Positions 1 to 38,915 of a stretch of 38,915 bases of DNA are shown here, one piece after another (positions within the stretch are counted from its first letter, which is position 1; the number at the start of each line of letters is the position of its first letter). The position numbers and the translations under genes were made by a program. The notes under the pieces were generated by a model that was not told the origin of the DNA, searched no databases, and was given only the letters and a program-made list of their open reading frames with translations. Source of the stretch: Cocleimonas sp. (GTDB lineage Bacteria > Pseudomonadota > Gammaproteobacteria > Thiotrichales > Thiotrichaceae); NCBI GenBank assembly GCA_023146545.1, contig JAGLBW010000040.1, positions 1 to 38,915 of the forward strand, written 5' to 3'.

Positions 1-332
1 ATGTTGTAAGGTAAGTTGCCAACAATGCGTGCTTTTTGGTCGCTTGATAATAACTGGGATAAATCAAATTTTAGCGCATCGGTATTATGAATTGTTAGGT
101 TTTCTCCAGCGTTGTGCTGTAAGTGATGAATAATATCACGATCAATCTCAATAACTTCCATGTGACTAATGTAGTCTAGCAAGGGAAAGGTAAGCGCGCC
201 CATACCCGGTCCAATCTCAATAATTTGTTGTCCTTCTTGAGGGTGAATTGATTGGATCAGTTTATGGATAATGTGCTGGTCATGTAGAAAGTGTTGTCCA
301 AAACGTTTTTTAGTACGGTATGCTGAAGCCAT
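1..332 (-). CDS. rsmA: 16S rRNA adenine dimethyltransferase RsmA (KsgA), N-terminal part
   Basis: Partial gene running off the left edge; about 110 N-terminal residues are present, starting at the ATG complementary to 330-332. RsmA dimethylates two adjacent adenines in the 3' end of 16S rRNA during 30S assembly. The visible residues include the family signature RFGQHFL near residue 11, the SAM-binding motif I EIGPGMGALT (about residues 39-48), the acidic motif II end VIEID (about 60-64) and the start of motif IV, GNLPYN, at the edge. These are diagnostic for KsgA/RsmA rather than other Rossmann methyltransferases. It lies downstream of, and in the same direction as, the OmpA-domain gene, but a strong terminator at 442-482 separates them, so it probably has its own promoter in 333-441. 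Confidence 0.95.
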   Translation of the reverse strand, partial: MASAYRTKKRFGQHFLHDQHIIHKLIQSIHPQEGQQIIEIGPGMGALTFPLLDYISHMEVIEIDRDIIHHLQHNAGENLTIHNTDALKFDLSQLLSSDQKARIVGNLPYN

Positions 333-441
333 AAAGTTTTTATCATTCGATCATCGTAGCGGTATGATGGGATAAGCTAAAAAAATTAACTTATTTGAAG
401 TATCTCTGAATCAGTGAGTTTAAGGAAGATTCAGGGTATAG

Positions 442-482
442 AAAAAGCCCCTTCCATGTTGTTTTGGTAAGGGGCTTTTTTC
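442..482 (-). terminator. Rho-independent terminator of the OmpA/TSP3 gene, potentially bidirectional
   Basis: A GC-rich hairpin with arms AAAAAGCCCCTT and AAGGGGCTTTTT (extended by CCA/TGG) and a loop of about 8 nt. It has T-rich sequence on both strands. It lies 20 nt past the stop codon of the minus-strand gene that ends at 502. Confidence 0.9.
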
Positions 483-501
483 TAGGGTAAGCGATGGGTC
501 G

Positions 502-2745
502 CTATTTTACGATCTTTAATTCAACACGACGATTAGTTGCTCGACCTTCTGGGATTTTATTGTCCGCAATTGCTGTGGATTCACCATAACCTTTTGCAGT
601 AATTTTATTAATATCAATGCCTTGGCTGATCAGATAATCCATCACACGGGTTGCTCGCTGTTGTGATAAATTTTTATTATTTTCTTCTGTACCGACACTA
701 TCGGTATGTCCACCCACTTCAATAGTAATATCAGGGTGTTGTTTTAAGGTAGTGGCGGCTTGGTCAAGTAAAGGAAACGATTGCTCTGTTAATTCGGCAG
801 AAGCCGTTTTGAAATTAACCCCTTTTAATGTGATTTTTTCATCTGCAGAACACCCTACTGAATTGACGTTGCTATTACTCTTCGTTGAAGGGCAGAGGTC
901 ACTTGCATCGCTGATGCCATCTTGGTCTTTATCAGGCTCACAACCTTTGCTGTTCACGGTGCTATTAGCTACCGAGCTTGGACATTGATCAATACTATCT
1001 AAAATACCATCATTGTCACTGTCTTTATCTCTTTTGCAGCCCTTATCATCAACATCTACTGACGCTTTGCTATCGGGACATTGATCTTTACTGTTGACTA
1101 CACCGTCTTGATCATCATCAGTTTCACAGCCTTTATCATTAACCGTGCTACTTTCTGCGCTATTAGGGCATTGATCCTGACTATCAATAATACCATCTTG
1201 GTCAGTATCCACTTCACAGCCTCGATCGGTTACTTTTATATCAGAAGCACTGTCGGGGCATTGGTCTTTGCTGTCAACAATACCATCGCTATCTTGGTCA
1301 GCTTCGCACCCTGTCTTATTAACCTTAACGTCTTTTGTTGTGGTTGGACATTGATCTTTACTATTGCTGATACCGTCTTGATCGGCATCGGCTTCACAGC
1401 CTGTTTTGATAACGGCTATACCATCAGGGGTCGCAGGACATTGATCATTACTGTCGATCACGCCATCTTTATCGGTGTCGGTTTCACAACCTGTTGTGGC
1501 GACATTGACACCTTGGGGACTGTTAGGACATTGATCCTGACTGTCAACAATCCGATCATTATCACTGTCTTTTTCACAGCCTGTTGCTAAGACGGCTACC
1601 CCTTTTAAACTGTTGGCACATTGGTCTTTACTATCCATAATACCATCGTTATCCGCATCTTTTTCACAACCTTCTGCATTAACAATCAGACCCTTTGTAG
1701 TCGCAGGGCATTGATCTTTACTATCGACAACCCCATCAGCATCACTGTCCGCAGTACAACCGTTTGCGTCAACGTGCATTCCTTGGGGTGTGTTAGGACA
1801 TTTATCGTAGGGATTAACGACATGGTCTTGATCATCATCAGCCGTTGCACTACTTAATGCCTGTTGTAATTTTTTAATTTCTTCTTGTTGTACTAATAAC
1901 TGTTCTTCTTGCTGCTTTTGTTTTTCAGATGAGCTGTCTTTTTCAGTTGAAAGCCGTTCGGACAAACTAGCGAAGGCTTGTATCTTATTTTGTAACCCAT
2001 CATTATTTTGGGACTGCAAGCTTAATTGACTCACTAATCCTGAGATACGTTGAGTTAACTGATTATTTTCATCTGATTTTTTTTGATTGTTAGTCATTAC
2101 ATTATTTAACGACTGCTGAATCTTTTCTGTTAATGCGCTCAGTGTTTGTATTTCACGTTCTAGGCTTTGGCGACTCTGTAATTGTTGTGTGGTTTTCTCT
2201 TTTAAGGCATTAATATCGTAAGTAAGCTGATCTCTTTCCCGCGAGAGATTTTGCATGGTACTAATATCGCCTTTAATGGTTTCCTTTAAGTGAACAATTA
2301 ATTCACTTTTTTCAGCTAATTTTTGCGTGTTGTTATCCATGCCTGTAAAGGGAGCAGGCATCTCCATAACATAAGGCATGACAGGTGGCATGTACATCGC
2401 TTGTGGAATGGGCGTGGTAGCGGCTACAGGTGTTGCTTGAGTTGCAGGCGGTAGTGCATTATTTTTAGTGATGTTAGGATCAAGACTTTGTGCTTTAAGC
2501 TTTTCCAGTGGTACAAAATCACTAGGCTGTGGTGCTGAGGGGACAAACCCCCTGTTCATTTCTGGAACAGGCCAAGCGAAAGAAGGAGCCATAGGGTAAT
2601 ATGGCATGGCGTTCCAAACAGGGGGTTGGTACTGTTCGATGAGTTGTGATGCCGATGGCCAATAGCCTGTAGGTTCTGCAAAAACGACCTTTATCGACAA
2701 GGCAAAAAGGCTAGTGACTAGCAAAGATTTTATAGCGATGTTCAT
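502..2745 (-). CDS. Secreted OmpA-family protein with coiled coil and eleven thrombospondin type 3 repeats
   Basis: The start is the ATG at 2745, because GGAGA lies about 10 nt upstream and a clean Sec signal peptide follows (MNIAIKSLLVTSLFALS..., cleavage after VVFA). A longer TTG-initiated frame to 2787 would bury that signal. The product is 747 aa. After a Pro/Met-rich stretch (about 30-135) come a Gln/Ser/Leu coiled coil (about 140-300), eleven about 30-residue thrombospondin type 3 repeats (about 302-628), and an OmpA peptidoglycan-binding domain (about 635-747). The TSP3 repeats have the pattern DxDxDGxxDxxDxCPxx...GC, with paired cysteines and calcium-binding aspartates. The OmpA domain contains GGHTDSVG and GRATNRRVEL. 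Typical OmpA/OprF proteins have an N-terminal eight-strand barrel; none is evident here, so this is probably a periplasm-spanning or surface rod bound to the cell wall. There is no lipobox. Confidence 0.88.
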   Translation of the reverse strand: MNIAIKSLLVTSLFALSIKVVFAEPTGYWPSASQLIEQYQPPVWNAMPYYPMAPSFAWPVPEMNRGFVPSAPQPSDFVPLEKLKAQSLDPNITKNNALPPATQATPVAATTPIPQAMYMPPVMPYVMEMPAPFTGMDNNTQKLAEKSELIVHLKETIKGDISTMQNLSRERDQLTYDINALKEKTTQQLQSRQSLEREIQTLSALTEKIQQSLNNVMTNNQKKSDENNQLTQRISGLVSQLSLQSQNNDGLQNKIQAFASLSERLSTEKDSSSEKQKQQEEQLLVQQEEIKKLQQALSSATADDDQDHVVNPYDKCPNTPQGMHVDANGCTADSDADGVVDSKDQCPATTKGLIVNAEGCEKDADNDGIMDSKDQCANSLKGVAVLATGCEKDSDNDRIVDSQDQCPNSPQGVNVATTGCETDTDKDGVIDSNDQCPATPDGIAVIKTGCEADADQDGISNSKDQCPTTTKDVKVNKTGCEADQDSDGIVDSKDQCPDSASDIKVTDRGCEVDTDQDGIIDSQDQCPNSAESSTVNDKGCETDDDQDGVVNSKDQCPDSKASVDVDDKGCKRDKDSDNDGILDSIDQCPSSVANSTVNSKGCEPDKDQDGISDASDLCPSTKSNSNVNSVGCSADEKITLKGVNFKTASAELTEQSFPLLDQAATTLKQHPDITIEVGGHTDSVGTEENNKNLSQQRATRVMDYLISQGIDINKITAKGYGESTAIADNKIPEGRATNRRVELKIVK

Positions 2746-3197
2746 TCTATAACGTCTCCAAAAAATAGGGGTAGAAAGTAGTTCCAATAAGGGTGTTTGA
2801 TGTCATTAGGTTACCAAAAGTTCTGTATTTAACGATCTGTGTTCATGAAGCCTATGCGGTTGTTTTAAACTACTACAGAATTAATTACTTGCTTGTTCAT
2901 CATAAACTTGAGCGTTAAACCACAAGTGAATGTGCTCATAGGATGAAGTAAGAAAACGTAATGAGAAGCAAAATGATACAGACCGCTTCTTGGATACAAG
3001 CAAGATTGGTAAATCATTATTATGTCAAACACCCCAAGAAACGAAAATTGAATCACTTTTCAATGTTATTAAGAAAAGGGTAAATGTTCGTTTCTAACCA
3101 TCATCGGCATTATTATAAGACCGTTTTTTTAAAATGCGTTGATTTGAGAACACTAAACTTCAGCCATTCCTTGGCAGTTAGGGTAAATTTTAAAAGA
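2746..3197. other. Intergenic region, mostly non-coding
   Basis: 452 bases between the OmpA/TSP3 gene and the small membrane-protein gene. Apart from a possible coding remnant at 2942-3097, I see no gene, RNA or strong hairpin. The first part should hold the promoter of the minus-strand OmpA/TSP3 gene, but no convincing -35/-10 pair was picked out. Confidence 0.5.
2942..3097 (+). pseudogene. Possible remnant of a coding sequence (51 codons, no start)
   Basis: Between the stop TAG at 2939 and the TAA at 3095 the plus strand reads a protein-like stretch containing RFLDTSKIGKSLLC and ETKIESLFNVIKKRV. It has no ATG/GTG/TTG start with a ribosome site. Its hydrophilic, low-complexity-free composition looks more like a decayed gene tail than random AT-rich DNA. 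I do not recognise the family. The opposite strand has an overlapping 63-codon frame that looks less protein-like. Confidence 0.2.
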
Positions 3198-3608
3198 TCA
3201 CCTTCCCCCGAAAGCAAGATCTCGTCGTGCAGAAGCAATGGTTATAGTAAAGCCTGCAACGACATCTAAAAAGGACATAAAGGTAAGAATCAAAAAGACC
3301 GAATTTCCAGCCCATGGAAAAATCATCCAAGAAACAAGAAAGCCAACCAAAACAAAGGTTGATAAGGTATGGTCAATAATCGCAATACTAGAGGTGCGGG
3401 TTGATTTGAATAATTCAACGTATAGCGCAACAATTCCCAATAGAATCAGTAGATCTCCCCATGTGGGTTTCCATACATTGCCAGAAGGTAATTGGAAGTG
3501 GATAGCAACATAATACAGTTTTTCGTGGGAAACACCTAAAAGATGCATTGTCCAGTAACCGAGTAAAAAAATGGAAAATAATGGAATAAAACTTAGTGCG
3601 GACATCAT
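3198..3608 (-). CDS. Small integral membrane protein of unknown function
   Basis: 136 aa; starts at tandem ATG codons (3608/3605) with GGAAGGG about 11 nt upstream. I do not recognise the family. Four hydrophobic segments are visible at about residues 4-26, 50-67, 82-100 and 103-126, separated by short polar loops, one containing WKPTWGDL. A basic C-terminal tail (SARRDLAFGGR) suggests a cytoplasmic C-terminus by the positive-inside rule. No catalytic motif or metal-binding histidine cluster is obvious. It stands alone between two OmpA-family genes, with no operon partner. Plausibly a conserved hypothetical inner-membrane protein. Confidence 0.7.
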   Translation of the reverse strand: MMSALSFIPLFSIFLLGYWTMHLLGVSHEKLYYVAIHFQLPSGNVWKPTWGDLLILLGIVALYVELFKSTRTSSIAIIDHTLSTFVLVGFLVSWMIFPWAGNSVFLILTFMSFLDVVAGFTITIASARRDLAFGGR

Positions 3609-4147
3609 AATGTTTGTAACCCTTCCTTAGGCGAAAAATACTTCAAGTATAGCCTTTTAATCATCCTCATACCCCTTACTAAGCACAAAATTTGTTGGTT
3701 TAACCTGAATTTATGAGATGAAAGCGCCAATGAGGTAGGAAGCTCATTATATTGTGGTTGTCTCATTAATTCAGGTCTCAATTAGATCCTTTTTAGAATA
3801 AACGATATTGCCGATAGATTCTTCTAAAAAAGTTAAAAAATAGGCAGTTTAACTATTATTTGATTGTATTTTAATCTTTTTGGTTAAATCTTAGTCTTTT
3901 TGTGCTTATTTTTACATCTCTATTTATTGCGGTAGAAATAAAGAGAAGAGGGGGATTAGTAGTATTGATCCACTGATAGGAGGGAATTCACTAATTATAA
4001 AACTGCGTCATACTTTCTTCTATGCTTAAGCGTTAATCAACGCAAGAGGTGAGAGAAGTCAACATCATGCCTTATTAAGCACCTAAATAATGCTCTTTAT
4101 CGAGCCCTTAAATGTCTAATAAATAATTGATTATAGAGAAGGGAAGT
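3609..4147. other. Intergenic region upstream of the barrel/OmpA/Ig gene
   Basis: 539 AT-rich bases between divergently transcribed genes, so it should contain promoters in both directions. No clear -35/-10 pair was found. Visible elements are two near-identical 12-mers, TTAATCTTTTTG (3871-3882) and TTAGTCTTTTTG (3891-3902), spaced exactly 20 bp (two helical turns), and a perfect AGGAGGG Shine-Dalgarno-like sequence at 3978-3984 not followed by a standard start codon. Confidence 0.5.
3871..3902. promoter_or_regulatory. Candidate tandem regulator-binding sites
   Basis: Direct repeat TTAATCTTTTTG / TTAGTCTTTTTG with 20-bp periodicity, about 250 bp upstream of the 4148 start codon. Two-turn phasing on one face of the helix is typical of activator sites, but AT-rich DNA can produce this by chance. 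Confidence 0.25.
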
Positions 4148-6271
4148 ATGATACATAAAAAGATAACAAGCTACAAATGGGTCTATTTACCTGTTGTATT
4201 GAGTTCGGTTACTATTTTAGCAACTCAAACAATGGCTGCGCCTAAATATGATCAAGCGGCACACCAAGTTGATACGCTTAATCATAACTATGTGGGCAGT
4301 GGTTCTAATGTTGGTGTCAGTATTAGTGATGATGGTGAGGTAACCTTTGATGCTAATGCGGTACTGTTTGAAGATAAAAACAGTGCAACCAGTGGTGGGC
4401 TTTGGGGAGGCGTTGAATTAAAAGAAGATGAAAAATCAATAACGTCTGGTGGTGCTCGCTTAGATCATAATTGGGTGGTGCGTGATAAACAGGGCAATGT
4501 TGACCATGTTAGCAAGGTTTATGGTGCTTATGATCGTAATAAAAATAAGCAGGCTAAAGTGACGATGGGTTACGGTCAAGAAAGAGAAAATGGTTTTTGG
4601 GAAGGTCATGTTAGTAAAGGTTTAAACAAAAAGAAAAAAACCATCAATGCGTATGATGATTACTCTAAAGTATCTGAAAAAGCATATGATTATGGTGCAG
4701 GTGCAAGTGTTGGAACCTTTATAAAAGATGCCAATGTTCGGGTACGTGCAGGGGTTGATTATCAATGGGGTACTGATCAAGGTAAATATGAAGATCAAGC
4801 CACTTTATTAGCTGTTTCAGCGGGTCTTGATAAATTCTTTAAAGGTACACCCCATAGTGTGGGTGTTGATGTTGCCGCTTTGAGAAAAGAAGGCGGTTAT
4901 CAAGAGGGCGTGGATAAAAACAGTGTACGCGGTAAGGTGAATTACCACTATGACTTTGGTGGTGATAGTGTCTTTCAGACGGATAAACACTATCGTCGTA
5001 TCCGAGTTGAAGTGCCTGGAAAAAGCCGTCCTCCACGTTATCGAAAGCAAGCGGTTTATAAGAACAAGAAGAACTATGTTCCTGTTTATGGGAATAAATC
5101 CATTAAAGTACCTTATAAACAGTTAGTTAAGAGCACAATGGAGCTAGAAGGACAGACCTTCTTTAAATTAGGACGTGCCAATTTAATTGCTTCTGCTAAA
5201 AAACGTTTAAAGCATATTGCCGCTCAAATTCGCAAAAACGGTTATAAAGGTGTGATTCGGATTACGGGTAATACCTGTCGTTTAGGTGATACCGCTTTTG
5301 ATAAGCGTTTATCGTTAAAACGTGCGGCTACTGTAAAAAGCTTCTTGATTAGGGAAGGTTTTAATCCACGTCATTTGATGACACGCGGGTTGGGTAAATC
5401 GAATCCAAAATACCCTACAACGGCGGATCAAGACTTTAAGAATCGTCGAGTGGATATTGAATATGTATCCGTGCGTTCAAACTATAAAACCAAGTACCGC
5501 ACTGTAAACAAGAAAGTACGTACAGGAACACGGGTTGTAACGCGTCAAGTGAAAGTGGGTTATAAAAACGTAAGGGTTGATAATGGTGTGGTCGGAACAC
5601 CGCGTGTTGTGTGGCGAACGGAGGTGATTCGTTCTGCACCGACTTGGATAAAACGAGCATTACATAATAATATTAAGCACCAACGTGGTGTTGATACTTA
5701 TTTGACCAAAACAGGCTCGGGTGAAAATGACAACAAGCCTAAAGCGAATGATGATAAGAAAAAGACGTATAAAAATAAAAGTGTTTGGATTAACCTCATT
5801 GATAACGACAAAGGCAAGAAGATTAAAATAACTAAACTCGGTAAGCCCAAGCACGGCAGTGTGGTCATTGATGGAGAAGACGGTGTGGACTATACCCCTG
5901 AAGATGGTTTTGTGGGGACAGACTATTTCACTTATACCATTACGGATGGTTATGGTAATACGTCACAAGCAACGGTTACGGTCATTGTGGAAGGTTATAA
6001 TGATGAAGAAAATGAAAACTGTTGTAATGTTAGTATTCCACTTACCATCGGTGCGAAAGGTGATTCGTTTGCGGTACTGAGTCAAAATGATAGCCGAAAA
6101 GTTGTGAGTATATCAAAGCCTTCTTTTGGTTGGCTAGAGATTGATTCAGGTGATAAGTCAAAACATACCTTGTTTTTTGATCCTGAAGGAAACACAGGGA
6201 CCGTGACTTTTACCTATACATTGTCTGATGGTTCGACACAAACAATATCAATCCGTTGTCCTGAAGATTAG
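4148..6271 (+). CDS. Large outer-membrane protein: probable beta-barrel, OmpA domain and C-terminal Ig-like domains
   Basis: The start chosen is the ATG at 4148 with GAGAAGG 5 nt upstream; a TTG 21 nt earlier is less likely. The product is 707 aa. A Sec signal peptide ends at TQTMAA. Residues about 40-270 are Gly/aromatic-rich alternating strands (for example VTMGYGQEREN, VRVRAGVDYQWG, GKVNYHYDFG) that look like an outer-membrane barrel of roughly 10-12 strands. An OmpA peptidoglycan-binding domain follows at about 328-441 (FFKLGRANL, RLSLKRAATVKSFL, NRRVDIEYV), then a Lys/Arg-rich linker. An Ig/cadherin-like domain (about 530-618, PKANDD ... GTDYFTYTITDGYGN) and a second related domain (about 621-707) end the protein. 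The internal position of the OmpA domain is unusual; it normally ends the protein. A perfect terminator follows, so the gene is monocistronic. The barrel call is inference from strand pattern. Confidence 0.85.
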   Translation: MIHKKITSYKWVYLPVVLSSVTILATQTMAAPKYDQAAHQVDTLNHNYVGSGSNVGVSISDDGEVTFDANAVLFEDKNSATSGGLWGGVELKEDEKSITSGGARLDHNWVVRDKQGNVDHVSKVYGAYDRNKNKQAKVTMGYGQERENGFWEGHVSKGLNKKKKTINAYDDYSKVSEKAYDYGAGASVGTFIKDANVRVRAGVDYQWGTDQGKYEDQATLLAVSAGLDKFFKGTPHSVGVDVAALRKEGGYQEGVDKNSVRGKVNYHYDFGGDSVFQTDKHYRRIRVEVPGKSRPPRYRKQAVYKNKKNYVPVYGNKSIKVPYKQLVKSTMELEGQTFFKLGRANLIASAKKRLKHIAAQIRKNGYKGVIRITGNTCRLGDTAFDKRLSLKRAATVKSFLIREGFNPRHLMTRGLGKSNPKYPTTADQDFKNRRVDIEYVSVRSNYKTKYRTVNKKVRTGTRVVTRQVKVGYKNVRVDNGVVGTPRVVWRTEVIRSAPTWIKRALHNNIKHQRGVDTYLTKTGSGENDNKPKANDDKKKTYKNKSVWINLIDNDKGKKIKITKLGKPKHGSVVIDGEDGVDYTPEDGFVGTDYFTYTITDGYGNTSQATVTVIVEGYNDEENENCCNVSIPLTIGAKGDSFAVLSQNDSRKVVSISKPSFGWLEIDSGDKSKHTLFFDPEGNTGTVTFTYTLSDGSTQTISIRCPED

Positions 6272-6348
6272 GTTTATTATTGCGGTATCTAAAGCGCTGT
6301 GGAGAGTTAATATCAACAGCACCTGTTTCGCATGATACCTTTAGCCAG

Positions 6349-6379
6349 CGCCACAACAAAATGTTGTGGCGTTTTTTTT
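6349..6379 (+). terminator. Rho-independent terminator
   Basis: Perfect 10-bp stem CGCCACAACA / TGTTGTGGCG with a three-base AAA loop, followed by eight T residues. It lies 78 nt after the stop of the 4148-6271 gene. Confidence 0.95.
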
Positions 6380-6433
6380 GGTGTTTAAACAGTTGGGGGA
6401 ACGCTGTTGTTGTCAGCTTGACTGTTTCAGCTC

Positions 6434-7075
6434 TTAATGTCCTGCTTGATCATCCCAAAGTAGTTTATGGAGTTGTAATTGATAACGCACCATCAGTTGA
6501 TCTTGTAAAATCCAATCCGCTAATGTTTGAGGATCAACTTCATTGGCACTCGGTGATACAAGAAGTTCACATCGGTGTGATAAGTCGTATGTGTCAATAA
6601 TGGTTTTCATCCAGTTATAATCCTCGCGATCGCAAATCACAAATTTAATTTGATCATTAGATTTTAAGGAGTGCAAATTATCCCAAAGGTTCTTGTCTGC
6701 CTCGCCCGATGCCGGTGTTTTAAGATCCATCACTAAACAAACCCGTGCATCAATACCCGCAACAGACAGTGCACCGCTGGTTTCTAAAGACACCTGATAA
6801 CCAGCATCACAGAGATGTTCCAGTAAAGTCAAACACTCACTTTGTGCAAGAGGCTCTCCTCCTGTAACCGTAACATAGGGTGTATCATATTGTTTAATCG
6901 TGGATAAAACATCATCTATCTGATGCTGTTCTCCGCCTGTAAAAGCATATTCGGTATCACAATAATGGCAACGTAAAGGACAACCTGTTAAGCGTATAAA
7001 AATAGTGGGGAGACCCGATGTGCGGGACTCCCCTTGTAAAGAGTAGAAAATCTCAGTAATTTGTAATGTTGCCAT
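6434..7075 (-). CDS. queE: 7-carboxy-7-deazaguanine synthase QueE
   Basis: 213 aa radical-SAM enzyme that contracts 6-carboxytetrahydropterin to 7-carboxy-7-deazaguanine in the pathway to preQ0 and queuosine. The cluster motif CxxxCxxC is visible as C32, C36, C39 (TGCPLRCHYCDTEYAF). The family N-terminus IFYSLQGE (residues 9-16), the SAM-binding TVTGGEPL and the LETSGA strand are all present. The length fits the proteobacterial family. It follows cpoB in the same direction after an 84-nt gap, as in many gammaproteobacteria where queE ends the tol-pal cluster. No clear Shine-Dalgarno precedes the ATG. queC is not adjacent here. It converges on the 4148-6271 gene. Confidence 0.95.
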   Translation of the reverse strand: MATLQITEIFYSLQGESRTSGLPTIFIRLTGCPLRCHYCDTEYAFTGGEQHQIDDVLSTIKQYDTPYVTVTGGEPLAQSECLTLLEHLCDAGYQVSLETSGALSVAGIDARVCLVMDLKTPASGEADKNLWDNLHSLKSNDQIKFVICDREDYNWMKTIIDTYDLSHRCELLVSPSANEVDPQTLADWILQDQLMVRYQLQLHKLLWDDQAGH

Positions 7076-7159
7076 CGTATTTTTTAGAACTCATTTAAAA
7101 GGGTGCTACTGCTAAGCGTCTCGGTCAGACTATTTTCAACCCGAAGTTTTCACACTGAT

Positions 7160-7951
7160 TCAATAACGTTTATTGATCTTCATTTTAGCAAGTCGTCTTT
7201 TGGCTAAATTAGCAGCATTTGTCTTGGGAAAATAACGTACCACATCTTCGAGGGCGCGACGGGCATAGACCCAGTTTTTTAATTCATAAAAACTAAAGCC
7301 TAATTTAATTGCGGCATCGGGTGCTTTGTCACTTTTCTTGTATTCTTGTAATACTTTTACAAATTCATCAACAGCCCCTTTGTAGTTTTTCTGGGAATAT
7401 CTAATTTCACCTAACCAATATTGAGCATTCGCTGCCAAAGGACTGCCAGAGTATTGCTTTATGTAATCTTGAAAGGCTTTAAATGCCATTGGGGATTTCT
7501 TTTTTAACAGTTGATAAGCCCGTTGGTATGCCTTTTTCTCCTCAATATTGGAGTCTTTTATTTTGGATTCAGGGGTTTTTACGCTGTTTGCTTTAGTGGA
7601 AGGTTTTGTCTTTGCTACGGGCTTTCTTTGTGGTGCTGGTTTTTTTTTGTATTGAGTAACGACACGTTTAGGTTTAGGGGTAACGACGGGTTTTGCTTTT
7701 ATTCGTTTTGCTAAGGAATCAATTCGATCGTCAACCCCTAGAAACCCCCGTTTTTGTGTTTTTTTCATCCTTTCAACTTGGTGTTGTAGCCGTTCATTTT
7801 CACCCCGTAAGGTACGCACTTCTTTTCCTAGCGAATCAATCCGTTGAAATAGCTCTAATAAGGCTTCACTATTATCTGCTGCTTGTACAGGAAGGATAAG
7901 AAATAGATTGAGCAGAAGAGAGAAAAGTAAGGGGTACTGTAATTTTTTCAT
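7160..7951 (-). CDS. cpoB: Cell division coordinator CpoB (YbgF), TolA-binding TPR protein
   Basis: 263 aa periplasmic protein that, in the known family, links the Tol complex to septal peptidoglycan synthesis by PBP1B. The signal peptide is MKKLQYPLLFSLLLNLFLILP, with cleavage after VQA. Residues about 28-75 form the trimerising coiled coil (LFQRIDSLGKEVRTLRGENE). A Lys/Pro-rich linker covers about 85-135. The C-terminal half has tetratricopeptide repeats: AYQLLKKKSPMAFKAFQDYI, AQYWLGEIRYSQKNYKGAV and PDAAIKLGFSFYELKNWVYA. It is the gene after pal, but a 266-nt spacer with two hairpins (8009-8032 and 8157-8194) separates them, so it may have its own promoter or be attenuated. Its own ribosome site is weak. 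Confidence 0.93.
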   Translation of the reverse strand: MKKLQYPLLFSLLLNLFLILPVQAADNSEALLELFQRIDSLGKEVRTLRGENERLQHQVERMKKTQKRGFLGVDDRIDSLAKRIKAKPVVTPKPKRVVTQYKKKPAPQRKPVAKTKPSTKANSVKTPESKIKDSNIEEKKAYQRAYQLLKKKSPMAFKAFQDYIKQYSGSPLAANAQYWLGEIRYSQKNYKGAVDEFVKVLQEYKKSDKAPDAAIKLGFSFYELKNWVYARRALEDVVRYFPKTNAANLAKRRLAKMKINKRY

Positions 7952-8008
7952 AGTAACAGGAAGCCTATAAAGAGTAGAAAGCAGATGGGGGAAGCGTGCT
8001 TATATGTG

Positions 8009-8032
8009 AAACACTATGAGTTAATAGTGTTT
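8009..8032. repeat. Inverted repeat in the pal-cpoB spacer
   Basis: Perfect 9-bp stem AAACACTAT / ATAGTGTTT with a 6-nt loop. On the minus strand it is followed by a short T-rich run. It could be an attenuator or an mRNA-stability hairpin ahead of cpoB. Confidence 0.45.
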
Positions 8033-8156
8033 ACAGCCCTTCCTTTTAAGCCTTTAGCCGAGTATTAAATGTTGGCAACTTTAGTAAAAGAAGGAGGGGT
8101 ATAATATAGGCTTATGCATTCATGTAAAGCAATGTTTATTACGGAGCGCAGGTTTA

Positions 8157-8194
8157 ATAACATCCAAAAGCACATTGTTCATTTTGGATGTTAT
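8157..8194. repeat. 13-bp perfect inverted repeat downstream of pal
   Basis: ATAACATCCAAAA (8157-8169) and TTTTGGATGTTAT (8182-8194) with a 12-nt loop, 23 nt past the pal stop. There is no T-tract after the stem on either strand, so it is not a standard terminator. A processing or stability hairpin, or a weak terminator for pal, is possible. Confidence 0.55.
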
Positions 8195-8217
8195 CTATTT
8201 CGTTGGGTATTGTATGA

Positions 8218-8928
8218 TTAATAGGTTACATAGTTTAATTCGACCCGACGGTTTTTATTCCACGCTTTTTCATCATGTTTACGTACTAATGGCTTTTCTT
8301 CGCCATAACCAATGGTTTCCATTTGGTCAGTAGCAACATTTTTAAAGGCTAAATATTGGCGAACCGTTTTTGCTCTGTTTTCTGATAATGCAATATTGTA
8401 TTCAGGAGAGCCACGCTCATCAGCATGACCTTCAACTCGTACACGTATCTCTGGGTTATTCTTTAACAGTTGAGCGTGTGCGGCTAATACTTCTTTGTAT
8501 TGGGGAAGAATACTGGACTGGTTATAGTCAAAATAGATAATGCGTTGGGTCAGCTTAGTTTTTGGATTATTTAAATCAGCAGGGGTGTAACGTCCTTTAC
8601 CATCGCCATCTAATAGCTCGTTTACTGCGGCTTGTGTATCAGGGTTCAGTGCGGTAATTTGAGCATTTGTACCTAAATCACCAACACCTTCTCCGCCAAA
8701 GTCATCTGGAGAAATGGTGGCGGCATCGGTGCTATCGACAATGCCTTGGAATTCTGTACCACTAAAACTACTGCCTGTTGGTCCTGTACCGACACTGGTT
8801 GTTGTGGTGATACGCGCTTTCTTTTTCTTCTTATCCGATTTTACATTCTGTTGTGAGCAGGCAGCAAGTGTGAAAAGAGTAAGAAAGAGTAAGAATAAAC
8901 GTGGCAATGCCCATGCTGTTTGTTTCAT
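8218..8928 (-). CDS. pal: Peptidoglycan-associated lipoprotein Pal
   Basis: 236 aa outer-membrane lipoprotein that holds the outer membrane to peptidoglycan and is moved by TolQRAB. The lipobox is LAAC with the lipidated cysteine at C24, after a hydrophobic signal. The C-terminal OmpA domain (about 130-236) contains IIYFDYNQSSI, VEGHADERGSPEYN (including the peptidoglycan-binding Asp) and NRRVELNY. The protein is about 60 residues longer than E. coli Pal; the extra part is a Ser/Thr/Gly-rich linker (about 30-105) containing TTTTSVGTGPTGSS. An AGGA motif 6-7 nt upstream supports the start. It follows tolB after 59 nt, as in the canonical operon. Confidence 0.96.
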   Translation of the reverse strand: MKQTAWALPRLFLLFLTLFTLAACSQQNVKSDKKKKKARITTTTSVGTGPTGSSFSGTEFQGIVDSTDAATISPDDFGGEGVGDLGTNAQITALNPDTQAAVNELLDGDGKGRYTPADLNNPKTKLTQRIIYFDYNQSSILPQYKEVLAAHAQLLKNNPEIRVRVEGHADERGSPEYNIALSENRAKTVRQYLAFKNVATDQMETIGYGEEKPLVRKHDEKAWNKNRRVELNYVTY

Positions 8929-8987
8929 TGTATGTCCTTTAAACGTTAATATTGAGCGACGATTGTGCTTTTAGGAACGAAATATCC

Positions 8988-10253
8988 TTAATGAAGGTAA
9001 GGCGACCAAGCAGGTTCTCGTACACTCCCATTAGGAGCGTAAAGTTCTTGGGTCGATTTACCATTATCGCTGACAACCACTAATCTTCCTCGCCCATTTT
9101 TTTGAGTGGCGTAGGCAATCATTGTACCATTAGGTGCAAGTGCTGGAGATTCATCAAATTTACCTTTTGAAATAATATCAGCACCCGCACCGCCCATTTC
9201 CATAATTGCAATACGGAAATCCCCCGATCGGCGACGTACTAACGCAATTTTATTGTCGACAATATCTGCTGCTGAATTATAGTTTCCAACAAAGGTCATT
9301 CGTTTGGCTCGCCCCCCTTGTGCAGCGACTTTATAAAGTTGTGCAGCACCTCCTCGGTCTGAGGTAAACACAAGGCTTCGACCATCACCACTCCATGCTG
9401 GCTCGGTATCAATTGCGGGGTTTTTAGTAATGCGTTTGAGTGCCTTGCTGTGTAGAGATAACACATAAATCTCGGAGTTACCATCATGAGAGAGTGTAAG
9501 CGCTAAACGAGAGCCATCAGGTGACCATGTGGGTGCGCCATTAATGCCTTTTTTGTTGGAAACCAATCGTTTTCGTCCTGTGAAAATATTTTGGACATAA
9601 ATGGCTGATTTACCGCGTTCAAACGAAACGTAAGCAAGCTCGGTTCCATTCGCCGCCCAGCTGGGTGACATAATGGGTTGGTCAGAGGCTAAGATTTCAT
9701 GGGGGTTGTAACCATCGGCATCTGAAACGTATAAGGTGTAATGTGAATTAGGGTGTCGTCCAATAACGGTGACATAGGCTAAGCGAGTATCAAAAGCCCC
9801 TTTTTTACGGGTGATTTTTTGAAATAATTTATCGGCGGCTTGGTGAGCAACCCGACGTTTGTTAGGTAGTGATTTAATACGGTGTGCTGCAATTCGTTTG
9901 CCGTTGTGGGTACTTACTAACTCCACATCAAGTCCTGCGGCACTGACTCGTCCGCGTACAATATATTCTGCTTTTGTGGCTTTTAAAATCGGGAGGGGAA
10001 CTTTGCTACCAAAAAGAGAGAATGCGCTGGCTTTCATCGTATCAATAACCGTAAAGCGACCACTGCGTTTTAAATCGGCTTCAATAATACGATTAAAGCC
10101 ACCTGATATAGGGGCAATTAGGATTGGAATACCATCATCAGCAGTTTTTGAAATATGTAATTGAAGCTCTGCTTTTACGGTGCTGACTAGCATTAAACCA
10201 AGCAGGGAAGCAAACAGGGCGTAAAACCAATACGTTTTTTTATTCGGTATCAT
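8988..10253 (-). CDS. tolB: Tol-Pal system periplasmic beta-propeller protein TolB
   Basis: 421 aa. The start is the ATG at 10253: AGGAGA lies 8 nt upstream, overlapping the tolA stop (TAAGGAG), and the signal peptide ending STVKA begins there; a frame open to 10292 would disrupt this. The mature N-terminus ELQLHISKTADD is the TolB box that switches between TolA and Pal binding. The TolB N-terminal domain (about 35-160) is followed by a six-bladed propeller of PD40 repeats: ASDQPIMSPSWAANGTELAY, GINGAPTWSPDGSRLAL, DTEPAWSGDGRSLVFTSDRG and ESPALAPNGTMIAYAT. It stands between tolA and pal, in standard order. Confidence 0.97.
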   Translation of the reverse strand: MIPNKKTYWFYALFASLLGLMLVSTVKAELQLHISKTADDGIPILIAPISGGFNRIIEADLKRSGRFTVIDTMKASAFSLFGSKVPLPILKATKAEYIVRGRVSAAGLDVELVSTHNGKRIAAHRIKSLPNKRRVAHQAADKLFQKITRKKGAFDTRLAYVTVIGRHPNSHYTLYVSDADGYNPHEILASDQPIMSPSWAANGTELAYVSFERGKSAIYVQNIFTGRKRLVSNKKGINGAPTWSPDGSRLALTLSHDGNSEIYVLSLHSKALKRITKNPAIDTEPAWSGDGRSLVFTSDRGGAAQLYKVAAQGGRAKRMTFVGNYNSAADIVDNKIALVRRRSGDFRIAIMEMGGAGADIISKGKFDESPALAPNGTMIAYATQKNGRGRLVVVSDNGKSTQELYAPNGSVREPAWSPYLH

Positions 10254-10266
10254 AGCGTGAGTCTCC

Positions 10267-11571
10267 TTATTGATCATCCATTGTGATGACAAACGTACGG
10301 TCTAAATCGTTTCTACTGGGACGGGGTAGTGGTTCTGCTTCTTTATAAGCTTGAGGGATCGAGGCACAAAAAGAAGGGTGTCCGTTACAGCTAATGATCT
10401 GAACGGCTCCTCTGATATAACCACTGGGTGCAATTTTAATCCTAACTTTTGCGGACATACCTCGTGTTCCAGGAGGTGGATTCCAACGCCGTTTTACATG
10501 TCTGATAATTTGAGTTCCCCAAGTTGATTTTGCGATACGTTTAGCAACTGTAATGGCTTTTTTCTTTTCTACCTGTTCTTTTTTCTTTTGATCTGTGGCG
10601 GCCTTCTTCTTTCGCTCAGCATCTTCTTTTGCTTTTTTAGCATCCGCTATTTTTTTCTCCTTTTCCAGTTTCTTTTTTTCTTTTTCAAGCCGTTTCTTTT
10701 CTTTCCATTTTTTCAGGGAATCATCTCTGATTTTTTTATCCCTAGCCTCTTTCTTAGCCTTTTCCTCAGCCGCTTTTTTATCCTCTGCTGCTTTCTTCTT
10801 TTTAATAGCCTCTTGTTTTATTTTTTCTTTTAATGCTCTAGCTTTCTTCTCTTTTGCTTCTTTGTTAGCTTTTTCCTTTGCTTTCTGTTTCTCTTTCTTT
10901 TTTTCTATTGCTCTTTTCTTGGCTTGTACTTCCAATTTCTCTTTTTTTAGTTTTTGAGCGGCTTTTTCCTGTTTTATTTTTTTCTCAGCCTCTTTTCCTT
11001 TCAACACTTTTTCTTTTAGTTTCTCTTTGGCTTGTTGTTCTTTTTTGTTTTTTATTTTCTTTTTTTCAGCCTTTTCGTCACGTTTTTTCTTATTTAGCTG
11101 TTCTTTTTTTTCCTTCTCTTTCTTTTTCTGTTCTCTGCGTTGCTTCGCTTTTTTTTGTTTTTCTCGCTTTACCGCTTTTTCTCTTTTTGCCTTTTTTTTC
11201 TTGGCAATTTTGGCAGCTTTCTTTTTAGCTAAGGCAGCCACTCGCTGGGTTGCAATGAGCGCCGCACTGGCTGCTATGACCGAGGTCGCGAGTATTTGTT
11301 CGCTTGTTTTTTGTGTTGTTTTTGGCTCAGGTTCTTTTTTTGACGATTTTTCAAGGACTTTACGATTACTTAACGCGTCTTGAAATTTATTTTTTTCTGG
11401 AGCGCTAACCGCAGGAATAGTATTAAAGACGAGTTCAATGGGAATCCCTTTTTGTTGTGCAGCAGGCACGACGGTTAATTTGAAACTCATAATAAAAACC
11501 ATCACCAACAGTAGATGGATGGCTATTGCGATCATCAGTGCAAAAGGATGTTTTAGTATTTCTTTTAACAT
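10267..11571 (-). CDS. tolA: Tol-Pal system inner-membrane protein TolA
   Basis: 434 aa. It links the TolQR motor in the inner membrane to Pal/TolB across the periplasm. One N-terminal membrane helix (about 11-31) is followed by a very Lys/Glu/Ala-rich helical domain II (about 115-345, KEKAKKAE-type repeats) and a C-terminal TonB-like domain III (about 345-434) containing HVKRRWNPPPGTRGM, VRIKIAPSGYI and the cysteine pair ISCNGHPSFC. Domain II is more lysine-rich than the E. coli protein, matching the AT-rich codon bias (AAA/AAG). No good Shine-Dalgarno is visible before the ATG; the gene may be translated by coupling after tolR (58-nt gap). Several long open frames on the other strand are shadows of this poly-Lys composition. 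Confidence 0.95.
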   Translation of the reverse strand: MLKEILKHPFALMIAIAIHLLLVMVFIMSFKLTVVPAAQQKGIPIELVFNTIPAVSAPEKNKFQDALSNRKVLEKSSKKEPEPKTTQKTSEQILATSVIAASAALIATQRVAALAKKKAAKIAKKKKAKREKAVKREKQKKAKQRREQKKKEKEKKEQLNKKKRDEKAEKKKIKNKKEQQAKEKLKEKVLKGKEAEKKIKQEKAAQKLKKEKLEVQAKKRAIEKKKEKQKAKEKANKEAKEKKARALKEKIKQEAIKKKKAAEDKKAAEEKAKKEARDKKIRDDSLKKWKEKKRLEKEKKKLEKEKKIADAKKAKEDAERKKKAATDQKKKEQVEKKKAITVAKRIAKSTWGTQIIRHVKRRWNPPPGTRGMSAKVRIKIAPSGYIRGAVQIISCNGHPSFCASIPQAYKEAEPLPRPSRNDLDRTFVITMDDQ

Positions 11572-11629
11572 AACGTTTTAGCGAAATAATTGATGAGGTA
11601 TTAGGCTCTGTTGATATTTTAAATATCTA

Positions 11630-12061
11630 TTAATCTGTTTCAGGCTCAGCCATAAGGCTAATACTTTTTGCCCCTGCGTTTTGAGCCGCGACCATCGCTT
11701 GCATTAAATAACGATAAGCGACATTTTGATCACCCCGTATATAGACTGAGCGTGTACTGTTTATTTCAGAGTCCGTGTCTTTTAGTTGAGTTGACAAGTA
11801 ATCACTTAGTTCCGTAATTTTAATGGCAGAACCGTCATCATTAAAATAGTTCCCTTCCTTATCAACGGAAATAATAAGGGGTGTTTTCTTATCATTATTG
11901 TCAATTGCTTTTGCTTTTGCATCGGGTAAATTGATTTGTACACCCGTTTGTAACATCGGGGCCGTTACCATAAAAATAATCAGTAATACCAGCATAACAT
12001 CAATATATGGGACAACGTTCATTTCTGCCATTGCCCGCCTACGTTTACATTTTCTAGCCAT
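11630..12061 (-). CDS. tolR: Tol-Pal system proton-channel subunit TolR
   Basis: 143 aa ExbD/TolR family protein. After a basic N-terminus (MARKCKRRRAMAEMNVVPYI) the single membrane helix contains the proton-carrying aspartate D21 (VPYIDVMLVLLIIFMVT). A periplasmic domain follows, with INLPDAKA and ending at SISLMAEPETD. It starts 8 nt after the tolQ stop, so the two are translationally coupled. Length and motifs match the family. TolQ and TolR form the stator that uses proton-motive force to energise TolA. Confidence 0.97.
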   Translation of the reverse strand: MARKCKRRRAMAEMNVVPYIDVMLVLLIIFMVTAPMLQTGVQINLPDAKAKAIDNNDKKTPLIISVDKEGNYFNDDGSAIKITELSDYLSTQLKDTDSEINSTRSVYIRGDQNVAYRYLMQAMVAAQNAGAKSISLMAEPETD

Positions 12062-12069
12062 AATCCGCT

Positions 12070-12858
12070 CTACTGTTTATTGTTCTTAGTGAGTGTTTGA
12101 TTGAGGTCTTGAGGCAAAGGTTTGGATATTAGGGTTTCTCCTGCTGAAGAGAGAGGCGGTGTGGCGGGTTCTGTTATCTGACCTTGACGAGAGAAGGTGT
12201 CACGTTGAAGTAAATTGGTAAATTCCTCTCTAAAATTTTCATAGCTAACGGTAATACGATCGGTTTTATCACTGAAACGATTATAGGCGACAATAGCGGG
12301 TATTGCGGCTAATAAACCAATCGCTGTTGCAATCAATGCTTCTGCAATACCAGGGGCTACGACGGCTAGGGTGGCTTGTTGCATTTTTCCTAAAGAGATA
12401 AAAGAATTCATAATGCCCCAAACAGTTCCAAATAAGCCAATATAGGTGCTGATTGATCCAACGGTTGCTAAAAAAGAGAGGTTGCGTTCCAGTTTGTCCA
12501 GTTCTCTCGATTCGGCAACCCGCATGGCACGTTGTGCGGTAGCGACCATCGGCAAGTGTGTAATATTTTTATTGCCTTTAATCCGTTGGTATTCTTGATA
12601 ACCTTTAAAGAATATTTCTTCTAATCCTTGTCGTTTACTTTTATGGTCGAGGTCATCATATAGCTTTTGGTGTGAGATCCCGCTCCAAAAACGGTCTTCA
12701 AATTTTATCAATTGACGCGATGCGGTACGTAATTGTGATGATTTGATCATCATAATCGTCCACGAAAGAAACGATGCCAGTACCAAAATGCCCATTACGA
12801 TTTGTACTACCAAACTCGCCTCAGTAATGAGTTTCAATATAGTATGGTCGATTACCAT
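12070..12858 (-). CDS. tolQ: Tol-Pal system stator protein TolQ
   Basis: 262 aa MotA/TolQ/ExbB family protein with three membrane helices (about 15-38, 135-158, 167-192). The conserved segments GSISTYIGLFGTVWGIMNSF and PGIAEALIATAIGLLAAIPA are present, containing the small residues that line the proton path. AAGGGAG lies 8 nt before the ATG. The C-terminal tail (about 230-262, rich in Pro/Ser/Thr) is longer than in E. coli TolQ. The gap to ybgC is 184 nt and carries a consensus TTGACA (complement of 13009-13014), so the tol genes may have a promoter separate from ybgC, although the matching -10 is poor. Confidence 0.97.
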   Translation of the reverse strand: MVIDHTILKLITEASLVVQIVMGILVLASFLSWTIMMIKSSQLRTASRQLIKFEDRFWSGISHQKLYDDLDHKSKRQGLEEIFFKGYQEYQRIKGNKNITHLPMVATAQRAMRVAESRELDKLERNLSFLATVGSISTYIGLFGTVWGIMNSFISLGKMQQATLAVVAPGIAEALIATAIGLLAAIPAIVAYNRFSDKTDRITVSYENFREEFTNLLQRDTFSRQGQITEPATPPLSSAGETLISKPLPQDLNQTLTKNNKQ

Positions 12859-13042
12859 GTTGTTTCTCCCTTATGTGCTGTGTCTATTGTTATAGCTAAT
12901 GAATGTTTTCTAGGTGTCTGTTGGCATTTATTTATCGTTTCACTTCTTAGCGGATGTTTTTCTTTTCTAAAAAACGAAAAAGCGATAAACAAAGTATTAA
13001 TCATCAAGTGTCAACAGCGCCTCTTGTGGTTATAGCATACCC

Positions 13043-13477
13043 TTACGCTAAATTTTCGATGGCAGTGCAGATAATATCAGGGATTTTTTTTGGTTTGAAA
13101 TGATCTGCACTGACCGCAACAATCGTTACCTTCGCTTTTGATACGATGTCTCGTTCCCCTGTGATGGTATTGTGACGAAGGATGGATTGTGATATTTGAA
13201 AATAACTTCGTTGCCTTTTTTCTATATTAACCGTTGTAATTAACCGATCATTAAATAATGCAGGCTTTAAATAGTCGATGTCGATATGACGTACTACAAA
13301 AAGAAGGTTTTCTTCGCAGGCTAGAGTATCTTGTTCAAAGCCTAAATGACGCAACCATTCGGTGCGCGCACGTTCTAGAAATTTGAGGTAGTTGGCGTGA
13401 TAGACCACACCGCCTGCATCGGTATCCTCATAGTACACTCGAATTGCTAACGAGAAGGCAGATGTGTCGGTTGTCAT
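13043..13477 (-). CDS. ybgC: Tol-Pal-associated acyl-CoA thioesterase YbgC
   Basis: 144 aa hot-dog-fold thioesterase. The family active-site stretch YYEDTDAGGVVYHANYLKF is intact, with catalytic D20 and H27, followed by FLERARTEWLR. YbgC hydrolyses short- or long-chain acyl-CoA/ACP and is thought to act with phospholipid synthesis at the division site. It is the first gene of the tol-pal cluster. Upstream, where ruvB or yebC-ruvCAB would be expected directly in many gammaproteobacteria, lies the oppositely oriented curli-like cassette. Confidence 0.96.
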   Translation of the reverse strand: MTTDTSAFSLAIRVYYEDTDAGGVVYHANYLKFLERARTEWLRHLGFEQDTLACEENLLFVVRHIDIDYLKPALFNDRLITTVNIEKRQRSYFQISQSILRHNTITGERDIVSKAKVTIVAVSADHFKPKKIPDIICTAIENLA

Positions 13478-13746
13478 AAGGTGTTGTTTGTCTCAGTTGT
13501 TCTATTGATATTGGATATTTAGAGATTAGTTTGCCACTTAATTGCTATTTTATACCCTTTGTTTTTCATTTTGTGCTTATTTTTCCAGCTATCTGTAAAT
13601 CTGTAGAGAATGTATGCATTCTGCTGTTAAGATTTTGTTCAGTTAGTAATAATATACGCATAGATTGATGCAGGGCAGGATGCCAATAATAATTAAAATA
13701 AGGAAAAGCATCTATCACAACGTTCCAACACGAGGAAGTGTGACAG

Positions 13747-14154
13747 ATGAACAAAATATTACTATCTTTAAGTGCTTCATTATTTTTTCTTAATGTTAAT
13801 GCTAATGAAATGCACACCAGTAGCTGGCAGTTTCCAACACCTGATCAGGTACAAGTTTCACAAAATAGACTGCTTGTTTTTTGTGATGCAAACCCCCTAA
13901 AGTGTGCTGTTGATCTTGCTAGAAGCCGATCCGCTAGTTTTGGTGGAGGGAGTGGTTCAGGCTCTTTGGTTGATCCTAAAACCAGTTCTTCCGCAAACAA
14001 TATCAGTGTAGTACTTGCAGGAGATAACAATGCGGTTACCTTGAGCACCAGTCAAGATGCTAAAGATAACAACATGACATCTGATTCCAATGTCGATGCC
14101 GTTGTGGATTATGAGCAGGTCTTAAATTATGAAGATAACTCAGAAAAAAAATGA
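13747..14154 (+). CDS. Small secreted protein of the curli-like cassette, unknown family
   Basis: 135 aa; the ATG is preceded by GAGGAAG at 13732-13738. The signal peptide is MNKILLSLSASLFFLNVNA with cleavage near NANA-NE. The mature part has a Cys pair (LLVFCDANPLKCAVD), a Gly/Ser stretch (GGGSGSGS), a short Asn-rich segment NNISVVLAGDNNAVTLS that resembles a single curlin-type strand-turn-strand unit, and an acidic C-terminus. It is the first of three plus-strand genes, upstream of a CsgG-family lipoprotein and a repeat protein. By position it could be a minor subunit, nucleator or periplasmic accessory protein (compare HfaA of the Caulobacter holdfast anchor). That role is inferred only from context. 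Confidence 0.75.
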   Translation: MNKILLSLSASLFFLNVNANEMHTSSWQFPTPDQVQVSQNRLLVFCDANPLKCAVDLARSRSASFGGGSGSGSLVDPKTSSSANNISVVLAGDNNAVTLSTSQDAKDNNMTSDSNVDAVVDYEQVLNYEDNSEKK

Positions 14155-14270
14155 AAATAACGGATTTAGTTGAAACCGTATAAATAATATCGCCAGTCAG
14201 TATTTCAAATTAAAATAATCTAAACGAAATAAAATGACTCACTGCCCTTATTAAAAAAAGAAATTAAACA

Positions 14271-15110
14271 ATGAAAAATAAACTGCTCATTTCATTCGTC
14301 TCGTCTTTATCGTTATTAACGGCGTGTTCTAATGGCGGATCACATCACTATAAAGAAGCGAAGACCTTAAAAGGCCCTAAAGTAACTGAAAACAATACGC
14401 TTTATACCTCAGGGTTATCGTGTGTATCTGATCGTATTAAGTTGTCTCGTAAGGTTAAAGTTACGATTGATCAAATTCCTGATAAGACAGGCAAAGTGAA
14501 CTCTGCTGAGGGTTATAAGATTACTCAGGGTGTTGAGTCGATGGCGATTACGGCTTTAAGCAAGATTAAAGCGATTCAAGTGGTTGAGCGACGCAACATT
14601 AGCTCTTTTAATGTTGAAGCTGATTTGATGAAGAAGAAACGCATTGGTGAGAATAAGCGTTACAAGTTATCAAACGGTCGATCCATTAACTATAAACCGA
14701 TGCTAGCAGGGAAAATTAGAGGCGCAGATTATTACATCACTGGTGCGGTCACTGAAGTTAATTACAATATTTATAGCGGCGGCAAATTATTAAATATTTC
14801 AGGTTTAGAGTTTGGTGCAAAGACGGTGATGATGAATGTGGCGATGGATTTAAGAATTGTGAATGTACATACCCTCGAAGTCATTGATTCGATTTCACTG
14901 CAAAAACAGTTTGTTGGTAAGCGTACTGAAGCAGGTCTTTACCGTTTTTTGGATAAGCAGCTTATTAATTATGACGGTGGTTCCAGTACAGATGAACCGC
15001 TTCAAATGGGTGTTCGTTCATTGGTCGAGCGAGGGATTGCTCAATTAGTGGGACATTTATTTAAGGTTCGAGTGAACGAATGTTATCACGATGATATTCA
15101 AATTAGATAA
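14271..15110 (+). CDS. CsgG/HfaB-family outer-membrane secretion lipoprotein
   Basis: 279 aa. The lipobox LLTAC places the lipidated Cys at C19. The body aligns by eye with CsgG: KVTIDQIPDKTGKVN (CsgG: VYNIQDETGQF), ALSKIKAIQVVERRNISSF (CsgG: ERQGLQNLLNER), RGADYYITGAVTEVNY, VAMDLRIVNVHTLEVIDS, GKRTEAGLYRFL and DEPLQMGVRSLVERGIAQL. CsgG forms the nonameric outer-membrane channel that exports curli subunits; HfaB does the equivalent for the Caulobacter holdfast anchor. The gene sits between two small secreted proteins, one with amyloid-like repeats, which supports an export role. No csgE, csgF or csgD homologue is in this window. The start has only a weak AAAGAAA ribosome site. Confidence 0.9.
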   Translation: MKNKLLISFVSSLSLLTACSNGGSHHYKEAKTLKGPKVTENNTLYTSGLSCVSDRIKLSRKVKVTIDQIPDKTGKVNSAEGYKITQGVESMAITALSKIKAIQVVERRNISSFNVEADLMKKKRIGENKRYKLSNGRSINYKPMLAGKIRGADYYITGAVTEVNYNIYSGGKLLNISGLEFGAKTVMMNVAMDLRIVNVHTLEVIDSISLQKQFVGKRTEAGLYRFLDKQLINYDGGSSTDEPLQMGVRSLVERGIAQLVGHLFKVRVNECYHDDIQIR

Positions 15111-15226
15111 CAGTGGATACTTAAATCAGTAGAATATTATTTTTAGCTTAACTTTTATTTATTTAAATCATTATGCTGTCGTTTTTTTACGACTTTAACA
15201 TCATATCAATACTAAGGTATATTATT

Positions 15227-16051
15227 ATGAAAAAATTAACATTGGTTACTTCTATCGCTTTTGCTTTCACACTTGCAGCAACAACCGTTTATGCTGATTA
15301 CCCTGCGGTAAGTATTGATAGCGATATTATTTTAAACTACGACAAAGAAATTGATTTATCCGATTCAGTTAGTATTCCAAGCGTTATTTTAGATGAAGAA
15401 GCAGATGTTTCCATCAATCAGTTTAATCATGATTCACCTGTCTCGGCGACGGCGAATGTCATTGGTAATACGGCTCAAGGCGGCAATGATGGGATTACGG
15501 ATCTCAAAGTGAATGTAACGGCTGTAGGTAATAATGCTTCGGTTGATATTGCAACAGATACCGTTGTCGGTGCAATTCAAGGGAATCAAAACGGTGGCGC
15601 AACGGCATCAGGTAATATTGTTGGTAATCGAATCAACCTAGGACAGGTGAAAGATGCAGATGGTAAGGATGTTGATGGGCTTGTCGAGTTAAATGTGACC
15701 GCAGTCGGTAATAACTTAACCATAGCTAATGCGGAGGGTGATGACAGCGAGGCCGTTGTTGGCTCTTTGCAGTTTAACTACGATAGCCCTGTGACAGCTA
15801 CAGGTAATATTTCAGGGAATGGATTTGGTGTTAACCCCCGCTTTAGAGATCCTAAGCTTGCGGTAACGGCGGTGGGTAATAACTTAACTTCTGTACTCGG
15901 TACAAGAGGCTCAATGACACAAATTAACCGTAACAGTGCGATTAGCGCATCCGGTTATGTTAATGGAAACCGTGGTGATATTGGTCCTGTTTCTGTTGAT
16001 GTGACAGCGGTTGGTAATAACCTTTCCATTAAAGCGCCGATCACGAAGTAA
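15227..16051 (+). CDS. Secreted protein with four curli-like repeats, candidate fibre subunit
   Basis: 274 aa from the ATG at 15227, chosen because AAGG lies 9 nt upstream and a signal peptide starts there (MKKLTLVTSIAFAFTLAATT, cleavage after VYA). After an acidic leader come four repeats, each with a Q-x-N unit followed by a SATGN..GN turn and then a strand ending TAVGNN. The Q-x-N sites are at 65-67, 118-120, 182-184 and 232-234; TAVGNN at 98-103, 158-163, 214-219 and 260-265. Gln/Asn ladders with Gly turns are typical of CsgA/CsgB and of HfaD-like proteins, though spacing is longer (about 45-60 aa) than in CsgA (about 22 aa). There are no cysteines and few aromatics. It lies downstream of the CsgG-family gene and ends at a strong terminator. 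Amyloid fibre formation is inferred. Confidence 0.82.
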   Translation: MKKLTLVTSIAFAFTLAATTVYADYPAVSIDSDIILNYDKEIDLSDSVSIPSVILDEEADVSINQFNHDSPVSATANVIGNTAQGGNDGITDLKVNVTAVGNNASVDIATDTVVGAIQGNQNGGATASGNIVGNRINLGQVKDADGKDVDGLVELNVTAVGNNLTIANAEGDDSEAVVGSLQFNYDSPVTATGNISGNGFGVNPRFRDPKLAVTAVGNNLTSVLGTRGSMTQINRNSAISASGYVNGNRGDIGPVSVDVTAVGNNLSIKAPITK

Positions 16052-16073
16052 TTTAAACCTTCTCAGGTGGTTG

Positions 16074-16113
16074 AAAAAGGCAGGGTTGCAATGGAATGCA
16101 ACCCTGCCTTTTT
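16074..16113. terminator. Strong bidirectional terminator between the curli-like cassette and ruvB
   Basis: Perfect 17-bp stem, left arm AAAAAGGCAGGGTTGCA (16074-16090) and right arm TGCAACCCTGCCTTTTT (16097-16113), with a 6-nt loop. T-runs on both strands serve the plus-strand cassette and the minus-strand ruvB. Confidence 0.95.
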
Positions 16114-16132
16114 AGTGCTTATTGAAGCAAAA

Positions 16133-17146
16133 CTAGTCACTTGTTTTTTTAGGGTTTAAGCCAAAATATTGCCAAGCATAGCGGGTGGCAACACGCCCTC
16201 TAGGGGTACGCATTAAAAAACCTTGTTGAATTAAAAACGGTTCCAGCACTTCTTCAATTGTTCCCCGTTCTTCTCCAATCGCGGCTGCTAAACTGTTTGA
16301 TCCTACAGGGCCTCCTTCAAATTTTTCCATAATGGCTAATAATAAGCGTCGATCCATATGATCAAGCCCTTCGCTATCAACATTGAGCATATTCAATGCC
16401 TTATCAGCAACGGTAGCGGTAACTTTACCGTCTGATTTTATTTGCGCGAAGTCCCTTACTCGTCGTAAGAGACGATTTGCGATCCGTGGTGTTCCTCTTG
16501 AACGTTGTGCAATTTCTGTTGCACCTGCACTATCAATTGTTACGCCAATAATCCCCGCTGCTCGGCGAATAATAGTACTGAGATCGGTGACATTATAAAA
16601 TTCAAGTCGTTGAACAATACCAAAACGATCCCGTAAGGGAGAGGTTAATAAACCTGCTCTGGTGGTTGCTCCGACTAAGGTAAAAGGGGGTAAATCCAGC
16701 TTGATTGAACGTGCGGAAGGACCTTCTCCAATCATAATGTCTAATTGAAAATCTTCCATAGCAGGGTAGAGAATTTCTTCTACTACAGGACTTAGACGAT
16801 GAATTTCATCAATAAACAGTACATCATGTGGTTCTAAATTGGTGAGTAAGGCGGCTAAGTCCCCTGCTTTTTCGAGCACAGGTCCTGATGTCGAACGCAT
16901 GTTGGCATTCAGCTCATTAGCAATAATATGGGAAAGGGTGGTTTTACCTAAACCAGGGGGGCCAAAAATTAACACATGATCTAAAGCTTCACCACGTGCT
17001 TTCGCGGCAGGGATAAAAATCTCCATTTGTTCGCAGACAACCGGTTGACCAATGTAATCTCGTAGGTATTGCGGTCGAATATGGGCTTCTGAAAGCTCTT
17101 CTAAACCTGCAACAGGGGAGATAATACGATCTGTTTCATCACTCAT
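16133..17146 (-). CDS. ruvB: Holliday junction branch migration ATPase RuvB
   Basis: 337 aa AAA+ motor that drives branch migration with RuvA. Visible motifs: Walker [11 protein letters not shown] (K68), Walker [10 protein letters not shown], sensor 1 GATTRAGLL, the arginine-finger region LRDRFG and the C-terminal winged helix ending [15 protein letters not shown]. The length is normal. The ATG overlaps the ruvA stop by ATGA, so the genes are translationally coupled. It is the last gene of yebC-ruvC-ruvA-ruvB. A 17-bp terminator follows within 20 nt. Confidence 0.98.
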
Positions 17147-17742
17147 AATAGGCTCGCTTTAAGCGCTAAACGAATCATCTCCTCGGCGGATAAATTTTCT
17201 TTGCTAATGGATGAGACCATACGACTGGCTTGAAGCGGTTTGTAGCCTAAAGCTAATAATGCAGTAACCGCTTCTTCTTCGATCTGTTGCTGTGATGGAG
17301 CGGAGGGCGTACTCGGTGGTGGGGTGTCATCTGCGTCTATTTTGGGTAAACGGTCGCGCATTTCAATGATTAAACGTTCTGCTGTTTTCTTTCCTACACC
17401 CGGTAAGCGGGTCAGTGCGGTCACATCATTGGAATGGATAAACTGAGAGAATTCTTGTGCTGTCATCCCAGAGACAATGGCTAATGCCATTTTAGGGCCG
17501 ACACCGTTGACTTTTAATAAGGTGCGAAATAAGGCGCGTTCATTTTTTGTGCCAAAAGCATACAAGGTTTGTGCATCTTCCCGCACAATAAAATGGGTAA
17601 ATAAGGTGGTTTCAGATCCGATTTCAGGTAGATCGGTAAAGGTGGTCATGGAGGCTAATAACTCATAACCGACACCGTTGACATCTAACATTAATTCAGG
17701 GACTTGTTTATAAACCAGTTTACCACGCAGTTGTCCAATCAT
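17143..17742 (-). CDS. ruvA: Holliday junction DNA-binding protein RuvA
   Basis: 199 aa. It binds the four-way junction as a tetramer and loads RuvB. The N-terminal OB fold begins [13 protein letters not shown]. Two helix-hairpin-helix motifs follow: [19 protein letters not shown] and [20 protein letters not shown] linker rich in Pro/Ser/Gln precedes domain III, which binds RuvB ([18 protein letters not shown]). AGGAT is about 8 nt upstream of the ATG. It overlaps ruvB by four bases and follows ruvC after 22 nt. Confidence 0.98.
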
Positions 17743-17764
17743 GTGATGATCCTATTCTATCGTT

Positions 17765-18277
17765 TTAATATTTTTTTCTAGCATGCTCTAGGCGTGCTTT
17801 TAATGCACCAGTATGAGCATGACTTAAGGCAATAGCCAATGCATCGGCGGTATCAGATTGCAGCTTGCCTTGTAGGTTGAGTAAAATTTTAACCATATGT
17901 TGTACTTGTGTTTTATCGGCATTGCCTTTACCTACGGTTGCTAGTTTGATCTCGCGAGCGCTGTATTCTGCTACAGGCAGATTCTTCATCACACTGGCAC
18001 AAATCGCCGCCCCTCGTGCTTGACCAAGCTTTAAGGCAGAGGCAGGGTTTTTGGCGAGAAACACGTCTTCTATTGCCATCTGCTGAGGATGGTGTTCAAT
18101 AATAATCGTTTCAAGTTGTCTATAAATTGCACCTAAACGTTGAGGAAAAGGGGCATTACCAAGACGAATACAGGTACTAAACACATGCTGGCTATGCCGA
18201 CCATCGCTATCAATAATCCCAACTCCCGTGATACGAGAGCCAGGATCAATCCCCAAAATTCTAATGATGGATGACAA
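17765..18277 (-). CDS. ruvC: Holliday junction resolvase RuvC
   Basis: 170 aa RNase-H-fold endonuclease that cuts Holliday junctions. The acidic active site is visible: D11 in [13 protein letters not shown]70 in MAIEDVF, and the [15 protein letters not shown] motif near 140-155. The start appears to be a TTG at 18277, the only in-frame initiator that keeps the beta-1 strand. No strong ribosome site is present, but the gene begins 4 nt after the yebC stop, so coupling is likely. The length is typical. Confidence 0.96.
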
Positions 18278-18281
18278 GGGC

Positions 18282-19040
18282 TTATGCCATGCTTTCTAAA
18301 ACTTCATCAGGAATATCCGCATTAAAATAGACCTCCTGAACATCATCTAAATCTTCAAGCACGTCAATTAAACGTAGCAGTTTTTCCGCCATTTCGGCGT
18401 TAATAGCGGTGAGTAACTCAGCACGAAGGGTGATTTCGGCATTAATAATATCTAAGCTTGCTTCCGCCTTTAGTGCTTTACTAACTGCGGCGAACGTTTC
18501 GGGTGAGGTAATAACCTCTATAGTGCCATCGTCTTCAACGAGTACATCATCTGCACCTGCATCCAATGCGATATCCATAATCAAATCTTCATGTATATCT
18601 GAATTTTCTGGAAAGCTAATCAAACCCAATTTATTGAAAAGATAGGCGACTGAACCATCTGTGCCTAAGTTTCCCCCTGATTTGGTAAAGGCATGACGTA
18701 CTTCCGATACGGTGCGATTACGATTGTCGGTCATACAATCGGCAATGACTGCGATACCACCCGGCCCATAACCTTCATAACGAATTTCTTCATAATTTGC
18801 ACCATCTGTTTCGCCTGCACCCCGTTTACAAGCCCGCTCAATCGTGTCTTTGGTCATATTAGCACCGAGAGCCTTATCAACCGCTAAACGTAAGCGAGGG
18901 TGTGCGTTGGGGTCTGATGTTTTACCCTCTTTGGCGGCAACGGTGATTTCTCTGATTATTTTTGTCCAAACTTTAGCGCGCTTTTTATCATTTGCTGCTT
19001 TTTTATGTTTTATGTTCGCCCATTTACTGTGACCCGCCAT
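18282..19040 (-). CDS. yebC: YebC/PmpR-family protein
   Basis: 252 aa. It begins with the invariant [21 protein letters not shown] and contains [39 protein letters not shown] and [20 protein letters not shown], all hallmarks of the family. YebC proteins have been described as transcriptional regulators and, more recently, as factors that help ribosomes pass proline-rich stretches; which applies here cannot be told from sequence. It is the first gene of the yebC-ruvCAB cluster, with its promoter presumably in 19041-20084. Confidence 0.97.
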
Positions 19041-19401
19041 AGTTTCATTCTCTTGTTTGGAGGACTCAAACTCATCAGGTTATTGTGATGTTTCTAAATG
19101 GGTTTAAGCCTTGGTTCTAAAAAGTGGAGTGACTATAACAGTTAAGGAATAACGATTAAATCATTACAATAAACGGTGATTAATATTTGCGGGGTTTGTC
19201 AGTGATTTATCGAAAAGATAGTCTCTATTGAAGCGCTTTAAGTTCGGGCTAGAAAATTTTAAATCATAAACGGGAGTGAATTTTATCAGGTGATTGTAAA
19301 CTATAAAAAATATTGGGGTTGGGATTGTCTTTTAGTAGTGTAATATAAGCCATTGAGGGGTGTGTTACTTTGTTTGTGAGTTAACGATTATCATAATAAT
19401 G

Positions 19402-19488
19402 TCAAAATTGAAGGCATCTTTCTTTCTCAATTGTTGCTCTCTTCATCACAAAAATAATGTCTTCTTTAAAAGTACTTCCAATATTCAT
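19402..19488 (-). CDS. Possible 28-residue small protein with a strong ribosome site
   Basis: The ATG at 19488 is preceded by AAGGAGATCAT, a near-perfect Shine-Dalgarno at 5 nt spacing, rarer in this window than a simple GGA. The product is hydrophilic and basic (starts MNIGSTFKEDIIFVMKRAT). No family is recognised. It could be a small protein, a leader peptide or the 5' end of a lost gene. Confidence 0.3.
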   Translation of the reverse strand: MNIGSTFKEDIIFVMKRATIEKERCLQF

Positions 19489-19681
19489 ATGATCTCCTTG
19501 GTGTTTATAAACGTAGAGTGTGATAGCGTCTAGTGTTTTCATCTTTATGGTAGCTATTTAAGCGGGTTTTACCTTTGAGTAGGTGGAAGTTGCATCCTGT
19601 CCGTGCACCGCTCAGATGAAGTCATGAGATCCTGTTTGCACTTTTTTATGATTTTAGTATAAAAAATAGGAAAATGTTGTC

Positions 19682-19710
19682 TTGACGAAGCGTTACAGTT
19701 AGCGTATAAA
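19682..19710 (+). promoter_or_regulatory. Candidate sigma-70 promoter, 375 nt upstream of dacB
   Basis: TTGACG (19682-19687), 17-bp spacer, TATAAA (19705-19710). It is close to consensus. If it drives dacB it implies a long 5' leader of about 370 nt; it could instead drive a small RNA. Confidence 0.5.
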
Positions 19711-20084
19711 TCATACCTATAAGTTTTATTTATTCGCTAATAAGTGGCGAATAATTATGGACTATTTTTAATTGTTCAGCTTCTATATAAAGTAGACGTG
19801 CCATAATTTTCAGCTCATTTTTAAGTTGTTTGTTAAAACAAAATTAGTTTTGGGGTTTTCAGCAAATTAGGGATATTGATTGTTTTACGGTAGGGCTTAA
19901 ATTTATACTCTCCTGTATTCAAAATGTCAGTGTTTCAAAGAACAATAAAATATCGATACATCACTTTGCATCATCATACTTGTCTTTGAAGGGCGCAAGA
20001 TTTTCATTAATAAGGATACGCTAAAAATTAGTTTTGGTATCTATAGTTGACTGGTTTTTAGTTATTTAAAAGGGGAATAACACA

Positions 20085-21677
20085 ATGAATTATAAAAGGA
20101 TTAAGGTTTTATTTGGCTCGTGTCTACTGCTTTTGAGTAGTATGACAGCAACTGTTGAGGGACAACAACAACCTCCTATTTATAATAATTTGCCCGCTGA
20201 AATACAAAACCTGCTTCAAAAATCACGTATATCACCACGTGGTATGAGTGTTTATGTTCATGCGGTAGGATCACCTCGACCCTTGCTGGCTTATAAAGCG
20301 ACACAGCCTCGTTCACCCGCTTCAGTTATGAAATTAGTAACAGCTCATGTAGCATTAGGCGTTTTAGGACCAAACCATCGTTGGCCTGTGGATATTTTTA
20401 CAACAGGACGGGTGCAAAATGGGCAATTAGTCGGTGACCTCTACCTAAAAGGTTATGGTGCACCTGATTTTGGTAGCTCTGATTTGCGTTCTTTGTTGCA
20501 AAAGCTACGCCAACGAGGGATTTATAGTATTCAAGGACGCTTAATTTTTGATAATACCCATTTTTATGTCCCAAAGGTTAATCCTGGGGATTTTGATGGA
20601 AAACCTTATTCCCGTTATAACGCACAACCTGATGCTTTATTATTTAATGAACGCCTCAGTCATTTTTCAGTTAATGCAAGAGGCGGTCGTGTCGTTGCTA
20701 AAGCAACAACGCCTGCACATAACTTGGTGGTTGTTAATAAAATGAAAAAAGTACGCCGTGGATGTCGTACTCGAATTGGCGTCAGAAAAAGCGGTGGACG
20801 GGTTATTGTCAGCTTTAAAGGTACTTTCTCATCGGGTTGTGGAACCCGCACTTATTCTCGTGTAGTAAGTAACCCTGCTAATATGTTGTATTCAGCGATT
20901 AATAATATTTGGAGTCGTGAATTGAACGGACAAATACGTGCAGGTTTTGGTATAGGTCGTACACCTGCTCATGCTAGAAAACTAGCAAGCTTTAACTCGG
21001 GTACACTGGCTCAGATTTTACCGAAGTTAGGTAAAGACAGTAATAATGTAGTGGCACGTCAACTGTTGTTATCCATTGGTGCGAAACGTTATGGTGCGCC
21101 AGGAACTCCACGTAAAGGTGCTGATGCCATTAATGACTATTTGACCAAAAGAGGATTAAGATTTCCTGAGTTACGCATTGAAAATGGTTCGGGCCTAAGT
21201 CGTCATGCGCGCATTAGTGCGAAACATATTTCTGATTTATTAATGGATGCTTATAATGGACCTTATCGTCATTTATTTATGCAGTCTTTATCCATTGCAG
21301 GGGTTGATGGCACAATGAAACGTCGGTTGCGTGGAACGGGTGTAAAAGGGCGAGGTTTCTTTAAGACAGGAACACTACGAGATGTTCGTGGAGTTGCAGG
21401 TTATGTGAGAGCGGCTGATGGAAAAATCTATATTGTGTCTATTCTTCATAATGAAAAGGAATCCCGTAGAGCAAGACGAAGCCATGATCGTTTGATTCAG
21501 TGGGTATTTAAAGGAGGGCGTTCTAAGAATGGACAGATTGCACGTTATCAGCCAAAACGCCAATTTGTTCCAAGAGCAAGCGCTCAAGTAGCTTCTCAAC
21601 AACCAAACCTTGCGCGTTGGAATGATGATGATCAAAGTATCGTTCAGGCTTACCATGCTTTGGCGAATAGACGTTAA
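20085..21677 (+). CDS. dacB: D-alanyl-D-alanine carboxypeptidase/endopeptidase (PBP4 family, S13)
   Basis: 530 aa periplasmic penicillin-binding protein that trims pentapeptides and cuts D-Ala-mDAP cross-links. The signal peptide is followed by the S13 catalytic motifs: SxxK at S80-K83 (SPASVMKLVT), SxN at S319-N321 (SNNVVARQLL), and KTG at 427-429 (FFKTGTLRDVRGVAGYV). The large insertion between SxxK and SxN (about 110-290) is typical of PBP4. AAAAGGGGAA lies before the ATG. It is about 50 residues longer than E. coli PBP4, with a basic, Gln/Asn-rich C-terminal tail. It converges on a minus-strand acyltransferase gene and appears to be monocistronic. Confidence 0.94.
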   Translation: MNYKRIKVLFGSCLLLLSSMTATVEGQQQPPIYNNLPAEIQNLLQKSRISPRGMSVYVHAVGSPRPLLAYKATQPRSPASVMKLVTAHVALGVLGPNHRWPVDIFTTGRVQNGQLVGDLYLKGYGAPDFGSSDLRSLLQKLRQRGIYSIQGRLIFDNTHFYVPKVNPGDFDGKPYSRYNAQPDALLFNERLSHFSVNARGGRVVAKATTPAHNLVVVNKMKKVRRGCRTRIGVRKSGGRVIVSFKGTFSSGCGTRTYSRVVSNPANMLYSAINNIWSRELNGQIRAGFGIGRTPAHARKLASFNSGTLAQILPKLGKDSNNVVARQLLLSIGAKRYGAPGTPRKGADAINDYLTKRGLRFPELRIENGSGLSRHARISAKHISDLLMDAYNGPYRHLFMQSLSIAGVDGTMKRRLRGTGVKGRGFFKTGTLRDVRGVAGYVRAADGKIYIVSILHNEKESRRARRSHDRLIQWVFKGGRSKNGQIARYQPKRQFVPRASAQVASQQPNLARWNDDDQSIVQAYHALANRR

Positions 21678-21791
21678 TTTGATGAGCTAATAGATCACTT
21701 AACTTAATTTTTGAGGGCAATACTTGAGATAGGCTTGCTCTTAAGGTTAAATCTATAACATCATAAACTCTATCCTTCTTTGCCCTATTGT

Positions 21792-22694
21792 TTAAGAAAT
21801 AATGAGTACCGATTGAGTGAGTCGAAGCGGCTCTGGAATAAGATCCCATTTATATTGATGCCCTTTCTGTATCTTGCCATTAATACCAGGTGCGCTAAGG
21901 TTATAACGAAATCCTTCCATTGCAGGATTGGTAATATTTTTAACAACGCTGATAATTCCCAAGCCTGATGCTTTATGTGGGTTGTACCATGTTAAATAAT
22001 CATCACAATGAAAGCGATTTTGATAGCGATGGATAACACAACAGTTAATCCCTACCATTTCCCTTCCTAGCATATATTTATCAATTTTTAAGTTAGCGCG
22101 TTGTGATTGTTCTAAAGTGTTTAACCAAGATAGAGTCACCTCAAGATACTGATCATAAGGTGTGTTCCCAAAACGATTTCCACGTTGTTCCCATATGGTT
22201 TGCATCCATTGCCATGCGAGGCGCACATCACTTAAATTCCCTTGTTGAATATTAAACTGTTCCGCTTTTTTTAGTTTTCGGCGCAGGTCTTTTTTACGTG
22301 AAGAAGAAAAAAAACGCCAATAGCGTTCTAGTGGCATACCATAGGTGCTTGCTGTCGCTTGTTTTGGAATAAAAGACAAATCAGAGATCACATCACAGTC
22401 AAAATAAGCGTGTGATAAACGGCTTAAAATATGAGTAGCCCCTGGTGTATAGGTGGGACTAATTGCAGGCGAGTTAGGCATTGCTGCTATATAGCTTAAT
22501 CGTTTTTGTTGCCCTGATCGATAATAATAACCTACAGGTAAATAGCCAGTGGGTTTGCCCTTGTGATCACGAGATACCAGTAAATGTCCATCCTCCATGT
22601 CAGGGTATTGAAGCATTTCTTCGATGACAGGATGATCAGCATAGAGTGAGCCATCATCTAATAATTTAGCTATTTTTGATTCTTTTTTATTCAT
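21792..22694 (-). CDS. GNAT/FemAB-like acyltransferase (BioF2-type domain)
   Basis: 300 aa from the ATG at 22694; an in-frame GTG at 22706 is an alternative, and neither has a clear Shine-Dalgarno. The middle and C-terminal parts look like the Acetyltransf_6 (BioF2-like) family: a basic helix RKKDLRRKLKKAEQF (about 130-145), then WQWMQTIWEQRGNRFG, and the acyl-CoA-binding region YNPHKASGLGIISVVKNI (about 235-252). The N-terminus lacks a signal, so it is cytoplasmic. Substrate unknown; relatives act on peptidoglycan precursors, polysaccharides or small metabolites. The C-terminal YNLSAPGINGKIQKGHQYKWDL matches the end of that fold. It is transcribed in the same direction as the phosphatase gene upstream (235-nt gap). 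Confidence 0.75.
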   Translation of the reverse strand: MNKKESKIAKLLDDGSLYADHPVIEEMLQYPDMEDGHLLVSRDHKGKPTGYLPVGYYYRSGQQKRLSYIAAMPNSPAISPTYTPGATHILSRLSHAYFDCDVISDLSFIPKQATASTYGMPLERYWRFFSSSRKKDLRRKLKKAEQFNIQQGNLSDVRLAWQWMQTIWEQRGNRFGNTPYDQYLEVTLSWLNTLEQSQRANLKIDKYMLGREMVGINCCVIHRYQNRFHCDDYLTWYNPHKASGLGIISVVKNITNPAMEGFRYNLSAPGINGKIQKGHQYKWDLIPEPLRLTQSVLIIS

Positions 22695-22770
22695 ACGAAA
22701 GTTCACTTTTTAGATAGGGCTTAAAGGATAATGCTTCTTCTAAACTAATAAGCGATTGATTATTTTTAAA

Positions 22771-22809
22771 TTTAAGCGTTGCTTGGAGAGTAGCCGAGCA
22801 ACGCTTAAA
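22771..22809 (-). terminator. Long hairpin, probable terminator of the phosphatase gene
   Basis: 16-bp stem, TTTAAGCGTTGCTTGG (22771-22786) and CCGAGCAACGCTTAAA (22794-22809), with one G-U position and a 7-nt loop. On the minus strand it is followed by TTTAAAAATA, a weak T-tract. It lies 121 nt past the stop at 22930. Confidence 0.55.
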
Positions 22810-22810
22810 A

Positions 22811-22847
22811 GGGGTGGGGGTATAGGGTTTGGGGGAGGGCGTAAGGG
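22811..22847 (+). other. G-quadruplex motif (six G-runs)
   Basis: G-runs at 22811-22814, 22816-22820, 22825-22827, 22831-22835, 22837-22839 and 22845-22847, with loops of 1 to 5 nt, on the plus strand. This satisfies the standard G3+N1-7 quadruplex pattern in otherwise AT-rich DNA. It abuts the hairpin at 22771-22809. Confidence 0.7.
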
Positions 22848-22929
22848 TCTTGCTTTTGGGAGTCAGTACATCCTTTGGATAGGATGCACTTAAATAAAGT
22901 CTGAATTAATTTTTTAGGTACATTATAGA

Positions 22930-23247
22930 TTACAAATAAGGTGCTATAGCATCCTCTAAGTGAGAAATGAGTGCTTGATCCATAAAACGATACTCATCAG
23001 GAATATCTAAAATAGAAATAAGTTTGTAATCAAGCCGTTGTTTAAATTTAGCGATCATCCTGTTTTTATGTTTTTTTTCCATAACAAAAATGTGATCTGC
23101 CCATCTTATATCGTTTTCAGAAAGCGTATGTTTTGCTTTAGGGCTTGTTCCAGCTGAACGTGTGTTATAGCCTTTTTGCCTAAATACTTTCGCTGCTGTA
23201 GGGCTTCTCCACTGATTTCGACTACAAATAAATAAAAAATTAGTCAT
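22930..23247 (-). CDS. Low-molecular-weight protein-tyrosine-phosphatase-like protein
   Basis: 105 aa, shorter than classical LMW-PTPs (about 150 aa) but matching a short subfamily often annotated as phosphotyrosine phosphatase. The P-loop C(X)5R-S is at C8-R14-S15 (LFICSRNQWRSPTAA). The general-acid loop is represented by IPDEYRFMD near residues 82-90, in place of the usual DPY. RSAGTSP and the DHIFVMEKKH strand also fit the fold. It is cytoplasmic, with no signal. Substrate unknown; tRNA, arsenate and tyrosine-phosphate roles exist among relatives. It is followed by a 16-bp hairpin and preceded by a small basic ORF 46 nt upstream. Confidence 0.85.
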   Translation of the reverse strand: MTNFLFICSRNQWRSPTAAKVFRQKGYNTRSAGTSPKAKHTLSENDIRWADHIFVMEKKHKNRMIAKFKQRLDYKLISILDIPDEYRFMDQALISHLEDAIAPYL

Positions 23248-23293
23248 CGGATTCCAGTTAGAGTAGCTGTCTCGTTGTTTTTTTAGGGTAGTT

Positions 23294-23449
23294 CTAAACT
23301 AACTGTTTTGCTCGGTATAGCTTGATGGAGCGACCATATAACCGTTTTGTATTTTTCTCAACACCATAATGTTGAATATAATTAACGTTATTATTTTTTG
23401 ATAAGTATTGAGATTGTCTCCACTTTTTATTACCTAAAAAATTTTTCAT
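23294..23449 (-). CDS. Possible small basic protein, unknown
   Basis: 51 aa from the ATG at 23449, which has GAGGA about 10 nt upstream; longer starts at 23470 or 23491 lack a ribosome site. The product is rich in Lys/Arg/Asn/Tyr (begins MKNFLGNKKWRQSQYLSKNN), with no membrane segment or cysteines. It ends 46 nt before the phosphatase start, on the same strand, so the pair may be co-transcribed. No family recognised. It could be an RNA- or DNA-binding microprotein, or spurious. Confidence 0.4.
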   Translation of the reverse strand: MKNFLGNKKWRQSQYLSKNNNVNYIQHYGVEKNTKRLYGRSIKLYRAKQLV

Positions 23450-23828
23450 ACGTTGTGTATCCTCGGACATTATTAGGCTGAGTAGCCGCAATAACGTGTA
23501 AAGATGTGAGCAGTCTACCTGTTTTCTTTTGATTGTGAAGGGATAAAACGATGAACGGAGGCTTAACTTATTTTAGTATTTAAATACATTCTTATATTGT
23601 AATATAACTTTATATAGATATTTGTTATTTTTATGTTGGCTGTTCTCTTTTAAAGAATTGATATTAGTCAATATTTTATTTTTTAAGTGCTTATTACAAG
23701 TGAAAATAAAGGTCATCTTAATAAAAAAGATCATTAAAAAAATGATAAACGGTTGTCCTTATTGAGGTTGCCGATTGATACTATAATTGATTTTTGTTCG
23801 CATTTTAAAATAAAAGGAGAGAATTTAA
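23450..23828. other. Intergenic region upstream of hupE
   Basis: 379 very AT-rich bases between divergent genes. A perfect TATAAT is present at 23782-23787, 42 nt before the hupE GTG, but the expected -35 position reads TTATTG, so an activator may be needed. A short palindrome ATTGATATTAGTCAAT lies further upstream. No gene seen. Confidence 0.45.
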
Positions 23829-24419
23829 GTGTATTCTTTTAAACCGTTAAGTCTTGGTTTGTTGTTATTAATTGTCAGTTCGGCTACTTTTGCTCATGCT
23901 GACGTGGCTTCATTGAGTGGTGGTTTTAGTAGTGGTTTTTTACATCCTATTTCAGGCTTAGATCATGTGGTGGCAATGGTTGCAGTAGGGCTTTGGGGTG
24001 TTTTTCTAGGTCGTCCTGCAATTTGGGTTTTACCCGTTGTTTTTCCCTTGGTTATGGCTTTTGGTGGCGCATTAGGTGTTGCGGGTATTCCTATTCCTTA
24101 TATTGAAACAGGGATTGCACTTTCAGGATTGGTATTGGGTCTAGCCGTTGCTTTTATGATCCGTCCGCCGCTTTGGATTGCCGCAACACTTGTGGCTGCT
24201 TTTGCTATTTTTCATGGTCATGCTCATGGTGCAGAACTACCCCGTGCGGCTAACCCTTTGGTTTATAGTCTTGGTTTTGTGATTAGCACGGGGTTATTAC
24301 ACTTGGCAGGTATTCTGTTTGGTGAGCTAAACCGTTGGTCTTGGGGAAATATAGCGGTCAGGTTTGGAGGTGGTGTGATTGCATTAATTGGGTTAGCCTT
24401 TTTAACCCATGTTTTATAA
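23829..24419 (+). CDS. hupE: HupE/UreJ-family membrane transporter
   Basis: 196 aa; starts with GTG at 23829, with AGGAGAG 7 nt upstream. A cleavable signal (ends SSATFAHA) is followed by about six membrane helices. The family signatures HPISGLDH (about residues 38-45) and FHGHAHG (about 116-122) supply the metal-binding histidines. HupE/UreJ proteins are nickel (or cobalt) permeases that supply [NiFe] hydrogenase or urease. Neither enzyme is in this window, so the metal and client are open. It converges on hemN with only 3 nt between the stop codons and no terminator between them. Confidence 0.9.
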   Translation: MYSFKPLSLGLLLLIVSSATFAHADVASLSGGFSSGFLHPISGLDHVVAMVAVGLWGVFLGRPAIWVLPVVFPLVMAFGGALGVAGIPIPYIETGIALSGLVLGLAVAFMIRPPLWIAATLVAAFAIFHGHAHGAELPRAANPLVYSLGFVISTGLLHLAGILFGELNRWSWGNIAVRFGGGVIALIGLAFLTHVL

Positions 24420-24422
24420 CGG

Positions 24423-25805
24423 TTAAATTGCCTTCGAAAACTGTTGTTTAGGGGAAGATTGTTGACGTTGATAAGCATCAAAAACCATACAGATATTACG
24501 AATCAATAGCCGTCCTGTTGGACTGATTTTTATTTTCTGTTGATCAAGTGTGAGTAGATTATCGTTTGCCATGATCGCAAGTTCTGTTAACTCTGTTGCA
24601 AAATAGGCATTAAAGGTTAATTTAAAGTCAGCTTCAATGCTTAGAATATCCAGTTCAAAATGGCAGCTGAGTTGCTGAATAATATGGTGACGCACTAAGT
24701 CGTCTTCACTGGATGATAAGCCCCGAATAATAGGGAGGTGTTTGTCGGCTATTTGTTGATAATACTGTTCTATATCTTTTTCATTTTGGCTGTAAGCATT
24801 ATTCACTTTGCTGATTGCACTCACACCCATTGCGACTAAATCACAGTCAGCATGGGTGGTATAGCCTTGGAAATTTCGATGCAGTGTGCCTTGTTGTTGT
24901 GCAATCGCTAATTCATCATCAGGCTTAGCAAAGTGATCCATACCAATATAGACATAGCCTGCATCGGTTAATGTTTGGATACTGTCCTGAAGAATCAGTA
25001 ATTTATCTTCAGCAGGTGGGAGTGCTTTTTCATCAATACGACGTTGTGGTTTAAATAAATGAGGAAGGTGAGCGTAATTAAAAATAGATAAGCGATCAGG
25101 TGAAAGCTCAATAACCCCTTTTAATGTTTGCTCAAAGCTCTTTACCGTTTGTAGGGGCAAGCCATAAATTAAATCAATACTAATGGAGTGTGCTTGATTG
25201 TCTCGACAAGCATCAATAATGGCTTTTGTCTCTTCAACGGGTTGTATACGGTTTACCGCTTTTTGTACGTTAGGATCAATATCCTGAACACCTAAACTAA
25301 AACGATTGAAGCCGACCTCTCTTAAAAGGGCAATGGTTTCCTTGCTAACACTACGGGGGTCAATTTCTATGGAATAATCGCCCTCATCATTATCTAATAA
25401 TTGAAATGATTGGCGCGTATAACGCATTAAATCACTGATTTGTTGATGATTTAAAAAAGTGGGTGTACCACCGCCCCAATGGAGTTGTTTGACGGTTCGA
25501 GACGGGTCAAAAAGTGCTGCTTGAAGGTCTATTTCTTGGTATAAATACTCAAGGTATTTTTCTGCTTTTGAATAATTTTTGGTGACAATCTTATTACAGG
25601 CACAATAAAAACAAACGGTATCGCAAAAAGGAATGTGAAAATAAAGTGAGAGTGGCGAGGCGTTCTGATTACTATTTTTAGCGTGTTGCAAGTAATCAGC
25701 TTCGGTGAATTTTTGATGAAAGGCAACTGCTGTTGGATAAGAGGTATAACGTGGTGCAGTAGTGTTGTAACGTTTAATTGTTTCTGCATCAAACTTAATA
25801 TCCAT
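24423..25805 (-). CDS. hemN: Oxygen-independent coproporphyrinogen III oxidase HemN
   Basis: 460 aa radical-SAM enzyme that makes protoporphyrinogen IX without oxygen. The motif CxxxCxxCxC is at C61, C65, C68, C70 (FHIPFCDTVCFYCACNKI). The N-terminus RYNTTAPRYTSYPTA, LHWGGGTPTFL, EIDPRSVSKE and FSLGVQDIDPNVQKAVNR are diagnostic of true HemN rather than the HemW/HutW paralogues. The length matches E. coli HemN (457). A perfect FNR/Anr box lies upstream (25869-25882), with a matching -10, implying induction when oxygen is low. Confidence 0.97.
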   Translation of the reverse strand: MDIKFDAETIKRYNTTAPRYTSYPTAVAFHQKFTEADYLQHAKNSNQNASPLSLYFHIPFCDTVCFYCACNKIVTKNYSKAEKYLEYLYQEIDLQAALFDPSRTVKQLHWGGGTPTFLNHQQISDLMRYTRQSFQLLDNDEGDYSIEIDPRSVSKETIALLREVGFNRFSLGVQDIDPNVQKAVNRIQPVEETKAIIDACRDNQAHSISIDLIYGLPLQTVKSFEQTLKGVIELSPDRLSIFNYAHLPHLFKPQRRIDEKALPPAEDKLLILQDSIQTLTDAGYVYIGMDHFAKPDDELAIAQQQGTLHRNFQGYTTHADCDLVAMGVSAISKVNNAYSQNEKDIEQYYQQIADKHLPIIRGLSSSEDDLVRHHIIQQLSCHFELDILSIEADFKLTFNAYFATELTELAIMANDNLLTLDQQKIKISPTGRLLIRNICMVFDAYQRQQSSPKQQFSKAI

Positions 25806-26514
25806 TATTTTTTGTTTCCAGATGATAATTTTGTCCCTAATTGTAGATCAAACGCTTGATTGTTAACCTTGATATGTATCAAATTTCACCAGAGTTTATT
25901 ACATCAGGGATATTTTTTAGGGGAAATTTCATTAAGACATTCTTCTTTATTTCAGATTTATTCATATCTTAAGATAATTTAATCCTGCCTTTTTAAAATA
26001 GATGAAGGGTTTTATCATCTTTGCTGGTGGTATGATGAAATAAACATCAATAGAAAAATTAATAGCAATCTTTTCATTTGTTTGTAGTCTTTGACTTTAT
26101 CCTATTACTTGCTAAGGGTTGAGTTGATCCTTGTGAAAAGGTCGGTAAAATTTCTTTTTTTGCTTATAAATATATCAGCATTGTGGTGTTTTATATTTGA
26201 TTTTTATAGTTATTTACTTTACTCAGCTTCCTTTTACAGTGTATTGTTGCGAAAAAAAAGGAGCACGTTTTTTGGAATGCTCTAACCTTATAACGTCTTG
26301 AGGTATCTATGGCTCTGTTAGCTAGTAATCTGATGTATCCCTCTTTCTAACCACTCTCTGTGTTAACGCTAAATAACAAAGCGACAGAGTTAATGGCGAA
26401 GTGTCACTTTTCTCACCATAAAACCAGAAGAAAATGATAAAAGTAGAATGACAGGGGTTGATTATTAGTAACATTAGCTTTCACTGTGTTTACTTAAATT
26501 AAAAGATAAAAAAT
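25806..26514. other. Intergenic region between hemN and topA
   Basis: 709 AT-rich bases between divergent genes. The hemN-proximal end carries the FNR promoter. An imperfect 9-bp inverted repeat AAAGCGACA/TGTCACTTT lies at 26378-26410. A 64-codon hydrophobic frame at 26091-26285 has no ribosome site. No topA promoter or RNA gene could be assigned. Confidence 0.45.
25840..25882 (-). promoter_or_regulatory. FNR/Anr-dependent promoter of hemN
   Basis: TTGATATGTATCAA at 25869-25882 is a perfect match to the FNR consensus TTGAT-N4-ATCAA. On the minus strand TACAAT (complement of 25840-25845) is a good -10; with a start site near 25833 the box is centred about 42 bp upstream, the class II activator position (-41.5). 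An inverted-order half-site pair, ATCAA-N4-TTGAT, lies at 25847-25860 between them. Confidence 0.75.
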
Positions 26515-29109
26515 ATGAGTAAAAGTCTCGTTATTGTTGAGTCTCCTGCTAAGGGAAAAACAATTGAAAAATATTTAGGCAAAGATTTTAAAGTCTTAGC
26601 TTCCTATGGTCATGTGCGTGATCTTGTTCCTAAAACAGGGGCAATTGATACTGATAATGATTTTGCGATGAAATACGAAATTATTGATCGTAATAAAAAG
26701 CATGTGGATCGGATTATTAAGGCACTAAAAAAATGTGATAATCTTTATCTTGCCACCGATCCTGACCGAGAGGGCGAGGCAATTTCTTGGCATTTGCAAG
26801 AGTTATTAGAAGAAAAAGGAGTGTTAGAAGGCAAAAATGTGCAACGGGTGGTTTTTCACGAAATCACAAAAAATACAGTACGAGAAGCGGTTGCTAATCC
26901 GCGTGGTCTATCCTTGGATATGGTGGATGCTCAACAAGCCCGTCGTGCGCTTGATTATCTGGTTGGGTTTAATCTTTCACCACTGCTATGGAAGAAAATT
27001 AAACCCGGTTTATCAGCAGGACGAGTACAAAGCCCTGCGTTGCGGATGATTGTTGAACGCGAAGAAGCCATTGAAGCGTTTGTTCCGAAAGAATATTGGA
27101 CACTACAAGGAATTGCAGATAAAGATGGTGAAAAACTCACGCCTAAGTTGCATACCTTCGAGGGTAAAGCGTTAAAGCAGTTCGATCTGAATAATGAAGA
27201 AAAAGCGACGGCAGCTAAAGATAAGCTATTAAACGATGCACAAGGGAAGCTGACGGTCACTCGTTTAGAAAAAAAGCAACGTAAGCGTCAACCTACTGCT
27301 CCTTTTACTACTTCAACCCTGCAACAAGAAGGTGCGCGTAAGCTCTATTTTAATACACGCCGTACCATGAGTGTTGCACAGCAACTTTATGAAGGTATTG
27401 AACTGGGAGATGAAGGTACGGTTGGTTTAATCACTTATATGCGAACCGACTCTGTTACATTAGCACAGGAAGCGCTTGATGAGTTGCGTGAATTAATCAG
27501 CACGCGTTATGGTGATGATTTTGTAAATCCAGAACCTCGCACTTTTAAGACAAAATCAAAGAATGCGCAAGAAGCTCATGAGGCGATTCGTCCGACCTCA
27601 GCTTTTTATATCCCTGATGACATCAAAGCGTATTTAACGGATGAGCAATATAAACTGTATGCCTTAATTTGGAAGCGTACCGTTGCGTGTCAAATGATTC
27701 ATGCCACAATGGATACGGTTTCGGCTGATTTGTCGGCGAATGAGAATAGTTTTTTTCGTGCGACAGGTTCAGCAATTCGGCATTTAGGCTTTATGCGAGT
27801 TTATAAAGAAGGCTTGGATGATAATGCTAAGGATGACAGTAAAGAAAAGCTGTTACCTATTATGAAAAAGGGTGACATCCTTACGCTGAATGATATTAAG
27901 GCAGACCAGCATTTTACTGAGCCACCACCCCGTTACTCTGAAGCTAGTCTAGTGAAAACTTTGGAAGAATATGATATTGGTCGTCCTTCCACCTACGCCA
28001 ACATTATTTCTACCTTGCAATCACGCGAATACGTTGAGATTGAAACCCGTCGTTTTTATCCGACGGATATTGGTCGCATTGTGAATCGTTTTCTTACCAT
28101 GCACTTTACCCAATACGTTGATTATGATTTTACGGCCAATTTAGAAGGTCAGTTAGATGATATTTCATTAGGTAAGAAAAAATGGGTGCCGTTATTAAAA
28201 GAATTTTGGAAACCCTTTCATAAACTCGTGCTTGATAAAGACGAAAATGTCAGCCGTGAAGAAGTGATGCAAGCGCGTGTCATCGGCGATGATCCTGAAA
28301 CAGGAAAGCCGATTTCGGTACGTATGGGACGTTATGGACCTTTTGTTCAAAAAGGTACAAAAGATGATGAGGAAAAGCCTAAATTTGCCAGTTTATTAGC
28401 GGGGCAAAAAATGGATGCGGTGACGCTTGAAGATGCTTTAATTTTATTCCAATTACCCCGTGATTTAGGTGAGACTGCCGAGGGTGAAAAAGTATCCACG
28501 AATTTTGGTCGTTTTGGTCCTTACGTCAAATACGGTAGTAAATTTGTTTCTATTCCTAAAGATGAAGACAGTACACCTTATACCATTACGGTTGAAAGAG
28601 CATTAGTGCTGGTTGCAGAGAAGAAACAAGCTGATATTGATAAGGTTATTGCACACTGGGAAGACGAAGGTATTCAGATTCTTAAAGGGCGTTGGGGACC
28701 TTATGTTACTGATGGTAATAAAAATGCCAAAATGCCCTCGAAGGATTATGATCCTACTACCTTAACCTTGGAAGAGTGTCAGGCGTTATTAGCAAAAGCT
28801 CCTGAGCGTAAAAGACGTGGTGCTAAGCAGAAAAAACCCGCTACCAAAGCTAAAAAAGAGGATAAAAAACTAACACCAAAGCAGGAAGCGGCGAAGCAAA
28901 AGCGTGAGGAAAAAGCCAAAGCTAAAAAAGCAGAGATCGCTCGATTACGTCGTAATAAAAAGGCGAGAGAAAGGAATGCTAAGCTTCGCAAGGAGAAGGA
29001 AAAACAAAAAGCAAAAGAGAAAAAAGCGGCATTAGCCGCTCGAAAAAAGGCGGCCGATGAAAACAGAAAGCAAGCAGTGGCGGCTAAAAAGAAGAAGGCG
29101 ACAGAATAA
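26515..29109 (+). CDS. topA: DNA topoisomerase I (type IA) with zinc-free C-terminus and basic tail
   Basis: 864 aa enzyme that relaxes negative supercoils. The Toprim domain begins SLVIVESPAKGKTIEKYL (E9) and contains YLATDPDREGEA (D82, D84). The nucleophile is Y308 in GLITYMRTDSV. EAHEAIRPTS, PPRYSEASLVKTLEE and GRPSTYANII are further type IA signatures. The C-terminus differs from E. coli: instead of Cys4 zinc ribbons it has Toprim_C repeats without cysteines (GRYGPFVQKG, GRFGPYVKYG, GRWGPYVTDG), then a roughly 90-residue Lys/Arg/Ala tail. The tail is likely a flexible DNA- or RNA-polymerase-contacting element. The ribosome site is weak. Confidence 0.97.
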   Translation: MSKSLVIVESPAKGKTIEKYLGKDFKVLASYGHVRDLVPKTGAIDTDNDFAMKYEIIDRNKKHVDRIIKALKKCDNLYLATDPDREGEAISWHLQELLEEKGVLEGKNVQRVVFHEITKNTVREAVANPRGLSLDMVDAQQARRALDYLVGFNLSPLLWKKIKPGLSAGRVQSPALRMIVEREEAIEAFVPKEYWTLQGIADKDGEKLTPKLHTFEGKALKQFDLNNEEKATAAKDKLLNDAQGKLTVTRLEKKQRKRQPTAPFTTSTLQQEGARKLYFNTRRTMSVAQQLYEGIELGDEGTVGLITYMRTDSVTLAQEALDELRELISTRYGDDFVNPEPRTFKTKSKNAQEAHEAIRPTSAFYIPDDIKAYLTDEQYKLYALIWKRTVACQMIHATMDTVSADLSANENSFFRATGSAIRHLGFMRVYKEGLDDNAKDDSKEKLLPIMKKGDILTLNDIKADQHFTEPPPRYSEASLVKTLEEYDIGRPSTYANIISTLQSREYVEIETRRFYPTDIGRIVNRFLTMHFTQYVDYDFTANLEGQLDDISLGKKKWVPLLKEFWKPFHKLVLDKDENVSREEVMQARVIGDDPETGKPISVRMGRYGPFVQKGTKDDEEKPKFASLLAGQKMDAVTLEDALILFQLPRDLGETAEGEKVSTNFGRFGPYVKYGSKFVSIPKDEDSTPYTITVERALVLVAEKKQADIDKVIAHWEDEGIQILKGRWGPYVTDGNKNAKMPSKDYDPTTLTLEECQALLAKAPERKRRGAKQKKPATKAKKEDKKLTPKQEAAKQKREEKAKAKKAEIARLRRNKKARERNAKLRKEKEKQKAKEKKAALAARKKAADENRKQAVAAKKKKATE

Positions 29110-29181
29110 CTATTAACCTTTCTATGTGTAAGGTTAGCTGGAGTTAAGGTTGTTGTTCCTATAGTTTTGTCTTGTGGGTGA

Positions 29182-29198
29182 ATTTTGACAGTCAAAAT
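29182..29198. promoter_or_regulatory. 17-bp perfect palindrome overlapping a -35, candidate operator
   Basis: ATTTTGAC-A-GTCAAAAT, an 8+1+8 palindrome. It contains TTGACA (29185-29190), a consensus -35; 17 bp further, TAGAGA (29208-29213) is a mediocre -10. A second inverted repeat, AGAGATCAAT (29209-29218) and ATTGATCTCT (29254-29263), overlaps the -10 region. It lies 84 nt upstream of the oxidase/cytochrome fusion gene. Confidence 0.45.
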
Positions 29199-29281
29199 AT
29201 TGATTGTTAGAGATCAATGCGATTGTATTCAGGCTTTGTTAAGATAGCGTACTATTGATCTCTTAATTCCCCCTTGTCAAT

Positions 29282-32200
29282 ATGAAACATATTATTCGAT
29301 ATTTTTTATTCGTTCCTCTTCTTTTGTTCTCTGCTCTCTTTGCGCATAATGATGAAAAAAAAGAAGTTTCTCATGCCCAAGACGATGCGTATTGGGCGGC
29401 ACTCGCCAAAAACTACCCACGTTACACTCCTTCTTTACAAAGACGATCAGCTAAAGTAGTCCCCCCTTATCAAGCAGGTCAATGGGGTGAGATTATTGAT
29501 TGGCCACATATTCCTGTGTCTGCGGCTAATTTGCCTGATGGTCGTCTGATCACTTGGGCTTCCAATAAAAAAACCAGTTTTCCGCGTGGGGTTGAATACA
29601 CCTATGCTACCTTGTGGAATCCAAAAACAGGTCAATTTACCGAAAAAAATAATACCTACCATGATATGTTTTGCAGTCATCTCTCACTGCTTGAGGATGG
29701 ACGTTTGTTTGTAACAGGGGGAACGAATTGGGTTAAAACGACCAGCATTTTTGATTATCGAACCAATCAATGGTCAAGAAGTGATGATATGGGGCGCGGG
29801 CGTTGGTATCCCACCAATGTGACCTTGCCTTCGGGGCAAGTGTTCAGTGCATTAGGTTCAGGTGGTGGGCGTTACCCTGAATTATGGACAGAAGGTCAGG
29901 GCTGGAAAGTATTAACAGGTATCAGCTTGCAAGATCCTATTTTGCAATATGATGCTTTTTATGAAAGGGCATGGTGGCCGTTATTGCATCTTGCACCCCA
30001 AGGTAATATTTTTCATTCAGGGCCCACCCCACAAATGCACAGTATTAGTACTAAAGCGTTGGGACGTGTAACTCAAGTCGGTGACCTTATTAGGGATTGG
30101 TATCCTAAGCATGGAACAACTGTAATGTTTGATAAGGGTAAGTTACTGGTAGCGGGGGGTGCTATTTCAGGTGTGAATCAAAAAAGCAGTCATAAAGCAA
30201 TGGTGATTGATATTAATGCTGCTACCCCTAAAATTACCCCGCTACCATCCATGCGGTATGCCCGTAAGTTCCATAATAGTGTGATGTTGCCAACAGGGGA
30301 TGTCTTAGTCATTGGTGGCAATACTTCAGGCGTAAAATTTAATGATCAAGGCAGTATCTTGCCTCCAGAACTGTGGAATCCTAAAACCCAGCAATGGAAA
30401 ACATTAGCACCCAGTAGTGTGCCTCGAAACTATCATTCTGTTGCCTTATTATTAACCGATGGAAGTGTTATCTCGGGGGGGGGAGGGTTGTGTGATTGTG
30501 CCGCAGATCATCAAAATGCTCAACGCTATAGTCCTCCTTATTTGTTTAATCAGGATGGCTCAAAGGCACAGCGTCCTTTAATTATTGAAGCCCCTAAGGT
30601 TATTCGAAACGGTGAAACCTTTACGCTAAAAAGTGATACTGATATTGAGCGTTTTTCCTTAATAAAAATGTCCGCAACAACGCATGCGGTGAACACCGAT
30701 TTACGCTTTTTATCCCCTAAATTTAGTCGCCAACAAGAGGGCGGTTATCGTATTATTGCTGCTGCAAATAAAAACGTATTAACCGCTGGTTATTGGATGT
30801 TATTTGCGATTAACCGTGCTGGTGTTCCTTCGGTTGCAAGAATTATTCAAGTGACAACCCTAAATGGTCTTAAAATAGAGCAACTTACCCATCAATCACA
30901 TCGGGCTAATCATTCGTTGTCTTTAAAGGTGAAGCATCATCCTTTTTCCGCAACGGGTGGTGTTTTTAGCGCTCAGAATATACCGATCGGTTTGGTCATT
31001 AATAAAACAACAGGGACGATTTCAGGAACACCTACAGCGGTCGGGGATTATAATGTTACGCTACAATTTGAACAGGCGGGTTTAAAAACAGCAATTCAGT
31101 TTTCTTGGCGTATTTATAGACAAGGAAAAGTAGCGGGGGTCTCGTATGAGTACTACCAAGGCGAAGGAAATCATCTGCCTGATTTCAACCAATTAGCGGC
31201 TCAACAAAAAAAGGTGAAGTATGGCGTTGTTAATCATTTTAATTTACCCTCCTCAATCACAACACAAGGGGCAGCAGTACGTTTATCGGCTCAAGTTAAG
31301 CTAGCGAAAGCAGATCATTATACGTTTTACCTACGTTCTCAAGGAATCAGTCGTTTATGGGTTGATGGGAAGCGCCTGTTGGATAATGAAAGCATTAATG
31401 AGATTACAGAGCAAACGGTTGTTTTATATTTAACACAAGGTGAGCATCATGTTGTTATTGAATACCTGAATACAAAAGGGCTGCCTTATTTAAACCTAAG
31501 CTATTCAAATCAATATTTTAAAAAGAAAAAACTACCCCGTTCGATTTTAAGTCAATCCCCCTTTTCAAATGTAGCACCTCATATTTTTCCTGTTGTTAGC
31601 CAGAAAAAACAGGTGGGTAATTTTGTTGCCTTTTCGGTCATTGCCAATGATGCTAATGGGGATCTGCTACGTTATAGCGCCGCAGGTTTGCCGAAAGGTT
31701 TAAGTATTAATGCATCTACGGGGATTATTTCGGGAACATCCTCAAAAATAGGGGACTACAATGTGGTCATTGTGGTAACCGATACGAAAGGAAAAAAAAC
31801 ATCAATAACAATGGCTTGGCATATCGTGGGGAAATTGCAGATTACCCCGATTATTAAACCGCCAAAACCACTGGGGCGTTCGATTATTTACAATGTGCAG
31901 ACGAATTCACAGCTTGAAGTCGAGTATAAATGGCAATTTGGTGATGGCACACCGACGACAGCCTATTCAACATCAGAACAGATACAGCATCGTTTCACTC
32001 AAGCAGGTAACTACAAAGTCACCGTGATTGCAAAAGATAAGGCGGGTAATAAGGCAACGTACCAATTTGGACAATCAGTTTACTTGCCGATGACAACAGG
32101 TCGAGCCAAATCGTCAATGAGCATTGTTTATAATACCCATGCTGAAAGTGATCATCTGTGGAATGTGAACCCTGATAATCAAACGGTAACGGGGTTTAAT

Positions 32201-34096
32201 GCCACCCTTCAGACAAAAATAGTCGAAATTAAGGTGGGTGAAACGCCCCGCGCTTTAGCGTTTTCGCCCAAGGGAACCTTATGGGTAACGAATAAAACCA
32301 GTGCTACGGTTAGTATCATTGATACCCAAAAACTAGAAGTGATCCGCACCATTAAATTACCGACTGCTTCTCAGCCTCACGGTATTATTTTTTCTGAAAA
32401 GGATAATACCGCTTATATTGCCTTGGAAGCGACAGGGGAAATTATAAAAATAGCAGGAGCAACAGGAAAAATAATCACGCGGTTAGCTGTGGGTAATAAT
32501 CCGCGTCATCTAACGCTCAATGCAGCTGAAAATAAGCTGTATGTTTCACGTTATATCACACCCCCTTTACCGAGTGAATCAAACGCTTCTCCTCAAACTC
32601 AGCGTAAGGGAATTAAACAAGGGGGTGAAGTCGTGGTGGTTGGGCTTGATCCGTTTCATTTCGAAACAAGTATTGTGCTACAACACAGTAATCGTCAAGA
32701 TTCTGAACACAGTGCACGCGGTCTTCCTAACTATCTTGGTGCCGTTGCGCTCTCGCCTGATGGTCTCAGTGGTTGGGTTCCTTCTAAGCAAGATAATATT
32801 AAACGTGGAAAATACCGTGATGGCTTACCATTAACGCATGATAATACGGTAAGAAGCATTACCTCTAAAATTAATACAGCAACGGCAAAAGAATTACCCA
32901 GCGCCCGTGTTGATCATGATAATGGCGGGCTTGCCAGTGCCGCAACGTTTGCTCGTTATGGTAATTATTTATTTGTTGCATTAGAAAGCAGTCGAGAAAT
33001 TGCGGTGGTGGATGCATACAACCATGACACCCGCTTTCGGATTAAGACAGAAAGAGCACCACAAGGTTTAGTCATTTCACCTGATGGTCTAACCTTGTAC
33101 AGTCATAATTTTATGGATCGGAGTATCACCGCCTATGATCTTTATGGGCTTATTTATACTCAGAGTGATCAAGCACCTTTAACTGTACGTTTTCAAACAG
33201 TTAGCAAAGAGCGGTTATCTGCTCGTGTTTTGCGCGGTAAGCAATTTTTTTATGATGGGAAGGATACGCGTTTGGCTAAAAATGGTTATATGAGTTGTGC
33301 GTCATGCCATAATGAAGGTCGAGATGATGGCCGCGTTTGGGATCTGACGCAAGTAGGCGAAGGTTTGCGTAATACCATTAGTTTAGTTGGTCGCGGGGGA
33401 ATGGATCACGGTCTGTTACATTGGAGCGGAAATTTTGATGAAGTACAGGATTTTGAAGGACAAATCCGTACTTTATCAGGTGGAACAGGCTTGATGACAA
33501 AGAATGACTTTCATCACGGGACACGGGATAGACCTTTAGGAGAGAAAAAAACAGGGGTGAGTCAAGCACTTGATGATTTAGCTGCCTATATCACCAGTTT
33601 AAAAGCAATACCAAAAAGTCCCTACCGCAACCAGCAAGCGGCTCAGGTGGAGCAAGGTCAGCGGTTGTTTGTTGAAAAAGGCTGTCTTCATTGTCACTCA
33701 GGACAATATTTTACCGACAGTGCCCCGAATAACTTGCATGATATTGGTACACTGAAGACCAGCAGTGGCAAGCGTTTACAGGCGAAATTAAAAGGGATTG
33801 ATACGCCAACACTCCTCGGTGTTTGGCAAACAGCACCGTATTTACACAATGGTTCAGCACTTACTTTGATTGATGCGATAAAAGCGCATAAGGACACGGT
33901 ATTAACGGATAATGAGCGGATTAAATTGAGCCTTTACCTTCGACAGCTAGAAGCAGGGGATAAGGTGACGGTAACAAGACCTGAAGCAAAACCGAAAGTA
34001 AAAAAATCAGGAGGCAGTGTGTCCTTCTCGTTACTCTTCTTTATCGTATTGATGTCTTTTTTCGTATTATACCGTCGCGTTAATCATTTCGTTTGA
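29282..34096 (+). CDS. Exported copper-radical oxidase / PA14 / PKD / YVTN propeller / di-heme cytochrome c fusion with GlyGly-CTERM-like tail
   Basis: 1604 aa. A signal peptide ends near residue 21. Residues about 70-520 form a kelch propeller plus C-terminal domain like galactose or glyoxal oxidase. All copper-radical residues appear: C131 (MFCSH) and Y176 (RWYPTN) for the Tyr-Cys cofactor, Y384-H385 (NYHSVALLL ... GGGGLCDC) and H468 (THAVNTDLR). The stacking Trp of galactose oxidase is not evident, so the substrate may be an aldehyde or another alcohol. An Ig-like domain (about 530-610), a PA14 domain (about 616-755), a second Ig-like domain (about 765-855), PKD (about 865-940) and a YVTN propeller (about 945-1325) follow. 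The di-heme part has CASCH (1339-1343) and CLHCH (1468-1472), plus TAPYLHNGSALTL, as in cytochrome c peroxidase/MauG relatives. GG (1577-1578), a hydrophobic helix and YRR end the protein. It is probably monocistronic. Confidence 0.88.
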   Translation: MKHIIRYFLFVPLLLFSALFAHNDEKKEVSHAQDDAYWAALAKNYPRYTPSLQRRSAKVVPPYQAGQWGEIIDWPHIPVSAANLPDGRLITWASNKKTSFPRGVEYTYATLWNPKTGQFTEKNNTYHDMFCSHLSLLEDGRLFVTGGTNWVKTTSIFDYRTNQWSRSDDMGRGRWYPTNVTLPSGQVFSALGSGGGRYPELWTEGQGWKVLTGISLQDPILQYDAFYERAWWPLLHLAPQGNIFHSGPTPQMHSISTKALGRVTQVGDLIRDWYPKHGTTVMFDKGKLLVAGGAISGVNQKSSHKAMVIDINAATPKITPLPSMRYARKFHNSVMLPTGDVLVIGGNTSGVKFNDQGSILPPELWNPKTQQWKTLAPSSVPRNYHSVALLLTDGSVISGGGGLCDCAADHQNAQRYSPPYLFNQDGSKAQRPLIIEAPKVIRNGETFTLKSDTDIERFSLIKMSATTHAVNTDLRFLSPKFSRQQEGGYRIIAAANKNVLTAGYWMLFAINRAGVPSVARIIQVTTLNGLKIEQLTHQSHRANHSLSLKVKHHPFSATGGVFSAQNIPIGLVINKTTGTISGTPTAVGDYNVTLQFEQAGLKTAIQFSWRIYRQGKVAGVSYEYYQGEGNHLPDFNQLAAQQKKVKYGVVNHFNLPSSITTQGAAVRLSAQVKLAKADHYTFYLRSQGISRLWVDGKRLLDNESINEITEQTVVLYLTQGEHHVVIEYLNTKGLPYLNLSYSNQYFKKKKLPRSILSQSPFSNVAPHIFPVVSQKKQVGNFVAFSVIANDANGDLLRYSAAGLPKGLSINASTGIISGTSSKIGDYNVVIVVTDTKGKKTSITMAWHIVGKLQITPIIKPPKPLGRSIIYNVQTNSQLEVEYKWQFGDGTPTTAYSTSEQIQHRFTQAGNYKVTVIAKDKAGNKATYQFGQSVYLPMTTGRAKSSMSIVYNTHAESDHLWNVNPDNQTVTGFNATLQTKIVEIKVGETPRALAFSPKGTLWVTNKTSATVSIIDTQKLEVIRTIKLPTASQPHGIIFSEKDNTAYIALEATGEIIKIAGATGKIITRLAVGNNPRHLTLNAAENKLYVSRYITPPLPSESNASPQTQRKGIKQGGEVVVVGLDPFHFETSIVLQHSNRQDSEHSARGLPNYLGAVALSPDGLSGWVPSKQDNIKRGKYRDGLPLTHDNTVRSITSKINTATAKELPSARVDHDNGGLASAATFARYGNYLFVALESSREIAVVDAYNHDTRFRIKTERAPQGLVISPDGLTLYSHNFMDRSITAYDLYGLIYTQSDQAPLTVRFQTVSKERLSARVLRGKQFFYDGKDTRLAKNGYMSCASCHNEGRDDGRVWDLTQVGEGLRNTISLVGRGGMDHGLLHWSGNFDEVQDFEGQIRTLSGGTGLMTKNDFHHGTRDRPLGEKKTGVSQALDDLAAYITSLKAIPKSPYRNQQAAQVEQGQRLFVEKGCLHCHSGQYFTDSAPNNLHDIGTLKTSSGKRLQAKLKGIDTPTLLGVWQTAPYLHNGSALTLIDAIKAHKDTVLTDNERIKLSLYLRQLEAGDKVTVTRPEAKPKVKKSGGSVSFSLLFFIVLMSFFVLYRRVNHFV

Positions 34097-34113
34097 TAAC
34101 GGCTTCTTTTTAT

Positions 34114-34142
34114 TTGACCTCTTAGATTTTCTCTCCTATTAT
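34114..34142 (+). promoter_or_regulatory. Sigma-70 promoter of metZ
   Basis: TTGACC (34114-34119), 17-bp spacer, TATTAT (34137-34142). A start site 6-8 nt further falls at the first base of the SAM-II aptamer, which supports both calls. Confidence 0.75.
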
Positions 34143-34147
34143 TCATG

Positions 34148-34200
34148 ATGCGCCGATTTGATTCAGCTTGCGGGCGCTTAATAAATGCAGCTAAAGAGGC
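34148..34200 (+). promoter_or_regulatory. SAM-II riboswitch aptamer
   Basis: P1 stem GCGCC (34150-34154) with GGCGC (34173-34177), the conserved GATTTGA after P1's 5' arm, and the 3' segment ATAAATGCAGCTAAAGAGG (34181-34199), which pairs back into the P1 loop to make the H-type pseudoknot. The arrangement and sequence match the known SAM-II aptamer by eye. It binds S-adenosylmethionine and shuts off the downstream methionine gene. It sits between promoter and terminator, upstream of metZ, the expected target. Confidence 0.88.
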
Positions 34201-34216
34201 AAAGACATCCTTTGAG

Positions 34217-34250
34217 CCTGCTTTAGTTTAACTAATAGCAGGTTTTTTTT
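34217..34250 (+). terminator. Riboswitch-controlled intrinsic terminator in the metZ leader
   Basis: Stem CCTGCT (34217-34222) and AGCAGG (34237-34242), extended internally by TAGT/ACTA, then eight T residues. It starts 17 nt after the aptamer, so SAM binding probably promotes termination. Confidence 0.85.
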
Positions 34251-34323
34251 ATGCCTGTAATAAAAATTTGAGTGGGTGATGCCAGCGCGTGTAATAAACT
34301 CAGATTTGATGGAATATATAATA

Positions 34324-35520
34324 ATGAATAATTTTGAATTTAATACCTTGGCTATTCGTACGGGACACTTACAAACAAATGAGCAAGAACATTCGGAAGC
34401 TATTTTTCCGACATCAAGTTATACCTTTAAAAATGCGGCAGAAGCGGCTGCTCGTTTTAGTGGTGAGGAAGCAGGAAATATTTATTCTCGGTTAAGTAAT
34501 CCAACCGTACGTTGTTTTCAAGACCGCTTAGCAGCATTAGAGGGCGGTGAAAGCTGTGTAGCGACTTCTTCAGGCATGTCCGCTATTTTAGCGGTGATGT
34601 TGGGTTTATTAAAAGCGGGGGATCATATTATTTGTTCTAGCTCCATTTTTGGTACAACCACCATCTTTTTTAATCAGTACTTAACGAAATTTGGTGTTGA
34701 GGTGGAATTTGTTGATCTCATTGACTTGTCTGCTTGGGAAAAAGCATTACGTGGTAATACCCGCCTGTTATTTGCAGAGACACCTTCTAATCCTGTTATG
34801 GATATTGTTGATATTGGTGCGTTAGCTGCGATTGCACATACTAATGACAGCCTGTTAGTGATTGATAATTGTTTATGTACCCCTGCATTACAGCAACCTT
34901 TAGCGTTGGGTGCTGATATTGTGGTGCATTCGGCAACTAAATACTTGGACGGTCAAGGGCGTTGTTTAGGGGGGGCAGTGGTTGGGAATAAAACGTTAGT
35001 AGGTGAAGCCGTTTTTGGAGTGCTACGTACAGGAGGGGTTGCAATGAGTCCTTTTAATGCATGGGTTTTTCTAAAAGGTTTGGAAACATTAAATTTGAGA
35101 ATGAAAGCACATTGTGAAAATGCCTTAGCGATAGCGAATTGGTTAGATCAACACCCAAAAGTAGTGAAGGTTAATTATCCTGGTTTAAAAACTCACCCAC
35201 AATATGCATTAGCACAACAACAGCAATCAGGTTTCGGAGCGATTATTTCATTTGAAGTAATCGGGGGAAAAGAAGCAGGGTGGTTAGTGGTGGATCAAAC
35301 GAAAATGATTTCAATTACGGCTAACCTTGGGGATACTAAAACCACGATCACGCACCCTGCAACCACAACACACGGGCGTATTGATCCTGCACAACGTGAA
35401 AAAACAGGGATAAGTGAAGGTTTATTAAGGTTATCGGTTGGCTTAGAAGATATAAAGGATATTAAAGCCGATTTAGAACGGGGGTTAGCTCGAATAAGTG
35501 ACAAAGAGAAGGGATGCTAA
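34324..35520 (+). CDS. metZ: O-succinylhomoserine sulfhydrylase MetZ
   Basis: 398 aa PLP enzyme that makes homocysteine directly from O-succinylhomoserine and sulfide. The start at 34324 (MNNFEFNTLAIRTGHLQT) fits the family N-terminus; in-frame ATGs at 34279 and 34309 and a GTG at 34276 are alternatives, and none has a strong ribosome site. The PLP lysine is K206 in HSATKYLDGQGR. EHSEAIFPTSSY, NPTVRCFQDRLAALEGGE, ATSSGMSAILA, SPFNAWVFLKGLETL and NLGDTKTTITHPATTTHGR fit MetZ rather than MetB or MetY. It is controlled by the SAM-II riboswitch immediately upstream. Confidence 0.95.
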   Translation: MNNFEFNTLAIRTGHLQTNEQEHSEAIFPTSSYTFKNAAEAAARFSGEEAGNIYSRLSNPTVRCFQDRLAALEGGESCVATSSGMSAILAVMLGLLKAGDHIICSSSIFGTTTIFFNQYLTKFGVEVEFVDLIDLSAWEKALRGNTRLLFAETPSNPVMDIVDIGALAAIAHTNDSLLVIDNCLCTPALQQPLALGADIVVHSATKYLDGQGRCLGGAVVGNKTLVGEAVFGVLRTGGVAMSPFNAWVFLKGLETLNLRMKAHCENALAIANWLDQHPKVVKVNYPGLKTHPQYALAQQQQSGFGAIISFEVIGGKEAGWLVVDQTKMISITANLGDTKTTITHPATTTHGRIDPAQREKTGISEGLLRLSVGLEDIKDIKADLERGLARISDKEKGC

Positions 35521-35570
35521 AGAGAATTTAGAGCATGAGGTCGACAATTAAAGCCTAGCGTCTTTAAATA

Positions 35571-35629
35571 AGGAAGCGGTGCTTTTGCTCTGCTTGCGCG
35601 GGACAAAGCTAAAGCGTTGCTTCCTATTT
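35571..35629 (+). terminator. Probable terminator of metZ
   Basis: 15-bp stem, AGGAAGCGGTGCTTT (35571-35585) with AAAGCGTTGCTTCCT (35611-35625), including three G-U pairs and a 25-nt structured loop, followed by ATTTT. It lies 51 nt after the metZ stop. The T-tract is short. Confidence 0.6.
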
Positions 35630-35681
35630 TCTAAGCAATCTAAGGTATAGACTACTTAGACTGTTTAAGTGGATAATTTAC

Positions 35682-37601
35682 TTATATTGATGTACTTCCA
35701 TCGCTGAATTTAAGGGTTTCAATATTACTTAAAATGCTGACATCAGCAGGGTTAGTTTTGCTGGTTACGCCATAATGACCGCCGCCTAGATTCTGTATAT
35801 CATAATCTGCTTTTTTGCCACCAAATACTGCTGTATCTTGACCTGAACCACCATTGACTAAGTTATAGCCTGATCCTGCATTGATGGTATCATTGCCTGA
35901 TCCGCCTTTAATGTTGTCATTACCTGCGCCACCATCAATAGAGTCATTACCTGAACCACCTTTAATAGAGTCATTACCTGAACCACCCCAGATGCGATCA
36001 TTGCCTGCACCACCAACGATATCATCGTTGCCTGCTCCACCACTTAGGCGGTCATTACCTGCTCCACCACCGATCCAGTCATTACCTGATCCGCCTTGGA
36101 TGTCATCGTTGCCTTTACCGCCCCAAAGTTTATCATCGCCTGAACCGCCACCGATCCAGTCATTGCCTTTTCCACCCTTGATGCTATCGTTGCCTGCATC
36201 ACCCCACAGTTTATCAGCACCTGCACCGCCTCGGATAGTATCGTTACCCGTACCACCATGAATGCTGTCGTTACCTTTACCGCCTTTGATGTTATCGTTG
36301 CCAGAACCACCATTGATGGTGTCATTACCTGCGCCCCCGCTGATATCATCTTTTCCAGCACCACCGCTGATGCGGTCATTACCTGCTCCACCACCGATCC
36401 AGTCGTTGCCTTTTCCACCTTGGATGTCATCGTTACCTTTGCCACCCCAAAGCTTATCATTACCATCACCGCCACCGATCCAATCGTTGCCTGCTCCACC
36501 TTTTATCTTATCGTTACCTGCATCACCCCAAAGTTTGTCAGCCCCTGCGCCGCCTTTGATGTTATCGTTACCCGTTCCACCATGAATACGGTCTTTGCCC
36601 GCACCGCCTTGGATATCATCATTGCCAGAGCCACCATTAATAACATCATCGCCTTTGCCGCCACCGATCCAATCGTTACCAGCGCCGCCTTTGATATTAT
36701 CATTGCCTGAACCGCCCCAGATTTTATCTTTGCCTGCACCACCATCAATCCGATCATTACCTGCACCACCTTTGATACTGTCATTGCCCGAACCACCTTG
36801 GATATCGTCATTGCCTGCACCACCGCTGATCTTATCGTTGCCCGAACCACCACCGATCCAATCGTTGCCAGCACCGCCTTTGATACTGTCATTACCCGAG
36901 CCACCCCATATTTTATCATTACCTTTACCACCACTTAGCTGATCATTACCCGATCCGCCTTCAATCCGATCATTACCTGCACCGCCTTGAATATCATCAT
37001 TTCCCGCACCGCCGCTTAATTTATCATTGCCTGCGCCGCCGCCAATCCAGTCATTTCCTTTGCCACCTTTGATAGTGTCATTGCCAGAGCCACCCCAGAT
37101 CTTATCGCTACCTGCACCGCCACTAATGAAGTCATCTCCCGAACCGCCTTCAAGGGAGTCGTTTCCATCACCACCCCAAATGCTGTCATTACCTGATCCG
37201 CCTTTAACTTTATCGTTACCACCGCCTGCAAAAATAACATCTTTGCCACTACCGCCATTAATAACATCATTACCGCCAAGACCAATGATTAAATCATCGC
37301 CACCTTTACCATTAATAGTATCTTTACCTGGTGTTCCGACTAAAACATCATCTTTAGGTGTGCCTTGAATCGGGCCTCCAGATGCTACTTTTAACCCTTT
37401 GTTGCTAGCCCCATCGTTAGCGGCTTGGTTTTGAGGTTTTAATTGATTAATAAGGTTCTTTATATTGTTGGTTATTTGGTTGCTTGATGATCCTAGTTGA
37501 GACTTGATTTTTGTTGCAATATTGTCATTAGTTTGACGTAACTTAGCTTCAGGTTGGCTGGCTTGTTCCTGTTTTATTGCTGTATTTGTTGTGATGCTCA
37601 T
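35682..37601 (-). CDS. RTX (calcium-binding nonapeptide) protein, probable type I secretion substrate
   Basis: 639 aa from the ATG at 37601, chosen for GAGGAG 7 nt upstream. There is no N-terminal signal. Residues about 1-85 are Gln/Asn/Lys-rich. About 56 consecutive GGxGxDxx-type nonapeptides then fill about 90-590, each pair building half of a calcium beta-roll. The C-terminus (about 590-639: DTAVFGGKKADYDIQNLGGG ... NIETLKFSDGS) is the usual domain that ends RTX type I substrates. No catalytic or adhesin domain is visible. The nonapeptides form higher-order units of seven (63 aa), three times, then twelve or more, with DWIGGG at the third position. Long open frames on the other strand in this segment are repeat shadows. 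No secretion genes are nearby. Confidence 0.93.
   Translation of the reverse strand: MSITTNTAIKQEQASQPEAKLRQTNDNIATKIKSQLGSSSNQITNNIKNLINQLKPQNQAANDGASNKGLKVASGGPIQGTPKDDVLVGTPGKDTINGKGGDDLIIGLGGNDVINGGSGKDVIFAGGGNDKVKGGSGNDSIWGGDGNDSLEGGSGDDFISGGAGSDKIWGGSGNDTIKGGKGNDWIGGGAGNDKLSGGAGNDDIQGGAGNDRIEGGSGNDQLSGGKGNDKIWGGSGNDSIKGGAGNDWIGGGSGNDKISGGAGNDDIQGGSGNDSIKGGAGNDRIDGGAGKDKIWGGSGNDNIKGGAGNDWIGGGKGDDVINGGSGNDDIQGGAGKDRIHGGTGNDNIKGGAGADKLWGDAGNDKIKGGAGNDWIGGGDGNDKLWGGKGNDDIQGGKGNDWIGGGAGNDRISGGAGKDDISGGAGNDTINGGSGNDNIKGGKGNDSIHGGTGNDTIRGGAGADKLWGDAGNDSIKGGKGNDWIGGGSGDDKLWGGKGNDDIQGGSGNDWIGGGAGNDRLSGGAGNDDIVGGAGNDRIWGGSGNDSIKGGSGNDSIDGGAGNDNIKGGSGNDTINAGSGYNLVNGGSGQDTAVFGGKKADYDIQNLGGGHYGVTSKTNPADVSILSNIETLKFSDGSTSI
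35845..37345 (-). repeat. Tandem 27-bp RTX repeats with a 189-bp superperiod
   Basis: About 56 copies of a 27-bp unit coding GGxGxDxxI. The unit starting DKIWGG returns every seven nonapeptides (189 bp) three times, then DKLWGDAGN opens a 12-unit (324 bp) and a final 14-unit block. DWIGGG always occupies the third position, and DDIQGG the fifth. Confidence 0.9.
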
Positions 37602-37943
37602 CCTTGAACTCCTCAATGGATTTTGATTAATTAAATACCGAAAATATTTCTCTTCGGTGTATTTGTTCTTAACGCTAAATTAGTTTTTATGCGCATAATC
37701 ATTACTATTTAATTAATTGATATTATTAATAATATTTATGATTTAATAGGTATTAAGAACGCCTGAGATAATAGTTGAAGGGGTGTTTTCAACAATCTTT
37801 TATCAAATAAAAGGTAGTGTTTTAACGATATTGTTTCTTTATAGGGGAAAGGAGGCTGGATAAAGGGGGGGAAGTGATGGGTCGTTATGAAAATTAGGGT
37901 GTTTTGGGGTTAAACAACCCTAATGAATCAGGATAAAAAGAAG
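37602..37943. other. Intergenic region between the RTX gene and acs
   Basis: 342 bases. A 16-bp AT palindrome ATATTATTAATAATAT is at 37720-37735, and a small inverted repeat ACCGAA/TTCGGT is at 37637-37658 in the RTX leader. The acs-proximal end holds a terminator hairpin. A promoter for the RTX gene should be here but was not resolved. Confidence 0.45.
37888..37923 (-). terminator. Probable terminator of acs
   Basis: On the minus strand TTAGGGTTGTTT pairs with AAACACCCTAA (one bulge), followed by TTTT. It lies about 20 nt past the acs stop at 37944. Confidence 0.6.
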
Positions 37944-38915
37944 TTATTTGTTTTCGCGATGTTCAATGAGGTCATCAACAACAGAAGGATCAGCGAGGGT
38001 AGAGGTGTCACCTAAATTATCCACTTGGTTGGCTGCAATTTTTCTTAAGATGCGTCGCATAATTTTTCCTGAACGGGTTTTGGGTAAACCTGTTGCCCAC
38101 TGAATAATATTGACTTTAGCGATAGGCCCAATTTCACTACGCACTTGTTTTACGAGTTCGGCTTTTAATCCATCGGTCTCTTTTTCTCCAATCATTAACG
38201 TAACATAAGCATAAATACCTTGACCTGTAATCTCATGAGGATAACCAACAACAGCGGCTTCGGCGACTTTTTCATGGCGTACTAATGCCGATTCAATTTC
38301 AGCTGTTCCTAAACGATGTCCTGAGATATTAAGGACATCATCAACACGTCCTGTAATCCAATAAGTTCCGTCTTCATCACGGCGTGCGCCATCGCCTGTA
38401 AAATAATAGCCTTTAAATAATGAAAAATAGGTGTCATAAAAACGTTGGTGGTCACCATAGAGGGAACGCATCATTGAAGGCCAAGGACGGTCAATGGCGA
38501 GATTACCTGAGGCTGGATTGCCTTCAATCACGATCCCTTCATCATCTAATAAAACAGGATTAATACCAAAAAAAGGAGCGGTTGCTGCACCTGGTTTAAG
38601 AGCATGTGCCCCTGGAAGAGGGGTTATCAGATGGGAGCCTGTTTCTGTTTGCCACCACGTATCAACAATAGGGCAATTTTTATTACCGATTACTTTGTAG
38701 TACCATTCCCAAGCTTCAGGGTTAATGGGTTCACCTACTGTTCCTAACACCTTTAAGCTATCTCTTGATGTGGATGTGAGTGGTTCATTCCCTGCACTCA
38801 TTAGGGCGCGAATCGCTGTGGGTGCGGTATAAAATATATTTACCTTGTGCTTATCAATGATTTGCCAGAAACGTGATAAATCAGGATAAGTGGGAATGCC
38901 TTCAAACATTAGGCT
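37944..38915 (-). CDS. acs: Acetyl-CoA synthetase, C-terminal half
   Basis: 323 codons are present; the frame stays open through the right edge (two more codons, SL, precede MFEGIPTYP), so the gene is truncated by the window. It activates acetate to acetyl-CoA via acetyl-AMP. Motifs: [12 protein letters not shown] (adenylate-binding), [22 protein letters not shown] (with the hinge Asp just after, in VDDV), [16 protein letters not shown] and [11 protein letters not shown], whose Lys is the catalytic residue that is controlled by acetylation in this family. All point to Acs rather than propionyl-CoA synthetase, though PrpE is close. Confidence 0.93.

Follow-up and report, generated by a model that had tools for sequence, protein, structure and literature searches.

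A single open reading frame of Cocleimonas sp., a marine sulfur-filament bacterium, encodes an exported chain of 1604 residues in which a copper-radical oxidase is tethered, through Ig-like, PA14 and PKD modules, to a seven-bladed propeller and a di-haem cytochrome domain that resemble the β and γ subunits of hydrazine synthase. The gene lies in a window of 38,915 nucleotides, the whole stretch of DNA that was analysed, and its features are listed in Table 1. What is new here is the combination of two known kinds of protein, with unexpected natural members that lack the Tyr-Cys cross-link; no published description of this fusion was found in the open-access literature. Copper-radical oxidases are prized as biocatalysts; the H2O2 that they make inactivates them, and peroxidase is usually added to the reaction. 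A natural version that joins oxidase and haem in one chain is found in at least six phyla and could reveal the way in which this peroxide is dealt with, or the electrons diverted, by bacteria.

Table 1. Features of the fused gene (window coordinates) and loci of the adjoining MauG-type gene.
Feature	Position	Strand	Basis
Whole fused gene, 1604 aa	29282..34096	+	ORF call; full-length conservation in relatives
Putative Sec-type signal peptide, residues about 1-22	29282..29347	+	Read from sequence
Copper-radical oxidase catalytic unit (kelch propeller and E-set), residues 61-525	29462..30856	+	Pfam, phmmer, fold
Cys131, cross-linking Cys (galactose oxidase C228), codon TGC; Ala in 7 relatives	29672..29674	+	Alignment, sequence
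Trp175-Tyr176, candidate second-shell Trp and cross-link Tyr (galactose oxidase Y272)	29804..29809	+	Alignment
Tyr384-His385, copper ligands (galactose oxidase Y495-H496)	30431..30436	+	Alignment
His468, copper ligand (galactose oxidase H581)	30683..30685	+	Alignment
Ig-like He_PIG module 1	30869..31117	+	Pfam, two stretches; approximate boundaries, by eye
PA14 module, residues 657-732	31250..31477	+	Pfam
Ig-like He_PIG module 2, residues 770-846	31589..31819	+	Pfam
PKD module, residues 874-925	31901..32056	+	Pfam
Seven-bladed YVTN-type propeller, hydrazine-synthase-β-like, residues 946-1293	32117..33160	+	Model, structure search
Di-haem c domain, CCP fold, hydrazine-synthase-γ-like, residues 1308-1559	33203..33958	+	Pfam, sequence search, profile alignment
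Haem site 1, CASCH, residues 1339-1343	33296..33310	+	Invariant in 66/66
Trp1381, counterpart of inter-haem Trp94 (bCCP)/Trp93 (MauG)	33422..33424	+	66/66; profile alignment
EVQDFE (E1387, D1390, E1392), putative distal acids	33440..33457	+	E1387 and D1390 in 66/66, E1392 in 65/66
Haem site 2, CLHCH, residues 1468-1472	33683..33697	+	Invariant in 66/66
His1536, at the position of the bCCP axial Met/MauG axial Tyr	33887..33889	+	His in 50/65
GlyGly-CTERM-like C-terminal sorting tail	34004..34093	+	Sequence; own TIGR03501 score below cut-off
MauG/BthA-type di-haem gene adjoining the fused gene	L040:3287-5002, L048:13703-15289, L058:7155-8876 and 19 other loci; also L158:13758-15029		

Domain organization and genomic context

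The initial annotation placed a copper-radical oxidase and a di-haem cytochrome in one exported chain, with PA14, PKD, Ig-like and YVTN modules between them. Both statements are borne out, the first by Pfam, phmmer, the signal sequence and the relatives, and the second by Pfam and the propeller model. The single chain starts with ATG, and its Pfam matches comprise GO-like_E_set (residues 431–524), kelch, two He_PIG, PA14, PKD and YVTN-type repeats, followed in the C-terminal part by CCP_MauG (residues 1319–1389) and RoxA-like_Cyt-c (residues 1508–1534). The two CxxCH sites and the TAPYLHNGS element (residues 1517–1525) described previously are likewise present. Read directly, the chain begins with a Sec-type signal and ends with Gly-Gly, a hydrophobic stretch and Arg-Arg. 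The homologue from Leucothrix pacifica passes the GlyGly-CTERM model TIGR03501 (19.1 against a cut-off of 15.5 bits), whereas the window protein falls below it. A rhombosortase scores above cut-off in eight of ten genomes (the window's own and nine relatives); none does so in the window's own genome, which is 90% complete. The fused protein is likely to be anchored at the cell surface.

The base composition of the fused gene does not depart from that of the rest of the window. It is flanked by a topoisomerase I gene upstream and a cystathionine/homoserine-sulfhydrylase-type gene downstream, and this gene order is the same in a relative from the genus; thus, no obvious operon is present here. 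A promoter scan remained at background level (14 sites against 13.0 expected), and terminator-like sites, most of them inside the fused gene, numbered 12 compared to 5.6 in shuffles.

Distribution and age of the fusion

Four relatives from the genus (G001, G002, G004 and G005) carry the fusion at full length or nearly so, with 54–57% identity, and in two others (G006 and G007) it is cut by contig ends. The L. pacifica homologue aligns over the full length with 50% identity. A scan of 84,980 species genomes identified 80 loci when an alignment was used as the query and none with a single protein, and this pattern-based scan undercounts members. Local ORF and BLAST analysis found the oxidase, propeller and di-haem domain in one ORF in most of the 80 loci. 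About 60 loci in all bear the oxidase. The full architecture extends over at least six phyla, with oxidase-bearing loci in Gammaproteobacteria (Thiotrichaceae, Granulosicoccaceae, Woeseiaceae and Cellvibrionaceae), Verrucomicrobiota, Chloroflexota, Rhodothermota, Myxococcota and Planctomycetota, as named in the record titles of genomes many of which are MAGs. Within the class the fusion is rare: a propeller–di-haem profile matched 5 of 369 genomes at an E-value of 1e-80, and some of these matches lack the oxidase.

An assembly chimera is ruled out by the relatives in independent genomes, one of which (G079) is a single contig of 2.4 Mb; the fusion is also found in the named strains L. pacifica and Haloferula luteola. 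We conclude that it is real and old, and is not a product of chance or assembly.

The oxidase-free proteins fall into a single group of 13 in the haem tree, apart from the oxidase-bearing proteins. Their architecture includes an LVIVD propeller, Big_5 and PKD, to which CBM6 or laminin-G is sometimes added; at ten loci (L073, L075, L081, L082, L085, L086, L093, L094, L097 and L102), LVIVD, Big_5 and PKD modules are joined to the YVTN propeller and di-haem module with no copper oxidase. Five rows inside the fused group that appeared to have no oxidase are contig-end fragments (L071, L074, L077 and L090) or a split ORF (L109). The latter, a Cocleimonas homologue at L109:7009-13650, consists of two ORFs divided between oxidase and propeller by a frameshift, a stop or an assembly error. 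A 1335-residue ORF of a Leucothrix-type genome (L030), with a low-identity match to the propeller and first haem region (G020:C1:1330715-1332091), appears to be a more distant propeller–haem protein.

The copper-radical oxidase half

Residues 56–524 match solved galactose oxidases in phmmer searches, with E-values of 1.6e-100 for the bacterial enzyme 9g8h and about 4e-72 for the Fusarium enzyme 1gof. Residue assignments in both halves of the protein were made by alignment. C131, Y176, Y384, H385 and H468 align with C228, Y272, Y495, H496 and H581 of galactose oxidase; Y176, Y384 and H385 are invariant in all 57 distinct sequences, and H468 in all 56 that cover it. The kelch propeller and C-terminal E-set fold are present, as judged by fold in L100, a compact Chloroflexi homologue of 1180 residues, and by sequence in the window protein. 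The model of L100 (pLDDT 87.3, pTM 0.66) matches 9g43 over its oxidase part with a Z-score of 54.2 and an rmsd of 1.8 Å for 454 residues, so that, at the level of the predicted fold, the copper residues would not be placed apart. By sequence, the oxidase half has the fold of a copper-radical oxidase in which the first shell is complete; its activity is predicted.

The initial annotation considered every cofactor residue to be retained, which holds for the first shell. The second-shell Trp290 of galactose oxidase, however, is absent, the alignment placing GSGGG where galactose oxidase has GSWSG; instead, a tryptophan (W175) directly precedes the cross-link tyrosine, as it does in 56 of the 57 sequences. 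W175 is a candidate for the second-shell tryptophan. The AA5_1 aldehyde oxidase FgrAldOx also has a tryptophan directly before its cross-link tyrosine (W509-Y510; PMC13094651). Although the window oxidase has this AA5_1 trait, its sequence as a whole is nearer to AA5_2 and, for this reason, we do not assign it to AA5_1. Leucothrix-type genomes additionally contain several free-standing copper-radical oxidases of 775–968 residues (L010 and L011, with matches in G015, G020 and G026), of which L010 and L011 keep the galactose oxidase-type Trp290, with RGY and GSWSG.

Relatives with alanine in place of the cross-linking cysteine

The position of Cys131 is occupied by cysteine in 49 and by alanine in 7 of the 56 sequences that cover it, one of the 57 rows lacking the region. 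The alanine variants (L033, L034, L036, L038, L039, L042 and L045) all belong to the Thiotrichaceae and all keep both halves, including the haem module. No substitute cysteine was found near their copper site, only a GGGLCxC-type pair. They retain the tryptophan before the cross-link tyrosine; a GlxA mutant without the cross-link is cited in PMC13094651 as one in which the second unpaired electron moves to the second-shell tryptophan.

The window protein is nested among the alanine lineages in the combined tree (support 98/98), and its cysteine was either kept or regained. An AU test rejected a tree with all alanine lineages together (p = 0.0067) and did not reject one with a six-row subset together (p = 0.067); a single origin of all alanine variants without the window protein is, thus, disfavored (p rounded to 0.007). 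Either the cysteine was lost at least three times in parallel, or it was lost once and later regained, and the regain of cysteine from alanine takes two base changes.

Decay of the oxidase half in these lineages is unsupported. Their copper ligands are retained, and over the oxidase half they are 65–68% identical to the window protein within the genus and 59% identical in L036, about as similar as the cysteine-bearing L. pacifica protein (64%), so no decay is visible. A link between the alanine change and genome-wide absence of a MauG-type gene is not upheld by the distribution of that gene, which occurs both in the window's own genome (Cys) and in G001, an Ala genome where a contig end truncates it, and is absent from G002, G005 and G006; the match in G004 resembles an ordinary bCCP. 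The alanine variants are expected to be poor oxidases, and offer a natural test of whether copper-radical oxidases can do without the Tyr-Cys cofactor by which they are considered to be defined.

The propeller and di-haem half

Residues 941–1575 of the window protein were modeled with a pLDDT of 93.3. The best Foldseek match of the propeller is hydrazine synthase β (5c2v_B), which ranks second by Z-score (35.9) after an archaeal YVTN protein; propeller matches also dominate a structure search with the di-haem part. The sequence of the di-haem domain is nearest to hydrazine synthase γ (E-value 1.3e-12), with bCCPs next, and its profile aligns with bCCPs at an hhalign probability of 99.9%. On these comparisons, the hydrazine synthase β-γ unit is a closer match for the fused haem module than either MauG or bCCP. 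A 2025 report described distant homologues of this β-γ unit, itself fused, as common in environmental bacteria (PMC12758564). The window protein scores 58.7 bits against the hydrazine synthase family NF052342, compared to a cut-off of 1250. Among hydrazine synthase traits, γ-His144 is replaced by Trp1381, and the di-haem domain has no cysteine besides those of the two CxxCH sites and, hence, no third haem-I cysteine. RoxA-level similarity over the whole protein is absent and limited to a short Cyt-c stretch (scores of 14.8 against 1000 for RoxA and 19.8 against 900 for RoxB).

The haem part had initially been described as a relative of cytochrome c peroxidase and MauG. The CCP fold and the two CxxCH sites, invariant in all 66 sequences, agree with that description, and Gln1394 occupies the position of bCCP Gln104 in 53 of 66. 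In its functional sense the description is weakened: profile alignment with bCCPs gave no counterpart for the distal glutamate (E114 in bCCP, E113 in MauG and E277 in BthA), for the proline or for a His71-type ligand; at the axial Met/Tyr position, 50 of 65 sequences have His, three have Met and the rest have other residues; and the nearest solved relative is hydrazine synthase β/γ. The distal glutamate is required for peroxide activation in BthA (PMC6405878). E1387, D1390, E1392 or E1360 (the last two each in 65 of 66 sequences) could serve as the acid for peroxide chemistry. As the distal glutamate and proline are missing and conserved acids are available, the case for peroxide chemistry is weakened, but such chemistry may still occur.

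A separate MauG-type gene beside the oxidase gene

Of the 61 oxidase-bearing loci, 22 have a separate gene of the MauG/MbnH type next to the fused gene, compared to none of 15 oxidase-free loci (Fisher p = 0.004, with loci counted without regard to phylogeny). This tally is limited by contig ends, and many of the 61 loci are incomplete. Often the two genes share a strand and overlap or are spaced by at most about 150 bp; sometimes they are farther apart or on opposite strands. All 22 adjoining proteins have the glutamine, proline and glutamate, and 20 have the MauG-type tyrosine, the other two being unread by the motif pattern. Many carry an N-terminal MbnP or YtkA-like domain, or are accompanied by a YtkA-like protein as a separate ORF; Haloferula luteola has the MbnP version. 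G079 provides a further case of adjacency, and L. pacifica has a YtkA-MauG pair on the other strand, with 154 bp between its end and the fused gene. In the window's genome, the YtkA-MauG genes are on another contig (C15), where a YtkA-like gene, a MauG-type gene and a gene with a weak MauE match lie in a row (L145:99-2886), away from the fused oxidase.

Leucothrix-type genomes have the YtkA-MauG pair in an operon with copper amine oxidase-domain proteins. These operons (L150:6348-12522, L149:5213-11437 and L151:6690-13011) encode a small exported protein, two Cu_amine_oxid proteins (one with Ig/cadherin), a YtkA-like protein and a MauG-type protein, with domains scanned in L150 and judged from size and sequence in L149 and L151. 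They appear to represent a copper amine oxidase-like system with the same YtkA/MauG helper cassette.

If maturation or copper loading of the oxidase is haem-dependent, the adjoining MauG-type protein would be a better candidate for this role than the fused haems. Operons of methanethiol oxidase, SCO and MauG have been reported (PMC5739008), and H2O2 made by GlxA is used by the haem peroxidase DtpA (PMC4736821). By analogy, the pattern shared with these systems would combine a copper oxidase that makes H2O2, a helper of the haem peroxidase type and a partner that binds copper. With the MauG-type neighbor, the methanethiol oxidase pattern would come to include copper-radical oxidases and probably copper amine oxidase-like proteins as well. 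Through its copper-binding-type domain, this neighbor also makes metallation and maturation of bacterial copper-radical oxidases directly testable.

Coupling of the two halves

Our tentative best guess, which falls short of probable, is that a tethered alcohol or aldehyde oxidase makes H2O2, which the haem module then consumes or uses; handling of H2O2 in cis is the likeliest link between the halves. The chain would be exported and probably surface-anchored, with the Ig, PA14 and PKD modules tethering the oxidase to the hydrazine-synthase-β-γ-like propeller and di-haem module. The substrate of the copper half would be an alcohol or aldehyde, perhaps carried by a glycan, and its oxidation would convert O2 to H2O2. 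The peroxide would then diffuse locally to the haem module and react at the N-terminal haem, which has no obvious sixth ligand, while the C-terminal haem, mostly bis-His, would supply or pass electrons, so that the module either removes the peroxide or employs it as an oxidant. Copper and O2 alone, or the separate neighboring MauG-type protein, would account for copper loading and Tyr-Cys formation, rather than the fused haems. This reading is supported by the retention of both halves together, the invariant metal ligands and the intact first shell of the oxidase and, by analogy, the GlxA-DtpA precedent (PMC4736821). Several observations count against it: the distal glutamate and proline have no aligned counterpart, the alanine variants retain the haem module, the module also exists without the oxidase beside an LVIVD propeller, and an extracellular peroxidase would need an electron donor.

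The linker between oxidase and propeller ranges from 98 to 1057 residues (median 414), and the relative arrangement of the halves is not confidently fixed in the homologue model, as indicated by its pTM; an obligatory close contact between copper and haem is therefore unlikely as a general mechanism, although a flexible, transient contact is possible. Diffusible H2O2 or independent functions fit these data better than a fixed electron path. The same data weigh on the proposal that the oxidase acts as a dehydrogenase, passing the two substrate electrons from copper through the two haems to an outside acceptor with little H2O2 formed, as in cellobiose dehydrogenase or quinohaemoprotein dehydrogenases. 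Two haems would suit a two-electron oxidation, the catalytic glutamate is missing, and the C-terminal haem, mostly bis-His, resembles haem γ-II of hydrazine synthase, an electron-transfer haem (PMC12607021). Nevertheless, the first haem lacks the conserved sixth ligand expected of a pure electron carrier, and the haem module is found without the oxidase too, and we consider this proposal unlikely. The occurrence of the module with an unrelated LVIVD propeller and carbohydrate-binding modules in another lineage instead favors separate jobs, in which the haem module has its own substrate (an organic molecule, a polymer, NO, a sulfide-derived species or another protein) and is merely co-displayed, the oxidase half of the alanine lineages having shifted to binding or to a different copper chemistry. 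The existence of these variants and the nearest solved relative, an NO-reducing type of subunit, are consistent with such independence. We regard it as doubtful, ranking ahead of electron transfer and behind peroxide handling: in about 60 oxidase-bearing proteins from different phyla the two halves have stayed together and the metal ligands do not vary, a pattern suggestive of cooperation.

The initial annotation also raised the idea that the Tyr-Cys cofactor is matured by the haem module of the same chain. The parallel would be MauG, which matures tryptophan tryptophylquinone. The CCP/MauG fold and the conserved inter-haem tryptophan are compatible with this idea, which is nonetheless highly improbable. 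Since seven relatives without the cysteine keep the haem module, maturation cannot be its general job, and oxidase-free proteins bear the same module. The axial tyrosine, glutamate and proline of MauG are absent from the fused module, whereas the separate gene that adjoins many of the oxidase genes encodes all the MauG-type residues. Furthermore, copper-radical oxidases form the cross-link in vitro without a haem protein, and GlxA needs copper (PMC4736821).

Comparison with known systems

The fused protein shares its fold and first-shell copper residues with the AA5_2 (CAZy) galactose oxidases of Pseudarthrobacter (9g43/9g8h) and Fusarium (1GOF), the former having about 40% identity to the homologue model over 450 aligned residues. 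It differs from them in lacking Trp290 and in having a tryptophan before the cross-link tyrosine, whereas the galactose oxidases are free-standing and have no haem module. The tryptophan-tyrosine pair is shared with fungal FgrAldOx (AA5_1, PDB 9N3U; PMC13094651), although the overall sequence of the fused protein is far closer to galactose oxidase. Bacterial GlxA works beside a haem peroxidase, DtpA (PMC4736821), but the latter is an unrelated DyP peroxidase and is unfused.

Hydrazine synthase β-γ and its environmental homologues (NF052342; PMC12758564) likewise consist of a seven-bladed propeller followed by a CCP-fold di-haem domain whose second haem is bis-His, and the homologues outside anammox also have a tryptophan in place of γ-His144 (PMC12758564). 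In contrast, the fused protein is far below the family cut-off, lacks the third haem-I cysteine and is joined to a copper oxidase. The fold, the two CxxCH sites, the inter-haem tryptophan and the glutamine are common to the fused haem module and to MauG, BthA, MbnH and bCCP; the fused module differs in having no aligned distal glutamate or proline, and a histidine in place of the axial Met/Tyr in most members. Methanethiol oxidase (PMC5739008), too, is a copper oxidase that produces H2O2, and its gene is found with those for a MauG-like di-haem protein and a copper-binding partner, the latter two being fused in some species. It is, however, an unrelated copper enzyme, and the haem protein is not joined to the oxidase itself.
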